Below are positions 1 to 57,802 of a stretch of DNA of 57,802 nucleotides, in pieces. The notes beneath the pieces were generated by a model that saw only the letters and a program-made list of their open reading frames with translations, was not told the DNA's origin and did not search any database. The stretch is from an uncultured Alphaproteobacteria bacterium (GTDB lineage: Bacteria > Pseudomonadota > Alphaproteobacteria > UBA11222), in assembly GCA_947258435.1 (NCBI GenBank), contig CAMYID010000006.1:1-57802 (forward strand), read 5' to 3'. The stretch's first letter is position 1, and each line of letters starts with the position of its first letter. Position numbers and translations under genes: made by a program.

Positions 1-113
1 CTTGCCTCCATCCGCTGAATCGTCGGCAAGGAAAGCCCTGCCAGTTTCGCAAGCGCCATCTGGTCGATCCCAAGCAATGCGCGCGCCGCGCGCATCTGTC
101 CACCCGTAATCAT
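1..113 (-). CDS. XRE-family HTH regulator, N-terminal fragment
   Basis: An open frame starts at the ATG whose complement is 111-113 and runs off the left edge after 37 codons. The peptide reads MITGGQMRAARALLGID, then QMALAKLAGLSLPTIQRME. This is the classic first half of a Cro/C1-type helix-turn-helix: an arginine-rich helix, then a QxxLAxxAGLS turn and a recognition helix. A role as a DNA-binding transcriptional regulator follows from the family; its target is unknown. The region in front of it (114-250) is strikingly AT-rich, as promoters often are. The C-terminus is outside the window, so any effector domain cannot be seen. Confidence 0.75.
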   Translation of the reverse strand, partial: MITGGQMRAARALLGIDQMALAKLAGLSLPTIQRMEA

Positions 114-242
114 ATAATATACCTACATATTCACATATATTATTTCATAATAGAAGTTTTATTATTCTATATTGATAAATTATCCATCAATTTTGCCGGA
201 TATAGATGATTAACTGCTCATCGTCCATAAAAATCCTCATCC

Positions 243-276
243 AAAAAAAATGCCCGGGATAATTAAATCCCGGGCA
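243..276 (-). terminator. Rho-independent terminator of the amidohydrolase operon
   Basis: A perfect 10-bp inverted repeat (251-260 with 267-276, arm tgcccgggat) has a 6-nt loop. On the minus strand it is followed by eight T residues (complement of 243-250). It lies about 60 nt past the stop of the minus-strand gene ending at 334. A second GC-rich hairpin with a GAAA tetraloop (303-320) sits between the stop codon and this terminator. Confidence 0.85.
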
Positions 277-333
277 TAAATGATCAGAATCCCGATATCA
301 GGCCGGGCCGAAAGGCCCGGTCATTTCCACCGG

Positions 334-2016
334 TCAGGCTGCCTGACCGTTGCGCAACAACTTGCCGGGCAAATTGCCATTGATATCGATCATGTCCTTA
401 TCACCCTCACGCAGCAACACGCCGTTCACCACAACCGCGTCGATGCCGTAAGCCTCGGCAACAAGACGATCGGCGCCGCCAGGGAAATCATAGACACGCT
501 TCAGACCCGATGTGCCCACCGTATCAGGATCGAACACGACAACGTCGGCAGGTTTACCTTCAGCAAGCAGGCCACGATCCTTGATCGCGAACACTTCCGC
601 AGGCCGTGAAGTCAGCATGCGGACAGCTTCCTCAAGCGACATCGCCTTGCGTTCGCGGACCCAGCGGCTCAACAGATGGGTCGAGAAACAGGCATCGCAA
701 AGCTGACTTGCATGAGCACCAGCATCCGAAAGCCCGAGCACGGTGTTCGGGTCCGTCAACAGCGTTTCAACTTCATCCTCATTGGAGTTCGCCACCGGAA
801 TCCGGAACCGCACCTCTAGCTTGTCACGCAGGGACAGATCGATGCTCAAATCGCCCGGATGAACGCCACGCTCTTCGGCCACCTCGTAAACCAGCCGCTC
901 TTCAAGCGCGGGCTCGGACGGGCAGTAGGTAATAACCGCATTCTGCCAGATTGCGCCCAATCCGGCCTTCAGCATTTCCTTGAAGGCCGCACGGAATTCC
1001 GCACTGTCATAAACCGCCATCTTGGCTTCAACCGTCGGCGCTTCGGAGACCGGTTTGAAGACCGGGCTGCTTTCGAAAATGAACGGCGCCTTGAGTTGCA
1101 GCTCGAAGTTGAGCGGCCGGCAGGTCACCTGCGGATAGACCTTGTTGCCCTGCTCCACCAGTTCGGCGGACCGTTTAAGCTGATCGATCGCCGAACCGAA
1201 ACCAAGACCACCGCCGCCAAGCAGCGCGGTCCAGCTGACATTGCATTTGTTGTCCTGATAGAGCGTGGCGAACTCGTTGAAGGACAGATTTTCGCCAACG
1301 GTTGCCTGGATCATCCCCTTGCCCGCCTCGCCCAGCGCACTGGCGATCTCACGGATTTCGTCAAAGCTTGCCAGCCGGCTCGGCACAGGGCGGCCTTCAT
1401 AACCGACATGGGTAAATGCCTTGGAAGTTGCAAAACCAAGCGCACCGGCCTCGATCGCTTCGGCGACGATCTGCTTCATTTGCGCGACTTCTTCGTCTGT
1501 CGCCTCGCGCTCGGTCGATTCCTCGCCCATCACATACATGCGCACCGCAGTATGGCCGACCAATGCCGCCACATTGATAGCCGTCCCGGTCTTCTCGATC
1601 GCATCGAGATATTCGGGAAAGGTCTCAAACGGCCATTTTTCGCCAAGCCCGGAACGCAGGGCCTCGACGCTCATGCCTTCCACATTTTCAAGCGTGCGCA
1701 TGATCAGATCGCGATGCGCGTCACGGGTCGGGGCAACGGTAAAGCCGCAATTGCCGGTAACCACCGTCGTCACACCATGCCAGGGGGAGATCGTCAGCAT
1801 GCGGTCCCACATCACCTGTGCATCATAATGGGTGTGGATATCGACAAACCCCGGGCACACCACCTTGCCGGACGCGTCGATAACCTTGTCAGCGTCTTCG
1901 GGCGCATTGCCGAGCGCAACGACCTTGCCGTCCTTGATGCCGACATCGCCGGCATAACCTTTGGCACCTGTCCCATCCATAATGGTGCCGCCGGTGATCT
2001 TGATATCGTAAGCCAT
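334..2016 (-). CDS. N-acyl-D-amino-acid deacylase family amidohydrolase
   Basis: A 560-residue metal-dependent amidohydrolase of the D-aminoacylase type (family-level call). An N-terminal beta-sandwich segment leads into the metal-binding HxH motif in GFVDIHTHYDAQ (about residue 60), then GVTTVVTGNCGF and later GLSDAGAH. It ends in a composite sandwich piece (LAEGKPADVVVFD). The frame is open 14 codons further upstream, but the ATG at 2016 is preferred because GGAGGAAAAGG stands just before it. Family members hydrolyse N-acyl-D-amino acids, but many relatives in catabolic loci act on other amides or lactams. It is the last gene of a minus-strand run with a second amidohydrolase, a MaoC protein and a CMD protein, so a ring-opening or amide-cleaving catabolic role is more likely than D-amino-acid use. 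A terminator follows. Confidence 0.85.
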   Translation of the reverse strand: MAYDIKITGGTIMDGTGAKGYAGDVGIKDGKVVALGNAPEDADKVIDASGKVVCPGFVDIHTHYDAQVMWDRMLTISPWHGVTTVVTGNCGFTVAPTRDAHRDLIMRTLENVEGMSVEALRSGLGEKWPFETFPEYLDAIEKTGTAINVAALVGHTAVRMYVMGEESTEREATDEEVAQMKQIVAEAIEAGALGFATSKAFTHVGYEGRPVPSRLASFDEIREIASALGEAGKGMIQATVGENLSFNEFATLYQDNKCNVSWTALLGGGGLGFGSAIDQLKRSAELVEQGNKVYPQVTCRPLNFELQLKAPFIFESSPVFKPVSEAPTVEAKMAVYDSAEFRAAFKEMLKAGLGAIWQNAVITYCPSEPALEERLVYEVAEERGVHPGDLSIDLSLRDKLEVRFRIPVANSNEDEVETLLTDPNTVLGLSDAGAHASQLCDACFSTHLLSRWVRERKAMSLEEAVRMLTSRPAEVFAIKDRGLLAEGKPADVVVFDPDTVGTSGLKRVYDFPGGADRLVAEAYGIDAVVVNGVLLREGDKDMIDINGNLPGKLLRNGQAA

Positions 2017-2103
2017 CCTTTTCCTCCAAACTCCGCCGATTAAAAAAACAGCCGGCACTGCGAAGATATCGCGGCGCCGGCTGAAAGTCGGTTTTATGTG
2101 TGA

Positions 2104-3207
2104 CTAAACAGCCAGCTTATAAAGCGTTGCGACATTGTCGTGCAGAATGTCTTTTTTCTGATCTTCGGTCAGACCGGACGTATGTTCAGCCAGAATTTCC
2201 TTGGACCAGGGCCAGGTCGAATCCGAATGCGGGAAGTCATTGGCCCACATCAGCCGCTTGGTGTTCATCATTTCAGCCATCCGGAATGCCACCCAGTCAT
2301 CCTGGAAGGTCAGATAGATGTTTTCCTTGAAATACTCACTGGGAAGCATGGCCAGTTCCTGACCCTTCATCCAGAACCGGTGCCGCTTATAGGCATGATC
2401 CATACGGTACATGTAGTGCGGCACCCAGCCGGCATCCGCTTCCACGCAGCAGATCCTGAGATCCGGGTTGCGCTCAAACACGCCCGAAAAGATCAGCATA
2501 CCCATGATATCCTGACAGCCGCGGATGATCGACTGGAATGCATTGATGCGCGGGCCGCGCGGTGCACCGCTGATACCGTCCGAGCTGCTTGTCAGAATAT
2601 GGAAGGAAAGCGGCAGTTCAAGCTCGATGGCAAGCTGCCAGAACGGGTCGTAAGCCGGATCGTCATAGTCCAGCTCGGCCGGATTGCCCGGCATCATCAC
2701 CCCGGCAAATCCCTGCTCCTTGATCTCTTTCAGATCCGCCATGCCTTCCGCGATCGAGCCCATGGCGATCTGCGCCAGCGGGATAAGCCGCTTGCGGTCT
2801 TCGGAACAATAATCAAGCAGCCAGCGGTTATAAGCCTTCATGCAGGCGCGCTTATATTCAAAGTCGGGATGGTTGCACATCACCATACCCACGGTCGGAT
2901 AGATGATTTCGGCCGCGACACCGTCCTTTTCCTGATCGGCGACACGATATTTCGCATCCCAACCGCTTTTCCACAGATCGTCGAAACGCATGCCATCCAT
3001 GCGCAGTTCGGACGGGTCAAGCCCGGCAGCCGCAACAAGTCCCATAGGAATCGGGTTGTCCATGCCGTTGACGACATAGATATCGCCCAGCCCTTCGACA
3101 AATTTCATCGACGGCGCCACATCGCGATATTTCGGATCGATATAATCGATATAGCAATTCGGCGGCTCCGTAATATGAGAATCCGCGGAAATCGGTACGT
3201 AGGACAT
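2104..3207 (-). CDS. Amidohydrolase 2 family metal-dependent hydrolase
   Basis: A 367-residue TIM-barrel hydrolase of the amidohydrolase-2 family (PF04909). The N-terminus carries the D-x-H motif in ISADSHITEP, and the C-terminal part carries WANDFPHSDSTWP, the conserved Asp-His segment of this family. Relatives include decarboxylases of the ACMSD/gamma-resorcylate group and hydrolases found in catabolic clusters for cyclic acids; the substrate cannot be read from sequence. GGAGGAAGAGGAG precedes the ATG. It is 87 nt upstream of the D-aminoacylase-like gene on the same strand, so the two are probably co-transcribed. Confidence 0.85.
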   Translation of the reverse strand: MSYVPISADSHITEPPNCYIDYIDPKYRDVAPSMKFVEGLGDIYVVNGMDNPIPMGLVAAAGLDPSELRMDGMRFDDLWKSGWDAKYRVADQEKDGVAAEIIYPTVGMVMCNHPDFEYKRACMKAYNRWLLDYCSEDRKRLIPLAQIAMGSIAEGMADLKEIKEQGFAGVMMPGNPAELDYDDPAYDPFWQLAIELELPLSFHILTSSSDGISGAPRGPRINAFQSIIRGCQDIMGMLIFSGVFERNPDLRICCVEADAGWVPHYMYRMDHAYKRHRFWMKGQELAMLPSEYFKENIYLTFQDDWVAFRMAEMMNTKRLMWANDFPHSDSTWPWSKEILAEHTSGLTEDQKKDILHDNVATLYKLAV

Positions 3208-3567
3208 GCGTTACTCCTCTTCCTCCAAAGCCTGGCCCAATCGTCGAACCGGCAGTTTTCTAGTTCCTGGTGCCACAACCGCTATGCAAGCGGCGGCACG
3301 GGCAAAGTCTTATATAGCCTGCGCTAAACAAAACTCTGATACCATATAAATCTCTTATAATATATGACAATTTTTCAGAAATTTCCACGCCGGCCCCCCG
3401 CGGCCCGGCGATATTTTTCGTATCTGCCTGATCAGAAAGGAAAATGCCGGATGCCCGACAGGGCGTCCACAGGGGACCCCCGGCCACGACAAGCCGGCAT
3501 TGGCTAAAGTGAACGTCGCATCGCAACGGAAGCCGCGCAGCGACTGCCCCGGCACACGGCGTTTCAG
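3208..3567. other. Intergenic stretch without a gene
   Basis: This 360-nt gap separates the MaoC gene from the amidohydrolase-2 gene on the same strand. I see no convincing coding frame. Around 3340-3370 it is AT-rich, and the complement holds TTGTCA followed 17 nt later by ATATGG, which could be a weak sigma-70 promoter for the amidohydrolases. If so, the minus-strand arm has at least two transcription units. Confidence 0.4.
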
Positions 3568-4422
3568 CTAGTCCTTATAGGTGACCTTGGCCTGCGACAG
3601 CACCACATCGCCGCCGGCGGTTTCCCCCTGAATGATCGCCTCACCCGGGGCGGTTTTCCACATCTTGGTGACGATCGTTTCGCCGAACTGCACCCGTTCG
3701 GCAAACCGGCCTGTCATGGAGACGAATTTCGCCGGATCGCCACCGCACAGACCTTTGAGCGCCGCACGCCCGATAAATCCATAAGTGCACAAACCATGCA
3801 TAAAGGGGGCGTCAAAGCCACCGAGTTTCGCGAATTCAGGGTCGATATGGATCGGATTCCAATCCCCCGACAGGCGGTAAATGGCCCCCTGCTCCATCAG
3901 CGTGGGGTAGGAAATCTCCACATCCGGCGCACGTTCAGGGGGCGCATTCCTCCCCTCGGTGGAGGGGCCCCGTTCGCCGCCAAAACCGCCCGCGCCGCGC
4001 ACGAACAGGCTGGCATAGGTGGTCAGCAGCACCCCATCGGCATCCTCAAGGGTACTTTCAATACCCAGCACCGCCGCCTTGCCCTTGTCCCAGACCTCGA
4101 CAATCTTGCCCGAAACCTTGCCCTTGGCATTGGCGGGGATCGGCCGCTTCAGCGCGAATGCCTGTTCCCCATGCAGCAACATCTCAAGCCGCAGATCGAC
4201 ATTCATCATGGCGCCCGCCATACCGCGACCACCCGGGATCACCGCAAAGGTCGGCAGCACGAGCGGCCCCTTGCCTTCGTAAACGAACTCAAGCTCATCG
4301 GCGGGCTTTGAGCCGACACCAAGCGCATAGAGCATGGTATCCTTCTGTGTCCAGCTCACCTCAACCGGGTCGAACACATGGCCAACCAGATCGGAATTCA
4401 AGGGCAGTTTCGACTTTGACAT
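3568..4422 (-). CDS. MaoC-like hydratase (hotdog fold)
   Basis: A 284-residue double-hotdog protein of the MaoC/2-enoyl-CoA hydratase-2 type. The second hotdog holds the hydratase-2 motif GDWNPIHIDPEFA with the catalytic Asp and His, followed by FDAPFMHGLCTYGF. The N-terminal half (SWTQKDTMLYALGVG) is the degenerate hotdog usual for eukaryote-like MFE-2 hydratases and actinobacterial homologues. It probably hydrates a 2-enoyl-CoA to the (R)-3-hydroxyacyl-CoA. The start at 4422 is chosen for the AGGAGAG just upstream; the frame is open 29 codons further, but those residues look non-coding (Arg-rich). Confidence 0.88.
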   Translation of the reverse strand: MSKSKLPLNSDLVGHVFDPVEVSWTQKDTMLYALGVGSKPADELEFVYEGKGPLVLPTFAVIPGGRGMAGAMMNVDLRLEMLLHGEQAFALKRPIPANAKGKVSGKIVEVWDKGKAAVLGIESTLEDADGVLLTTYASLFVRGAGGFGGERGPSTEGRNAPPERAPDVEISYPTLMEQGAIYRLSGDWNPIHIDPEFAKLGGFDAPFMHGLCTYGFIGRAALKGLCGGDPAKFVSMTGRFAERVQFGETIVTKMWKTAPGEAIIQGETAGGDVVLSQAKVTYKD

Positions 4423-4520
4423 CGCAGCTCTCCTGTCGCGTTTCGCACGCGGTGTAAAATGCCATCGCGCGAGCCGCACCGGCCCGCGCGATGTTCGGAA
4501 TTGTTGCAAACTGGCCGGCT

Positions 4521-5120
4521 CTAATAGCCTTTGGGCGCGCGTGGCGCTGGCTGACCGTCGGGGGCCCAGGCCTCGACGCCTTCTTCAAGCGGCACTTCAA
4601 GCGACAGCAGAAGCTGCGAAAACAGCCGCCAATTGCCGATGGCAACCACCATTTCCAGCAATTCCGCGTCATTCTTGATATGCTTGGCGCATTCAGCCCA
4701 GGTCTGCGGCGAAATCCGCCCCGAATCGAGTGTTTCGTCAGTAGCACGAAGCACCGCGCGATCCGCATCGGTCAGCACATCGGAATTTTCCCAGGAACGG
4801 CAGGCCAGCACGACCTCCTCCGGAATATCAAGCTGCATGCAAACGCGCCAATGCTGCGTCCATTCGTAGCAGGAGCCGGTGACCCAGCCGATCCGCATAA
4901 TGATCAGTTCACGCAGCCGCGCATCAAGCTGATTGCCCTGAAAAAGCAGCATGTTGAGCGTATTGCCCAGCTCACGCGCCAGGGGCGGATTCTTCAGCAA
5001 AATGCGGAAAACGCTCAGCGGCGCCATCGCTTCGGAAATATTTTCGGACGCCGCCGCCTTCTTTGCATCCTCGATCGACAGCATCGCTATGCGTGGTTCA
5101 TGTCCTGATGTGCTTGCCAT
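4521..5120 (-). CDS. Carboxymuconolactone decarboxylase (CMD) family protein
   Basis: A 199-residue all-helical protein of the CMD/AhpD superfamily. The core LDARLRELIIMRIGWVTGS is followed by CYEWTQHWRV, giving the E-x-x-H-like active-site helix of this superfamily. Only one Cys is seen at the usual CxxC position, so a peroxidase function of AhpD type is unlikely. In catabolic clusters such proteins are of uncertain function, being decarboxylases or accessory factors. GGGGAGAAG lies in front of the ATG. It is the first gene of the minus-strand arm, facing the alcohol dehydrogenase gene across a 152-nt divergent promoter region. Confidence 0.85.
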   Translation of the reverse strand: MASTSGHEPRIAMLSIEDAKKAAASENISEAMAPLSVFRILLKNPPLARELGNTLNMLLFQGNQLDARLRELIIMRIGWVTGSCYEWTQHWRVCMQLDIPEEVVLACRSWENSDVLTDADRAVLRATDETLDSGRISPQTWAECAKHIKNDAELLEMVVAIGNWRLFSQLLLSLEVPLEEGVEAWAPDGQPAPRAPKGY

Positions 5121-5272
5121 TGTATACTTCTCCCCTGCTGCAAGTTGTCATTTTTCCTATAATGGCGCAGTGTGAAATAAAACGCCATCTACATATCTGC
5201 GGCAAACTATTATAAGCTTCTCGCAAACAATGGAATAAGGCGTATCTTCAGAACATAAGGGGAGCGACGGAC

Positions 5273-6370
5273 ATGCCACCAAAATCATCTATGGCCATGG
5301 TGCAAACGGGCCCGCGCAAAATCGAAAAAATGGATTTGCCGATGCCCGACATCACCGACTACACCGCCCTGCTGCGGATCGAAGCCTGCGGCATCTGCGG
5401 CAGCGATTATGAACAATATGAAGGTGTACTGAACATGCCGATGCCGGTGGTGCCCGGGCATGAACCGCTCGGCGTGATCGAGGCGATCGGCGATGAAGCG
5501 GCGAAGCGCTGGAAAGTGGATGTGGGCGACCGGGTCTGCGTGGAAACCATGCTGTCCTGTCGCTTCTGCGGCCCCTGCCTTGGCGGCAACTACCATCTGT
5601 GCGAGGACCGGCGCATCTATTCCTATATCCCGATCGACGAGGGACCCGGCCTGTGGGGCGGCTATTCGGAATATATGTTCCTTGACGCCAACACCATCGT
5701 GCACAAGATCGACAAGGATCTGCCTGCTGAAATCGCGGTGATGTTCAACCCGCTGGGTGCCGGGTACCGCTGGGCGGTCGAAATCCCGCAGACCAAACCG
5801 GGCGACACGGTCGTCATCATGGGTCCCGGCCAGCGCGGTTTGTCGAGCGTTGTGGCCACCAAACAGGCGGGCGCAAAGACGGTAATCGTGACCGGGCTTG
5901 AGGCCGACGGCCCGAAAATGCAGATCGCGAAGGAATTCGGCGCCGATTACGCGATCGACGTGCAGAACGAAAACGCCAAGGAAAAGGTCAGGGAATATAC
6001 CCAGGGCAAAGGTGCCGATGTGGTTGTCGACGTCTCTTCCTATGCGACCGAACCGGTGGTCGACGCGTTGAGCTTCGTCAGGCCAGGCGGCACCATTGTC
6101 CTAGCCGGCGTCAAGGGCTACAAGCCGGTGCCGGGCTTTATTTCCGACGTTATCGTGATGAAGGAAATCACCATCAAGGGTGCGATCGGTGTGACGTCTT
6201 CGGGCTATACAAGCGCGATCGAACTGCTTGAGAAACGCATCATCCCGTTCGAGAAGATGCATACCCATGATTTCGACCTGACAGAGGCGGAACTTGCCAT
6301 CCAGACCCTTGCGCGGGAAATCGAAGGCGAGGAATCGGTGCATTCTTGCCTTGTTCCGGGGCTGAAGTAA
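5273..6370 (+). CDS. Zinc-dependent alcohol dehydrogenase (MDR family)
   Basis: A 365-residue medium-chain dehydrogenase. The N-terminal GroES-like domain shows the catalytic zinc motif EACGICGSDYEQYEG and PGHEPLG, then the structural zinc loop CRFCGPC with a fourth Cys in HLCED. The Rossmann domain carries GPGQRG for NAD(P). It oxidises an alcohol or reduces an aldehyde or ketone; its glutamate/aspartate-rich N-terminus resembles threonine/butanediol-dehydrogenase-like members. AAGGGGAG precedes the ATG. The thioesterase gene starts 5 nt after its stop, so the two are co-translated. The divergent arrangement with the CMD/MaoC/amidohydrolase arm suggests one pathway. Confidence 0.9.
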   Translation: MPPKSSMAMVQTGPRKIEKMDLPMPDITDYTALLRIEACGICGSDYEQYEGVLNMPMPVVPGHEPLGVIEAIGDEAAKRWKVDVGDRVCVETMLSCRFCGPCLGGNYHLCEDRRIYSYIPIDEGPGLWGGYSEYMFLDANTIVHKIDKDLPAEIAVMFNPLGAGYRWAVEIPQTKPGDTVVIMGPGQRGLSSVVATKQAGAKTVIVTGLEADGPKMQIAKEFGADYAIDVQNENAKEKVREYTQGKGADVVVDVSSYATEPVVDALSFVRPGGTIVLAGVKGYKPVPGFISDVIVMKEITIKGAIGVTSSGYTSAIELLEKRIIPFEKMHTHDFDLTEAELAIQTLAREIEGEESVHSCLVPGLK

Positions 6371-6374
6371 GCCC

Positions 6375-7220
6375 ATGGATGACGTTCGTAACTGGGTTGA
6401 GAACGCCCCCTATGCCAAGGCATTGGGGGTGCAACTGACCGATCTGAGTGACAGCGGCGCGTCTTTTCTGTTGCCCTTCGCCGAATCGAACGCCAATCCC
6501 GGCGGTGCTTTGCACGGGGGGGTTTACGCCTCCCTTTCGGTGATCGGCGGGCAGACGCTGGCACGCCACATTCTGGGACCCGAAACCGGGCCGTGGCACA
6601 CGATGGGCTTCCAGATCAACTACCTGGCTGCCGCTATCAATGAAGATGTACAGGCGGAAGCGCGGCTGCTGCGCCGGGGTAAGGAGCTGTGCTTTGTCGA
6701 GGTAACCTCGCGCACCGCGGAGGGCAAACCCACCGGCCATGCGACCGTGGCGATGCGCGGTCGCATGGGCAAGCCTGCGGCTCAGATGATCAAGGCCCCC
6801 GGCGATGATGGCAAATCCGACCCGGGTCCCATGGGCAAGCTGATGAGCTCGGTCAATTTCATAGCCGGGCGCGGCCTTGAGGTTGAACTGATGGCCGATA
6901 GCCGCGCACGCATCATCATGCCCGAACTTGAGGCCAATCGCGATCTGGATGGCGGACATCATGAGGGGGCTGTGCTGGCGCTGCTCGATACCTGCGGCGC
7001 CATGGCCGCCTGGGCGGAAACCGGCCCTGGCCCCTTCAAGGCTTCGACCGCGGCGATCCAGGCACAGATTCATAAAGGGCAGCCGACAGGCGAGCTTGTC
7101 TCCTATGCACATGTGATCAACCGCGACGATGAGATCTTCTGGAGCCATGTGGACGTCGCGGAAAAAGCCGGCGGCGATCTGATCGCGCAGGGCACGGTTC
7201 TCTACCGCATCGTGCGCTAA
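6375..7220 (+). CDS. PaaI-type thioesterase with two hotdog domains
   Basis: A 281-residue tandem hotdog protein. Each half carries a PaaI-like glycine motif: GGALHGGVYASLSVIGGQ (about residue 38) and DGGHHEGAVLALLDTCGAM (about residue 194). Single-domain PaaI thioesterases are about 140 residues, so this is a duplicated or fused form. It probably hydrolyses acyl-CoA or aryl-CoA thioesters, releasing CoA when the pathway stalls or making the free acid product. It is tightly spaced behind the alcohol dehydrogenase gene. Confidence 0.85.
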   Translation: MDDVRNWVENAPYAKALGVQLTDLSDSGASFLLPFAESNANPGGALHGGVYASLSVIGGQTLARHILGPETGPWHTMGFQINYLAAAINEDVQAEARLLRRGKELCFVEVTSRTAEGKPTGHATVAMRGRMGKPAAQMIKAPGDDGKSDPGPMGKLMSSVNFIAGRGLEVELMADSRARIIMPELEANRDLDGGHHEGAVLALLDTCGAMAAWAETGPGPFKASTAAIQAQIHKGQPTGELVSYAHVINRDDEIFWSHVDVAEKAGGDLIAQGTVLYRIVR

Positions 7221-7299
7221 TCGGATGCTGTCTGCTATTGTGATTAGCTAACGCTTCGTCAACGCAGTTCGAGCCAGCGCCTGTTGGGGGAGGCTGCTT

Positions 7300-9180
7300 G
7301 TGCAATACAAAAAACCACCTTCGTCGCTCCATGCCGCAGCCAGCGCGGCATGGCGGCACCAACGAATCCGCGTAAGATCCAAGCAAGACAAGTGGCATTC
7401 CATACTTTGGCGTTTTCTACTGCTGCCATTTGATTTGTTAGTTTGGTTCCTGTTTTCATTCGTCTTTAACCCGATAGGCTGGGTTTTACGGAAGGCGGGA
7501 AGAGCATTTCTGCTACTGGCGGCGATCGCATTGATGTCGCTCCTCCAAGCATATGATCCGCTCGGCATTTACTCCAATTCCGACAGATTTACCGCCACGA
7601 TCATCTATCAGATTTTCTCTCCGGAACTCTATTCCTCCGACAGAAGAGAAAGAGTGACCGTCATTTTGCTTTCAGACAATGACCTGAACGAAATGGGAGA
7701 GGCCTGGCCCATCGAGTACGGGACGCACGCACTGATATTGGATGAAATACAGAAGCTGAAACCCAAATCCGTGTTCGTCGATTTCGGATTTCTCGACAAG
7801 CGGGATGACGACACCATAGTGGACCTGCAGAACACGATCCGGAACTATCAGAGCGGCATTTTGGATGGAGACAACGGAAGCGACATACCCGGCAGACCAC
7901 TTATGTTCGCAACCGCCGAGGCGAACAACGCCATCCCGTCAGATGGTGCAATCGATGAGATCGCGAACGCCGCCGCACTGGTAACTGCACCCGGCGCATT
8001 CTATTCCGCGTTCGGACTGAAATACCCGCTCTGGAACTGCATGGCCACCGAACGCAGAGATGGAACCGGGTTCCGCCCCTCTCCTGCGCTGGCAGCCTTT
8101 GCCGCAACATCTGCAAAAAGCGCCGAAAATCCGAGTACGACAAAAGCAGGCATACACAATGCCAGCTTCGACCTGGCGCAAAAAATAGTCGGTACCGAAC
8201 ACGCAGGCGAGATGCAGGTATGCCTTCCCCACGACCTCAACATGCGGAACGAGGAGAAGGTTTCACTTCCGCACGATGCCTCACACATGGAGGTCATCTG
8301 GGGTGTGGTCCCGCCTTACCGTACCGATCTCGGGGGATTCCAGTGTGACCGTGATCAGCCGGTCGATCATTTCTGGCGCAGAGCTTTTTTTGCGCTTGGG
8401 AATCTCTTCAAGGAAAAAAACCAGGGAGATACACGGGAAGAAATCGGCATGTTGCGGCAAACCTGCGCGCCGCACCTGACAATCGGCGCATCGCAATTCC
8501 TTGCGCTCACGCCGCTGCTCGAAGCAGAGAGTTGCCAAGCGGTGACCGCGAGCAACCGGCCCGTCAGCGAGGACGACCAGGAAGGGGAGATTTCCAACAA
8601 ACACGGTATAGCGGCAGAAAACTGCGAAAAAGCCCTCGCAATAAAGGCTGCCATTCAGGGTAAGCACATTATCTATGGCGGCAACCTCACTATGGCGGCC
8701 GACCTTGTTCTGCCGCCGACACACAAGCCGTTGCCAGGGGCCTACTTCCATGCGATGGCACTGGATAACCTGCTGGAATATTCGAGCGGCGGGAGTGCGG
8801 CACCGCCCGCCTTCCGGGTCGCCGAAACCAGATGGTTTGGCCACGATGCAAGTCTCATCATAGAAATCGGTATTCTATTATTTTATGTCGGCTTGTGGGA
8901 TATCGGAAAAAATCACAGCGACAGGAAAAGAATATCCTATTTGCAGGGGCTTCGAGATGAAACAAATAACAATGTCATATATGAAATTGACTACAAGGCT
9001 CAGCATATCCTAAGCTTTATCAAAATCAGAAATGTCATTTTATTGTCTATTATCTCTCTTTTTGCGTTTTCGACACTGCTTGTTTTCTTCCTGTATTTCA
9101 CAAACCTTGCAGTGATAAATTTTACCGCCATCCTTGGAATTCTCGCACTGCGGGAAATTCCGCGCTGGTTTGCATCATAA
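7300..9180 (+). CDS. CHASE2-domain membrane protein without output domain
   Basis: A 626-residue protein. Two hydrophobic segments lie near the N-terminus (about 38-60 and 67-85). They are followed by a long extracytoplasmic CHASE2-like domain recognisable by VTVILLSDNDLNE, GEAWPIEYGTHALILDEI and PKSVFVDFGF. The C-terminal 100 residues contain three hydrophobic stretches (about 523-545, 575-600, 600-620), then LALREIPRWFAS and the stop. In known CHASE2 proteins the domain is followed by transmembrane helices and a kinase, cyclase or adenylate/guanylate domain; none is present here. The GTG start is supported by GGGGGAGG 7 nt upstream. It reads in the same direction as the secreted protein and M48 peptidase genes, 121 nt before the next start, so a signalling or sensing role with them is inferred. 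Confidence 0.8.
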   Translation: MQYKKPPSSLHAAASAAWRHQRIRVRSKQDKWHSILWRFLLLPFDLLVWFLFSFVFNPIGWVLRKAGRAFLLLAAIALMSLLQAYDPLGIYSNSDRFTATIIYQIFSPELYSSDRRERVTVILLSDNDLNEMGEAWPIEYGTHALILDEIQKLKPKSVFVDFGFLDKRDDDTIVDLQNTIRNYQSGILDGDNGSDIPGRPLMFATAEANNAIPSDGAIDEIANAAALVTAPGAFYSAFGLKYPLWNCMATERRDGTGFRPSPALAAFAATSAKSAENPSTTKAGIHNASFDLAQKIVGTEHAGEMQVCLPHDLNMRNEEKVSLPHDASHMEVIWGVVPPYRTDLGGFQCDRDQPVDHFWRRAFFALGNLFKEKNQGDTREEIGMLRQTCAPHLTIGASQFLALTPLLEAESCQAVTASNRPVSEDDQEGEISNKHGIAAENCEKALAIKAAIQGKHIIYGGNLTMAADLVLPPTHKPLPGAYFHAMALDNLLEYSSGGSAAPPAFRVAETRWFGHDASLIIEIGILLFYVGLWDIGKNHSDRKRISYLQGLRDETNNNVIYEIDYKAQHILSFIKIRNVILLSIISLFAFSTLLVFFLYFTNLAVINFTAILGILALREIPRWFAS

Positions 9181-9301
9181 GGCGACCCCGGGCCACGTGA
9201 CCGGACGGCCGCTTGAGCACGTGACGCCTTGCGACCTACCGCAGCATGTGGTTAAATTTTCGTTAGCATATTGTTGCCGGGAAATGGGGGGGGGGTCGCG
9301 C

Positions 9302-9709
9302 ATGCCAAAAATACGCTATCCGAATACCTATCGCGAAATTTGCGCACGATTGCCACAGGCGCTGGCGGGAGTGACACTTTCAGCCTTACTTGTGGCGATC
9401 GCCGGAATCGGCCCGCTTCACGCACAAACCTATACCATTGAAAAAATACGCGGGGGGAAGGTCGCCCTACTTGACCCTGTTTCCGGAAAGAAAACCGGGG
9501 AGAGCATCACCAGGGAGAACATGGGAAGCATCAAAGTGCTTGGGGATGCAGGCAACGGAAAACTGCTTGTTGAGCGCGGCGGCCAAAAATACCACGCAAA
9601 ATCGTACAAGCTGATCACCGACATGCCGGTGAACATTTCCAGCAAGTGCCAGAGCGTCAATCAAACAGGTTATGCCGCAACCCGGGGGGCGGGCTCATGC
9701 ACACAATAG
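9302..9709 (+). CDS. Small secreted protein, SH3-like beta-rich domain
   Basis: A 135-residue protein not assigned to a named family. Residues 1-42 form a Sec signal peptide (hydrophobic core at about 20-36, likely cleavage after LHA in PLHAQTYT). The mature 93 residues are predicted mostly beta: TYTIEKIRGGKVALLDP, IKVLGDAGNGKLLVE and QKYHAKSYKLI alternate like an SH3/KOW-type barrel. Two Cys (116 and 133) could form a disulfide. The start is chosen at the ATG preceded by a G-rich Shine-Dalgarno stretch and directly followed by the signal peptide. Its end overlaps the M48 gene by 13 nt, so the two are translationally coupled. A periplasmic partner or inhibitor of that peptidase is a guess. 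Confidence 0.7.
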   Translation: MPKIRYPNTYREICARLPQALAGVTLSALLVAIAGIGPLHAQTYTIEKIRGGKVALLDPVSGKKTGESITRENMGSIKVLGDAGNGKLLVERGGQKYHAKSYKLITDMPVNISSKCQSVNQTGYAATRGAGSCTQ

Positions 9710-11421
9710 TCTCGTGCGATGTAAAATCATCCAATGCCGATGTGCCGGGCGTCCGGCTCCTGCGCGCAGCTTTGCGGGCCCTGACGGCCTGTTCGGTGTG
9801 CCTGTGCATCGCGTTGAGCGGCAATGCGCAGGCAGGCCTGTTTGACAAGCTGAAACCGGGGAAACGGCCGCACGAGAAAATCGATGGCACATTCATCGGT
9901 ACCGTGGAACCCGGGCGGTGGACACCCCCCAAACAGATGGGCCGGGCCGGACAATCATCGGACGGACAAAAGGCCGGTGCCGCCCCTTCGGGGATGGCGA
10001 TCATCCGCACTGGCACCCCCGGTCCGGCAACCGCGCCGGGTTATCAAAACTATCTTCAGAAGATTGCGGATCGTATCGGCAAACATTCCCCGGTCACGGA
10101 TGTTCCCATCAAAATCGTGATTACCGGAGATCGACAGTTTGGTACAGCACAAGCGACGCCGGACGGTGTGATCGCCATGCCTCTGGGAATGATACGGGAT
10201 CTGGAGAACGAGGACGAACTGGCATTCTGGCTTGCGCATGAGATCGCTCATGTGCATTTGCGCCATCATGGCTCCGACTGGCTGCGCGACTTCCAGGACC
10301 GCAGTCTGGCCATGGGCGAAATGACCCTGGGTTACGTGAATGCATTCGAGTCCGCTTGGGCCCAGTTCACCGGAGGCACCGGCAAGACCGGGATCTCAAG
10401 CAAGCTGGAGAGCGGACTCGCATATGGCCATGCAGCTTATTCGGCGACAAGCAAGGCCCTGTTGCCGAACTGGAATCGGGATCAGGAAGACGAAGCCGAT
10501 CTGATGGCGATGGACCTGATCATCCGCGCCGGATATAGCGGCGAGGCGGCCTTTTCCGCCATGGAGAAGATGCGGGCATGGGCGGAAAGCAACAATGAAG
10601 CCGACCAGATTGAAGCGCAACAAAAGAAGATTGAGGACAGCCTGAACAATTCCGGCACCGCGCCCGATTTCACGGCTGCGCTGAACAGCGCCAAGGCGGC
10701 TGCGGGATCGGTCTGGAAGAAACTCGAAGGCAAACTTACACGGCGGCATCGCTCGCCGGAAGATCGGTTGAACGCCTTGTTTGCATATTATGAGCGTGAA
10801 TATGAGGATCTCTCACCGCCCGATCTGCGGACCACTTCGTTCAGCCAGGCAAAGGCAACGCCTCAGAATGCTCTCGCAATGCGGCATTATATAAGCGGAT
10901 GGGAAGCATGGGATGCCTGGCATGCCGGCGATGAAGCCAAAGCGGTCAGACTTGCGCGGGCGGCCATTGCCGCGCCGCATCAATCGGATCCCGAATTACG
11001 ATTCATCTTCTACACCATCCGGAACGGGCAGGAACAACAAAAGAACGCGCGCCTCAATCTCGAATATGCGGCAAGAGGAGAAGGCGCGACCCTGAAAATC
11101 TACCAGCAACTGGTCTTCACCCAGGTTGGCCAGGGCGAAGTTGAAAAAGCGATCGATACTGCCAATCAGGCCTGGGCTGAGCTGGAACGCCCGGGACATC
11201 TTTATCCCGTCCTGATCGATCTTCATGTCCAGAATGGCGACATTAAGGAGGCCCGGCGGCTGACGAATGAATGCCGGCTGAATCACCGGAAGGAACTGGG
11301 TAAGACCTGCGCGAGAACGCTTGAGAATGCACAGAAGCAAAGCGATGGCGCCGTCGCATCGTCACAAGACAGCAGCAGGAACCCGTTTGCAAAACTGACA
11401 CCGGCTTTCATCGCCAACTGA
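9697..11421 (+). CDS. Periplasmic M48-family metalloprotease with helical repeats
   Basis: A 574-residue protein with a signal peptide (hydrophobic 28-42, cleavage near GNAQA-GLFDK). The M48 catalytic region is ELAFWLAHEIAHVHLRHH with HEIAH at 181-185, and the third zinc ligand is in DQEDEADLMAMDL (Glu about 264). From about 370 onwards the protein is alpha-helical with TPR-like periodicity, as in BepA-type periplasmic proteases that attend outer-membrane protein assembly. The start ATG at 9697 is inside the last codons of the preceding secreted-protein gene; the frame is open further upstream. Family knowledge gives periplasmic quality control; the link to the CHASE2 protein is inferred from gene order. 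Confidence 0.88.
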   Translation: MHTIVSCDVKSSNADVPGVRLLRAALRALTACSVCLCIALSGNAQAGLFDKLKPGKRPHEKIDGTFIGTVEPGRWTPPKQMGRAGQSSDGQKAGAAPSGMAIIRTGTPGPATAPGYQNYLQKIADRIGKHSPVTDVPIKIVITGDRQFGTAQATPDGVIAMPLGMIRDLENEDELAFWLAHEIAHVHLRHHGSDWLRDFQDRSLAMGEMTLGYVNAFESAWAQFTGGTGKTGISSKLESGLAYGHAAYSATSKALLPNWNRDQEDEADLMAMDLIIRAGYSGEAAFSAMEKMRAWAESNNEADQIEAQQKKIEDSLNNSGTAPDFTAALNSAKAAAGSVWKKLEGKLTRRHRSPEDRLNALFAYYEREYEDLSPPDLRTTSFSQAKATPQNALAMRHYISGWEAWDAWHAGDEAKAVRLARAAIAAPHQSDPELRFIFYTIRNGQEQQKNARLNLEYAARGEGATLKIYQQLVFTQVGQGEVEKAIDTANQAWAELERPGHLYPVLIDLHVQNGDIKEARRLTNECRLNHRKELGKTCARTLENAQKQSDGAVASSQDSSRNPFAKLTPAFIAN

Positions 11422-11534
11422 CGAAATTCGCCTCAGGCAACGCCGGTCGTACAGCCGGCTGGCCATTGCCCGCGGCACACGATACTGTTTCTCCGAACAC
11501 AGAGAGCGGATACATCTCTCCCGGGAGGGAAAGC

Positions 11535-12278
11535 ATGAGTGTGGATCAATTGCGGGACATGTTGTCATCGTGCCGGCGCGCGGTTGTTTTTACCGGCGCG
11601 GGGATCAGCACCGAATCGGGCATTCCCGATTTCCGCAGCCCCGGCGGCTTGTGGACGAAATACAAGCCTGTCTATTTCGATGATTTCATGCGCTCGGAGG
11701 ATATGCGCCGCGAAACATGGCGGCGGAAATTCGCCATGGAGGGAACCTTTTCGCAGGCAAAACCCAATCGCGGACATCAGGCCGTGGCGCAGCTTGTCAA
11801 GCGTGGCATCGTCTCATCCGTCATTACACAGAATGTCGATAATCTGCATCAGGATGCGGGCGTCCCCGACGACAAGGTGATCGAACTGCACGGCAATTCA
11901 AGCTACGCCACCTGTCTTGACTGCGGTACGCGGTACGAAATGCCGCCGATCCGCGAAGCCTTTCTTCGCGATGAGACGCTGCCGGTCTGCGACCGCTGCG
12001 GCGGAATTGTAAAAACCGCGACCATCTCTTTCGGGCAGTCCATGCCGGTGGCGGCAATGCGCCGCGCGGAAGAGGAAACGCTGGCCTGCGATCTGTTCCT
12101 CGCCATCGGCTCCTCGCTTGTGGTCTATCCGGCCGCCGGATTTCTGTCGGTTGCGAAGCAGAACGGCGCAAAGCTTGTGATCCTTAACCGCGAGGCGACC
12201 GAGCTTGACGCGCTGGCCGACCTCGTCCTGAACGATGAAATCGGCCCCACCCTGTCTGCGGCAACCGGCCTGAACTGA
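11535..12278 (+). CDS. Sir2-family NAD-dependent protein deacylase
   Basis: A 247-residue sirtuin, typical bacterial length. All hallmarks are visible: FTGAGISTESGIPDFRS (NAD site), TQNVDNLHQDAG, the catalytic His in VIELHGNSS, a zinc-binding pair CLDCG and CDRCG, and IGSSLVVYPAAG. It removes acyl groups from lysines in the cytoplasm using NAD. GGGAGGGAA stands before the ATG at 11535; codons upstream are open but lack homology. It is separated from the M48 gene by 113 nt and followed by a terminator, so it is probably its own unit. Confidence 0.93.
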   Translation: MSVDQLRDMLSSCRRAVVFTGAGISTESGIPDFRSPGGLWTKYKPVYFDDFMRSEDMRRETWRRKFAMEGTFSQAKPNRGHQAVAQLVKRGIVSSVITQNVDNLHQDAGVPDDKVIELHGNSSYATCLDCGTRYEMPPIREAFLRDETLPVCDRCGGIVKTATISFGQSMPVAAMRRAEEETLACDLFLAIGSSLVVYPAAGFLSVAKQNGAKLVILNREATELDALADLVLNDEIGPTLSAATGLN

Positions 12279-12340
12279 ACTGCAGGCGGGCGAAGGGACA
12301 CCGGCAACTGAGACGCGGCCGGGACATCACGAAAAATCAA

Positions 12341-12372
12341 AAAGGCCGCCATCGCGTCAGATAGCGGCCTTT
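12341..12372. terminator. Bidirectional Rho-independent terminator
   Basis: Perfect 9-bp arms (aaaggccgc at 12341-12349, gcggccttt at 12364-12372) have a 14-nt loop. A-rich sequence precedes and T-rich sequence follows. It sits between the convergent sirtuin and monooxygenase genes and can serve both strands. Confidence 0.75.
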
Positions 12373-12439
12373 CATTATTCCGTGTACGGCATTATTCAGG
12401 ATAGGGCGTTATCCGCAGATACCCCTGTTATCCCCACCC

Positions 12440-14164
12440 CTATTTCCGGGTAAATCGGAAATGGTTTTCCATATGGTTGTCAATGTCTTCCATATGCTCG
12501 ATATATTTGTCGAAACCGCCATTATAATTACCATCCTGTCGGCGATTGAACTCACCTTCGAAATTATAATAGCCCGGCGTGCATTCGGCATTCCGGTTCG
12601 TCTTGCCGCGATGCGAGATCACTTCCTGCACCCACCATTCTTCTGATTCTTCAGAAACATCGAGCGCGCTGTAGCCGTGACTGCGGACATAATCGACGCA
12701 ACGGGCAATATGATCCCCCTGCTGGTACAGCATGTCGGTCAGGTTGAACTGGAACGATGCCTGATACCCCGCCATGATGAACATATTGGGATAGCCCTGC
12801 GAGTGAATGCCCAGCAGGGTGCGGATACCTTCTTCATATTTTTCGTTCAGCTCACGCCCGCCAACGCCCCGGATCTCGTTATAGATACCGGTTTTCTGAA
12901 CCTCGAACCCGGTCGCGTAGATCAGCACGTCAAGCTCAAAGGTCTGCCCGTCGAATACCGGGCCGCGTTCAGTGATTTCGGTGATCCCCTTCCCATGGGT
13001 ATCGACCAGCGTCACATTCGGCCGATTGAAGGAGGGCAGATACTCATTGTGGAAGCAGGGCCGTTTGCACATATACATGTACCAGGGCTTCAGCGCCTCG
13101 GCGGTGGCCGGATCGTGCACCTCTTTCTCGATGCGGCGATGAATGCGCATCATGTGATCGATATTGGCGGCCTCCTGCAGGCGGATCTTTTCCTCACGGG
13201 AGATCTTCTTGTCACGTTCGATCTGCTCGGGCGTTTTTTTCTGCGATTCGATGGTGCGTTGCCGCCGCGCCGCCTGCCAGCCCGGCTTCAGCTTGCGCGC
13301 CCAGTTCGGATCGGTCGGCCAGTCATCACGGAAGTCGATTGAGGAAGGTGTCCGCTGGAACACATAAAGATGCTTGGCGGTTTTCGCGACCTCGGGCACG
13401 ATCTGCACCGCAGAGGCACCGGTACCGATGATCCCCACCACCTTGTCCTGCAGTTTTTCCAGATCCTGGCCGGTATATTCATAATCCCAGCGCGAGGTGT
13501 GGAAGGAATGGCCTTTAAACGTCTCGATCCCGTCGATGCGCGACAGTTTGGGTTTGCACATCGGGCCATTGGCGCAGATCACGAATTTCGCGCGCATTTC
13601 GTCGCCGCGATCGGTTTTCACATGCCAGACCTCATCCTGCTCGTCCCATATGGTCGAGGTGACGGTAGTCTGAAACACCGCAAGATCGTAAAGATCATAG
13701 CGTTTGGCGATCGCCTGACAATGGGAATAGATTTCGGGCCCTTCCGCATAGTGTTTTTGCGGAACGTAATCCATCTCATCGAGCAGCGGCAGATAGTCGT
13801 AAGACACCACATCGCAGGCAACGCCGGGATAGCGGTTCCAGTACCAGGTGCCCCCCACATCGGCGCCGCGTTCCACGATGCGGATGCTTTCGACCCCCTT
13901 TTCACGCAGGCGTGCGGAAGTCAGCAGCGCCGAAAAGCCGCCGCCGATAAACAGGCATTCGACGAAATCGGTCAGCGGTTCGCGCGGCTTGGCAGGTTCC
14001 GCATAGGTATCAACCTCGTAACGGGCAAGGTTTCCGGTCAGATCCGAATTGAACTGCTGTGTCCCCTCGGGCCTGAACTTCAGCCGCAGATCACGCTCCT
14101 GCGCGAATTTCTGCTTGACCTCATCATAGAATTCCCGGGGCTTTCTGGTCTTTGTCTGTGACAT
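12440..14164 (-). CDS. Flavin-containing monooxygenase, Baeyer-Villiger type
   Basis: A 574-residue flavoprotein. The FAD dinucleotide site is FIGGGFSALLTSARL. The Baeyer-Villiger fingerprint (FxGxxxHxxxW) is seen as FKGHSFHTSRWDYEY. The NADPH site follows at IGTGASAVQ, and YATGFEV comes near the end of the fold. Such enzymes insert oxygen next to a ketone, giving an ester or lactone, using NADPH and O2. The length matches phenylacetone/cyclopentadecanone monooxygenase-like members. AGGGAG precedes the ATG. It is divergent from the DUF2235 hydrolase gene. A substrate such as a cyclic or long-chain ketone is inferred only from family. Confidence 0.9.
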   Translation of the reverse strand: MSQTKTRKPREFYDEVKQKFAQERDLRLKFRPEGTQQFNSDLTGNLARYEVDTYAEPAKPREPLTDFVECLFIGGGFSALLTSARLREKGVESIRIVERGADVGGTWYWNRYPGVACDVVSYDYLPLLDEMDYVPQKHYAEGPEIYSHCQAIAKRYDLYDLAVFQTTVTSTIWDEQDEVWHVKTDRGDEMRAKFVICANGPMCKPKLSRIDGIETFKGHSFHTSRWDYEYTGQDLEKLQDKVVGIIGTGASAVQIVPEVAKTAKHLYVFQRTPSSIDFRDDWPTDPNWARKLKPGWQAARRQRTIESQKKTPEQIERDKKISREEKIRLQEAANIDHMMRIHRRIEKEVHDPATAEALKPWYMYMCKRPCFHNEYLPSFNRPNVTLVDTHGKGITEITERGPVFDGQTFELDVLIYATGFEVQKTGIYNEIRGVGGRELNEKYEEGIRTLLGIHSQGYPNMFIMAGYQASFQFNLTDMLYQQGDHIARCVDYVRSHGYSALDVSEESEEWWVQEVISHRGKTNRNAECTPGYYNFEGEFNRRQDGNYNGGFDKYIEHMEDIDNHMENHFRFTRK

Positions 14165-14383
14165 GCTCCCTACCCTTTTTTGGTTTTATGCCGATTCTGT
14201 TGCGGCGTGTGCAACGCCCATAGCGATTGCAACTAGTATAACGGATTTTCGGCCAACGAGAATAGTTTCACGCGCAAATGCCAGCGCATGCACATCCTGG
14301 CTGTGACCAAACGATTTGCCGGGCTTTCCCGCGGCGCATAGAATTGGCGCCAGATGCATGCACAAAAGGGGGAGGCAGCACAA

Positions 14384-15604
14384 ATGGGGCGCAATCTTAT
14401 CATCTGTACAGACGGGACCTGGAACACGCCCGATCAGCGTGATCAGAACCGGCTTGTCCCCTCGAATGTCGTGAAGATGTGCCGCGCGACAAGCGGTCAG
14501 AGCAAGGACGGCACCGCACAGCTTGTCTATTACGATGCGGGTGTGGGAACAGGCGGCATGTGGGACAGGCTGAAGGGCGGCATGTTCGGCGTCGGCCTGT
14601 CTGAAAATGTCACCCAGGCCTATGCGGCATTGGGCCAGACCTATCGGCCCGGCGACAGGCTGTTCCTGTTCGGCTTTTCGCGCGGCGCCTATACCGCGCG
14701 CAGCCTTGCGGGGCTGATCGGGCTGTGCGGCATTCCCGCGGCGGCGGACGACCGCGGCAAAGCCGAGGAAATCGCGGAAAAGGCCATGGCCATCTACCGC
14801 ATGGACCCGAAAAAAGACCACGGCGCGCGCGAAAAAAAGGCCGCCGCACATGCGCGGGAATTTGCACATCGTAATGCGCAGGACGATGTGTGCAACGAGG
14901 TCTGGTTCATTGGGGTATGGGATACGGTGGGCGCGCTTGGCGTGCCGCTCAACAAGCTGAACTTCATTGCCGCCAGCAAGCACAGGTTTCACGATGTAAC
15001 GCTGGGGACGCATATCCGCAATGCCTGTCACGCACTGGCTATCGATGAGCGGCGCAAACCCTTCCGCCCGACACTCTGGATGGGATCGGACACACCGCAA
15101 CCCGAAACCCAGAAGGTGCAGCAATTATGGTTCCCCGGTGTCCATTCCAATATTGGCGGCGGCTATCTGGATGCCGGTCTGTCCGACCGTGCCTTTTTGT
15201 GGATTGCGCTGCAGGCACGCGATTGCGGCATGGGGCTCGATGCAACCTATATGGGGCTGCGGGTCGATCCGAATTATCACGCGGAACTACGCGATTCGAT
15301 GACCCGCATCTATCAGGCGATGGGACCGGTGAGCCGGCAGCTGTCGGGCGCACGCAGCCGCGCCGATGGGGGCACCGCCACCGCCCTGGGGGAGGCGATC
15401 CACTATTCCGCCAAACACCGCTTTGAGCATGTCACCCAGTCGAGCTATGCGCAAAGCCATGCGCGGGGAAATCTTGGTGCCGCATTGGCGGACCCGCACA
15501 GTCGGATCGCGCCCCCCCTGCCCGATGAGGGGAAAATTCACCTGACCGGCGCAATCGACTGGAATGGCGACCCCGCCGCCCCGACCGCGAAGACTTTCTA
15601 CTGA
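14384..15604 (+). CDS. DUF2235 alpha/beta hydrolase (Tle1-like)
   Basis: A 406-residue DUF2235 protein. It opens with NLIICTDGTWNTPDQ and carries the nucleophile elbow LFGFSRGAYTARSLAGLIGLCG (GxSxG). Further family blocks are WFIGVWDTVGALG and WFPGVHSNIGGGYLDAGLSD. The fold is that of type VI phospholipase effectors (Tle1), but no type VI genes, VgrG or immunity gene lie in the window and no signal peptide is seen, so a cytoplasmic lipase or esterase is more likely. The ATG at 14384 follows GGGGGAGG. It is divergent from the monooxygenase and 71 nt ahead of an SDR gene. Confidence 0.85.
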   Translation: MGRNLIICTDGTWNTPDQRDQNRLVPSNVVKMCRATSGQSKDGTAQLVYYDAGVGTGGMWDRLKGGMFGVGLSENVTQAYAALGQTYRPGDRLFLFGFSRGAYTARSLAGLIGLCGIPAAADDRGKAEEIAEKAMAIYRMDPKKDHGAREKKAAAHAREFAHRNAQDDVCNEVWFIGVWDTVGALGVPLNKLNFIAASKHRFHDVTLGTHIRNACHALAIDERRKPFRPTLWMGSDTPQPETQKVQQLWFPGVHSNIGGGYLDAGLSDRAFLWIALQARDCGMGLDATYMGLRVDPNYHAELRDSMTRIYQAMGPVSRQLSGARSRADGGTATALGEAIHYSAKHRFEHVTQSSYAQSHARGNLGAALADPHSRIAPPLPDEGKIHLTGAIDWNGDPAAPTAKTFY

Positions 15605-15675
15605 ACCGCAAATCCGGAACATCGGCAACGGGCTGAAACCGCCCCGCAGAACAAACAGGCAGAAGGCAAAAACCC

Positions 15676-16422
15676 ATGGGCAACGGACACGCACTGATTT
15701 CAGGGGCAATCGGCGGACTTGGCACCGCAATAACGCAGGCCTTGTGTGCGGCCGGGATCCCGGTGATCGCCGCTGACCGCCGGGCGGAGGAATTTGATCG
15801 CTGGGCACAAGCGCTGCCTGCGGATATACGCGACCAGATCCGCTTTTACCCGCTCGATGTCACCAGCGAGCAGGCGGTGAACGAGCTGGCCCGAACCCTT
15901 GGAGACGCGGGAGTAGCAATCGATTATCTGATTAACAATGCGGGGATACAGGGGCCGGGCAAGCCCTGGAAAATGGACACAAAGACCTGGGAACGGGTGA
16001 TGAATGTGAATATTGGCGGCACATTCCACATGACCCGCGCCTTCAGCGAACAGATGGCCAATCGCGGCTTTGGCCGGATCGTCAATATCGCTTCGCTCGC
16101 CGCCTATCAGCCAATGCGCAATCAGGGCTCCTATTCAGCGGCCAAGGCGGCAATCACCGGCTATACCCGCTCGACCGCCCTCGATCTGGCGCGCCATGGG
16201 GTGACGGCCAATGTCATTGCGCCCGGTATCATCATGCATTCGGGCATCGCACCGCTGATGCAGGGGGGAAACAGCGACAGGCTGACCCGCGCCATTCCCA
16301 TGGGCCGCTTCGGCAAGCCCGAGGAAATCGCCGCCACCGTCGCCTTCCTCGTCTCCGAAGGGGCAAGCTATATCACCGGCCAGACCTTCCACGTCAATGG
16401 CGGCCTCTATTTCCCCGGTTGA
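15676..16422 (+). CDS. SDR-family oxidoreductase
   Basis: A 248-residue classical short-chain dehydrogenase. The cofactor motif is SGAIGGLGTAI, the NNAG motif is LINNAGIQ, and the active site is the Ser in VNIASLAAY with Tyr-Lys in YSAAKAAITGY. The C-terminus SYITGQTFHVNGGLYFPG is typical for FabG-like members. It reduces or oxidises a 3-oxo/hydroxy group with NAD(P); the substrate is not identifiable. The likely operon partner is the DUF2235 hydrolase just upstream. Confidence 0.88.
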   Translation: MGNGHALISGAIGGLGTAITQALCAAGIPVIAADRRAEEFDRWAQALPADIRDQIRFYPLDVTSEQAVNELARTLGDAGVAIDYLINNAGIQGPGKPWKMDTKTWERVMNVNIGGTFHMTRAFSEQMANRGFGRIVNIASLAAYQPMRNQGSYSAAKAAITGYTRSTALDLARHGVTANVIAPGIIMHSGIAPLMQGGNSDRLTRAIPMGRFGKPEEIAATVAFLVSEGASYITGQTFHVNGGLYFPG

Positions 16423-16443
16423 GGAAAAATCACTTCAGGAAAG

Positions 16444-16473
16444 AAAAACCGGCCCGCCAGATGATCGGCCCGG
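16444..16473 (-). terminator. Possible terminator downstream of tRNA-Thr(TGT)
   Basis: Read on the minus strand, CCGG-GCC pairs with GGC-ggg-CCGG (small bulge), followed by TTTTTC. It lies past the 3' end of the tRNA gene. The bulge makes it weaker than the other terminators here. Confidence 0.4.
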
Positions 16474-16536
16474 CCAGACTGCACAACAGAAACCGATACT
16501 GTTTCGTCTATGCCCTTGGAATGGACAGGGTGAGAA

Positions 16537-16612
16537 TGGTGCCGGCTGGAGGATTCGAACCCCCGACCTACTGATTACAAATCAGCCGCTCTACCAACTG
16601 AGCTAAGCCGGC
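16537..16612 (-). tRNA. tRNA-Thr (anticodon TGT)
   Basis: Cloverleaf on the minus strand: acceptor GCCGGCT, D-arm GCTC-AGTTGGTA-GAGC, anticodon stem GCTGA/TCAGT with loop TTTGTAA (anticodon TGT), T-loop TTCGAAT, and acceptor AGCCGGC, discriminator A and encoded CCA. It is convergent with the SDR gene and lies just upstream of, and divergent from, ruvX. Confidence 0.95.
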
Positions 16613-16758
16613 CCGCCGCTTATTTCGGGCACATGCGCGGCAAAGTCAAGTGCGGCAAAGGCAGGCCGCCGGGCTGCCCTGCACTCGCCAGAACCCCGAA
16701 GATCGGCTAAACAGGATTTTCCTTCTCCACCCCCCGAACCCTGTGTGAGCGAAGCTGT

Positions 16759-17238
16759 GTGAGTGAAATTGTCGATCTTCCCGCCCTTGAGGCCCGGCTT
16801 GCGCGCGGCGCGCGGCTTTTGGGTATCGATCTGGGCACAAAAACCATCGGGCTTGCCCTGTCCGATCCGGGGCGGATGATCGCAAGCCCCATGCAAACCC
16901 TCAAGCGCGGCAAATTCTCCCGCGACGCGGCAACGCTTGCCCGGATCATCGATGCACAGGGTGTGGGCGGATTCGTCATCGGCCTGCCGGTCAATATGGA
17001 TGGCAGCGAAGGCCCCCGGTGCCAGTCGGCGCGCGCCTTTGCCCGCAATCTTGCGCGGCATTTCAGCCTGCCTGTCGCGCTGTGGGACGAGCGGTTATCG
17101 ACCGCGGCGGTTACGCGCACCCTGATCACAGCCGATGCAAGCCGCGCACGGCGCGCCGATCTGGTCGATAAAATGGCGGCGGGCTATATCCTGCAGGGCG
17201 CGCTCGACCGGCTACGCGAAACCGGGCGCGCAGGCTGA
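16759..17238 (+). CDS. ruvX: Holliday junction resolvase / pre-16S rRNA nuclease RuvX (YqgF)
   Basis: A 159-residue RNase H-like YqgF protein. It shows [22 protein letters not shown] (first catalytic Asp), [38 protein letters not shown] (catalytic Glu) and [17 protein letters not shown] (catalytic Asp). The family processes the 5' end of 16S rRNA and was proposed as a Holliday junction resolvase. The GTG start at 16759 gives the usual length. Its stop is 9 nt from the end of the convergent sulfotransferase gene. Confidence 0.92.
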
Positions 17239-17247
17239 GCACACCGG

Positions 17248-18195
17248 TCAGGCGTGGCGGCCGCCTTCAATCCAGCGTGTGAATTCCGGTTCGAACCGGT
17301 CCATCACCTCGCGATAGACGCGCAACTCTTCCGCGCCGAACAGGTTTTTCCACTGGCCGGTTTCCCCCTTGTTGAAGAAGCGGGCATTTTCGCGCCAGAT
17401 CCCCTTGTGCGCATTGGGCGCCAGTGTATCGGCATTGCGCTTCATCTGCTCAAATCCCGCCGCCTCGACCAGTGCGGGCATCACATCGGCGGGCACTTCG
17501 ATTTCGAGATAACGGGCAAGCCGCGCCATCTCCGCCGCAAGATCGCGTTTCATATCCGTATAATGAAGAAAGAAGATGTTGGGCAGATCGCGAAAGGCCC
17601 AGAAACTTGCCAGATGATGCAGCACCGATGCGGTGTTGGGATTGAACTCCCCCGCGCCCCGGCCTTCGGCGGCAATCCAGTCACGGAACTGCGCGCCAAG
17701 ATCGGGTTCATCCGCAGGCATTGTATCTGGCTGCGGCCTGCCCGCCCCCGGCTGATCCACCCCCGAATTGCGGGCGATCAGCTTCATGAATTCCGGGCTT
17801 GTATTCTTGCGGTGATTATCCATCGAGAGAAAGGCGTCGCGCGGATCGCGCCCCACCACCACATAGCGCACATTGCTGAAATAGGGCAGCCCGTCAAGCG
17901 GTGTATGGGTCTTGATAAAACGCCGATGGGTCTGCGCCGCATAGGTGGCCAGCACCGCCTCAATCGGCACCGTTTTAAGATCAAGCCAGGGGGTGAAATC
18001 GCTCAGCCGCCTGCCGAAATCGGGGGTCTGAAAAATCAGCAGGGCACAGATCATCTGCGTCCAGGTGGTGCCGGCCTTGGGCGGGGTCGAGATGATGATG
18101 TCCCCATCGCGCGGAACAAACCCGTCCCAGCGGCTGCTATCGACGACGAAGTTCCTGTAAATGCCGCGCCGTTCAGGCATCGCCTTGCTGTTCAT
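17248..18195 (-). CDS. Sulfotransferase family protein
   Basis: A 315-residue cytosolic-type sulfotransferase. The 5'-phosphosulfate loop is STPPKAGTTWTQM (about residue 36), and the 3'-phosphate element is VVGRDPRDAFLSMDNH. The C-terminal segment carries FFNKGETGQWKN, corresponding to the KGxxGDWKN signature. The enzyme transfers sulfate from PAPS to a hydroxyl or amine of a small molecule. No signal peptide is present. GGGGGAA precedes the ATG. It shares strand with the acyl-CoA ligase gene 60 nt upstream, suggesting both act on related lipid-like substrates. Confidence 0.9.
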   Translation of the reverse strand: MNSKAMPERRGIYRNFVVDSSRWDGFVPRDGDIIISTPPKAGTTWTQMICALLIFQTPDFGRRLSDFTPWLDLKTVPIEAVLATYAAQTHRRFIKTHTPLDGLPYFSNVRYVVVGRDPRDAFLSMDNHRKNTSPEFMKLIARNSGVDQPGAGRPQPDTMPADEPDLGAQFRDWIAAEGRGAGEFNPNTASVLHHLASFWAFRDLPNIFFLHYTDMKRDLAAEMARLARYLEIEVPADVMPALVEAAGFEQMKRNADTLAPNAHKGIWRENARFFNKGETGQWKNLFGAEELRVYREVMDRFEPEFTRWIEGGRHA

Positions 18196-18255
18196 TCCGT
18201 TCCCCCTTGACCCCCGGGTTTGCCGTTATTGTCCGGCCGCTATCTTCTGGCCGTT

Positions 18256-19758
18256 TCAGCGCATTCCGTTGCGCCCCGAGGTCTGGCTGTCGCTGTGGCC
18301 GTGCCCTGCCCGGGCCAGCCGCTCCTCACGCAGGGCCTTGCGCCGTACCTTGCCCGCATCGTCGCGCAGCGGGCTGTTCACAAATTCGAAACTGCGCGGA
18401 ATTTTATACTTCACGAGCCTGTCGGCAAGCGCGTTACACAGTTCCGCCTCATCAACGGGCGCGGTGCAATCGACAATCGCATGCACAAGATTGCCCATAT
18501 CATCGTCAGGCAGGCCGATCACCGCGCAGGAGCGAACCGCGGGATGCGCCTCGATCGCCGCCTCGATTTCGGCGGGATAGATATTCGCACCGCCCGACAG
18601 GATCATATCGGTCAGCCGGTCGGCGAGGTAAAGATAGCCATCCGCGTCAAAATATCCCATATCGCCGAGTGATTCCCAGCCCCCCTCAAGCGCTTTTGCC
18701 TGATCGCCGAGATAATGATAGGTGCTGCCCTGGCCGCTTGCGGGTCGGATATAAATCTCCCCCACCTCCCCCACCGGCAACGGCGCGCCCCGCTCATCCA
18801 CCACGATCATCTCGCAGCCCGGCTGCGGCCGCCCGACCGAACCGCGATGGCTGAGCCATTCATCGCCCACGATCCAGGTCATGCCCGTCCCCTCGGTCCC
18901 CGCATAAAGCTCGTGGATTTTTTCCGGCCCGAGCCAGTCGATCCATTCCTGCTTCAGCCAGGCCGGGCAAGGGGCGGCAAGATGCAAAAGCACCTTCAGC
19001 GACGACAGATCGTATTTGCCGCGAGTTTCAGGGCCAAGCCGCCAGATGCGGTGCATCATTGTGGGCACCATCATCACCCAGTCGATCCGGTGGCGCTCGA
19101 TCAGCGCCAGCGTCTGTTCGGCGTCAAAACGGGGCATCACCACCACATGATTGCCCGAAAACAACGCCTGACACGACATCACGAACGGCCCGTTATGATA
19201 TAGCGGGCCGGGCACAAGATGCGCCCCGTCGGGCTGCATCCGCGCGGCGGGCAGGTCGGGATCGAAAAGCCCCGGCGCAGCGGCGACGATGATCTTGGGC
19301 CGGCCGGTACTGCCGCCCGATGTGGGGGCCTTCCAGTGCCGCGCCACCCGTTCGGGCAGCGCCGCATCGGAAAGATCGGGCGCGGGGGTGAAACCGGGCG
19401 GCAGGCTTTTCCCCTCAACCCGCACGCCCTCAGGCACGCCAACGGTGAGCCGGGGCTGAACCAGCGCGATAATCGCATTCAGTTCGGATGGGGGGAGTTT
19501 TGCGGAAACCGGCTGCGGCGTCGCGCCGAGTTTCCAGCTCGCCACCGCAGCGGCGTAGAATTCAATACTGTTGGGCAGCGCGATGGTGACGAAATCATCC
19601 TGCCCGACGCCCAACGCCGCATAGGCACGGGCCAGCCGGTTGGTCAGCCTGTCGAATGCCAGCCGGCTCAGCGTTTCCCCGTCGAATGTCAGGCAGGGGC
19701 GATCAGGATCGCGCGCCGCCTGCCACTCGAAAATCCGCCCGATCGCCATCACCGCCAT
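18256..19758 (-). CDS. AMP-dependent acyl-CoA synthetase
   Basis: A 500-residue ANL-superfamily ligase. The phosphate loop reads TSGGSTGRPKII, the adenine motif ELYAGTEGTG follows, the hinge region is GDMGYFDADGYLYLADR, then MILSGGANIYPAEIE, and the C-terminal catalytic Lys lies in DDAGKVRRKAL. The order and spacing resemble bile-acid/steroid and medium-chain acyl-CoA ligases. The reaction is activation of a carboxylic acid with ATP and CoA. An in-frame ATG three codons into the sequence is an alternative start. Adjacent sulfotransferase and nearby CoA genes fit a lipid or steroid-acid pathway (inference). Confidence 0.88.
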   Translation of the reverse strand: MAVMAIGRIFEWQAARDPDRPCLTFDGETLSRLAFDRLTNRLARAYAALGVGQDDFVTIALPNSIEFYAAAVASWKLGATPQPVSAKLPPSELNAIIALVQPRLTVGVPEGVRVEGKSLPPGFTPAPDLSDAALPERVARHWKAPTSGGSTGRPKIIVAAAPGLFDPDLPAARMQPDGAHLVPGPLYHNGPFVMSCQALFSGNHVVVMPRFDAEQTLALIERHRIDWVMMVPTMMHRIWRLGPETRGKYDLSSLKVLLHLAAPCPAWLKQEWIDWLGPEKIHELYAGTEGTGMTWIVGDEWLSHRGSVGRPQPGCEMIVVDERGAPLPVGEVGEIYIRPASGQGSTYHYLGDQAKALEGGWESLGDMGYFDADGYLYLADRLTDMILSGGANIYPAEIEAAIEAHPAVRSCAVIGLPDDDMGNLVHAIVDCTAPVDEAELCNALADRLVKYKIPRSFEFVNSPLRDDAGKVRRKALREERLARAGHGHSDSQTSGRNGMR

Positions 19759-19892
19759 GAAATCCGCCCGCCCCGCTTGTTCCTGCCTTTTCAGGCAGCA
19801 TAGCGGAGCGGGCGGCGGCTGCGAAGCGCTAAAGCCTAGCGCCTGGTACCGGCTGCCGGCGGCGCGAAATATCGGCCGGGGTCACGCAGGGC

Positions 19893-20432
19893 TCAGCCTG
19901 CCTGTTGCTGCTTGAGGAAACCGAGCATGGTCTCGGCATCGGACACTTCGAAGGGATCGCCCTCCACATTGTCGCCCTTGCCTGGCTCAACAAACATCTT
20001 CACGATCTCGCCATCTTCGACATACATGGAATAACGCCAGCTCCGCTTGCCGAAACCCAGGTTGGATTTATCGACCAGCATGTTCATGGCTTCGGTAAAT
20101 TCGCAATTGCCGTCAGGCAACAGGGTCACTTTCTGCGCCCCCAGATCCTTGCCCCATTTGAACATGCAAAAGGCGTCATTGACCGACAGGCAGATCACCT
20201 CATCGACCCCAAGCGCGGTAAACTCCTCATGCTTCTGCTCATAACCGGGCAGATGGGTCGAGCTGCAGGTCGGCGTAAAAGCGCCGGGCAGCGCAAAGAC
20301 CACCACCTTGCGGCCATTGAAGATTTCCGCCGCTGACCGGTCCTGCCAGCGATAGGGATTGGGGCCCTCGACCGTCTCGTCATGCACACGGGTCTTGAAG
20401 GTTACATCGGGCACGCGCTTCACAACATCCAT
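19893..20432 (-). CDS. Peroxiredoxin, Prx5/hybrid type
   Basis: A 179-residue thioredoxin-fold peroxidase. The peroxidatic Cys lies in [21 protein letters not shown], the signature of the Prx5 subfamily, followed by [20 protein letters not shown]. The C-terminus is plain, without a fused glutaredoxin domain. It reduces H2O2 and organic peroxides, probably with glutathione/glutaredoxin or thioredoxin. CGGAG precedes the ATG. It is divergent from the copper operon. Confidence 0.92.
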
Positions 20433-20825
20433 TACAAACTCCGTTAACTGAAAGGAAAATCACGTTTCCTCCGGGATATAATTTGCAAATTAGAATTATT
20501 CAAGTTTATGACACGGTTTTTTCTGAATTTTTTACGGGAACTTTTTGCAGGGGCCTTTTGGCACAGCGAGGAGGCGGGCTCTTGCCGCCGGGATACAGCC
20601 GCTTGACCTTCCTGTAACAGGAAGCTGCAGGATGACACCATGGCTATGCCTCATCGATACATGGACCAGCGCCCAAGCGGCCGGCTCTGCCGCGTCGGGC
20701 GGCAAATTGCCCGTGCTTCCGCTTGCGGCGGGCATGGCCCGTGCGACCGGCCTGCATGCCGGCGGACATGGCCCCTCACCGGTCATTTCAGCAATCCTGA
20801 AAAAACCGCCCCTGCGCGCGATATC
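20433..20825. other. Divergent regulatory region between peroxiredoxin and copA
   Basis: This 393-nt gap holds an AT-rich segment (20460-20540) likely to be the peroxiredoxin promoter, the MerR/CueR-type promoter at 20603-20633, and about 190 nt of copA leader. The leader is open in the copA frame from an ATG at 20640 and is Cys-rich there; it is also open in a second frame that ends at 20829, overlapping the copA start as ATGA. I do not call either as a gene. Confidence 0.5.
20603..20633 (+). promoter_or_regulatory. CueR-type (MerR-family) promoter of copAB
   Basis: TTGACC (20603-20608) is separated by 19 nt from CAGGAT (20628-20633). The spacer holds the perfect dyad TTCCTGT-A-ACAGGAA (20609-20623), and the extended halves ACCTTCC and GGAAGCT are spaced 7 nt apart. 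An over-long 19-bp spacer with a central ACCTTCC/GGAAGGT dyad is the layout of CueR-controlled copper promoters. No cueR gene lies in the window. Confidence 0.75.
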
Positions 20826-22499
20826 ATGATGAGCGCCCCTCTTACCCGGCGAGACAGAAGAATGGCGCCACTGACATGGCCGCACCGGCTGAGCTTTCTG
20901 ATTCTGCCCGTTCTTTTGCTTCTGGCTGCGGCCGGGGCTGCGACTGCGGGCACTTATCGTCTGTCGATTGATACGCTGGCCGTCAATTTCACCGGCGCGC
21001 CCCGTCAGGCGATGGCGATCAACGGCTCAATACCCGCACCGCTTCTACGTTTCCGGGAGGGGGAAGAGGTAGAAATCCATGTCACCAATAATCTTGCCGT
21101 CGACAGCTCGGTGCACTGGCACGGCTTCATCCTGCCCAATGCAATGGACGGGGTGCCGGACATGACGTTCCCCGGCATCAAGCCTGGCGCGACCTTCACC
21201 TATCGCTTTACGATCGGGCAAAGCGGCACCTACTGGTATCACAGCCATTCCGGCCTGCAGGAACAGGCCGGCATCTACGGCCCCATTATCATCGATCCGG
21301 CGACGCCCGACCCAGTCAAACATGATCGCGATTACGTGGTCATGCTGTCTGACTGGACCGACGAAAAGCCTGAACAGGTGCTCGCCAATCTCAAGAAGCA
21401 AAGCGACTACTATAATTACAATCAGCGGACGGTCGGCGACTTCTTCCACGATGTGGGGGAACGGGGCTGGCGCGCGACGCTGCGCGACCGCCGGATGTGG
21501 GGCAAGATGCGCATGACCCCCACCGATATCGCCGACGTTACGGGCTATAGTTTCCTGATCAACGGCAAGACAGCGGAAGAGAACTGGACCGCGATCTTCA
21601 AGGCTGGCGAGCGGATACGCCTGCGTTTCATAAACGGTTCCGCCATGTCCTATTTCGATGTGAAAATCCCCGGTCTGCGCATGCAGGTCGTGACCGCCGA
21701 CGGGCAGAATGTCACACCAGTTACCGTCGATGCCTTCCGCCTAGCGGTTGCCGAAACTTATGACGTAATCGTCGCTCCCGAACGTGACATCCCCTTTACG
21801 ATCTTCGCCCAGGCCATGGACAGAAGCGGCTATGCCCGTGCGACGCTTGCCCCCCGCCTCGGCATGGCCGCCGCAATTCCCCCGATGGACCCGCGCAAAC
21901 TGCTGACCATGGCCGACATGGGACACGAGATGGACGGAATGGGCGAGATGGGCGCTAACATGCATGCCATGAAACAAAATGCCACACGACATCGCATGCA
22001 AGATCACAAGCAGCATGACATATCCGCCCAACCCGCATCACCGCGCGTGCTGCGCTATGACGATCTGCAGTCGCTTGACGCCCATTCCAACCGCTTGCCG
22101 GCACGGGAGATCGAAGTGCGCCTGACCGGCAATATGGAGCGCTATTTCTGGTCCATCAATGACAGGAAATATTCGGAAGCCGAGCCCATTCGACTGCGCT
22201 ACAATGAACGGGTACGGATTAAGTTTGTCAATCAGACGATGATGACCCATCCCATGCATCTGCACGGCCACTGGATGGAGCTGGATAACGGCGCGGATGC
22301 GTTTAAACCACGCAAGCATGTGATCAGCATCGCGCCGGGCGAAACCGTTTATTTTGACCTGACAGCGGACGCGGTCGGAGACTGGGCGTTTCACTGCCAT
22401 CTACTGTATCACATGGCGACCGGAATGTTTCGTAAACTGATTGTCGAGCCCACGCCAGAGGCAGCGCTGACGCACCAGACAGGCGACAACGATGCGTAA
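20826..22499 (+). CDS. copA: Multicopper oxidase, copper-resistance protein CopA
   Basis: About 557 residues. A hydrophobic export signal is seen (RRDRRMAPLTWPHRLSFLI, then LLLLAAAGAATAG); it has arginines but no clean twin-arginine motif. Cupredoxin copper motifs are all present: HWHGFILPNAMDG, TYWYHSHSGLQEQ, HPMHLHGHWMEL and the type-1 site FHCHLLYHMATGM. A His/Met-rich insert (about residues 355-400, with repeats such as MGHEMDGMGEMG) is typical of CopA. It oxidises Cu(I) and binds copper in the periplasm. Starts at 20826, 20829 or 20862 are possible; I take 20826. The gene overlaps copB by 8 nt. Confidence 0.93.
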   Translation: MMSAPLTRRDRRMAPLTWPHRLSFLILPVLLLLAAAGAATAGTYRLSIDTLAVNFTGAPRQAMAINGSIPAPLLRFREGEEVEIHVTNNLAVDSSVHWHGFILPNAMDGVPDMTFPGIKPGATFTYRFTIGQSGTYWYHSHSGLQEQAGIYGPIIIDPATPDPVKHDRDYVVMLSDWTDEKPEQVLANLKKQSDYYNYNQRTVGDFFHDVGERGWRATLRDRRMWGKMRMTPTDIADVTGYSFLINGKTAEENWTAIFKAGERIRLRFINGSAMSYFDVKIPGLRMQVVTADGQNVTPVTVDAFRLAVAETYDVIVAPERDIPFTIFAQAMDRSGYARATLAPRLGMAAAIPPMDPRKLLTMADMGHEMDGMGEMGANMHAMKQNATRHRMQDHKQHDISAQPASPRVLRYDDLQSLDAHSNRLPAREIEVRLTGNMERYFWSINDRKYSEAEPIRLRYNERVRIKFVNQTMMTHPMHLHGHWMELDNGADAFKPRKHVISIAPGETVYFDLTADAVGDWAFHCHLLYHMATGMFRKLIVEPTPEAALTHQTGDNDA

Positions 22500-23223
22500 G
22501 TCACGCATAGCCCTTTGCTGCACATGGGCCGCATTCGTCGCGTTGCCTGCACCGCTCGGACAACCGCCACGCGCGGCAGAAGCCGATACGGCAAGCTACT
22601 TCATGTTTCATGCCGAGGAATTAGACTATCGCGGCGATGACAGCGGCGGCGAAACCCTTAGCTGGGACGCGGAAGCCTGGTATGGCGGCGACTATCGCAA
22701 ACTCCGGCTTACGACGGAGGGGAAGAAAGCCGTTGGCGGTCACCTTGAAGAGGCTGAAATTCAGCTGCTCTACAGCCGCCTCTACGATGACTTTCTCGAT
22801 ATGCAGTTCGGGTTGCGACAGGATTTTGCACCCCGGCCACGCCGCAGCCATGCCGTAATTGGGATGCGCGGACTTGCGCCCTATTACATCGAATTCGACG
22901 CCGCTGCCTTCCTCAGCGAAAAAGGCGGGCTGAGCGGCCGGCTGGATGCGGTCTATGAACTGCTCGTCACCCAGCGGCTTATTCTTCAGCCGTCGGTGGA
23001 AATCAATGCCGCGCTGTCGGGGGAAAGCCGGCGCGGCGAGGGGTCGGGCGTCAATAACATCGAAGCGGGGCTGCGGCTGCGCTATGAGCTGCACCGCAAA
23101 TTCGCTCCTTATATCGGCGCAAACTGGGAACGCAAATTCGGGGAGACAGCGGATCTTGCAACCGGCAGCGGCGAACAGGAAGAACATCTTTCCCTGCTTG
23201 CCGGCGTGGCATTCTGGTTCTGA
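22492..23223 (+). CDS. copB: Copper-resistance outer-membrane protein CopB
   Basis: A 243-residue protein with a signal peptide (cleavage near PRAAEADTAS), then a beta-barrel of CopB type. Recognisable blocks are FHAEELDYRGDDSGGETLSWDAEAWYGGD, KLRLTTEG, LYSRLYDDFLDMQFGLRQD and EINAALSGESRRGEGSG. The protein ends in AGVAFWF, the C-terminal Phe expected of an outer-membrane barrel. It lacks the Met/His-rich N-terminal extension seen in longer CopB proteins. Its start lies inside the copA stop, giving translational coupling. It probably sequesters or passes copper at the outer membrane. Confidence 0.92.
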   Translation: MRKSRIALCCTWAAFVALPAPLGQPPRAAEADTASYFMFHAEELDYRGDDSGGETLSWDAEAWYGGDYRKLRLTTEGKKAVGGHLEEAEIQLLYSRLYDDFLDMQFGLRQDFAPRPRRSHAVIGMRGLAPYYIEFDAAAFLSEKGGLSGRLDAVYELLVTQRLILQPSVEINAALSGESRRGEGSGVNNIEAGLRLRYELHRKFAPYIGANWERKFGETADLATGSGEQEEHLSLLAGVAFWF

Positions 23224-23235
23224 AGCAGCCGCGCG

Positions 23236-24591
23236 TCAGCCACCAAGCACCCGACTTGCGGGGAAGTAAAGCGTGGCGCGCGTACCGACACCGGGTTCGC
23301 TCTGCAGCTTCAGCTGCCCGCCATGCAAGGTGATCATTTCATGCACCAGCGGCAGCCCCAGGCCGGTGCCCTCATCCTGCCTGTCACTGTCCAGTTGTTC
23401 AAATTTGGCCATTGCACGGGGGATATCCTCGGGCCGCATACCAATACCGTTATCCTGAACCGTCAGCGCAAGCCTGCCATCCTCAACACAGACGGCACGT
23501 ACCGTTATCGTTCCGCCATCATGGGTAAATTTCACCGCATTGGACAAGAGATTGAGCAGCATCTGCTTGACAAGCCGTGCATCCGCACAAAGTTGAGGCA
23601 AACTGTCGGGAATTTCCATAGTCAGCGTCTGATGCTGTTTATGCGCCTGATCCTGCACAAGTGTCAGCGTATCCCGGCTCAGCAGCGCGACGGAGATTGC
23701 AACTTCGCTCAGATTGCTTTTTCCCGCCTCAAGCTTGGAAAGGTCGAGCAAATCGTTCACAAGCTCAAGCAGCAACCCGCCCGACTTTGAAATATGTTCC
23801 GCATAATCGGCCTGCTTGTCGTTCAGCGATCCGGCAATCCCGGCCTTCAGCGCATCGGCAAATCCAATAATGGCGTTAAGCGGTGTACGGAATTCATGGC
23901 TCATACCGGCCAGAAATTCCGACTTGGCGTGGTTGGCCCGCTCGGCCGCCACGCGCGCGCGCTGCGCCGTCGCTTCGGCGGCGATCCGGCGGGTCACCTC
24001 TTCGCTCAACGCATCCGCCTGCCGGCGCAGACGCCGCGCCGCATTGCGCGAGGCGTAGCCCGCAACGATGGGATAGACAAGCAGCACCGGCAGGGAAAAA
24101 AGAATATCGCGCAAGGAGGAATGCGGATCGAACTGAAATCCATGAAGAGCCGCTGAGACCCCGGCACCGCACATAACCATCACCAGGCTTTGCATGAACA
24201 GTTTCGTATTCAGCCCGAAACTGTTGATGCACAGCACAAGGTAAACCACGACACAGGGGATAATGTTGAAGGCGATGGCGCCCATCGCAACGCCGCCAAA
24301 CAGAGAATCGACCAGAACATTCCTGACCTCGGCGGCCGCCGGGTTTCGGGAACGGCGTGACAGGAAATAGGCAATATGCGGCCAGACAAACACGACGGAC
24401 AGCAAAAACAGCCAGTCCCCTGGTGGCGTTACGCGGTCAAGCAAGGGCGCCCCGAGGCTGAACCCCAGCAAGAGCAACCCGACAATCCGTATACGGTAGA
24501 CAGTCCGGACAAAACGAACCCTGTTTTCAAGCAGGGGTGCGGGATGGGGCTGGTCTTCCATCTGGTTCGCCGGTATTTCTTTAGCTGTCAC
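23236..24591 (-). CDS. Membrane sensor histidine kinase
   Basis: A 451-residue kinase. Five or six hydrophobic segments fill residues about 28-165 with almost no periplasmic loop, like a MASE-type sensor. They are followed by a short coiled coil (RRLRRQADALSEEV), the H-box SEFLAGMSHEFRTPLNAI, N-box LLNLLSNAVKFT, G1 QDNGIGM and G2 DEGTGLGLPLV. No receiver domain follows, and no response-regulator gene is in the window. The GTG start has only a distant GGAG; an ATG 30 nt later is an alternative. It is convergent with copB, 12 nt apart. Whether it senses copper is unknown. Confidence 0.88.
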   Translation of the reverse strand: MTAKEIPANQMEDQPHPAPLLENRVRFVRTVYRIRIVGLLLLGFSLGAPLLDRVTPPGDWLFLLSVVFVWPHIAYFLSRRSRNPAAAEVRNVLVDSLFGGVAMGAIAFNIIPCVVVYLVLCINSFGLNTKLFMQSLVMVMCGAGVSAALHGFQFDPHSSLRDILFSLPVLLVYPIVAGYASRNAARRLRRQADALSEEVTRRIAAEATAQRARVAAERANHAKSEFLAGMSHEFRTPLNAIIGFADALKAGIAGSLNDKQADYAEHISKSGGLLLELVNDLLDLSKLEAGKSNLSEVAISVALLSRDTLTLVQDQAHKQHQTLTMEIPDSLPQLCADARLVKQMLLNLLSNAVKFTHDGGTITVRAVCVEDGRLALTVQDNGIGMRPEDIPRAMAKFEQLDSDRQDEGTGLGLPLVHEMITLHGGQLKLQSEPGVGTRATLYFPASRVLGG

Positions 24592-24692
24592 AACGCTTAC
24601 AAACTCTACTCCGGTTAATCCCCATGGCTTGCCGGGCCCCGACCGCTAAATCCCGAAAATCCAGACAGCGCACCACGCATCAATGCCGCAGA

Positions 24693-25454
24693 CTACAGCA
24701 CCGGCAAGGGTGCCTGCGGCACATTTGCCCAATGTTCGGCATCATGGCCGTAAAATATCCGCGCGCCGCGCCGCTCAAGCGTGCGAAAGTTCCGCAAGGT
24801 CGCGATCATCGCCTCGCGGTCATGCAAAATCCGCGGCAGATGCAGATCTTCGAGCGTTTTGCGCATATAACAGGCATCCCCTGTCAGTATGACATCGCCG
24901 CTATCCAGCCTGACTTTGAGTGACTGATGGCCGGGGGTATGGCCATAGCTTGGAAATATCACCACTGTACCGTCCCCGAACACATCGAACTCTCCCTCAA
25001 TCTGCTGCACATCCTGGCCAAGGTCGAAATCGCGCGGATCGTAGCTGTTTGCCGCGGCCAGATCCGGATCGCGCGCCGCCTCCCATTCAGGACGCTGGAT
25101 CAACAAAGGTGCATTGGGAATCTGATCATTACCTCCTGCATGATCAAAATGCAGGTGAGAGTTGATTAAAAAGTTAATGTCTCCCGTCGCGATGTCCATC
25201 GCCGCAAGGTGCGCGGACAGTTCCTCCCCCGGCAGATACTCGACCGTTGTGATTTTGGCGAGCCCACCCAGCCGCCCGGCCGGATCTGTCTGCAGGCTGG
25301 TATGCAGGCCACTGTCAAAAATCGCCTTACCGCGGGGATGGACGATCAGATAAGCGGGGATCGGCAGGCGCAGCTCACCGGGCATGCCATCAAGGATCAT
25401 TCTGGCCGGCATCGTCAGCCAGCCGCAGGTCATGGCAAAAAGTCTGACGCTCAT
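24693..25454 (-). CDS. MBL-fold hydrolase, N-acyl-homoserine-lactonase-like
   Basis: A 253-residue metallo-beta-lactamase-fold protein. The motif NSHLHFDHAGGN supplies HxHxDH, and PSYGHTPGHQSLKV supplies the next His, with a final His in RIFYGHDAEHW. The N-terminal IPAYLIVHPRGKAIFDSGLH resembles the AttM/AiiA lactonase group. Quorum quenching is possible, but hydrolysis of other lactones is equally likely in this catabolic setting. The ATG at 25454 overlaps the stop of the cytochrome b561 gene (ATGA), so the genes are co-translated. Confidence 0.85.
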   Translation of the reverse strand: MSVRLFAMTCGWLTMPARMILDGMPGELRLPIPAYLIVHPRGKAIFDSGLHTSLQTDPAGRLGGLAKITTVEYLPGEELSAHLAAMDIATGDINFLINSHLHFDHAGGNDQIPNAPLLIQRPEWEAARDPDLAAANSYDPRDFDLGQDVQQIEGEFDVFGDGTVVIFPSYGHTPGHQSLKVRLDSGDVILTGDACYMRKTLEDLHLPRILHDREAMIATLRNFRTLERRGARIFYGHDAEHWANVPQAPLPVL

Positions 25455-26047
25455 TTCGCGCCATCCTCTGTGCCGGCGCCTTTTGCCCGACCGGGCCACA
25501 TGCGCCGCAATATCCCGTCCTTGCGGATAAAATGGTGATAGAGTGCGGCGGCGATATGAACAGCCGCCAAACTGGCGATCAGCAAGGCACCCAGTTTGTG
25601 CAATGCCACAAAGCGGGCAAACCAGACCGGATCATCGGCTGCCAGTGCGGAAAGCGGCAGGACCCCGGCGGTCATCACCTCATAGGGTGCGGTCGCCGCA
25701 GTGCCGATACCCGCCACCGCCTGAACGAAAATCAGCAGATAAAAGGCACGATGATTCCAGATCGCCGCCCGGCTTTGCCAGCCCGGCAGATCCGCGGGCA
25801 ACGCAGGCGGCGCATGGCGCAACCTGTAACCGAAACGGATAATCAGAAGCCCCAGCACCAGAAGCCCCACCGCACTATGTCCGACAGTCGCTTCCGCTTT
25901 CTCCGCATCGCTTGCCGACAGCATCTGGCTGCCCGCCGCAAGCATCAGCAACACCAGCACCGCCATCACCCAGTGCAGGGTCTTGGCGGCACCTGAATAA
26001 TGCGCGCCCGCCTGCGGCGCACCCTGATTCTGAAAATTATCGCTCAT
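25451..26047 (-). CDS. Cytochrome b561
   Basis: A 198-residue integral membrane cytochrome with four predicted helices. Heme-binding His are in AAKTLHWVMAVL, EATVGHSAVGLLV, FVALHKLGALLI and LAAVHIAAALYHHF. The bacterial family takes electrons from ubiquinol in the inner membrane and is linked to superoxide oxidation (CybB). GGGAGGGGG precedes the ATG. It is coupled by a 4-nt overlap to the lactonase-like gene. Confidence 0.92.
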   Translation of the reverse strand: MSDNFQNQGAPQAGAHYSGAAKTLHWVMAVLVLLMLAAGSQMLSASDAEKAEATVGHSAVGLLVLGLLIIRFGYRLRHAPPALPADLPGWQSRAAIWNHRAFYLLIFVQAVAGIGTAATAPYEVMTAGVLPLSALAADDPVWFARFVALHKLGALLIASLAAVHIAAALYHHFIRKDGILRRMWPGRAKGAGTEDGAK

Positions 26048-26154
26048 CCTGTCCCCCTCCCTGTTTTTGCAAAGTATGGCGGAAAGTGAGCGGTTTTGGA
26101 AATCTGCCCTGACAGCCGCCCCACAGCATACGGAGCGGTGACGGGCCTCAACAG

Positions 26155-26676
26155 CTATGAGGCTGATTTATCGGACTTTTCCTTGTCCTGGCGCATTTCC
26201 TGATAAAATTCTATGCGGTTGCGCGTGGCGACATCGGCATCGGCATCGGCCACCGGGCGCACCTCGCCGGCGGAAATTTCCCGACCATCCTGCAGGTCGA
26301 TAACCGTCACCCTGACCTCGGCACCCGATTCACGATTGCGGAACTGCATCTTCGGCGGATCGGGAATCCAGTCGCGCCCCCACTGCACAATCGATAACAA
26401 TACCGGCCCGAGCGCGCGGCCCTTTTCAGTCAGGTGATATTCATGCCGGGGCGGGCGGATTTCATATTGCCGCCGCTCCAGCAGCCCGTGTTCCTCAAGC
26501 TTGCGCAGCCGGTCGCTCAACACATTGCGCGCAATCCCCAAAGACCGCTGAAAATCCTCAAACCGCCGAACCCCCATCATCGCATCGCGCACGATCAGCA
26601 AGGTCCACCATTCCCCGATAACACCAAGTGAACGGGCAAGCAGGCAGGACATTTCTTCAGAATTTTTGCGGGGCAT
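26155..26676 (-). CDS. HxlR-family transcriptional regulator
   Basis: A 173-residue winged-helix regulator. It opens MPRKNSEEMSCLLARSLGVI, then GEWWTLLIVRDAMMGVRRFEDFQ and NVLSDRLRKLEEHGLLERRQY, the standard HxlR domain with its N-terminal Cys, at about 10-110. An extra C-terminal segment of about 60 residues (DLQDGREISAGEVRP) is longer than in minimal members. The ATG at 26676 gives the family-typical start; an upstream TTG frame is possible. It is divergent from the SapC-like gene over 143 nt and may control it or the b561/lactonase pair, which follow on its strand. Confidence 0.9.
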   Translation of the reverse strand: MPRKNSEEMSCLLARSLGVIGEWWTLLIVRDAMMGVRRFEDFQRSLGIARNVLSDRLRKLEEHGLLERRQYEIRPPRHEYHLTEKGRALGPVLLSIVQWGRDWIPDPPKMQFRNRESGAEVRVTVIDLQDGREISAGEVRPVADADADVATRNRIEFYQEMRQDKEKSDKSAS

Positions 26677-26819
26677 CTTCAAACAACCAATTTTCCGAAC
26701 GGCCAATATGTTTGAGCCGCCCTGACCTAAATGTCAAAATTCAACGAAAAATAATCAGATCATGTTAAAACCGGAAACACGAACAGTCCGTTACCAAAAA
26801 AGCTGTCAGGAGTAAATTT

Positions 26820-27569
26820 GTGACCGAAACCAGGCTCCCCCTCTTCTATCGCCGGATCACCGCATTGGAGGGCGGCAAGCATGATTCGCTCCGTCTGAAC
26901 AGCGACAGCACCTACAAATTCGCAGAAAACAGTAATTCGATACCGCTTGCCGCCAGCGAATTCGCGGAAGCGGCGCGGGACTATCCGATCGTATTCTCCC
27001 GCACCGAACCCATCGTACCGGTTGCCATTGTCGGGCTGAAACCCGAGCGCAACCTGTTTATCGGCGCGGACGGGAATTGGAACAAAGATGTCTATATTCC
27101 TGCCTATGTCCGCCGCTACCCGTTCATTCTGGTTGAAAACAGCGAAGCCGAAAAGCTTGTACTGTGCTGCGACGATAGTGCGGACCATTTCAAACCCGCC
27201 ACCGGGACAGCGCCCGCGGCAAGCCTGTTCGAGGCGGGCAAGCCGACCGCGCTTGCAAACCAGATCATGAGCTTCTGCACAGAATTCCAGCAGCATTATC
27301 TGGCGGCGATCGAATTGTGCCGGTTGCTGGCAGATTACGAATTGCTGGTTTCCCGGCGCGCGGATGTGGCGCTCAACAATGGCGAGAAGCTCAGCCTCGA
27401 AGGCTTCCAGATGGTGGATGAGGACCGGTTGCGCAGTCTGCGCGATGAAAAATTCCTCGAACTGCGTCACAAGGGCGTCTTGCCGTTGATCTATACCCAT
27501 CTGGCTTCGGCGACCAACTGGCGGCATCTGATCAATCGCCTGCCGGCTGACGAGCGGACACTGAATTAG
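26820..27569 (+). CDS. SapC-like protein
   Basis: A 249-residue protein of the SapC family (PF07277), named after a Campylobacter S-layer-associated gene but of unproven function in alphaproteobacteria. It shows LPLFYRRITALEGGKHDSLRL, then YPIVFSRTEPIVPVAIVGL, NLFIGADGNWNKDVYIPAYVRRYPFILVE and the C-terminal helical part. No signal peptide is visible, so it is likely cytoplasmic. The GTG start follows CAGGAGT at good spacing. A terminator follows. Confidence 0.88.
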   Translation: MTETRLPLFYRRITALEGGKHDSLRLNSDSTYKFAENSNSIPLAASEFAEAARDYPIVFSRTEPIVPVAIVGLKPERNLFIGADGNWNKDVYIPAYVRRYPFILVENSEAEKLVLCCDDSADHFKPATGTAPAASLFEAGKPTALANQIMSFCTEFQQHYLAAIELCRLLADYELLVSRRADVALNNGEKLSLEGFQMVDEDRLRSLRDEKFLELRHKGVLPLIYTHLASATNWRHLINRLPADERTLN

Positions 27570-27578
27570 CACAGCGAG

Positions 27579-27608
27579 AAACCCTCGACGGAAATTTCGT
27601 CGGGTTTT
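27579..27608 (+). terminator. Likely terminator after the SapC-like gene
   Basis: The stem AAACCC-(tc)-GACG pairs with CGTC-GGGTTT around the loop gaaattt, with a two-base bulge, and ends in a T-run (27605-27608). It is 10 nt past the stop codon. The inner part GACGGAAATTTCGTC resembles the palindrome at 27640-27654. Confidence 0.55.
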
Positions 27609-27639
27609 ACGCCCCGGTCAGGAATTTACCGAAAATCGT

Positions 27640-27654
27640 GACGGAATTTCCGTC
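27640..27654. promoter_or_regulatory. 15-bp palindrome upstream of the EF-hand/ECF operon
   Basis: GACGGAA-T-TTCCGTC is a perfect dyad with 7-bp arms, 123 nt before the EF-hand gene start. A near-copy, GACGGAAATTTCGTC, occurs at 27587-27601, 53 nt centre to centre. It could be an operator; GGAATTT followed by CGTTC could also be part of an ECF-type promoter, though the 13-nt spacing is short for one. Confidence 0.4.
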
Positions 27655-27777
27655 CCGCAACGTTCTACCCCTAGTACACCCCTTCAGCGCGAACAGCCTT
27701 CAGCACTGAGAAGGGGGTCTGACAGAGACTGCAACAGCGCAGTAATTCAGAGCGCAGTAATTCAGGAGGAACGGCAA

Positions 27778-28344
27778 ATGGCACAGCACACAGGACTCCG
27801 GAACACAGGAACCCGGGCGCGCGATCGGGCCGCACGGCTTGGACTGTTCGCAAAACGGGGCGGCGCCGCAGCCGTGGCGGCGCTTTCGCTGATACTGTTA
27901 TCCACCACCACCGCATCGGCCAGCCCGGACAGCAAATCGCATCATCGTGGCGACGGGAAGCTTGCCGAGAAAATCTTTGAAAAACTCGATACTGACAAGG
28001 ACGGCAATCTCAGCCGCGAAGAGGTGGCGAAAGCCCGCCAGAACCGCATGCAAGGGATCGACAAGGATGAGGACGGCTATATCTCGGCAGACGACCTTGC
28101 TGCCCACAAGGCGGAACGTTATGCCAAGCATCAGGAACGCCACCATGCGCGTTTTGTCGAACATTTCGACAAGGACGATGACGGGCGCGTATCGGTGGAA
28201 GAGATGAAAAGCTATGAATCGGGCCGTTTCGCACGTGCAGATGCCGATAACGATGGTAAAATAAGCCGCGAGGAATGGCAGGCCGCGCGGAAATATCACC
28301 ATCGGATGAAACATGGCGACGCCCATCACTCTGACAAGGATTAA
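27778..28344 (+). CDS. Secreted protein with four EF-hand calcium sites
   Basis: A 188-residue protein. The signal segment is residues 28-48 (hydrophobic AAAVAALSLILLSTTTASAS), so it is exported to the periplasm. Four canonical EF-hand loops follow: 71-82 (DTDKDGNLSREE), 95-106 (DKDEDGYISADD), 131-142 (DKDDDGRVSVEE) and 155-166 (DADNDGKISREE). All have Asp at positions 1, 3 and 5, Gly at 6 and Glu/Asp at 12, so calcium binding is expected at every site. The C-terminus is His-rich (HHRMKHGDAHH). AGGAGGAA precedes the ATG. It heads a four-gene run with an ECF sigma factor, a membrane anti-sigma candidate and a CnrX-like sensor. Confidence 0.9.
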   Translation: MAQHTGLRNTGTRARDRAARLGLFAKRGGAAAVAALSLILLSTTTASASPDSKSHHRGDGKLAEKIFEKLDTDKDGNLSREEVAKARQNRMQGIDKDEDGYISADDLAAHKAERYAKHQERHHARFVEHFDKDDDGRVSVEEMKSYESGRFARADADNDGKISREEWQAARKYHHRMKHGDAHHSDKD

Positions 28345-28365
28345 TCACCGGCGGATCGTGCGCGC

Positions 28366-29103
28366 ATGGCCCGTCCCCTGCCGGTCAGATCGACATCACC
28401 GCCCTTGCGGGGACGACATCCCCTATGGGCGGAAACTGTCGGGCTGCATGTGATTGGCGGCAACCCCGCCGCGCAGGGCGATCGGCACGGCAACGCGGCG
28501 GCCGCGGCAGCACAGACCGGCGACAGGGCGCATGCCGGGACACGCGGGACGGCAAGCGATGACGATTTGCTCGCCCGGTTGGCGCAGGGGGAACAGGCGG
28601 TCTGCGCCCTGCTTGTCGAGCGGCATCTGAGCCGGGTCGTTACTCTTGCAACGCGCATCCTCGGGGAACAGGCGGAAGCCGAAGATGTTGCCCAGGATGC
28701 GTTCCTGCGGCTATGGCGGCATGCGCCATCCTGGCAGCCCGGGCGCGCAAAACTGTCGACCTGGCTGCATCGGGTGACGGTCAATCTGTGCATCGACAGA
28801 ATGCGCAGGAAGCGGACCGTCGCATTGGACAGCATTCCCGAACCCCCGTCCCAGGTGCCGGGGGCGGCAAGCCTCATCGCGCAGCAGCAGACCGCAAAAC
28901 GCGTGCAGGCCGCGATTGCCGCACTGCCTGAACGGCAGCGGATCGCCATCCTGCTTTGCCACTATGAAGGATACAGTAACCCCGATACCGCGGAAATGCT
29001 GGACACCACGGTGGAGGCGGTCGAATCCCTGCTGGCGCGGGGACGTCGGGCGCTGAAGCAAACCCTGACGGGTGAAATTTCAGAATTGCTGGAAAGCATA
29101 TAA
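28366..29103 (+). CDS. ECF-type RNA polymerase sigma factor
   Basis: A 245-residue frame. Region 2 spans about 78-150 (AEDVAQDAFLRLWRHA, LSTWLHRVTVNLCIDRMRRKR) and region 4 about 178-232 (ALPERQRIAILLCHYEGYSN, then EMLDTTVEAVESLLARGRRALK). The first 65 residues are low-complexity and not part of the sigma fold; the true start may be a GTG at 28450 or later, but no clear ribosome site decides it. It directs RNA polymerase to a small regulon, probably including this locus. It starts 22 nt after the EF-hand gene and lies 27 nt before the next gene. Confidence 0.92.
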   Translation: MARPLPVRSTSPPLRGRHPLWAETVGLHVIGGNPAAQGDRHGNAAAAAAQTGDRAHAGTRGTASDDDLLARLAQGEQAVCALLVERHLSRVVTLATRILGEQAEAEDVAQDAFLRLWRHAPSWQPGRAKLSTWLHRVTVNLCIDRMRRKRTVALDSIPEPPSQVPGAASLIAQQQTAKRVQAAIAALPERQRIAILLCHYEGYSNPDTAEMLDTTVEAVESLLARGRRALKQTLTGEISELLESI

Positions 29104-29130
29104 AGATGCCCCGGAGAATGGACCCGGAGA

Positions 29131-30072
29131 ATGGATAAGCAAAGGTTTGAACATATTCTGGCGGCCCATGGCAGCCGCCCCGAGCGCTGGCCGGACGCTG
29201 ACAGGACGGCTGCCGTGCAATTCTGCGCCGCCGACCCGCAGGCGGCAGCCATGCTGCGTGAGGCGCGCGCGCTCGATAGCCTGATCAGTGCGCTGCCCGA
29301 TATTGAGCCCTCACCGGAGCTGAGCGCCCGCATCACCGCGGCGGCATTGACGCAGAACCCGCCTTTTCATATTGATGCGCGCCGGGCAGGCGGTCGCACT
29401 ATCCGCGCCGGCGACCATCTGCGGCGGTTACGGCGACTGCGCGAGGGGCTGTGGCCATTTGGCCCGCTGTGGCGGCCGGCGGCGGGACTGGCGCTGCCGG
29501 CTCTCTTCGGATTGCTGCTCGGGCTCTATCAGCCGCAGCAGATTTTATCCCCCGGCTCCGGCTCCGGCTCTGGCGCCAGCCCCGGCACCGGCTCCGCCAC
29601 CATCACACTGACAAACGCCGCGGCCTCGGATGGCGACCCGGTGCAGGTGCCGACCTACGATCTGACCGAGCTGGCCTTTGCGTCACTGGATCCGCTGGAA
29701 AGTTTTGTGATGAGCGATGCAGGCTTTCCGCCCGCCGCCGCAACACAGCCGCAAATGCGACATATCATGCAACAGCCTGTGCAACATAATGCGACAAATG
29801 CAACAGTTGATGCAGCTGTTGCGACAGCGAATGACACAGTTGGCAACAGGACGACAAAGCGGCCCGAACCGCAGCGGCGTTCCGCGACCCTGCCCGCCGA
29901 TCCGGCAGCCGGTCCGGCGCCCGCCACACCCGCTCCGTCCCCGGACCGGGCGATCTCACCCCCCGCCACACCGGCCCTGCCGACATTGCCCCAACCGGCG
30001 CACCGCGGCACGCCGGGTTCGGCCCTGGGCTTTTCACCTTCACCATCGGGCGGACAGGGAGGCTGGCGCTGA
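29131..30072 (+). CDS. Probable membrane anti-sigma factor
   Basis: A 313-residue protein without a close named family. The cytoplasmic N-terminus (1-105) is helical, beginning MDKQRFEHILAAHGSRPERW. One transmembrane helix (about 114-133, PLWRPAAGLALPALFGLLLG) follows, then a Gly/Ser linker (SPGSGSGSGASPGTGSG). A periplasmic region includes YDLTELAFASLDPLESFVM, and the tail is Pro/Ala-rich from about 240. A cytoplasmic head, one helix and a periplasmic tail directly after an ECF gene fit an anti-sigma factor (inference from position and topology). Its stop overlaps the next start (TGATG). Confidence 0.7.
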   Translation: MDKQRFEHILAAHGSRPERWPDADRTAAVQFCAADPQAAAMLREARALDSLISALPDIEPSPELSARITAAALTQNPPFHIDARRAGGRTIRAGDHLRRLRRLREGLWPFGPLWRPAAGLALPALFGLLLGLYQPQQILSPGSGSGSGASPGTGSATITLTNAAASDGDPVQVPTYDLTELAFASLDPLESFVMSDAGFPPAAATQPQMRHIMQQPVQHNATNATVDAAVATANDTVGNRTTKRPEPQRRSATLPADPAAGPAPATPAPSPDRAISPPATPALPTLPQPAHRGTPGSALGFSPSPSGGQGGWR

Positions 30073-30680
30073 TGCCGAAAACAACGACGATCCTGTTGAC
30101 CCTGCTGGCACTTTCATTCGGCGGCAATATGTTTATCGGCGGTCTGTGGCTTGGCAATCGCATGCTGCCCCAATCCGAGATCGCCGCTCATACCGCACTG
30201 CCTGTCCCCGCCGCCAGCCCCGCAGCCCCGGCAATCTCCCGCGCAATGCCAATGCACCGCCCACCTGCCGCGCGCATGCTGCTGGGGGCGGCATTTGAGG
30301 ATTTGCCCGAAGAATTACGGCAGCAGTTCCGCCGGACATTGCGTGAAAATGGCGGCAAGCTGCGGCGCGCCCTGGCGGCTGAGAAAAGCGCCCAGAAGGA
30401 GGCGCTGAACGCATTGCAGGCCGAGCCTTTCGATGCCGCTGCCCTGTCGCGTGCATTGCAGGCGATCCGCTCGGCGGAAGGGGAACGCCGCGCCATCGCC
30501 CATCAGGCCACGCTTGGCCTGATTGAAAAACTCACCCCCGCGCAGCGTCGGGCGATCCATCTCAGACTCAGCGGATCGCTGCTTGCCCCGCACCCTCGGA
30601 TGCGGTCCGGCAGACCGGATTTTCGCCGCAAACCGCCGCCCGGCGAAGGCGACCAAACCAAGCCTTTCCCGGACAGATAA
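30072..30680 (+). CDS. Periplasmic heavy-metal sensor, CnrX/Spy-like
   Basis: A 202-residue protein anchored by an N-terminal helix (7-27, ILLTLLALSFGGNMFIGGLW). A Pro/Ala linker leads to a long helical periplasmic part (about 75-170) with ENGGKLRRALAAEKSAQKEAL, SRALQAIRSAEGERR and LTPAQRRAIHLRL. This pattern is that of the heavy-metal-sensor family (PF13801) that includes CnrX, with an LTPAQR motif also found in Spy/CpxP. His and Met residues near 56-68 (AMPMHRPPAARM) could bind metal. In the Cnr system such a sensor controls the anti-sigma factor. The start overlaps the preceding stop by one base. Confidence 0.8.
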   Translation: MPKTTTILLTLLALSFGGNMFIGGLWLGNRMLPQSEIAAHTALPVPAASPAAPAISRAMPMHRPPAARMLLGAAFEDLPEELRQQFRRTLRENGGKLRRALAAEKSAQKEALNALQAEPFDAAALSRALQAIRSAEGERRAIAHQATLGLIEKLTPAQRRAIHLRLSGSLLAPHPRMRSGRPDFRRKPPPGEGDQTKPFPDR

Positions 30681-30709
30681 CCCGCAGTTGACGGCCAGCC
30701 AAGGCGCAG

Positions 30710-31117
30710 CTATGGGCGTTCGGCCCCGGCCGCTTGTGCCGCAGTTCCGCCATCTTCACGCGACAGACACGACAGATATTCCCCCGCCTGCTGCCGATGT
30801 TCCGCTGTTACATGGCCGCGCACAATACCGAATGCGGTGGTGAGAACCGTCAGATCATCGGTGAATCCAAGCCCGGCAATGAAATCGGGAATCAGATCGG
30901 CGGGCATGATGAAATAAGCCAGCGCACCGAGCAGAATCGCCTTCACCCGACCAGGCGTCGCAGGATCGAACGCGCAGAAATAGGCCGCCAGCAGCTCATC
31001 GGCAAAAGGAATGCGCCCCGCAAACCGGCGCAGCTTGGGGAAAAAATGCCGGCGAACGAGCCGGGTATTACGCGCGATCCGGCCTGGTTCGCGCAGTTCG
31101 GGGTCGTGCAGATCCAT
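30710..31117 (-). CDS. YkvA/DUF1232 family membrane-associated protein
   Basis: A 135-residue protein with the DUF1232 core: AYFCAFDPATPGRVKAILLGALAYFIMPADLIPDFI, then GFTDDLTVLTTAF. The motif P-x-D-L-I-P-D with a preceding hydrophobic helix is diagnostic. Its function is not established; members are membrane-bound and widespread. It ends 30 nt from the convergent metal-sensor gene. Confidence 0.9.
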   Translation of the reverse strand: MDLHDPELREPGRIARNTRLVRRHFFPKLRRFAGRIPFADELLAAYFCAFDPATPGRVKAILLGALAYFIMPADLIPDFIAGLGFTDDLTVLTTAFGIVRGHVTAEHRQQAGEYLSCLSREDGGTAAQAAGAERP

Positions 31118-31285
31118 CCTGCTCTCACAACTTCGCGCAGTCTTGCGTTACGCTTCAGTACATAGGCAGTCCGACAGGCCCCAACAAGAGTATGCAAGGG
31201 TGGTCGCATCCTGGAAAACAAGGTGCTAAAAGCATGCCAACGTCCCGCTTCGGGACCCTTAACCATATCCGGCAGGGAGTGAAAC

Positions 31286-32071
31286 ATGGAACTCAACAAC
31301 GAAATTTCCGCAATTATTACCGGCGGCGCCTCCGGGCTTGGGGAAGCCACCGCGCGCGAGCTTGCCGCGCTCGGCGTCAAAGTCGCGCTGTTCGACCTCA
31401 ATGCCGAACGCGGCGAAAAGGTCGCAAGCGAAATTGGCGGTGTGTTCTGCGAATGTAATGTGACCGATGAAGCCAGCGTCGATGCCGCGTTCGAAAAGGC
31501 GCGCGCCGCAAACGGTCAGGAACGCATCATGATCAACTGCGCGGGCACCGGCATTGCGATGAAAACCGCCTCGCGCAAGAAAGATTCCGGCGAAATCCAG
31601 TTCCATCCGCTCAGCCGTTTCGATCAGATTATCCAGATCAATCTGGTCGGCACCTTCCGCTGCATTGCCAAATCGGCGGCGGGCATGATGAGCCTTGATC
31701 CCATTACGCCCGATGGCGGGCGTGGCTGCGTCGTCAATACCGCATCCGTCGCCGCGCAGGACGGTCAGATCGGCCAGGCTGCCTATTCCGCCTCCAAAAA
31801 CGGTGTTGTCGGCATGACTCTGCCGATCGCGCGCGATCTGGCGCAGGAAGGCATCCGCTGCTGCACCATTCTGCCGGGCCTGTTCAACACCCCGCTGATG
31901 GCGGGCGCACCCGAAAAGGTCAAACAGGCGCTTGGCGCGCAGGTTCCCTTCCCCTCCCGGCTTGGCCATGCGGAGGAATATGCGAAACTCGCCCGCCATA
32001 TCTGCGAGAACGAGATGCTGAACGGCGAAAGCATCCGGCTTGACGGCGCGATCCGCATGGCTCCGCGCTAA
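31286..32071 (+). CDS. SDR, 3-hydroxyacyl-CoA dehydrogenase type-2-like
   Basis: A 261-residue short-chain dehydrogenase. It shows TGGASGLGEATARELAALG, INCAGTGIAMKTASRKK, and the active-site Ser in NTASVAAQDGQIGQAAYSASK with Tyr-Lys in YSASKNGVVGM. These blocks, together with IARDLAQEGIRCCTILPGLFNTP, match the HSD17B10/2-methyl-3-hydroxybutyryl-CoA dehydrogenase group, which oxidises short branched 3-hydroxyacyl-CoAs with NAD. GGCAGGGAG precedes the ATG. A terminator follows. Confidence 0.9.
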   Translation: MELNNEISAIITGGASGLGEATARELAALGVKVALFDLNAERGEKVASEIGGVFCECNVTDEASVDAAFEKARAANGQERIMINCAGTGIAMKTASRKKDSGEIQFHPLSRFDQIIQINLVGTFRCIAKSAAGMMSLDPITPDGGRGCVVNTASVAAQDGQIGQAAYSASKNGVVGMTLPIARDLAQEGIRCCTILPGLFNTPLMAGAPEKVKQALGAQVPFPSRLGHAEEYAKLARHICENEMLNGESIRLDGAIRMAPR

Positions 32072-32099
32072 ACAGCAACGCCAAGTTAAGCAAGAACGG

Positions 32100-32132
32100 A
32101 AGGCCGGGGCGGTTCGCCACCCCGGCCTTTTT
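32100..32132 (+). terminator. Rho-independent terminator after the SDR gene
   Basis: A 13-bp stem with a single mismatch (arms 32100-32112 and 32117-32129), a TTCG tetraloop and a T-run (32128-32132). It is 29 nt past the stop codon; on the other strand it may also help end the AMACR-like transcript. Confidence 0.9.
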
Positions 32133-32188
32133 GCTGGATATCCCATTGGACTGCCGCCAGAACGGCCCGGCCCGGTGGGTTTGGCCAT

Positions 32189-33349
32189 TCAGTCACGGTG
32201 GGTTTGCTTGATTGCCTTTGCGCTGTGAAGCTGGCCGATCTCATCGGCGCTGAACCCCCAATCGGCAAGCACCGCCTCCGTATCCTCGCCCGGAATTGAG
32301 GGGGGTTTCTGAATTTCGCATTCGGTCCGGCTGAAACGCGGCGCGGGGCCGGGCTGGGTTACGCCATTCACGGTCACGAAACTGCCGCGCGCCTGATTAT
32401 GCGGATGCGCCATGCTTTCCTCAAGATTGAGGATCGGGGCGAAGCAGACATCGCTGCCTTCCATGATATCACACCATTCATCGCGGGTCTTGCTGAGGAA
32501 AACTTCGCCCAGGCGCGATTTCATCTGCTTCCAGCCTTGCGGATCGAGCTGTCCGGGCAGATCCGGATCCTTGTCGAGGCCGGTTTTTTCAAGCAGTTCA
32601 GCGTAGAATTTTCCCTCGATCGAACCGATTGAAATGAACTTGCCGTCTTTGGTTTCATAGACATTGTAATAATGCGACCCGCCATCAATGGCATTTGTGC
32701 CGCGCTCCTCGCTCCAGCGGCCCATCGCCTTCATGGCATAGAAGATCGTCATCAGCGAGGCCGCGCCTTCGGTCATCGCACAGTCTATAACCTGCCCCTT
32801 GCCCGATGTGCGCGCCTCGATGATGCCGGCCAGCACCCCCATGGCGAGATACAGCGCGCCGCCACCGAAATCGCCGACAAGATTAAGCGGCGCGACAGGC
32901 GGTTCGCCTTCCCGGCCGATAGCGTTCAACGCCCCGACAAGCGAAATGTAATTGATGTCATGCCCGGCGGCAGTGGCAAGCGGGCCATGCTGCCCCCAGC
33001 CGGTCATCCGCCCATAGACAAGCTTTGGATTGCGCTCGAGACAGACATCAGGCCCGATACCGAGCCTTTCTGTCACACCGGGACGAAATCCTTCGGTAAA
33101 GGCATCGGCCTTTTCGACAAGTTTCAATACGGTTTCAACGCCCTCGGGCGTTTTGAGATCGACCGCAAGCGAGCGGCGGCCCCGATTGAGCAGATCGGCC
33201 TTGGGATCGCGCTTCATCCCCAGATCGGCCGCTTCGGTCCGGTCGATGCGGATCACCTCCGCCCCCAGATCGGCAAGCAGCATGGCGCACATCGGGCCCG
33301 GCCCGATCCCCGCAATTTCAACAATCCTTACACCGGCTAACGGTCCCAT
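32189..33349 (-). CDS. CaiB/BaiF family protein, alpha-methylacyl-CoA racemase-like
   Basis: A 386-residue family III CoA-transferase-fold protein. It has GVRIVEIAGIGPGPMCAMLLADLGAEVIRID, LNRGRRSLAVDLKTPEG, and the AMACR signature GHDINYISLVGALNAIG with the catalytic His-Asp pair. GDFGGGALYLAMGVLAGI and QVIDCAMTEGAASLM follow. AMACR interconverts (R)- and (S)-2-methylacyl-CoA so that branched or sterol-side-chain acids can enter beta-oxidation. AAGGGGAG lies before the ATG. It supports the view that this organism oxidises branched acids. Confidence 0.92.
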   Translation of the reverse strand: MGPLAGVRIVEIAGIGPGPMCAMLLADLGAEVIRIDRTEAADLGMKRDPKADLLNRGRRSLAVDLKTPEGVETVLKLVEKADAFTEGFRPGVTERLGIGPDVCLERNPKLVYGRMTGWGQHGPLATAAGHDINYISLVGALNAIGREGEPPVAPLNLVGDFGGGALYLAMGVLAGIIEARTSGKGQVIDCAMTEGAASLMTIFYAMKAMGRWSEERGTNAIDGGSHYYNVYETKDGKFISIGSIEGKFYAELLEKTGLDKDPDLPGQLDPQGWKQMKSRLGEVFLSKTRDEWCDIMEGSDVCFAPILNLEESMAHPHNQARGSFVTVNGVTQPGPAPRFSRTECEIQKPPSIPGEDTEAVLADWGFSADEIGQLHSAKAIKQTHRD

Positions 33350-33434
33350 AGACGAAATCTCCCCTTTTTCGGAATTGTGAACTTATTGGTTTGTCCACCA
33401 TTATAGGGGAGAGAGCGTGCCCGGGGATAGCATG

Positions 33435-33680
33435 CTAGGCCGCTGCTTCTTCTTTCTTCTTATTCATATGCGGATCGAGCATCCGGTGCAGATGCACGAT
33501 GAAATAGCGCATATGCGCGTCATCCACCGTTTTCTGCGCCGCGCCGCGCCAGGCGGCATAGGCTTCGTCATAACTTGGAAAGATACCGACGATATCCAGC
33601 TCATCCGTATTCTGAAAATCGACGGTTTGCGGATCGACAAGCCGACCGCCAAACACCAGGTGAAGTAGTTGTTTGCTCAT
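33435..33680 (-). CDS. DUF4170 family small protein
   Basis: An 81-residue cytoplasmic protein: LLHLVFGGRLVDPQTVDF, then DIVGIFPSYDEAYAAWRGAAQKTVDDAHMRYFIVHLHRMLDP and a Lys/Glu-rich tail. This is the DUF4170 pattern, a conserved alphaproteobacterial protein of unknown function often annotated near nothing in particular. A weak ribosome site precedes it. It is divergent from the acyl-CoA dehydrogenase gene. Confidence 0.85.
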   Translation of the reverse strand: MSKQLLHLVFGGRLVDPQTVDFQNTDELDIVGIFPSYDEAYAAWRGAAQKTVDDAHMRYFIVHLHRMLDPHMNKKKEEAAA

Positions 33681-33926
33681 GTTCGAATTCCCATTTGTCG
33701 GATACCATCCAGTAGCACGGTTTTATTAACCAATGCTGACCGCCGGCGTTCAGTTGCGAAAATTTACGCAAGTTTCACGCCATCTTGCCGCGTTTTGCCC
33801 CACAATCGGGGCCGGGCAATTTGCGCGGCGCGGATCAGAAAATCTTGGTCATACAGAATAAGTAGGGCAGACTGCGCGAAAACCAATCGCTGCAATCCCG
33901 TTTTTTGCCTATTTGATGGACAGACC

Positions 33927-35117
33927 ATGGATCTTTCATTCAGCCCCGAAGAAATTGCATTTCGCGATGACGTCCGGAATTTCATCGCCGAGAATTTACC
34001 GAAAGAACTTGTCGCGAAAGTTCGCGATTCGGGCCGTGTGAAACGCGAAGACCTGTATCCCTGGCACAAGACACTCTATGAAAAGGGCTGGGCCGCACCC
34101 AAATGGCCGGCCGAGCATGGCGGGCCGGGCTGGACACCGATGCAGCGCTTTATTTTCGATCAGGAAATGACACTTGCCAGCGCGCCGCCCTTGAGCGCCT
34201 TTGGACTTACCATGCTGGCCCCTGTGCTGATTGCATATGGCACACCGGAGCAGAAGCAGACGCATCTGCCCAGAATCCTGTCGGGTGAGGTTTTCTGGTG
34301 CCAGGGTTATTCAGAACCCGGATCAGGGTCCGATCTTGCCTCGCTCCGCACCCGTGCGGAAGATAAAGGTGATCATTATCTGGTCAATGGGCACAAAATC
34401 TGGACAAGTAATGCGCATGAAGCCGACTGGATATTCTGCCTTGTCCGCACAGATCCGGACGTCAAGCCGCAACGCGGGATCAGCTTTTTGCTGATCGATA
34501 TGAAGACGCCGGGCATCACCGTCAAACCGATTATCTCGATCAATGGCCGGCACAGTCTGAATGAAGTATTTCTCGAAGATGTAAAAGTGCCCAGGGAAAA
34601 CCGGGTCGGGGAGGAAAATCAGGGATGGACCTATGCCAAATTCCTGCTCGGCAATGAACGGACCGGGATTGCGGGGGTGGCACGGTCCAAGGGAGCGCTC
34701 GAGCAGCTCCGCACCATCGCTGAATGCGAACTTGACGGCGACGGGCAACCGCTGATTGCGGACCCTGATTTCCGGCGGCGGCTGGCGGAAATCGAAACCG
34801 ACCTGGCCGCAATTTCCTATACCGATTTGCGGGTCGCCGCGCAGGCGGCGGCCGGCGAGCCGCTGGGGCCCGAAGCCTCGATCCTGAAGGTGAAGGGCAC
34901 GGAAATCCAGCAGGCGATCAGCGATCTGGCGGTTGAGGCGCTGGGCTGTTATGCGGCGCCTTTCGACCCTGATATGGGCGATAATTTCAGCCCTCTGGGG
35001 CCTGACTATCGTGCAGGGGTTGTTCCTGGCATGCTGTTCGGGCGCGCCGCCTCGATCTATGGCGGCACGAATGAAGTGCAGCGCAATATCGTCGCCAAGG
35101 CAGTGCTGGGCTTCTGA
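33927..35117 (+). CDS. Acyl-CoA dehydrogenase
   Basis: A 396-residue flavoprotein. It starts at MDLSFSPEEIAFRDDVRNFI and holds the FAD/substrate block CQGYSEPGSGSDLASL, GHKIWTSNAHEADW and the C-terminal IYGGTNEVQRNIVAKAVLGF. A Gly occupies the position of the MCAD-type catalytic Glu (IYEGT in that enzyme), so the base would have to sit elsewhere, as in isovaleryl-CoA or long-chain enzymes, or in a partner subunit. It makes the 2-enoyl-CoA, passing electrons to ETF. The start is set by homology; the frame is open far upstream. The creatininase gene ends 45 nt away on the opposite strand. Confidence 0.92.
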   Translation: MDLSFSPEEIAFRDDVRNFIAENLPKELVAKVRDSGRVKREDLYPWHKTLYEKGWAAPKWPAEHGGPGWTPMQRFIFDQEMTLASAPPLSAFGLTMLAPVLIAYGTPEQKQTHLPRILSGEVFWCQGYSEPGSGSDLASLRTRAEDKGDHYLVNGHKIWTSNAHEADWIFCLVRTDPDVKPQRGISFLLIDMKTPGITVKPIISINGRHSLNEVFLEDVKVPRENRVGEENQGWTYAKFLLGNERTGIAGVARSKGALEQLRTIAECELDGDGQPLIADPDFRRRLAEIETDLAAISYTDLRVAAQAAAGEPLGPEASILKVKGTEIQQAISDLAVEALGCYAAPFDPDMGDNFSPLGPDYRAGVVPGMLFGRAASIYGGTNEVQRNIVAKAVLGF

Positions 35118-35161
35118 GCGCATGCGCCGGGGCCGCAGCGTGACCGTGCAAAGTGAAGCGT

Positions 35162-35914
35162 TCAGCCGGAAAGAAAATGCCGGTAGTCGGCGATCAGCGC
35201 CTTGACAGCGGCCGATATAATCCGTTCCCCGTCTTCGGGACTGGCAAGCGCGGGGTTTGACCCGATCCGCCCGTCGGGAAACTTCTCCCGGTATTGCGCC
35301 GCATGGGTGAAGCGGCCGGACGGAGCGATTTCAGGCTCGAGTACCGCCTGTTTGATATGATCGGGATAGGCGAATTGCGTGACCGCCACCTCGGAAGGGG
35401 TGGCATGGCCGCCATGGCCTTCTGGATACAGCTGTTTGCAAAGATCATAAATTCCAGGCAGCAGCCACCAGCTTTGCTGCGCGCAGTCAGGGATCACAGT
35501 TTGCTGATTGCCGCCATGCTGCCCCAGGCTGACATCCGCATTCAGCGCTGCAAAGGCACTGTTGAGCGTAGCGATATTGCCGCCATGCCCGTTCAGAAAG
35601 TAGATCTTTTCAAAACCGTGCTGGGCGAGCGAGCTGACCCAGTCGCGGATAACCGCAATGAATGTGGCCGGCCGTAACGTCATCGAGCCGGGAAACGCCA
35701 TATGATGCTGCGCCACCCCGACATTAAAGGTCGGACCGATCAGGATACCGGCCTCCGCACCCGCGCGCGCGGCGATTTCCTCGGCGCAGATGGCATCGGT
35801 GCCGATGAGCCCGGTGGGCCCATGCTGTTCGAACGAGCCGATCGGTACGATGATCCCCTTGCTGCGCGCAAGATAAGCGCCGACTTCAGGCCAGGTGGCG
35901 AGTTGCAGCTGCAT
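35162..35914 (-). CDS. Creatininase-family amidohydrolase
   Basis: A 250-residue metalloprotein of the creatininase family. Metal ligands are in IGSFEQHGPTGLIGTDAI, FNVGVAQHHM and FLNGHGGNIATL, with Glu in GGHATPSEVAV. The family includes creatinine amidohydrolase, the MftE peptidase of mycofactocin maturation and riboflavin/F420-linked amidohydrolases. No mycofactocin genes are in view, so the substrate is open. AAGGAG precedes the ATG. Confidence 0.9.
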   Translation of the reverse strand: MQLQLATWPEVGAYLARSKGIIVPIGSFEQHGPTGLIGTDAICAEEIAARAGAEAGILIGPTFNVGVAQHHMAFPGSMTLRPATFIAVIRDWVSSLAQHGFEKIYFLNGHGGNIATLNSAFAALNADVSLGQHGGNQQTVIPDCAQQSWWLLPGIYDLCKQLYPEGHGGHATPSEVAVTQFAYPDHIKQAVLEPEIAPSGRFTHAAQYREKFPDGRIGSNPALASPEDGERIISAAVKALIADYRHFLSG

Positions 35915-36144
35915 CGATACTCCTTCAAGCGCGGGTGGATAACTTCCATAGCAGGTTAGCGCGCAGGCCCCTTATTGCAAGGTTTGATGCCGCCGACCGT
36001 GCCTGCGCCCCCGCCGGTGGGGCAAAAAATTCACAACCACAGCCCCTGCCGGCGCAGAAAAGCCCGGCAGGGACTTGCGGAAGCGCGCATTGCCGGTCAT
36101 ATTCCATCGCAACAAATTTGTAAGAACAGGACAGGGAGGCCCGC

Positions 36145-37380
36145 GTGGTAGACACATCAAACGGCCCGCTTTCGGGCGTCAAAATCTTGGATATGACCAG
36201 CGTCGTGCTGGGTCCGTATGCCACACAACTGCTTGCGGATATGGGCGCGGAAACGATCAAGGTGGAAACACCAATCGGTGATCTGATGCGCACCGCAGGA
36301 CCGAGCCCGCATGGCGATATGGGGCCGATCTTCCTTACCCTTAACCGGAACAAGAAATCGGTTGTTCTGGATCTGCGTAAAGACGAGGCCAAGGCGGTTT
36401 TCCGCAAGATGCTCGCCGAATGCGATATCTTCATGACCAATGTGCGCCCCGACGGGCTGAAACGGCTTGGCTTTGGCTATGACGAGGTGGCCAAGATCAA
36501 GGAAGACATCATCTATGTGCATGCGGTCGGCTTTGGCGAGGACGGCCCCTATGCCGGACGTCAGGCCTATGACGATCTGGTGCAGGGCGCGGCCGGTCTG
36601 GCCGATCTCATTCCGCGCGCCAGCAACGAAATCGACGATCCGCGCTTCCTGCCCTCTATCGTGGCCGATAAGGCGACGGGGCTGCACATGGCTTATGCGA
36701 CGCTTGCCGCGCTGTTCCATCATCAGCGGACAGGCGAAGGGCAGTTCGTGGAAGTGCCGATGATGGAGGCGCTGGTCGGCTTCAATCTGGCGGAACATTT
36801 CTATGGCCATGCCTATGACCCGCCTGTTGGCCAGTGGGGCTATACCCGCGTGCTGACCCCGAATCGCAAACCGTTCAAGAGCAAGGACGGCTATATCGGC
36901 ATCGTGCCTTACACCGACAAGCACTGGCCGCTGTTCTTCGATCTCGCCGGGCATCCGGAGATGTGGGACAAATGGCGCAATGCAAGCTTTGAGGACCGCA
37001 CCAAATATATCGATGAGCTTTACGGCATGATCGGTGAGGTGACGCAGGAGAAGACCACCCAGGAATGGATGGAACTGCTGGATGCGAACGACATCCCCTG
37101 CATGCGGATCAACCAGCTTCCGGACCTGCAGAACGACCCGCATCTGAAGGCGGTGAAGTTTTTCGAACCGCGCGAGCATCCGACCGAGGGTAATTACTTC
37201 ACCACAAAACATCCGGTGAAGTTTTACAAGACACCGGCGAAATTCCGCAGCCATCCGGCACGGCTGGGCGGCGATGTGCGGGAGGTGCTGCAGGATCATG
37301 GCTATACGGCCGAGCAGATCGACGCGATGATCGAAGCTGGCGCCGTCGGGCGCCCGCGTCAGGAAACCGACAAGGACTGA
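36145..37380 (+). CDS. CaiB/BaiF family CoA-transferase
   Basis: A 411-residue family III CoA-transferase. Blocks are GVKILDMTSVVLGPYATQLLADMGAETIKVETP, LNRNKKSVVLDLRKDEA, and the catalytic Asp in YAGRQAYDDLVQGAAGLADL. QFVEVPMMEALVGFNLAEHFYG and DIPCMRINQLPDL follow. It moves CoA between carboxylates or acts as a racemase; the Asp-containing motif fits transferase. The GTG start is backed by AGGGAGG. It ends at a strong bidirectional terminator. Confidence 0.92.
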   Translation: MVDTSNGPLSGVKILDMTSVVLGPYATQLLADMGAETIKVETPIGDLMRTAGPSPHGDMGPIFLTLNRNKKSVVLDLRKDEAKAVFRKMLAECDIFMTNVRPDGLKRLGFGYDEVAKIKEDIIYVHAVGFGEDGPYAGRQAYDDLVQGAAGLADLIPRASNEIDDPRFLPSIVADKATGLHMAYATLAALFHHQRTGEGQFVEVPMMEALVGFNLAEHFYGHAYDPPVGQWGYTRVLTPNRKPFKSKDGYIGIVPYTDKHWPLFFDLAGHPEMWDKWRNASFEDRTKYIDELYGMIGEVTQEKTTQEWMELLDANDIPCMRINQLPDLQNDPHLKAVKFFEPREHPTEGNYFTTKHPVKFYKTPAKFRSHPARLGGDVREVLQDHGYTAEQIDAMIEAGAVGRPRQETDKD

Positions 37381-37431
37381 TACGGCAATTCAACACAGCC
37401 GGCGGCGGGTAGCCGCCGGCCGTCGCAAAAT

Positions 37432-37466
37432 AAAACCCCCGCAGCCATCTCAGGCGCGGGGGTTTT
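37432..37466. terminator. Bidirectional Rho-independent terminator
   Basis: Perfect 11-bp arms (37432-37442 and 37456-37466) flank a 13-nt loop, with A-run and T-run ends suitable for both directions. It lies between the convergent CoA-transferase and SDR genes. A further GC-rich 9-bp hairpin (37398-37406 with 37412-37420) precedes it. Confidence 0.9.
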
Positions 37467-37484
37467 TCTTCATCTTTAGGGCGT

Positions 37485-38333
37485 CTAAGCGCTTGCCGCT
37501 GCATCGCGCAGCGCCTGGCAGTGATCCGCCCAGTCATAGCCCGCGCTGAGCCGCCGGTGCCGCTCGTCGATATAGCGGCGCATACTGGGATCGGTGAAGA
37601 TATAGGGCTGCTCGTCGATAATTGCCTCCAGCACCTGCCTGCCCACCACATCAGGATCAAGCCCCGCGCCGAGCGCTGCTGCCATCCGCTCCCTGTCGCG
37701 GCCAAGGCTCGCCCCGCCATAACGTTCCTGCCGGTGCATGGTGGAATCGAAGATATTGGTCGCCACCGCCCCCGGGCACAGGACAGAGGCGTTGATATCG
37801 GGATATTTCTTCAGTTCCTCATTCAGCGTTTCGATCAGGGTGACGACACCGAATTTGGCAACGTTATAGGGGCCCATACCGCGAAAGCTCGCCATCCCCG
37901 CCATGGAAGATGTCGCCACGAAATGCCCGCCCTCATCCTGCTGCTTGATGACCGGCACGAAAGCCTGCAGACAATAGATCGGCCCCCACAGGCATACATC
38001 GATGCACCATTCCCAGTTTTTCTGATCGCATTTATCGAGCGACCCGGTCACCCCGACCCCGGCATTGGCACAGGCGACATGCACCTTGCCGAACGCCTTG
38101 AGCGTTGCGTCCTTTGCCGCAAATACCGCGTCACGACTGGTCACATCGAGCACATGACCGGCGACTTCGGCACCCGCCGCCTGCATAGCGGCAACTTCCT
38201 TGTCGAGCTTTTCGGCATCGATATCGGTCAACATGACTTTCATACCCGCATCCGCAAAGGCGCGTGCCATGCCAAGTCCCATACCGCTGGCGGCACCGGT
38301 AATGAACGCAACTTTTCCTTTGACATCTTTCAT
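37485..38333 (-). CDS. SDR-family oxidoreductase
   Basis: A 282-residue short-chain dehydrogenase. It shows AFITGAASGMGLGMARAFADAG, ACANAGVGVTG, VATSSMAGMASFRGMGPYNVAKFGVV (catalytic Ser, Tyr-Lys) and VLCPGAVATNIF. The C-terminal extension of about 50 residues with IIDEQPYIFTDPSMRRYIDERH is typical of a lineage of SDRs frequent in organisms with large lipid or steroid catabolic capacity. GAGGAA lies before the ATG. It shares strand with the enoyl-CoA hydratase gene 73 nt upstream. Confidence 0.9.
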   Translation of the reverse strand: MKDVKGKVAFITGAASGMGLGMARAFADAGMKVMLTDIDAEKLDKEVAAMQAAGAEVAGHVLDVTSRDAVFAAKDATLKAFGKVHVACANAGVGVTGSLDKCDQKNWEWCIDVCLWGPIYCLQAFVPVIKQQDEGGHFVATSSMAGMASFRGMGPYNVAKFGVVTLIETLNEELKKYPDINASVLCPGAVATNIFDSTMHRQERYGGASLGRDRERMAAALGAGLDPDVVGRQVLEAIIDEQPYIFTDPSMRRYIDERHRRLSAGYDWADHCQALRDAAASA

Positions 38334-38406
38334 AATTCCTCAGACCGGACGGATCGCGCCTGGCCCCTCCCTTGTTTTCCGGATTTTCGGTTATTCAGTA
38401 CCGTGA

Positions 38407-39201
38407 TTATTTTTTGCCGAATTGCGGCTCGCGTTTCTCGACGAAGGCGCGTTGCGCCTCTTTCGCGTCGGCCGAGCGCATGCTCTGCCCCTCAAGCGCC
38501 AGCGACAATGGCAGGATCTGTGCCGAGATTGCGCGGATATAATTATTAATCGGCACCTTTGAGGCGCTGATAGCAACCGCCGGCCCGGCGGCAAGCTGAT
38601 CGGCGCAGGCCAGCGCCTTTTCCATGATCTTGTCATCCTCGACCAGGAAATTGACAAGCCCCATCTCCATCAGCGCTTCGCCGGTGAGCCTTTCGCCGGT
38701 CATCAGAAACCATTTGGCGCGGTTTACCCCCATCAGCAGCGGCCAGATGACCTGCCCGCCATCGCCCGCCCCGATCCCCATCTTCACATGGGTATCGGCA
38801 AATACGGTGCCGTGTCCCGCCACCACCACATCGCACAGCAGTGAAATCGTCGCACCAAGCCCCATGGCATAGCCCTGCACAGCGGAAATGATCGGTTTAC
38901 GCAGTTCCAGAATATGGTCGACGATCTGCCGCGCTTCCTCGAGGCTTAAGCCCCCGGCACCGCTATCGCCGCTGTCGCCGCCGAAATCCCCACCGGCGCA
39001 AAAGGCGCGGCCGGCCGCCGCCAGCAGCACGACCCGGACATCCCGGTCGGTTTCCGCATCACGGGTAAAACGCGCCAACTCATGATGCATCGCGCCATTG
39101 ACCGCATTGAGCCGGTCAGGCCGGTTAAGCGTGACGATGGCGACCCCGTTATCACGCTTTTCAATCAGTAACGTGCTGTAGTTTTCCTGTTGCAAGCTCA
39201 T
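38407..39201 (-). CDS. Enoyl-CoA hydratase/isomerase family protein
   Basis: A 264-residue crotonase-fold protein. It shows VAIVTLNRPDRLNAVNGAMHHEL, GRAFCAGGDFGGD (oxyanion hole), ISAVQGYAMGLGATISLLCDVVVAG and HVKMGIGAGDGGQVIWPLLMGVNRAKWFLMTGE. The Asp in GAGDGG sits where hydratases carry a catalytic acid. It hydrates or isomerises a 2-enoyl-CoA. GGGGAGGG before the ATG at 39201 fixes the start; the frame is open 34 codons further upstream. Confidence 0.9.
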   Translation of the reverse strand: MSLQQENYSTLLIEKRDNGVAIVTLNRPDRLNAVNGAMHHELARFTRDAETDRDVRVVLLAAAGRAFCAGGDFGGDSGDSGAGGLSLEEARQIVDHILELRKPIISAVQGYAMGLGATISLLCDVVVAGHGTVFADTHVKMGIGAGDGGQVIWPLLMGVNRAKWFLMTGERLTGEALMEMGLVNFLVEDDKIMEKALACADQLAAGPAVAISASKVPINNYIRAISAQILPLSLALEGQSMRSADAKEAQRAFVEKREPQFGKK

Positions 39202-39344
39202 TGCGCCCTCCCCGGCTCGTCGGCCGGCATCGCGGCCTTTTGCGATAAGCCTAGGAGAGTTTGGCCCGAAACGACAAGGGCAAACTGCGCACCGCGCGGA
39301 CAAGCAGCCGGCATGCCTGCTGCCTGTTCCCGAAGAGCCGGGGG

Positions 39345-39896
39345 TCAGTTCAGGACATGAACAGTGCTGGCCTGCGGCCCCTTGTCGCCCGCCACCGCGA
39401 CATAGCGAACTTTCTGTCCCGGTTCGAGTTTATCGAAATCCGCATCCACAACGGCATGCTTGTCAAAGAAGATATCGGAACCGTCTTCCCCTTCGATAAA
39501 TCCGTAACCCTCGAAATAAAACAGTTTCGCAACCGTGCCGTAAGGCTGCCCCTCATGATGCTTTACGAAACCTTCAAGTTTGCGGTCCCTGTCCTGCAAT
39601 TGCCGACGCGCGGCATTGAAGGCATCGCGGATTGCGACATAGGCATCTTCATGGGCGTGATTATTTTCGGGATTGCGGCGGACATTCACCTCCTGATTAC
39701 CAGGCAGGGTGATATGGATGCGAACGGAAAACAGCCCCCCCTTGCTCTTATGCTTGTCGGGAGCCGTGATGGCCACGCGGCAGGAGGTTATTCGCTGATG
39801 AAATCGTTCGAGCTTGGCCGCTTCCTTCTCTATCCGTGCCCGGACGGCATCGGATGAATCCATACCTTCAAAGACGATTTCCAGCGGATGTTCCAT
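39345..39896 (-). CDS. HPF/RaiA ribosome-associated domain fused to cold-shock domain
   Basis: A 183-residue two-domain protein. Residues about 1-100 match the HPF/RaiA sigma-54 modulation fold (PLEIVFEGMDSSDAVRARIEKEAAKLERF, SVRIHITLPGNQEVNVRR, DAYVAIRDAFNAARRQL). Residues about 118-183 are a cold-shock domain (GTVAKLFYFEGYGFIEGED, SDIFFDKHAVVD, KVRYVAVAGDKGPQASTVHVL) with the RNP-like aromatic pair around GYGFI and DIFF. Such proteins bind ribosomes and RNA. The usual long HPF has a different C-terminal dimerisation domain, so this is a distinct architecture, although I believe related alphaproteobacterial proteins exist. GGGAGAAA precedes the ATG at 39896. Confidence 0.9.
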   Translation of the reverse strand: MEHPLEIVFEGMDSSDAVRARIEKEAAKLERFHQRITSCRVAITAPDKHKSKGGLFSVRIHITLPGNQEVNVRRNPENNHAHEDAYVAIRDAFNAARRQLQDRDRKLEGFVKHHEGQPYGTVAKLFYFEGYGFIEGEDGSDIFFDKHAVVDADFDKLEPGQKVRYVAVAGDKGPQASTVHVLN

Positions 39897-40079
39897 TGGT
39901 TTTCTCCCGCAATGCGACGCGCAAAAGCGCATTTACTACAAGCCGGGCCAGACTAAAGCGATTGCAATGATGGGGAATTGACCCAAATCATGGCCCGGAA
40001 CAAAAGCCTGCATCAAACGCTGTTAAAGCTTACTTACCTGGCTGCACCCTCCTTTGGCTTGTCACGGCCATGAGACGAC

Positions 40080-40712
40080 CTAATCATGCACAAACGGGTT
40101 CGTGCGGCGTTCCTCGCCGAATGTCGACAAGGGTCCATGGCCGGGCACAAACACGACCTCTTCGCCAAGCGGCCATAATTTGGTCTTGATCGACCGGATC
40201 AGCGTATCATGGTCGCCGCCCGGCAGATCCGAGCGGCCGATCGAACCGCGAAACAGCACATCGCCAACTTGCGCGATATGGGATTTTGCATCGAAAAACA
40301 CGATATGGCCCGGCGTGTGGCCCGGACAGTGCAGAACGTCCAGTGTGATATTGCCAAACATCACCTGATCCCCGTCATCAAGCCAGCGGTCGGGCGTGAA
40401 GGAACGGGTGACACCAAGGCCGAACCGCTCTGCCTGTTTCGGCATCGCCTCGATCAGTGGCTTGTCGTCCGGATGCGGCCCCTCGATCGGCAGGCCGAGC
40501 CGTTCCGCCAGTTCCGCGGTACCGCCGGCGTGATCCATATGACCATGGGTAATGAATATCTTTTCAAGTGTCAGCCCGACCTCCTCGGCGCCAGCGAGAA
40601 TACGGTCCACCTCGCCCCCCGGATCGACCACAGCCCCTTTCATCGTCTCTTCACAGACAAGAAGGGTGCAGTTTTGCTGAAACGGCGTCACAGGAACGAC
40701 GGCAATCTTCAT
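40080..40712 (-). CDS. MBL-fold hydrolase, YcbL/glyoxalase II-like
   Basis: A 210-residue metallo-beta-lactamase-fold protein with FQQNCTLLVCEE, VVDPGGEVDRIL, KIFITHGHMDHAGGTAELAERLG (HxHxDH), HCPGHTPGHIVFF, GDVLFRGSIGRSDLPGGD and FVPGHGPLSTFGEER. These match the YcbL group of single-domain glyoxalase II-like enzymes of the cytoplasm, thought to hydrolyse glutathione thioesters. GAAGTGAG is upstream of the ATG. Confidence 0.92.
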   Translation of the reverse strand: MKIAVVPVTPFQQNCTLLVCEETMKGAVVDPGGEVDRILAGAEEVGLTLEKIFITHGHMDHAGGTAELAERLGLPIEGPHPDDKPLIEAMPKQAERFGLGVTRSFTPDRWLDDGDQVMFGNITLDVLHCPGHTPGHIVFFDAKSHIAQVGDVLFRGSIGRSDLPGGDHDTLIRSIKTKLWPLGEEVVFVPGHGPLSTFGEERRTNPFVHD

Positions 40713-40843
40713 TCGTTTTCACTCACTTCCGGGCCTGAACATACGACGTCCGATGGGCGGCCAGGCCGTGCAGCACCGCCATCACAGAAACTATAGACGA
40801 AAACCCGCCTTTGATAACAGATAGGTGCCGCAAAGGCAGCAAA

Positions 40844-41725
40844 CTAGTCCGCCAGAAAGTCGCGCGTAAGGCGCAGGAATTCATCAAGCTGGTCATGGTG
40901 GACCCAATGCCCCGCCCCTTCGATGTTTTCCACTCTTGCATCCTTGAAATGGCTGACGCGGCCATCGGCATGCGGGTCGCTCGCCCAGCTTTCGGTGCCC
41001 CGGAACAAGAGTGTCGGACAATCGATCTGCGCCCACAGCTCAGCCGCCTCCTCCATATCGAAGCCGCGCGGGGCAAATACGCGCACATAATTGTCGAATT
41101 TCCAGCTATAGGTGCCGTCTTCATTCTGGTTCATGCCATGCACGGTCAGATGATGCGCCCGTTCCGCACTGAGATGCGGGTTTTCGGTTTTCATCCGCTG
41201 ATAGGCTTCTTCGAGCGTCTGATAGCGCCGCGGCAATCGCCCTGAAAGGTCACGCAGATTATCGACCCATTTGCGCACACGCTGCGACTGGTTGTCAGCC
41301 TCCATCTCCTTCAGCATCTCAGGCGAGGGGCCAAGCCCCTCGATCGCCACTACCTTGCGCACATTTTCGGGATAAAGCCCGGTATAACGCAGCGCGATAT
41401 TGCCACCCAGCGAATGTCCGATGATCGTCAGCGGTTTCGGCAGGGCCTGATGAATAAGCTGGGCAATGTCATAGATGAAATCGTTGATCGTATAGGTCCC
41501 GCCAACCATCCATTGCGAATCCCCATGTCCGCGCAGATCGGGCGCGATGATGTGATAATCATTGCGCAACGCCTCGGCCACCCAGTCCCAATTGCGGCAA
41601 TGATCGCGCCCACCGTGAATAAGCAGAAGCGGCGGCGCATCGGGATTGCCCCAATCGACATAATGCAGACGTAATCGCTGAGAAAAATAGCTATGGGATG
41701 TGGGGCCATGAATTTGCGTTGTCAT
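40844..41725 (-). CDS. Alpha/beta hydrolase
   Basis: A 293-residue alpha/beta hydrolase. Its oxyanion block is LLLIHGGRDHCRNWDWV, followed by IIAPDLRGHGDSQW, the nucleophile elbow TIIGHSLGGNIALRY and the His in IEGAGHWVHHDQLDEF, with a candidate acid residue in LLFRGTESWASDPHAD. The substrate is unknown; esterase or C-C hydrolase activity is possible. No signal peptide. It is divergent from the zinc operon over 280 nt. Confidence 0.9.
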   Translation of the reverse strand: MTTQIHGPTSHSYFSQRLRLHYVDWGNPDAPPLLLIHGGRDHCRNWDWVAEALRNDYHIIAPDLRGHGDSQWMVGGTYTINDFIYDIAQLIHQALPKPLTIIGHSLGGNIALRYTGLYPENVRKVVAIEGLGPSPEMLKEMEADNQSQRVRKWVDNLRDLSGRLPRRYQTLEEAYQRMKTENPHLSAERAHHLTVHGMNQNEDGTYSWKFDNYVRVFAPRGFDMEEAAELWAQIDCPTLLFRGTESWASDPHADGRVSHFKDARVENIEGAGHWVHHDQLDEFLRLTRDFLAD

Positions 41726-41956
41726 CAGGAAAACCTACCAACTATGCGATTTATACCGGAATCAGTTGCCCAGCATATCACGCACCGGTTCACACAAAAG
41801 CAGCACATTCATCCACCCGGCGCGATGGTAGACCGGCAGCGGCCGCCACCTGCCCGTCCAATACGCGCAGGCCACCACGGCACGGCCTTCCTCATCCCCC
41901 TAACCAGGCTTTTGTTGCGACAATCTTTCGCTTGTGACGCATATCGATAAGGCCCT

Positions 41957-41980
41957 ATATTGTAACAATATAACATTTCT
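41957..41980 (+). promoter_or_regulatory. Candidate Zur operator of the zinc operon
   Basis: The core TGTAACAATATAACA (41961-41975) matches 12 of 15 positions of the Zur-type dyad TGTTATATTATAACA, and the right flank TTTC also fits. It lies about 30 nt upstream of the zrgA start in an AT-rich stretch. Binding of zinc-loaded Zur would shut off the operon; the zur gene itself is not in the window. Confidence 0.65.
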
Positions 41981-42005
41981 ATTCTATCGGACGGAGCCTG
42001 ACATA

Positions 42006-42791
42006 ATGCGTATTCTGGGGTGTCTTAGCGTAATTTTGGGTCTGACAGGCGGCGCGGGCGCGGCACTGGCCGAACCGCATCGGCAACATGCACCGCATGA
42101 GCATGGTCATGGTACGCTCAACCTGGCGATTGACGGCAAGAAAATGGTGCTGCATCTCACTGCCCCGTCGCAGGATATTGTGGGCTTCGAACACGCCGCC
42201 ACCACGCAATCGCAACGCGAAGCCGTGCACCATGCGCGGGCGGTTCTGTCATCGCCGGCAGAGCTGTTCACACTGCCTGCCGCCGCGGAATGCGTCTTTC
42301 AGCAGCAATCGATCAGTATCGGCAACGATCCGGACGCCATGTCCGATGAGGCAGCTCATCACGACGATCACGATGCGGACCATCACGGCGATCACAAAGC
42401 GGATCATGAAGAAGACCATGATGCAGACCATCACGAGGCTCATCACAAGACGCATGATGAGGAACATCATGACGCGCATCATGAAGATGACGATCACGCA
42501 GGCCATCCCGGGAGCGAAGCCGGAGATCACATGCATGCCGAAGAGGAGCATCATGACAGCCAGGAACACCATGAAGCGCACGACCATCATGAAGGCGAAG
42601 GTGCCGTTCACTCAGAAGTTGAAGCTGAATATCAGCTGACATGTGAAACGCCTGACGGGTTGCGCGAAATCGGGTTCCCCTATTTCAAGCGCTTTCCGAA
42701 TGCGGAAGAACTCACCATTACCGCGATCGGCCCGATGGGACAGATCGGTGGCGAAGTCAGCAAAGACAATCCCCTGTTCAAACTGCGCTAA
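42006..42791 (+). CDS. zrgA: Zinc-uptake protein ZrgA (DUF2796), histidine-rich
   Basis: A 261-residue exported protein. The signal peptide is residues 1-21 (cleavage near ALAEPHRQ). The mature start HRQHAPHEHGHGTLNLAIDGKK and later TAPSQDIVGFEHAATT mark DUF2796. Residues about 117-205 are a run of His/Asp/Glu with more than thirty His, a zinc buffer. The C-terminal part (YQLTCETPDGLREIGFPYFKRF) finishes the domain. The ATG at 42006 has GGAG 10 nt upstream. Homologues in Pseudomonas and Vibrio are Zur-regulated and precede the same ABC genes; a periplasmic zinc-capture role follows from that. Confidence 0.85.
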   Translation: MRILGCLSVILGLTGGAGAALAEPHRQHAPHEHGHGTLNLAIDGKKMVLHLTAPSQDIVGFEHAATTQSQREAVHHARAVLSSPAELFTLPAAAECVFQQQSISIGNDPDAMSDEAAHHDDHDADHHGDHKADHEEDHDADHHEAHHKTHDEEHHDAHHEDDDHAGHPGSEAGDHMHAEEEHHDSQEHHEAHDHHEGEGAVHSEVEAEYQLTCETPDGLREIGFPYFKRFPNAEELTITAIGPMGQIGGEVSKDNPLFKLR

Positions 42792-42812
42792 CGCAGCTAA
42801 ACATATGGTCTT

Positions 42813-43523
42813 ATGGAAGATGAACCGGCAGTCCTGATCCGCGATGCGGCGTTTTGCTGGCCTGATGGTGAGTTTGCGATAGAGGTTGACGAATTCGCGC
42901 TGGCGCGGGGAGAAAGGCTGCTGCTGCTTGGAGCCTCGGGCGCGGGCAAATCCACACTGCTTAATCTGATTGGCGGTTTTTTACGGCCCCGATCAGGGCA
43001 GATCACGGTATTGGGCCAGGCATTGAGCGATCTTGGCCAAACCGCCCTGGACAGATTTCGCGCCGATAATTTCGGCGTCATATTTCAGATGTTCAACCTG
43101 CTTCCCTATCTGTCGGTTCTTGACAATGTGCTGATACCGCTGCGTTTTTCGCGGCAACGCAGACAACAGGCAGGCGATGCCCATGCCTGTGCGGAACGGC
43201 TCCTGTCGCGGCTTGGCGTTGCCCAAAACCTGCATAGCAGGCCCGCGGCGCATCTGAGTGTCGGTCAGCAACAAAGGGTGGCTGCGGCGCGCGCCATGAT
43301 CGGCGCACCGCATATCATTCTGGCGGATGAACCGACATCCGCACTTGACCATGACAATGCCGGCAAATTCCTCGATCTGCTGCAGGCGGAGACGGAAAGC
43401 ACCGGGGCGGCGCTGCTGATGGTTTCCCACGATATGCGGGTTGCCGATCATTTCGACCGGGTGATCGATCTGACAAGCATCGCCCGAACAGATGGAAGGA
43501 ATTCCGAGGCGTGCTGCGGCTGA
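42813..43523 (+). CDS. ABC transporter ATP-binding protein (zinc operon)
   Basis: A 236-residue LolD/MacB-type ATPase. Walker A is LLGASGAGKSTLLNLIGGF, the Q-loop is VIFQMFNLLPYLSVLDNV, the signature is HLSVGQQQRVAAARAM (VGQQQ instead of SGGQ), Walker B is HIILADEPTSALD and the H-loop is LLMVSHDMRVAD. It powers the FtsX-type permease encoded by the overlapping next gene. It is 21 nt after zrgA. Confidence 0.92.
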   Translation: MEDEPAVLIRDAAFCWPDGEFAIEVDEFALARGERLLLLGASGAGKSTLLNLIGGFLRPRSGQITVLGQALSDLGQTALDRFRADNFGVIFQMFNLLPYLSVLDNVLIPLRFSRQRRQQAGDAHACAERLLSRLGVAQNLHSRPAAHLSVGQQQRVAAARAMIGAPHIILADEPTSALDHDNAGKFLDLLQAETESTGAALLMVSHDMRVADHFDRVIDLTSIARTDGRNSEACCG

Positions 43524-44773
43524 TCCTGCTTTCGCTTCTAAACCGGCGCACCACCGCGCTGCTCAGTATTCTGGGGATTGCGGTGTCGGTGACCTTGCTG
43601 CTTGGTGTTGAAAAATTACGCGTCAGCGCACGGGACAGCTTTGCCAGCACGATTTCAGGCACTGATCTGATCGTCGGTGCCCGCGCGGGCGATATACAAT
43701 TACTGCTCTATGCGGTTTTCCGGATTGGCGATGCAACCAACAATATCGGCTGGGACAGCTACCGGGAAATCGCCGCCCGGCCCGAAATTGACTGGATTGT
43801 TCCCCTGTCGCTTGGCGATTCCCATCGGGGGTTCCGGGTGGTCGGAACCGATGCCGGATTTTTCACCCATTACAAATACCGCCAGGACAAGGGGCTGGAA
43901 TTTGCCGCGGGGCAACCCTTTTCCGACATGTTCGACGCCGTGATCGGCGCCGAGGTCGCCGCCGCACTGGGTTACGGGCTGGACAGCCGGATTACCCTCA
44001 CCCATGGCACAGGGGCGTTAACCGGTGCCGACCACGATAATCTGCCATTCCGGATTGCGGGCATTCTGAAGCCCACGGGCACACCGGTCGACCGGGCGAT
44101 CCATGTCGGGCTGCCGGCGATTGAGGCTATCCATCTCGACTGGCGCAGCGGCAGCCGGATCGAGGGGCTGAATATCACCGAAGAAAAAGTGCGCGCGATG
44201 AACCCGGCTTCATTGCAGCCCCGGGCCATCACGGCGGCGCTTGTGGGCCTTCGCTCCCCGATCCAGACATTTCAGTTCCAGCGCTATGTCAATGGTTACC
44301 GTAAGGAGCCGCTGAGCGCGATCCTGCCCGGTGTGGCCTTGTCCCGGCTCTGGGCGCTGATCGGCATTGGCGAGCGGGCGCTGGGGGCTGTCGCCATTCT
44401 GGTGGTGATGACCGCGCTGCTCGGGCTTGTCACCACGATCTATGCGACGCTCAATGAACGCCGGCGGGAGATGGCAATCCTGCGCGCCAATGGGGCAAGC
44501 CCCTATCATATCGTGCTGCTTTTGGTGACGGAATCCGCTATTCTGACTTTTTCGGGCGCGGTGCTGGGAACAATGATCCTTTACGGATTGATCCTGATGC
44601 TAAGGTCCGCATTCGAGGCAGGCTTCGGGCTGCAGCTCACGCTGACGCTGCCATCGGCGCGGGAATGGCTGTTCTTCGTGCTGGTGCTGGGCGCAGGGCT
44701 GCTCGCCGGCCTGATACCAGCACTCAGGGCGTACCGGCATTCGCTGGCCGATGGCATGACAATCCGGAGCTGA
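43511..44773 (+). CDS. FtsX/MacB-type ABC permease (zinc operon)
   Basis: A 420-residue permease with four transmembrane helices: about 12-30 (TTALLSILGIAVSVTLLLG), and three in the last 150 residues (GAVAILVVMTALLGLVTTIYATL, LLVTESAILTFSGAVLGTMILYGLIL, WLFFVLVLGAGLLAGLIPAL). The large periplasmic domain and NERRREMAILRANGAS are FtsX hallmarks. This fold works on lipoproteins or periplasmic events rather than classic solute import. The GTG start overlaps the ATPase gene by 13 nt. DUF2796-ATPase-permease-DUF3299 is a recurrent zinc-starvation gene order. Confidence 0.92.
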   Translation: MLRLILLSLLNRRTTALLSILGIAVSVTLLLGVEKLRVSARDSFASTISGTDLIVGARAGDIQLLLYAVFRIGDATNNIGWDSYREIAARPEIDWIVPLSLGDSHRGFRVVGTDAGFFTHYKYRQDKGLEFAAGQPFSDMFDAVIGAEVAAALGYGLDSRITLTHGTGALTGADHDNLPFRIAGILKPTGTPVDRAIHVGLPAIEAIHLDWRSGSRIEGLNITEEKVRAMNPASLQPRAITAALVGLRSPIQTFQFQRYVNGYRKEPLSAILPGVALSRLWALIGIGERALGAVAILVVMTALLGLVTTIYATLNERRREMAILRANGASPYHIVLLLVTESAILTFSGAVLGTMILYGLILMLRSAFEAGFGLQLTLTLPSAREWLFFVLVLGAGLLAGLIPALRAYRHSLADGMTIRS

Positions 44774-44774
44774 C

Positions 44775-45440
44775 ATGCGCGCACGCGGTTCTATATTTTC
44801 CCGTCTCATCCTGGATCGGGGTCTGAAGCCGGCCCAGAAATCCGGCCTGAAAGCCGGCATGAGGCCGGGTCTTCTGATCCTCGCTTTTCTGTCCGTCATG
44901 CTTCTCACGCAGGCCCGGGCGTTGACCATACAATCCGTGACCGCTCCCGATGCGGCGGACCAGCCTCCCCCGGATCTGACGGCAACAGCAATTGAGTGGG
45001 AGGATCTGACCCCGCCCCTGTCCGACGAAGCCAGGCAGGCGGTGAAATTGCTGAATGAGGAATTTGACCGGCTCAGCCGGGAGGAAGCTGAAAAGCTCAT
45101 CGAAATCGTCGCGGAAAATGGCAATGAAGTGATCAGCCGGTTTGACGGCAGCAAAGTGTCGATCCGGGGCTATCTGGTACCGCTCGATTTCAGCACCAGA
45201 AAGGCGACCGAATTCGTGCTTGTGCCGTTTCTGGGCGCCTGTATTCACGTGCCGCCGCCACCGCCCAACCAGATCATTCTGGTCAGCTATGACACAGGCA
45301 TCCCGATGCAGGAGATCGAGGATGTGATCTTCCACGCTTTCACGGTTACCGGCATCCTGAACTCCAAACCCCAGGAAACCGAACTGGCGCAGGTGGGTTA
45401 CGCCATGACCGCCACCCGCATCGACCGGCTCAAACTCTGA
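44775..45440 (+). CDS. DUF3299 protein (zinc operon)
   Basis: A 221-residue exported protein. The hydrophobic segment LLILAFLSVMLLTQARA (about 35-50) is a signal peptide with a long Arg-rich n-region. The mature part shows IEWEDLTPPL, VSIRGYLVPLDFS, VLVPFLGACIHVPPPPPNQIILV and VIFHAFTVTGIL, which is the DUF3299 pattern. Its Cys and His (GACIHVPPPP) may bind a metal. The ATG follows the permease stop by one base. Its function is unknown but it is constant in this operon type. Confidence 0.9.
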   Translation: MRARGSIFSRLILDRGLKPAQKSGLKAGMRPGLLILAFLSVMLLTQARALTIQSVTAPDAADQPPPDLTATAIEWEDLTPPLSDEARQAVKLLNEEFDRLSREEAEKLIEIVAENGNEVISRFDGSKVSIRGYLVPLDFSTRKATEFVLVPFLGACIHVPPPPPNQIILVSYDTGIPMQEIEDVIFHAFTVTGILNSKPQETELAQVGYAMTATRIDRLKL

Positions 45441-45491
45441 CAGACCGGGCGGTCATAACCAGAAACCAGGCATGGACTGCAAGGCAATAAA

Positions 45492-45566
45492 TGGTGCCGC
45501 CGGAGTGGATTGAACACTCGACCTCACCCTTACCAAGGGTGCGCTCTACCACTGAGCTACGGCGGC
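45492..45566 (-). tRNA. tRNA-Thr (anticodon GGT)
   Basis: Minus-strand cloverleaf: acceptor GCCGCCG, D-arm GCTC-AGTGGTA-GAGC, anticodon stem CACCC/GGGTG around TTGGTAA (anticodon GGT), T-loop TTCAATC in GAGTG/CACTC, acceptor CGGCGGC, A and encoded CCA. Confidence 0.95.
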
Positions 45567-45786
45567 CTGCTGCGGCGCGGTGATCGCGCGCTTTATGAAG
45601 TGGCGGGAAACTGCCATAGGGCGCAGACAGGCGCAAGGCCGGATTTGCATTTTGCCGCGCATTCGCCCGCCTGAACCGCAGCACAGGCGACCCTTACTGC
45701 TTATCTGACGGAAATTTCGCATAACAGCCGGGTACAAACCGCCTTTTTCACAGCTCTGCCGCGCCGAAGCATGCTACACAAAGCAT

Positions 45787-45990
45787 ATGAGCAAGAATCC
45801 GGATAATGATGCGGCCCCCTCGGATGCCAAGCCAGCGCGACCGGCCGGTAAAGCCGAACGCGAGGCCCGGCTGGCTGAGGCACTGCGCGCCAATCTGCGC
45901 CGCAGAAAAGCCACAACGAGACGGCAGAAGACACAGGACCCTCAGCCATCGCCCGGCACGGGGGATGAGGTGACCGACGGGCAAAACTGA
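45787..45990 (+). CDS. Small basic hypothetical protein upstream of murA
   Basis: 67 residues, rich in Ala, Arg and Lys, with a helical middle (KAEREARLAEALRANLRRRK) and polar ends. No domain is recognised. Short Arg-rich proteins of this kind (AEREARLAEALRANLRRRKAQ) are common just before murA in alphaproteobacteria, which is the main support for calling it real. It starts 150 nt before murA ends the intergenic space and reads the same way. Confidence 0.75.
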   Translation: MSKNPDNDAAPSDAKPARPAGKAEREARLAEALRANLRRRKATTRRQKTQDPQPSPGTGDEVTDGQN

Positions 45991-46139
45991 GCCAATTGCC
46001 CCCGTTTTGCCCCCACTATTGTTAGTGTCCCGGTTTTGCCCCAACAGGCGATACGGACGCCGCCCGCGGGGGCGGGGTGGAGGACCAGGGAAAGTCGCGT
46101 TGCGAGTAGCGATGCAAGGAAAACAACAGAGACGAGCTG

Positions 46140-47426
46140 ATGGATAAACTGATCATGCGGGGCGGGCAGCCATTGTCCGGCACAATTCCGATCAGCGGTG
46201 CGAAAAACGCCGCGCTTCCCCTGATGACAGCAAGCCTGCTGACTTCCGACCCGCTGATTTTACGGCATGTCCCCCACCTTGCCGATATCACGACACTGGC
46301 CGAGGTGCTGGGCGAGCATGGGGCCGAATTAAGCCTGCATGGCCATGGCGATGGGGGGGAGACCGGTCGCGTCCTGTCCATTGCAACGCCGCAGATCACC
46401 AATGCCGTTGCCCCTTATGAGCTGGTACGAAAGATGCGTGCCAGTATTCTGGTGCTCGGCCCGTTGCTGGCGCGGCATGGCGAAGCAAAGGTGTCCCTGC
46501 CCGGCGGCTGCGCCATCGGCACGCGCCCCGTCGATCTGCATCTCAAGGCGCTGGAACAGCTTGGCGCGCATATTGAGCTTGAGGGCGGCTATATCCATGC
46601 GCGTGCGGATAAAGGTCTTAAAGGCGCACATATCCGCTTTCCCTCCGTTTCGGTTGGCGCGACCGAGAATCTGCTGATGGCAGCCAGCCTTGCAGAGGGT
46701 GAGACGATTCTTGAAAATGCCGCCCGCGAGCCCGAAATCGGCGATCTTGTGGCCTGCCTCAACGGGATGGGGGCGAAAATCCGCGGCGCGGGCAGCGAAA
46801 CGATCAGCATATCGGGCGTCGCGCGGCTGCATGGGACGGAGCACCGGGTCATTCCCGACAGGATCGAAACCGGCACCTATGCGCTGGCGGCGGCGGCGAC
46901 CGGGGGCGATGTCACGCTTACCGGCACACGGCCTGAACTGATCGATTCCCTGACCGAACTGATGATAAAGGCCGGTGCCGATATAGAGACCGGGGCAGAA
47001 ACGATGCGCATTTTCCGCGATCCCGGCCGCGCGCTTGAGGGGGTGGACATGATGACCCAGCCCTATCCCGGTTTTCCCACCGATCTGCAGGCACAGTTCA
47101 TGGCCTGCATGGCAACCGCGGGCGGCGCGGCGATGATCAGCGAAACGATCTTTGAAAACCGCTTCATGCATGTGCCCGAATTGATGCGGATGGGGGCAAA
47201 TATCAACCTGCATGGGGGCACCGCACTTGTGCGCGGGGTCGAACAGCTTACCGGCGCGCCGGTTATGGCCACCGATCTGCGTGCCTCGGTCTGTCTGGTC
47301 ATTGCGGGGCTCGTCGCAAAGGGTGAAACCGAGATCAATCGGGTTTATCATCTTGATCGCGGATATGAACGGATCGAGGACAAGCTGAGTGCCTGTGGCG
47401 CCTCTATCCGGCGCGAACGCAGCTGA
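46140..47426 (+). CDS. murA: UDP-N-acetylglucosamine 1-carboxyvinyltransferase MurA
   Basis: A 428-residue EPSP-synthase-fold enzyme. [12 protein letters not shown] holds the catalytic Lys-Asn (about 22-23). [21 protein letters not shown] holds the active-site Cys (124) that fosfomycin alkylates. [30 protein letters not shown] and [15 protein letters not shown] complete the pattern. It adds enolpyruvate to UDP-GlcNAc, the first committed step of peptidoglycan synthesis, in the cytoplasm. GAGCTG precedes the ATG. It heads the housekeeping block. Confidence 0.97.
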
Positions 47427-47469
47427 CGCCGCCGCAAGGCGTGCATATAGAGAAACGGTATCGTCAAGC

Positions 47470-47946
47470 GTGGCAGAAAAACTGAAACTGGTCGCCCACG
47501 ATGCAGAGGATCTGCAGATTGTATCTGCCTGCCTGCAGGATGCGGTCTGCCGCGTCGGGGATATGGCTTACCAGTCCACAACGCGCCGCTTTGCGGTGAT
47601 TTTCAATCGCTTCCGCTGGGAAAGTCAGCAAGCCTCGAAAGGGCTGCGGCTGTTGCAGCGGCCGCGCAATGAACGTATCCGCACCGCAATCCATTTCAAC
47701 ACGGTTGGAACGGTACGCCGGCGCGGAATCGATCAGCGCCGCCCCGAACAGGTGCTTAACCTGCTTGCAATCGACGTTGGCGAAACGACCGATGAGACAA
47801 TGCGGATCAGATTACTGTTTGCAGGCGGTGGGGAAATTCTGCTTGAAGCCGAATGCGTGGATTGCATCATGGAAGATGTCAGCGACCCCTGGCCTGTCCG
47901 CAGCGCGCCGAAACATCCTGCCGATACCCCCGATGCGCCGTCCTGA
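47470..47946 (+). CDS. DUF2948 family protein
   Basis: About 158 residues. VAEKLKLVAHDAEDLQIVSACLQDAVCRVGDMAY, RFAVIFNRFRWE and LRLLQRPRNERIRTAIHFNTVGTVRRRGID are the DUF2948 pattern, found between murA and hisD in many alphaproteobacteria. GEILLEAECVDCIMEDVSDPW closes the fold. Function unknown. The GTG at 47470 fits the domain start; an ATG at 47389 would overlap murA by 38 nt. Confidence 0.88.
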   Translation: MAEKLKLVAHDAEDLQIVSACLQDAVCRVGDMAYQSTTRRFAVIFNRFRWESQQASKGLRLLQRPRNERIRTAIHFNTVGTVRRRGIDQRRPEQVLNLLAIDVGETTDETMRIRLLFAGGGEILLEAECVDCIMEDVSDPWPVRSAPKHPADTPDAPS

Positions 47947-47984
47947 CATCGCGCACGAACCCAGACCTTACCGGATTACCATAC

Positions 47985-49295
47985 ATGCCGTTGAAACTTG
48001 ATATTCGCGATCCCGGCTTTGATGCTGATTTCAGCCGTCTGCTTCACACAAAGCGGGAAGTGTCGCGCGATGTGAATGACGCGGTCGCAACAATTCTGCG
48101 CGCAGTTGCGGAGACAGGCGATGAGGCGGTTATCGATTATACGGAACGGTTTGACCGGATCGCACTTTCACCCGACAGGCTGCGTATTCCGGAGGCCGAA
48201 ATCGACGCCGCCATCGCCCGTTGCGACAGGCAGGCAGTCGCCGCACTGCAGCTCGCCGCCGACCGCATTGAGGATTATCATCGCCGCCAGATTCCCGAGG
48301 ACAATCTTTATACGGATAAAAATGGCGTGACCCTGGGCGCGCGCTGGACGGCGATCGGCGCGGCAGGGCTTTATGTCCCTGGCGGCACCGCCTCCTACCC
48401 CAGTTCGGTTCTGATGAACGCGCTTCCCTGCAAGGTGGCGGGTGTGCCCCGGCGCGTGATGGTCATGCCAACGCCGGACGGCACGATCAACCCGCTGACC
48501 CTGCTTGCCGCACGCCTTGGCGGGGTTTCGGAAATTTACCGCATTGGCGGGGCGCAGGCAGTGGCCGCACTGGCTTATGGCACAGAAACGATTGCCCCGG
48601 TGGACAAGATCACAGGCCCGGGCAACGCCTATGTTGCGGCAGCAAAAAGGCAGGTCTTCGGCACCGTCGGGATCGATATGATTGCCGGACCATCGGAAAT
48701 TCTGGTCATAGCCGATGCGCAGAACGATCCCGACTGGATTGCGGCCGACCTGTTAAGCCAGGCAGAGCATGACACATCCGCACAATCGATCCTGATCACA
48801 GACGATGCGCAATTTGCCCAAGCCGTTGAAAAGGCCCTTGAAGCGCATCTTGATAATTTGCCGCGCAGCACAATCGCACGCGAAAGCTGGGACAGTTACG
48901 GGGCGGTAATCCGTGTGGATGCGCTGACGCAAGCAGGTCCGCTGATCGACCGGATCGCGCCCGAACATCTTGAACTCGCCGTTGCGGAACCAGAAGCGCT
49001 GCTTGGCACATTTCGTAATGCGGGCGCGATCTTCCTTGGCCGTTATACGCCCGAGGCAATCGGCGACTATATTGCCGGCCCCAATCATGTGCTGCCGACT
49101 GCCCGCGCGGCGCGTTACGCCTCGGGCCTGTCGGTGCTTGATTTCATGAAACGCAGCTCAATCATCGGATGCAGTGCGGAAAGCCTGGCCAGTATCGGGG
49201 CGGAAGCTGTCACCCTGGCCCGTTCCGAGGGGCTTGAGGCGCATGCCCGCTCCATCGCGATTCGCAGCAACCGGACAGGCGGCGCGGCGGATTAG
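47985..49295 (+). CDS. hisD: Histidinol dehydrogenase HisD
   Basis: A 436-residue zinc enzyme. Blocks include GLYVPGGTASYPSSVLMNALPCKVAGV, RIGGAQAVAALAYGTETI, DKITGPGNAYVAAAKRQVFG, SQAEHDTSAQSILIT (zinc ligands Gln and His), DRIAPEHLELAV (His-Glu catalytic pair) and GDYIAGPNHVLPTARAARYASGLSV. It oxidises L-histidinol to L-histidine with two NAD. The ATG at 47985 gives MPLKLDIRDPGFDADF; upstream codons are not homologous. Confidence 0.97.
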   Translation: MPLKLDIRDPGFDADFSRLLHTKREVSRDVNDAVATILRAVAETGDEAVIDYTERFDRIALSPDRLRIPEAEIDAAIARCDRQAVAALQLAADRIEDYHRRQIPEDNLYTDKNGVTLGARWTAIGAAGLYVPGGTASYPSSVLMNALPCKVAGVPRRVMVMPTPDGTINPLTLLAARLGGVSEIYRIGGAQAVAALAYGTETIAPVDKITGPGNAYVAAAKRQVFGTVGIDMIAGPSEILVIADAQNDPDWIAADLLSQAEHDTSAQSILITDDAQFAQAVEKALEAHLDNLPRSTIARESWDSYGAVIRVDALTQAGPLIDRIAPEHLELAVAEPEALLGTFRNAGAIFLGRYTPEAIGDYIAGPNHVLPTARAARYASGLSVLDFMKRSSIIGCSAESLASIGAEAVTLARSEGLEAHARSIAIRSNRTGGAAD

Positions 49296-49373
49296 ACTAT
49301 GGCAGACGATACACCCTGCGCGTGCCATGCGCCCTGCCGCGAAAAGCTGTTCCAACCGCGTTGAGGTAAAGTG

Positions 49374-49877
49374 ATGGCCGATAACCCGACGACAAGCAGT
49401 GCAACCGGTCCCGAACACCGGATTGCCGATATCTTGCTTGACGAGAATAACATCGTCCGCCTGAACCCTGATATCGAACATGAGCGCGGTGTCGCGATTT
49501 TCGACCTGCTGGAGGAAAATTATTTCGAACCGGTCGGCAGTCCCGGCGGCCCCTACATCCTGCATTTGTCGATTGCCGATAACCGGCTGGTTTTCGATAT
49601 CCACAAGGCCGATGATTCGCCGCTGGGAAAAATCATGCTGGCGTTGTCGCCCTTCCGGAAAATCGTCAAAGATTATTTCGCGGTCTGCGACAGCTATTTC
49701 GAGGCAATCAAGAATGCCCCTCCCTCGCAGATCGAAGCGATCGATATGGGGCGCCGGGGCCTGCATAATGACGGGTCCGAGCTGCTGCGCGAAAGGCTGG
49801 CCGGCAAAATCGAGATCGATGACAATACGGCGCGGCGCCTTTTTACCCTGATCTGCGTGCTGCATATCCGGGCCTGA
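49374..49877 (+). CDS. UPF0262 family protein
   Basis: A 167-residue cytoplasmic protein. RIADILLDENNIVRLNPDIEHERGVAIFDLLEENYF, YILHLSIADNRLVFDIHK and DMGRRGLHNDGSELLRERLAGKIEIDDNTARRLFTLICVLHIR match UPF0262, of unknown function, regularly found after hisD in alphaproteobacteria. A GTG directly before the ATG is also possible; GAGGTAAAG is the ribosome site. Confidence 0.92.
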   Translation: MADNPTTSSATGPEHRIADILLDENNIVRLNPDIEHERGVAIFDLLEENYFEPVGSPGGPYILHLSIADNRLVFDIHKADDSPLGKIMLALSPFRKIVKDYFAVCDSYFEAIKNAPPSQIEAIDMGRRGLHNDGSELLRERLAGKIEIDDNTARRLFTLICVLHIRA

Positions 49878-49882
49878 CCCCG

Positions 49883-50353
49883 ATGCTCGACGCGCCAGGC
49901 CAACCGATGCGGATGCAGATGCCATCGGCTGTGCTGTTTTCCTGCAATTTCAACTCCATCCGCTCGCCTATGGCGGAAGCGCTGATGAAATATCTTTATG
50001 GGCATATCGTCTATGTCGATTCAGTCGGGGTGCGCGCGCAGGAGGTCGACCCCTTCGCCATCGCCGTAATGGATGAAATCGGCATCGACATTTCAGACCA
50101 CAAACCAAAAACTTTCGATGAGCTGGAAGACACTTCCTACGACCTTGTCATCACACTTACCCCTGAAGCGCAGCACAGCGCGCTGGAGCTGACGCGCACC
50201 ATGGCAATCGATGTGGAATACTGGCCGACAGCCGACCCCACCGCTGTCGCGGGCAGCCGCGAGCGGCGCGTGGAAGCCTATCGCGCCCTGCGCGACGATC
50301 TGATGCGGAAGATCCGCGCACGGTTTGAACCGCTAATGCCCGCAAAAGCCTGA
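49883..50353 (+). CDS. Low-molecular-weight protein tyrosine phosphatase
   Basis: A 156-residue protein with the C-x5-R loop SCNFNSIRSPMAEAL (Cys21, Arg27) and the general-acid Asp in VEYWPTADPTAV. VDSVGVRAQEVDPFAIAVMDEIGIDISDHKPK and YDLVITLTPEAQ complete the fold, shared with arsenate reductases of the thioredoxin type; the YWPTADPT Asp favours phosphatase. It is 5 nt after the UPF0262 gene, as in other alphaproteobacteria. A later ATG may be used. Confidence 0.9.
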   Translation: MLDAPGQPMRMQMPSAVLFSCNFNSIRSPMAEALMKYLYGHIVYVDSVGVRAQEVDPFAIAVMDEIGIDISDHKPKTFDELEDTSYDLVITLTPEAQHSALELTRTMAIDVEYWPTADPTAVAGSRERRVEAYRALRDDLMRKIRARFEPLMPAKA

Positions 50354-50528
50354 CAGTGAAATTCAGCACCGCCGATAGCGGGACAAATTCAGTAACTTGT
50401 TAAACATGGCGCGACTGACTATTTTTTGCAGGAGCCTCCCGTCTGCCCGATCCGGTCTGCCATAAAGTTGGAGTACCCGCCTTGCCAGAATTCGATCTGA
50501 ATATCGTCATACCGGAAGCCACACGGCC

Positions 50529-52649
50529 ATGACGCCCGCCAGGCCGGGAGAAAACTGCTGGGATATCACCAGTGCCAGCCGTGCTTCGGTATTGGTTGAT
50601 GGCGCGAGTTATTTCTCCGCACTGCGCAAAGCGCTGCTTGAAGCGCGCCATTCGGTATTCATCGTAGGTTGGGACATTGACAGCCGCGTGGAACTGCGCG
50701 GGGATGAGGAAATGCCCGAAGACGGGCTGCCGCTGCAATTGGGGCCCTTTCTCACCGCGCTTGTCGGCAAGCGTCCGGACCTTACGATCTACCTTCTGCT
50801 GTGGGACTATTCGGTTATTTACGCGCTGGAAAGAGAACCGGTTCCTTCGCTTAATCTGGATTGGAAAACCCCAGAACAAATCAAGGTTTGTCTGGATGAT
50901 GTCCTGCCGCTGGGCGGATCGCATCATCAGAAAATTGTCGTCATCGACGATATAGTGGCTTTTTGCGGCGGTATCGATTTGACAATCCGGCGCTGGGACA
51001 CATCGGCTCACAAGCCCGATGACGCCCGACGACGTGATCCGGGCGGTGAATTTTATGCGCCCTTTCACGATCTTCAGATGTGTGTCGACGGCGACTGCGC
51101 CGCAAAGCTTGGTGAACTGGTCCGCAAGCGCTGGCATGCCGCCGCATGCCATGCGGTTTCCGCCGTACCTCCCCAAAAGCGGGGCGATCCATGGCCCAAA
51201 GCGCTTGAGCCGGACTTCACCGACACAGATATCGCAATCGCCCGCACAATCCCTGAAATGGGTGATACGCCTGAAGTTCGCGAGATCGCGGCGCTTTACG
51301 TCGCGATGATCGAGATGGCGGAGCAGTTCATCTATATCGAAAATCAGTTCCTGACATCCGATCTTATCGCCCATGCGCTTGCTGAACGCCTCGCCCAGCA
51401 GCCGGACCTTGAAGTTCTGTTCGTATCGCCCGAGGATCACCCCGGCTGGCTGGAAGCACATAGTATGAAGGCCGGACGCATCCGCTTCATGCAGATCCTC
51501 GAGGAGGCGGGTGTGGCCGACAGGGTGCGGCTTACCTATCCGTCCGTGGGTCCGGCGGAGGATGAGACCGCCGTCATGGTGCATGCAAAACTGATGATTG
51601 TCGATGATCGCTGCCTGCGGCTCGGCTCGTCCAATCTGAACAACCGGTCGATGGGTGTGGATACCGAATGCGATCTCGCAATTCTGGCCGAAGCCGACGA
51701 TGAAACATGCCGCCGCGCGATTGAATCGGTCCGCAACCGATTGCTGGCCGAACATCTGGGGGTCGCCGACCGCGAGGTCGAAACCACATTCGCGGAAAAA
51801 TGCAGTCTGCTGGCAACGGTCGATGCGCTGAATGGCGGTGAACGTCGGCTGCGACAGTTTCGTGACAGCGGTAAATATGACGGACCGGTCGTGCAGACTG
51901 TCAGCCAGCTTGCCGATCCCGAACGGCCAATCGAGGCAAAGCTCTATGTCGGCGATATGTTCGGCGGGCAGCCGCCAAAGGCGATATTCGGCAAGCTGAC
52001 CGCATTACTTCTGATGGGTGGTCTTCTGGCTGCTTTAGCGCTGGCCTGGCGGTACACACCGCTGGCGGATTTTGCCGATCCCGAGCGATTGCAGGCCTGG
52101 CTGACGCAAATCGCCAACAATGAATGGGCAGCGCTCATCGTCACGCTGCTTTATGTCGCGGGGTCGGTGATCATATTTCCGGTCACCGTTCTGATAGCCG
52201 CAACCGCCTTGCTGTTTGATCCGTTGCAGGCATTCGCCGTGGCCGGCGCCGGGGCATTGTCGGCAGCCACCGTGACCTACGGAATAGGTGCCTTATGCGG
52301 CAAACAGTTCCTGCGCGATCTGATGGGGCAAAGGATCAATCGCGTCAGCCGCGCGCTCGCCAAGCAGGGTGTGCTCAGCGTGATGGCAATCCGGCTTGTT
52401 CCGATTGCGCCTTTTTCGATTATCAATCTTGTCGCGGGGGTCAGCCATATCGGTTTTTTCCAGTATCTGTTGGGCACGATACTGGGCATGGCACCGGGCA
52501 TTATCATCTTCACCGCGCTGGGCAATCGCCTGCGGCAGATGATTGACAACCCCTCAACCGGCGATGTCGCGATCCTCATTGGCATCATCATTGCCTGGAT
52601 TGCCATGTCGATCGGGTTGCAGGCGGTCATAAAGCGCCGCCAGGGGTAA
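50529..52649 (+). CDS. Phospholipase D-like protein fused to VTT (DedA-like) domain
   Basis: A 706-residue fusion. Residues about 10-470 are a phospholipase D pair of HKD motifs: GGSHHQKIVVIDDIVAFCGGID (His-x-Lys at 133-135) and VHAKLMIVDDRCLRLGSSNLNNRSMGVDTECD (about 351). From about 490 come hydrophobic helices and a VTT/SNARE-associated domain (AGSVIIFPVTVLIAATALLF, RLVPIAPFSIINLVAGVSHI, GTILGMAPGIIIFTALG). PLD parts hydrolyse or transfer phosphatidyl groups; VTT proteins move or scramble lipids. GGAAG is before the ATG. It and the next gene break the conserved phosphatase-infA order. Confidence 0.92.
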   Translation: MTPARPGENCWDITSASRASVLVDGASYFSALRKALLEARHSVFIVGWDIDSRVELRGDEEMPEDGLPLQLGPFLTALVGKRPDLTIYLLLWDYSVIYALEREPVPSLNLDWKTPEQIKVCLDDVLPLGGSHHQKIVVIDDIVAFCGGIDLTIRRWDTSAHKPDDARRRDPGGEFYAPFHDLQMCVDGDCAAKLGELVRKRWHAAACHAVSAVPPQKRGDPWPKALEPDFTDTDIAIARTIPEMGDTPEVREIAALYVAMIEMAEQFIYIENQFLTSDLIAHALAERLAQQPDLEVLFVSPEDHPGWLEAHSMKAGRIRFMQILEEAGVADRVRLTYPSVGPAEDETAVMVHAKLMIVDDRCLRLGSSNLNNRSMGVDTECDLAILAEADDETCRRAIESVRNRLLAEHLGVADREVETTFAEKCSLLATVDALNGGERRLRQFRDSGKYDGPVVQTVSQLADPERPIEAKLYVGDMFGGQPPKAIFGKLTALLLMGGLLAALALAWRYTPLADFADPERLQAWLTQIANNEWAALIVTLLYVAGSVIIFPVTVLIAATALLFDPLQAFAVAGAGALSAATVTYGIGALCGKQFLRDLMGQRINRVSRALAKQGVLSVMAIRLVPIAPFSIINLVAGVSHIGFFQYLLGTILGMAPGIIIFTALGNRLRQMIDNPSTGDVAILIGIIIAWIAMSIGLQAVIKRRQG

Positions 52650-52716
52650 GACGCGCCCGGTCGCCCCCGGCGGCCCTGGCGTGCCGCCATGCACAGAACA
52701 GCTTCAGACCGTTTCC

Positions 52717-53430
52717 ATGCCGCAGAACAAACAGATCGTCAGAGCAGCAAGCTGGAACATTCACAGCGGCGTGGGCAGCGATGGTCGGTTCGATGCCGCC
52801 CGCATTGGCGCGGCAATTCGGGCTATCGCCCCCGACATCATCGCGGTGCAGGAAGTTGAGTCGCGCATTGGCTCGGGCGCATCGGTCGATCTGTTCGCCT
52901 TTCTTCCCGATAGCCTGCCCGGACATCTGATCGATGCGAAATCCATCACCACCCATGATGGGCATTATGGCCATATGCTGCTCAGCCGGTTTCCGCTCAC
53001 CCGGCAGAAGGTTCACGATATTTCCTTTCCCGGGCGCGAACCGCGCAAGGTGATTGACGCCCATGCGGAAACCCCGTTCGGCGCCTGGCGTATACTGGCA
53101 ACCCATCTGGGGCTGGCCGCACGGGAGCGCAAATTCCAGTTGGCCGAACTGGCGCGGCTGATCGCACATGCCCCCGCCATGCCGACGGTCCTGATGGGCG
53201 ACTTCAATTGCTGGCGCGACACCCGGCAGCTACGCCGTCTGGACAAACTATTGCCGGGTGGCACGACCCGCCACAGAACGTTTCCCGCCCGTCTGCCGCT
53301 TTTTGCGCTGGACCGGATCTGGTGCGGCAGCGGCATTGAAATCCGCAAAAGCAGCCGCATCGTGGCAAGCCGCAATGCGTCGGACCATCTGCCGATCGCC
53401 GCTGAACTGCACCCTCGCGAGCGAAAGTGA
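52717..53430 (+). CDS. Endonuclease/exonuclease/phosphatase (EEP) family hydrolase
   Basis: A 237-residue EEP-fold protein. ASWNIHSGVGSDG supplies the Asn, IIAVQEVESRIGSG the metal-binding Glu, ATHLGLAARERKFQ a His, VLMGDFNCWRDTR the Asp-Asn pair and NASDHLPIAAEL the final Asp-His. Family members cleave DNA, RNA or phosphodiesters of lipids. Pairing with a phospholipase D gene favours a lipid-related phosphodiesterase (inference). A GTG at 52681 is an alternative start; neither has a clear ribosome site. Confidence 0.88.
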   Translation: MPQNKQIVRAASWNIHSGVGSDGRFDAARIGAAIRAIAPDIIAVQEVESRIGSGASVDLFAFLPDSLPGHLIDAKSITTHDGHYGHMLLSRFPLTRQKVHDISFPGREPRKVIDAHAETPFGAWRILATHLGLAARERKFQLAELARLIAHAPAMPTVLMGDFNCWRDTRQLRRLDKLLPGGTTRHRTFPARLPLFALDRIWCGSGIEIRKSSRIVASRNASDHLPIAAELHPRERK

Positions 53431-53566
53431 CAATCGCCCCGATCGACCGCTATGCGACTAAAAAGTCGCTTTCATGATCGGATTGCTTGATTTTCCCGGC
53501 TTTATTTGCATGCTGCGCGGGGATCGCATAGGTACAGTGCGGTAAAAGAATTTACATGGAGCCTAC

Positions 53567-53785
53567 ATGGCAAAAGAAGAACTGCTCGAAATTCCGGGGA
53601 AGGTGATCGAATTGCTGCCCAACGCAACTTTTCGCGTTGAACTTGAAAACGGCCATGAGATCATTGCCCACACTGCGGGCAAGATGCGCAAGAACCGGAT
53701 TCGGGTGCTGGCGGGAGATGAAGTGCTGGTTGAAATGACGCCTTACGACCTGACCAAAGGGCGCATCACCTATCGCTTCAAATAA
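53567..53785 (+). CDS. infA: Translation initiation factor IF-1
   Basis: 72 residues, the exact family length. [51 protein letters not shown] (split in two S1/OB strands) and KGRITYRFK are diagnostic. It binds the 30S A site. GGAGCC lies just before the ATG. Confidence 0.98.
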
Positions 53786-53804
53786 GCCGGGCTTTTTCCG
53801 GCTT
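53784..53804 (+). other. Short hairpin between infA and maf
   Basis: Arms aagccgg (53784-53790) and ccggctt (53798-53804) enclose a T-rich loop. There is no T-run after the stem, so it is more likely an attenuator or RNA-stabilising hairpin than a full terminator. Confidence 0.35.
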
Positions 53805-53824
53805 CGCCGCCCAGGCATCCACCC

Positions 53825-54409
53825 ATGACACATGCGCATCCACCGCTTGTCCTGGCAAGCGCTTCGCCCAGACGACGCGATCTTCTTGCCCAGATCCACA
53901 TTACCCCCGATGCGATCGAACCGGCTGAACGCGACGAAACGCCGTTGCGCGATGAACTGCCCCGCGCGTATGCCCTGCGGCTGGCGCGGGAGAAAGCTGA
54001 AACCGTCAGGCAGCGACATCCCGGAGCGATCATACTGGCCGCCGATACAGTCGTCGCCTGCGGCCGCCGCATTCTGCCAAAAGCCGAAACAGAAAGTGAC
54101 GCACGCTCTTGTCTTGAACTATTGTCAGGCCGGGCCCATCGGGTGCTGACCGGGGTCGTTGTGATCGACCGCACCGGTCATGCGCGCCACAGGCTGTCTG
54201 TCAGCCGGGTAAGTTTTGCCCGGCTTCACACGGACCAGATCGCGCACTATCTGCAGAATGGCGAATGGCGGGGCAAGGCCGGCGGCTATGCCATTCAGGG
54301 CTACGCAGCCAGCTTCGTCCGCCAGATGGCGGGCTCCTACAGCGGGGTTGTCGGCCTGCCGCTGTTTGAGACCGCCGCACTTCTCAGGGCGGCCGATTAT
54401 CCGGTTTAA
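53825..54409 (+). CDS. maf: Maf-family nucleotide pyrophosphatase
   Basis: A 194-residue protein with LVLASASPRRRDLLAQI, ERDETPLRDELPRAYALRLAREKAE, IILAADTVVACGRRILPKAE and KAGGYAIQGYAASFVRQMAGSYSGVVGLPLFE. Maf proteins hydrolyse non-canonical nucleoside triphosphates (dTTP/UTP or m7GTP subgroups). The order infA-maf-rng is standard in this class. Confidence 0.95.
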   Translation: MTHAHPPLVLASASPRRRDLLAQIHITPDAIEPAERDETPLRDELPRAYALRLAREKAETVRQRHPGAIILAADTVVACGRRILPKAETESDARSCLELLSGRAHRVLTGVVVIDRTGHARHRLSVSRVSFARLHTDQIAHYLQNGEWRGKAGGYAIQGYAASFVRQMAGSYSGVVGLPLFETAALLRAADYPV

Positions 54410-54442
54410 TGCAGACCGTTTAATGCTACACTCGGCGGATTG

Positions 54443-56002
54443 ATGCAAAAATCTGACCAGCATATGAACGAAGAAGTTCTGATCAATGTGGGCATTGGCG
54501 AAACCCGCATTGCGACTGTTATCGATGGCCGGCTCGATCAGTTCATTCTTGAACGCGCCCATAAAAGCACCGAAGGCCGCGCCGGTCACAGCCTGCTTGG
54601 CAATATCTATCTTGGCCGCGTGCAGCGGGTGCTGCCGGGCATGCAGGCCGCCTTTGTGGAGATCGGCCTGAAGAGGGCGGGTTTTCTCGGTGCGCGCGAG
54701 GCGCGCTGCCTGACCGAGTTGCCCAGCATGCGCGACGAGGCCCCGCCCCCCATCAGCGAATGCGTGCGCGAAGGGCAGGCCCTGCTTGTGCAGGTCGTCA
54801 AGGACCCGATCCGGGACAAGGGCGCAAGGCTGTCGGCCAATATCACCCTGCCCGGCCGGCTGCTTGTGCTTGTCCCCAATCAGGACGGGGTGGCGATGTC
54901 ACGCCGGATTGAGGACCCGGCGGAGCGGGAGCGTCTGACCGATATCTGCGAGCAGATGATTGCCAAAATGACGGCGATCAATGCGGATACGCGCGGCGCG
55001 AATGGCAGCAATCAACCAATCCGCACCGGTGGCTATATCGTGCGTACCGCCGCAACCGGGGCCGATATTGCCGAGCTGGAAGAAGATGCGATCCGGCTCA
55101 ATGATCTGTGGCGCGAGATTGAGGGGCGCCGGCTTCAGGCCAGCCCCCCCTCGCCGATTTATTACGATGTCGACCCGGTGACCAAGGCGATGCGCGATTG
55201 CGTCGGTATCTCGACGCGGCGGATCCTGATCGACGATCCGCAGGCCTATGCGATTGCCCGCGCCTATTGCGCCGAATCGATGCCGCACATGCTTGAGCGG
55301 CTGGAACGGTTCAACGGGCCGGGGCAATTATTTGATCTGTATGAGGTGGAGCAGGATCTGACCGCCGCGCTTGACCCCATGGTGCCACTGAAATCGGGGG
55401 GGCATCTGGTTATCGAAAGTATGGAGGCGCTGACCGCGGTCGATGTCAATTCCGGCAGCTATACCGAGGCAACAGGGCTTGAGGAAACCAGCGTGCGGAC
55501 GAATCTTGAGGCGGCGCGGGAGATTTGTCGCCAACTCAAGCTGCGCGGCATTGGCGGGGTTGTGGTGATCGATTTCATCCATATGGACGATCCCGACAAT
55601 ATCGCCCGGCTGCTGGAGGTGCTGCGCGACGGGCTGGCCAATGACCGCACCCCGACGCAGATTTCGGGCATGTCTGAATTCGGCCTTGTGGAGATGACAC
55701 GCAAACGCACCCGTGAGCCGCTGGCACGGCTCTTGTCGGAAGATTGCGGCAGCTGCGGCGGCACCGGTCGAACCCGCTCGCTTGTTGCGGTAGGCAACGA
55801 AATCCTGCGCAAGGTCGAACGCGAAAGCGCCGCGCGGCCCGGCCGCCCGATCCGGGTGCACGCGGCGGGCGAGGTGGCAAACTGGCTGAACGATTCGGAA
55901 GACCAGCTGCTCAGCCGCCTGCAACAGCGGATCGGCGCGGGGGTAGAGGTTGACTCACGACCGGGCTTCTCGCGCGAACGCTATGAAATCACAGTCGAAT
56001 AG
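54443..56002 (+). CDS. rng: Ribonuclease G
   Basis: About 519 residues. An S1 domain (about 40-130: GNIYLGRVQRVLPGMQAAFVEIGLKRAGFL) is followed by the RNase E/G catalytic region: GGHLVIESMEALTAVDVNSGSYTEA (Asp), IGGVVVIDFIHMDD (Asp) and the zinc-link CGSCGGTGR. The usual E. coli-type length is 489. It processes rRNA and decays mRNA. A TTG at 54440 and an ATG at 54464 (MNEEVLINVG) are alternative starts; the latter is where homology begins. Confidence 0.95.
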   Translation: MQKSDQHMNEEVLINVGIGETRIATVIDGRLDQFILERAHKSTEGRAGHSLLGNIYLGRVQRVLPGMQAAFVEIGLKRAGFLGAREARCLTELPSMRDEAPPPISECVREGQALLVQVVKDPIRDKGARLSANITLPGRLLVLVPNQDGVAMSRRIEDPAERERLTDICEQMIAKMTAINADTRGANGSNQPIRTGGYIVRTAATGADIAELEEDAIRLNDLWREIEGRRLQASPPSPIYYDVDPVTKAMRDCVGISTRRILIDDPQAYAIARAYCAESMPHMLERLERFNGPGQLFDLYEVEQDLTAALDPMVPLKSGGHLVIESMEALTAVDVNSGSYTEATGLEETSVRTNLEAAREICRQLKLRGIGGVVVIDFIHMDDPDNIARLLEVLRDGLANDRTPTQISGMSEFGLVEMTRKRTREPLARLLSEDCGSCGGTGRTRSLVAVGNEILRKVERESAARPGRPIRVHAAGEVANWLNDSEDQLLSRLQQRIGAGVEVDSRPGFSRERYEITVE

Positions 56003-56137
56003 CCAGCCCTGAAAGCAAGTTGCATCCCTAGAACGCAACATAGCTTCGCATTTTCCCGAAAGCACCATCCCCACTGGACAGCCCCGCCCATCTCGCCTAT
56101 AAACCGGCGACCAGCGGACGAGATCAGCGCCGCATCA

Positions 56138-56213
<76 letters not shown>

Positions 56214-56713
56214 TCAATTATCCCATATACTTCAAATATTTATGCGAACAGCGGCAGCCGGGACAACGGCAAATCACCGCTGCAATCTCTTTACTCCCTA
56301 ACTGCTTGTAAATACGACCGAATCTCACACTCAGTTTTGTTACCCCGGCAACCTCAGATCTGCCCCCCGACAGATGGCTGATGGAAGACACACAGATGCG
56401 GCACAAGCTATCATAATTGTCCGCATCGGTGAGGCCCGCCGGTTCCCCGTAAGCTGAAACTGCGGGCGTAGGCGGGCGGGCCTGTCAGGCGCTGGTCTGT
56501 GATGGCGCACCTCTAAACCGATCCCTTTTGACAAAATACAAGCAAGACCTTGGCTGCGCTCAGACCACCCTGTTCTATTCATCAATCGTCTGACGGGAAT
56601 CCTTTTTCAGCATCAGAAACCATGATAATTGGTCCACAGATTGATAACTGTTTCACTGCTTAGTTAAGCGGTGACGATGACCGCGTATATGGCAAACCGG
56701 CGCCGGGGCTTTT
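56214..56713. other. 500-nt non-coding stretch with a large stem-loop
   Basis: No convincing gene is seen. At 56432-56483 a 9-bp perfect stem (aggcccgcc with ggcgggcct) encloses a smaller CCCG/CGGG stem, which could be a structured RNA. A TTGACA occurs at about 56528 without a clear -10 partner. No second copy of the tRNA-Phe 3' end was noticed, so I do not call an attachment site. Confidence 0.4.
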
Positions 56714-57535
56714 ATGGACATATTCGATCAGCCTGAAGGTTTTTATGATGAGAGCGCGGCATTGCACGCGCTTCTTGCGCCACTACCGGACGAGGCGTTC
56801 AACCGTGTAACGCAGTTCAAGGGCTGGACCGTCAATGATATTATCGGACATCTGCATACTTGGAACCGGGCTGCCGATGCTTCGCTGTGCGATGAAAAGC
56901 GGTTCCGCGATCTGGTCGCCTCGCTTGCCAAGGCAACACGCCAGGGGTTAAGCCTTCTGGCATTTGAGCGTGAGTGGCGCGGCAATCTGTCCGGCCAGGC
57001 GCTTCTGTCGGAATGGTTCGGCTTCTGCGAGGCGATGACCGGGCGCTTCGCCGCGGCCGATCCGAAGATGCGGGTCAAATGGGTCGGCCCGGATATGAGC
57101 GTTCGTTCAAGCATAACGGCACGCCTTATGGAAAGCTGGGCGCATGGCCAGGCGATTTACGATATGCTGGGCATCGAGCGGATCGACACGGACCGAATAC
57201 GGAATATTGCCGTGCTGACGATCAATACTTTTGGCTGGTCATTCGCAAATCGCGACTTGCCCGTGCCCGACACCCTGCCGCAAATCCGCCTGACCGCGCC
57301 GTCAGGTGCGATATGGGAGTGGCATCCGCAATCACCTGACGGGCTGATTGAAGGAAGCGCCACACAATTCTGTCAGGTAGCGGCGCAGACCCGGCATATC
57401 GAGGATACAGAGCTGCGCATAAGCGGGGACATCGCAACCCGCTGGATGGGGATTATTCAGTGCTTTGCCGGTCCGCCCGAAGAACCGCCCCGACCCGGCA
57501 CACGTTTCAGGGACAGCAACCCGATGGCATCCTGA
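56714..57535 (+). CDS. TIGR03084-like metal-binding protein (DinB/maleylpyruvate-isomerase fold)
   Basis: A 273-residue protein. The N-terminal four-helix bundle carries FKGWTVNDIIGHLHTWNRAAD (His ligand), a mid part LMESWAHGQAIYDMLG (second His), and a C-terminal sandwich part (QIRLTAPSGAIWEWHP, FCQVAAQTRHIEDTEL). This matches the TIGR03084 group of the mycothiol-dependent maleylpyruvate isomerase N-terminal/DinB superfamily. Thiol-dependent isomerase or transferase activity is only family-level inference. Such genes are common near CoA-based catabolic clusters. Confidence 0.82.
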   Translation: MDIFDQPEGFYDESAALHALLAPLPDEAFNRVTQFKGWTVNDIIGHLHTWNRAADASLCDEKRFRDLVASLAKATRQGLSLLAFEREWRGNLSGQALLSEWFGFCEAMTGRFAAADPKMRVKWVGPDMSVRSSITARLMESWAHGQAIYDMLGIERIDTDRIRNIAVLTINTFGWSFANRDLPVPDTLPQIRLTAPSGAIWEWHPQSPDGLIEGSATQFCQVAAQTRHIEDTELRISGDIATRWMGIIQCFAGPPEEPPRPGTRFRDSNPMAS

Positions 57536-57739
57536 TCGCGCGATTGGCGTCAAGCAAGGCCGCGCCATGCCCTGGACAAAGCTGCAAGTGCGACCGCTGA
57601 GGCCGCACCCCTCATATCCGCCGACATCGACCACACGGCAATTACCGCGGTTCCCCGACAAGGGCTTTTCGTGCAGCCCGCGAGCAGGTAGAAGCAGGAT
57701 TTGGAAAGCAATAAAGCCAAATCGGGCGAGGCAGAGCAG

Positions 57740-57802
57740 ATGAGCGAGAAAATCCGGCAATATTGGGATGAGCGGGCAGGCCAGAATGCGGGAGAGCTGA
57801 CC
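57740..57802 (+). CDS. Probable SAM-dependent methyltransferase, N-terminal fragment
   Basis: 21 codons from an ATG, running off the right edge: MSEKIRQYWDERA, then GQNAGELT. The opening I-R-x-Y-W-D-x-R-A is typical of class I methyltransferases. No motif I is inside the window, so the call rests on this start only. Confidence 0.5.
   Translation, partial: MSEKIRQYWDERAGQNAGELT

Follow-up and report, generated by a model that had tools for sequence, protein, structure and literature searches.

Three neighbouring genes on the forward strand of the window (i.e., the whole stretch of 57,802 nucleotides analysed here, from an uncultured alphaproteobacterium) can be read, with a probability of slightly under one half (about 0.47), as a conserved, horizontally patchy envelope module in which a CHASE2 membrane protein anchors and gates an M48 protease through a small SH3-like protein. 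The three genes encode: (i) a CHASE2 membrane protein without output domain (7300..9180; 626 aa, GTG start; PF05226); (ii) a small exported SH3-like protein (9302..9709; 135 aa), recognised by a family HMM and by its predicted beta core; and (iii) an exported M48 metalloprotease with a C-terminal TPR-like region (9697..11421; 574 aa from the ATG; PF01435). These genes travel together, the trees of their products agree, and the protease site is intact. The functional cooperation of the three proteins is well supported, owing to the CHASE2 profile match and to the neighbours kept in relatives. No published description of this three-gene module was found in the literature searched, and the module suggests an undescribed sensing or protein-cutting system in the cell envelope.

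The original prediction, which described a CHASE2-like domain with helices on both sides but no kinase or cyclase and proposed a profile search as a check, was borne out. Residues 114-508 (7639..8823, hmmscan range), predicted to be periplasmic, match PF05226 (E=4.2e-10; 40.1 bits vs. a Pfam curated cut-off of 26.3), and hydrophobic segments flank the domain on both sides (residues 39-57, 66-84, 517-535 and 579-597). No second Pfam family up to E<=1 and no NCBIfam family was matched by this protein. It is then a CHASE2 domain protein by its score above the curated cut-off but, having no output domain, it does not belong to the CHASE2 signal-transduction receptors with cytoplasmic output. The AlphaFold core of the domain is mostly above pLDDT 85 at residues 121-180 and at about 80-96 across most of 391-490. 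Searches with this fold gave no match at E<=0.001 (Foldseek) and no Z of 5 or more (VIA-align), a result which does not by itself show a new fold; because of this absent match, no ligand is proposed. Chance open reading frames were considered and rejected, given the conservation in G001 (whose homologue of the CHASE2 protein shows 61% identity) and in distant families.

With rare exceptions, the same lack of output domain characterises the subfamily. All 58 family CHASE2 proteins scanned match PF05226, and a cut-off of E<=0.01 gives no cyclase, phosphodiesterase or kinase family in any of them. In 93 of the 94 module CHASE2 proteins, no more than 74 aa follow the last membrane segment; the one outside this count is L169, which the motif search missed. 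Two conserved regions mark these proteins: (i) a cysteine pair, C349 and C389 (8344..8466), each present in 41/44 module proteins vs. 0/30 output-bearing CHASE2 proteins; and (ii) a HAMALDNLL motif (8749..8775) ahead of the last membrane helices, with H484, A485, A487 and N490 kept in 44/44. Module CHASE2 proteins group as one clade, in trees obtained by quick or FastTree searches and with long branches flagged for both CHASE2 and M48. That the window copy alone might have been truncated and so deprived of an output domain was rejected, since all relatives are also without it and form a single branch. The exceptions are two proteins out of the 58 (L099, E=7e-22; L098, E=4e-21), in which the CHASE2 protein bears a fused TIR_2 domain on its presumed cytoplasmic side. 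Both come from alphaproteobacterial-type loci, one of them Defluviicoccus, and are near-identical to each other (608/677 positions); a cytoplasmic output is therefore possible in the module. The membrane helices are present and the cytoplasmic enzyme is absent with rare exceptions, and this near-absent cytoplasmic domain fits a CHASE2 protein that may act through envelope partners.

The open reading frame of the SH3-like protein spans 9134-9709; translation probably begins at the ATG at 9302, and the N-terminus resembles a signal peptide. The protease may start at GTG 9646 or ATG 9697, and stops at 11421; counted from the ATG, the two genes overlap by 13 nt (9697-9709), exactly as had been claimed for a signal-peptide protein and an exported HEIAH metalloprotease. 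The SH3-like protein is predicted to fold into an all-beta SH3-like core (pLDDT >90). The window copy has no Pfam match and, by sequence, falls outside the bacterial SH3 family (SH3_3, SH3_4), each of these two models being matched by 2/53 family members (best E 5e-4). Foldseek matches of the core include bacterial SH3-type structures, none at E<=0.001 (best 0.045). Its glycine-rich tail (9647..9700; C...TRGAGSC) contains two cysteines, and C116, G129 and C133 are kept in 90% or more of the 53 sequences. An HMM built from the family matches 93/94 module loci.

The third protein is an M48 peptidase by its score above the cut-off (PF01435; E=3.4e-13, 50.3 bits vs. 20.3) and by the presence of HExxH plus a third ligand; the TPR matches are weak. 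The zinc-binding and catalytic motif HEIAH lies at 10237..10251 and the third zinc ligand motif, EDEADL, at 10486..10503. Of 92 module M48 proteins, 90 have HExxH (contig ends cut the remaining two) and 89 have the E/Q..AD pattern.

As for recurrence, the neighbours predicted to persist, i.e., the secreted protein and the peptidase, are indeed retained in relatives: all three genes occur on the same strand in 91/94 loci, 86 in the order CHASE2-SH3-M48 and five as SH3-M48-CHASE2, while the other three are cut by contig ends. Module loci occur in alpha-, beta- and gammaproteobacteria; the sample of related loci comprised 80 of 191 confirmed relatives, 34 of the 80 being Pseudomonas and Stutzerimonas. 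The scan of named genomes with the window protein alone gave no relative, and alignment A1 was needed as query. When the SH3-like profile was the sole seed, outputless CHASE2 and M48 genes accompanied it in 11/11 newly fetched loci. The three proteins have correlated distance matrices (0.78, 0.73 and 0.64; shuffled maximum 0.27), an agreement also expected from co-inheritance alone. A fourth conserved gene was sought around module loci, where neighbours proved lineage-specific only. As a control, 30 strong CHASE2 loci were inspected and none had an M48 gene, but within flanks too short for a firm conclusion, so that the set of 54 further CHASE2 loci given below takes its place. L022 was left out of the module set: its CHASE2 protein has 989 aa and a module-profile match only at the C-terminus, and an M48 gene lies nearby, with no module SH3-like gene recognised.

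Two related arrangements deserve attention. In type II, a CHASE2-cyclase (PF00211) is accompanied by an SH3 protein and a short M48 protein in 7/7 loci examined. It has the same three kinds of parts in the same order as the window module, but differs from it in having a cyclase, in belonging to a separate CHASE2 lineage and another M48 branch, and in the absence of the C349/C389-type cysteine pair. Two origins of the combination are thus probable, given this separate lineage with an SH3 protein and an M48 of another kind. Within one genus (139 genomes), type I occurs in 12 genomes and type II in four, never together; mutual exclusion is not claimed because only ~0.35 overlaps would be expected by chance; a weak SH3 match in G812 (E=4e-4) lies outside the four. 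In G004 and G005, from the window's family, an SH3-like and M48 pair without outputless CHASE2 stands beside a CHASE2-cyclase in convergent orientation and, hence, the CHASE2 protein is not an absolute requirement.

According to the preferred reading, the CHASE2 protein would be an inner-membrane protein whose sensor domain faces the periplasm, acting as both receptor and anchor for the protease. The SH3-like protein would be the coupling piece, with a folded core to bind one partner and a flexible tail with two cysteines to bind the other. Envelope proteolysis might then be released or redirected by a cue or contact in the periplasm, so that the output would be a protease rather than a cytoplasmic enzyme. 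The pair of G004 and G005 and the TIR fusions tell against this reading. More tentatively, one ancient CHASE2 lineage might have passed from receptor for a cytoplasmic enzyme to controller of a periplasmic protease via a dedicated SH3-like adaptor, in a system with envelope input and envelope output, put together on at least two occasions (with or without a cyclase) and possibly open to a TIR effector.

The order of events could also be the opposite: the SH3-like protein and the protease would act upstream, and periplasmic sensing or processing would switch the CHASE2 protein, which through its membrane helices would signal to an unlinked cytoplasmic partner, e.g., a cyclase encoded elsewhere. 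This is rather unlikely, even though type II CHASE2 proteins of the same three-part set carry a cyclase, the TIR fusions lie on the presumed cytoplasmic side, the pair of G004 and G005 stands beside a CHASE2-cyclase, and an output-bearing CHASE2 adjoins the module in L165. However, L165 is the only one of 94 loci with a second CHASE2 protein >350 aa within the fetched flanks, and the cytoplasmic tails are short.

A BepA-like quality control, in which stalled outer-membrane proteins are removed by the M48 protein and the CHASE2 protein serves as its reporter, is improbable. E. coli BepA, YcaL and LoiP are exported M48 zinc proteases, BepA having a TPR region (PMC13067283); PDB 6sar, 6ait and 3c37 served as comparison structures for this group. 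The module protease shares that exported type and a TPR-like region, and by sequence the solved structures closest to it are those of an M48 peptidase and of BepA. Nevertheless, module M48 proteins form a branch of their own that excludes both BepA and LoiP of E. coli (SH-aLRT 96), have constant CHASE2 and SH3-like neighbours and show an accessory distribution. The window protein reaches 40.1 of the 570 bits needed for the BepA equivalog (NF052400, NCBIfam), which places it outside BepA, and its genome has two further long M48 proteins of similar length, one of which groups with BepA with modest support. The distribution is sparse: the SH3-like profile matched 5/396 genomes of the phylum (own included), all with strong module-CHASE2 matches, and the module is present in 12 of the 139 genomes mentioned above. 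Of the original prediction, the link among the three proteins is consequently supported, by virtue of the conserved neighbours, but the periplasmic quality-control role is not, given this sparse module and an M48 that is not BepA.

Less probable still is a conflict or defence module, whose outputless form would be a sensor-protease and whose TIR form would carry a death effector: patchy distribution and the TIR_2 fusions favour it, but a PADLOC search with five proteins matched no family at E<=0.01, the TIR form is confined to the two near-identical proteins, and the module has no other conserved neighbour. Finally, proximity by chance or through a common mobile neighbourhood, with no functional link, can practically be discarded for, although synteny alone cannot prove function, the same three genes have unrelated flanks across three classes, and M48 lies near only 5/54 further CHASE2 loci, all of the related types II and III.

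Known CHASE2 systems offer partial parallels. In the consulted parts of the respective sources, the CHASE2 protein of a Burkholderia biofilm operon carries a histidine kinase and is co-encoded with LysM-FecR, the ligand sensed by CHASE2 domains being stated as unknown (PMC5192318); Campylobacterota CHASE2 adenylate cyclases occur with FecR and TPR genes (PMC9239204); and the Sinorhizobium CHASE2 cyclases CyaD1, CyaD2 and CyaK are tied to the outer-membrane protein NsrA (PMC13001267). As far as those excerpts go, the LysM-FecR operons resemble the module in pairing a CHASE2 membrane protein with an exported envelope partner, but have a kinase and LysM-FecR where the module has no output, an SH3-like protein and a protease. 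Likewise, the other two systems link CHASE2 sensing to envelope proteins, whereas their output is cAMP and the same excerpts mention no M48 or SH3 partner.

An enzyme-stripped CHASE2 subfamily with a small adaptor and a protease presents the sensing half on its own and puts names to its partners; ligand, contact and proteolysis thereby become testable in Pseudomonas and Stutzerimonas, which can be cultured. The subfamily also leads to the prediction that cyclase-type CHASE2 proteins work with an envelope protease, and gives a place to 'hypothetical protein' genes without function. Another locus, L023, was left out of the module set: it has what, by eye, is taken to be a kinase-like CHASE2 protein next to a FecR-like one, has no M48, and looks like the known LysM-FecR/CHASE2 kinase kind.

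On contig C6 of a 2.88-Mb genome (G000), three adjoining genes form what is here called the module, or type I arrangement: (i) an ORF at 7300-9180 encoding a CHASE2 membrane protein of 626 amino acids; (ii) an ORF at 9302-9709 encoding an exported protein of 135 amino acids; and (iii) an M48 protease gene running from an ATG at 9697 to 11421 (in-frame alternative GTG at 9646), with its HEIAH...EDEAD site intact. The original prediction of a CHASE2 domain with no output enzyme agrees with the profile search, in which CHASE2 was the sole Pfam match (E=4.2e-10, residues 114-508), and the C-terminus follows soon after the last membrane segments. Likewise, the coordinates bear out the noted 13-nt overlap between the second and third genes. 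Near the M48 C-terminus, a cysteine pair (CRLNHRKELGKTC; window 11272-11310, + strand) is shared by several relatives in A2, the source of one of our M48 profiles, and may form a disulfide hairpin. A Sir2-family gene (11466-12278, +; PF02146, E=1e-45) starts 45 nt past the M48 stop, and a gene further on (14354-15604, +) encodes a protein with a type VI secretion Tle1-like phospholipase catalytic domain (PF09994, E=2e-80). The module's conserved neighbours in relatives do not include the former, and the latter was not seen among them.

The linkage of the three genes recurs well beyond the window. A sister genome (G001) has the trio, with a CHASE2 protein 61% identical to that of the window. 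The CHASE2 protein was matched in 9 of 385 genomes of the class, the window's included, and an M48 gene adjoins it in seven of the eight non-window loci (L016-L022); the remaining one (L023) has a kinase-like CHASE2 protein and no M48 gene. In a scan of named genomes seeded with A1, an alignment of eight module CHASE2 proteins, 80 of 191 confirmed loci were listed (Gammaproteobacteria 44, Betaproteobacteria 19, Alphaproteobacteria 14, unplaced 3), and the A2 profile matched an M48 protein in 78 of these 80; the other two, L087 and L152, end shortly past the CHASE2 gene. Together with the window, L015-L021 and L164-L169, these loci (L084-L163) make up 94 module loci. A small-protein HMM built iteratively from loci of the scan matches 93 of the 94, the only miss being L121, whose contig starts within the M48 gene. 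The order is CHASE2-SH3-M48 in 86 loci and SH3-M48-CHASE2 in five, and three are incomplete (L087, L121, L152). All 91 complete loci carry the three genes on a single strand. The secreted protein and the peptidase are kept beside CHASE2 in relatives, as had been anticipated. A trio on a Caballeronia plasmid has been annotated by others as 'CHASE2 domain-containing protein', 'hypothetical protein' and 'M48 family metalloprotease'. In L091, a second M48 gene (5571-7106, +) after the module M48 is probably a tandem duplicate.

The CHASE2-seeded loci were picked by CHASE2 similarity and not by neighbours; since A1 itself contains module proteins only, the search was repeated with the small protein alone. 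It matched 5 of 396 genomes of the phylum, its own included, and the other four (G598, G636, G706, G733) all have strong module CHASE2 matches; G710 and G504, with strong CHASE2 matches, were not picked up by this short profile. In the genus of G598, the small protein was matched in 12 of 139 genomes, and all 11 previously unseen loci there carry an outputless CHASE2 gene with an adjoining M48 gene. The six strongest other genomes in the phylum search with A1 each carry the M48 gene. As a control, the flanks of 54 further CHASE2 loci (L170-L223), some of which end at contig edges, were searched with two M48 profiles: five had an M48 gene (four type II loci, described below, and L206), and five had a clear FecR-like neighbour, L199 having in addition to these a weak one.

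The module is sparse, as the 12 of 139 genomes of one genus show. Where loci have flanking genes in common, they are few and for the most part closely related, and Pseudomonas copies occupy at least two separate places in the CHASE2 tree (L103, L117 and L147 vs L143), which suggests transfer or old paralogy. Such a sparse, scattered distribution counts against a general housekeeping role.

In a phylogeny of 74 CHASE2 proteins, the 44 that belong to the module fall on one side of a branch with SH-aLRT 100, which marks them as a distinct subfamily. C349 and C389 (window numbering) are each present in 41 of the 44 and in none of the 30 others, while Y140 is found in 38 of the 44 and Arg takes its place in all 30 others. 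PF05226 was matched by all 58 module CHASE2 proteins scanned and no cyclase, kinase or phosphodiesterase family by any; two matched TIR_2, and the few remaining matches were weak. The protease has HExxH in 90 of 92 module proteins, the remaining two being cut by contig ends, and the third-ligand pattern in 89. C116, G129 and C133 of the small protein are conserved at a level of 90% or higher across 53 sequences. Its predicted model has a beta core (pLDDT >90) and a loose tail, and bacterial SH3-type structures are among its Foldseek matches; as none of these is individually significant, the protein is likely, not proven, to be SH3-like. The distance matrices of the three proteins agree (r = 0.78, 0.73 and 0.64); 2000 shuffles for each comparison gave 0.27 at most.

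The pairing of CHASE2 receptors with exported FecR proteins is already known (PMC5192318, PMC9239204). Sinorhizobium has CHASE2 cyclases fed by an outer-membrane barrel (PMC13001267), and BepA, YcaL and LoiP are M48 proteases of the envelope (PMC13067283). Nothing on CHASE2 together with M48 was found in the open-access literature searched; what PMC8195603 says on CHASE2, metalloprotease and SH3 concerns different systems.

Linkage, agreeing trees, an intact protease and a missing cytoplasmic enzyme are computed results; localisation, contact and direction of control are what we infer. The CHASE2 protein would be the gate and anchor of the M48 protease, a reading preferred because the protease is the sole enzyme kept in nearly all module loci and its site is undecayed in every complete copy seen. 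In the main rival the direction is turned round, with the protease acting on the CHASE2 protein, which would signal to an unlinked partner. Three kinds of variant keep this rival plausible. In type II loci (L179, L180, L181, L183 and, reached via the SH3 protein, L274-L276), the order is CHASE2-cyclase, SH3 protein and short M48 in 7 of 7; PF00211 was found in those scanned by Pfam (L179, L181, L183), and a cyclase in the rest would follow by homology. In type III loci, which come from two genomes in the same family as the window (G004 and G005), a module-kind SH3-like and M48 pair is convergent with a CHASE2-cyclase gene; neither genome yielded an outputless CHASE2. Finally, a TIR domain (residues 66-182) lies N-terminal to CHASE2 in L098 (5209-7242, Defluviicoccus) and L099 (2747-4780, metagenome assembly), with SH3-like and M48 genes present; the two proteins are alike at 608 of 677 positions and, in consequence, count as one fusion event.

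The type II CHASE2 proteins form their own branch among output-bearing ones, and their M48 proteins stand apart from the module M48, on the side of the tree that holds BepA, LoiP and the long M48 proteins encoded at other places in the genome of the window and its relatives. Because of these separate branches, the same three kinds of part have probably been assembled at least twice. G002 has the same SH3-like and M48 pair as type III, near a contig end. The type III pair at L206 and L240, in a sister genus (g2), adjoins a CHASE2-cyclase paralogue that shares 44% identity with the other cyclase of the family, and the genomes lack an outputless CHASE2. Beside the module in L165 lies a second, output-bearing CHASE2 protein (3285-5279, +), whose C-terminal half, judged by its motifs, may be an HD-GYP domain. 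L022 encodes a 989-aa protein (8199-11168, -) with no Pfam match, only the C-terminal part of which matches the module CHASE2; after its gene come a small ORF that looks exported and then the M48 gene, and the locus is possibly a distant variant of the module.
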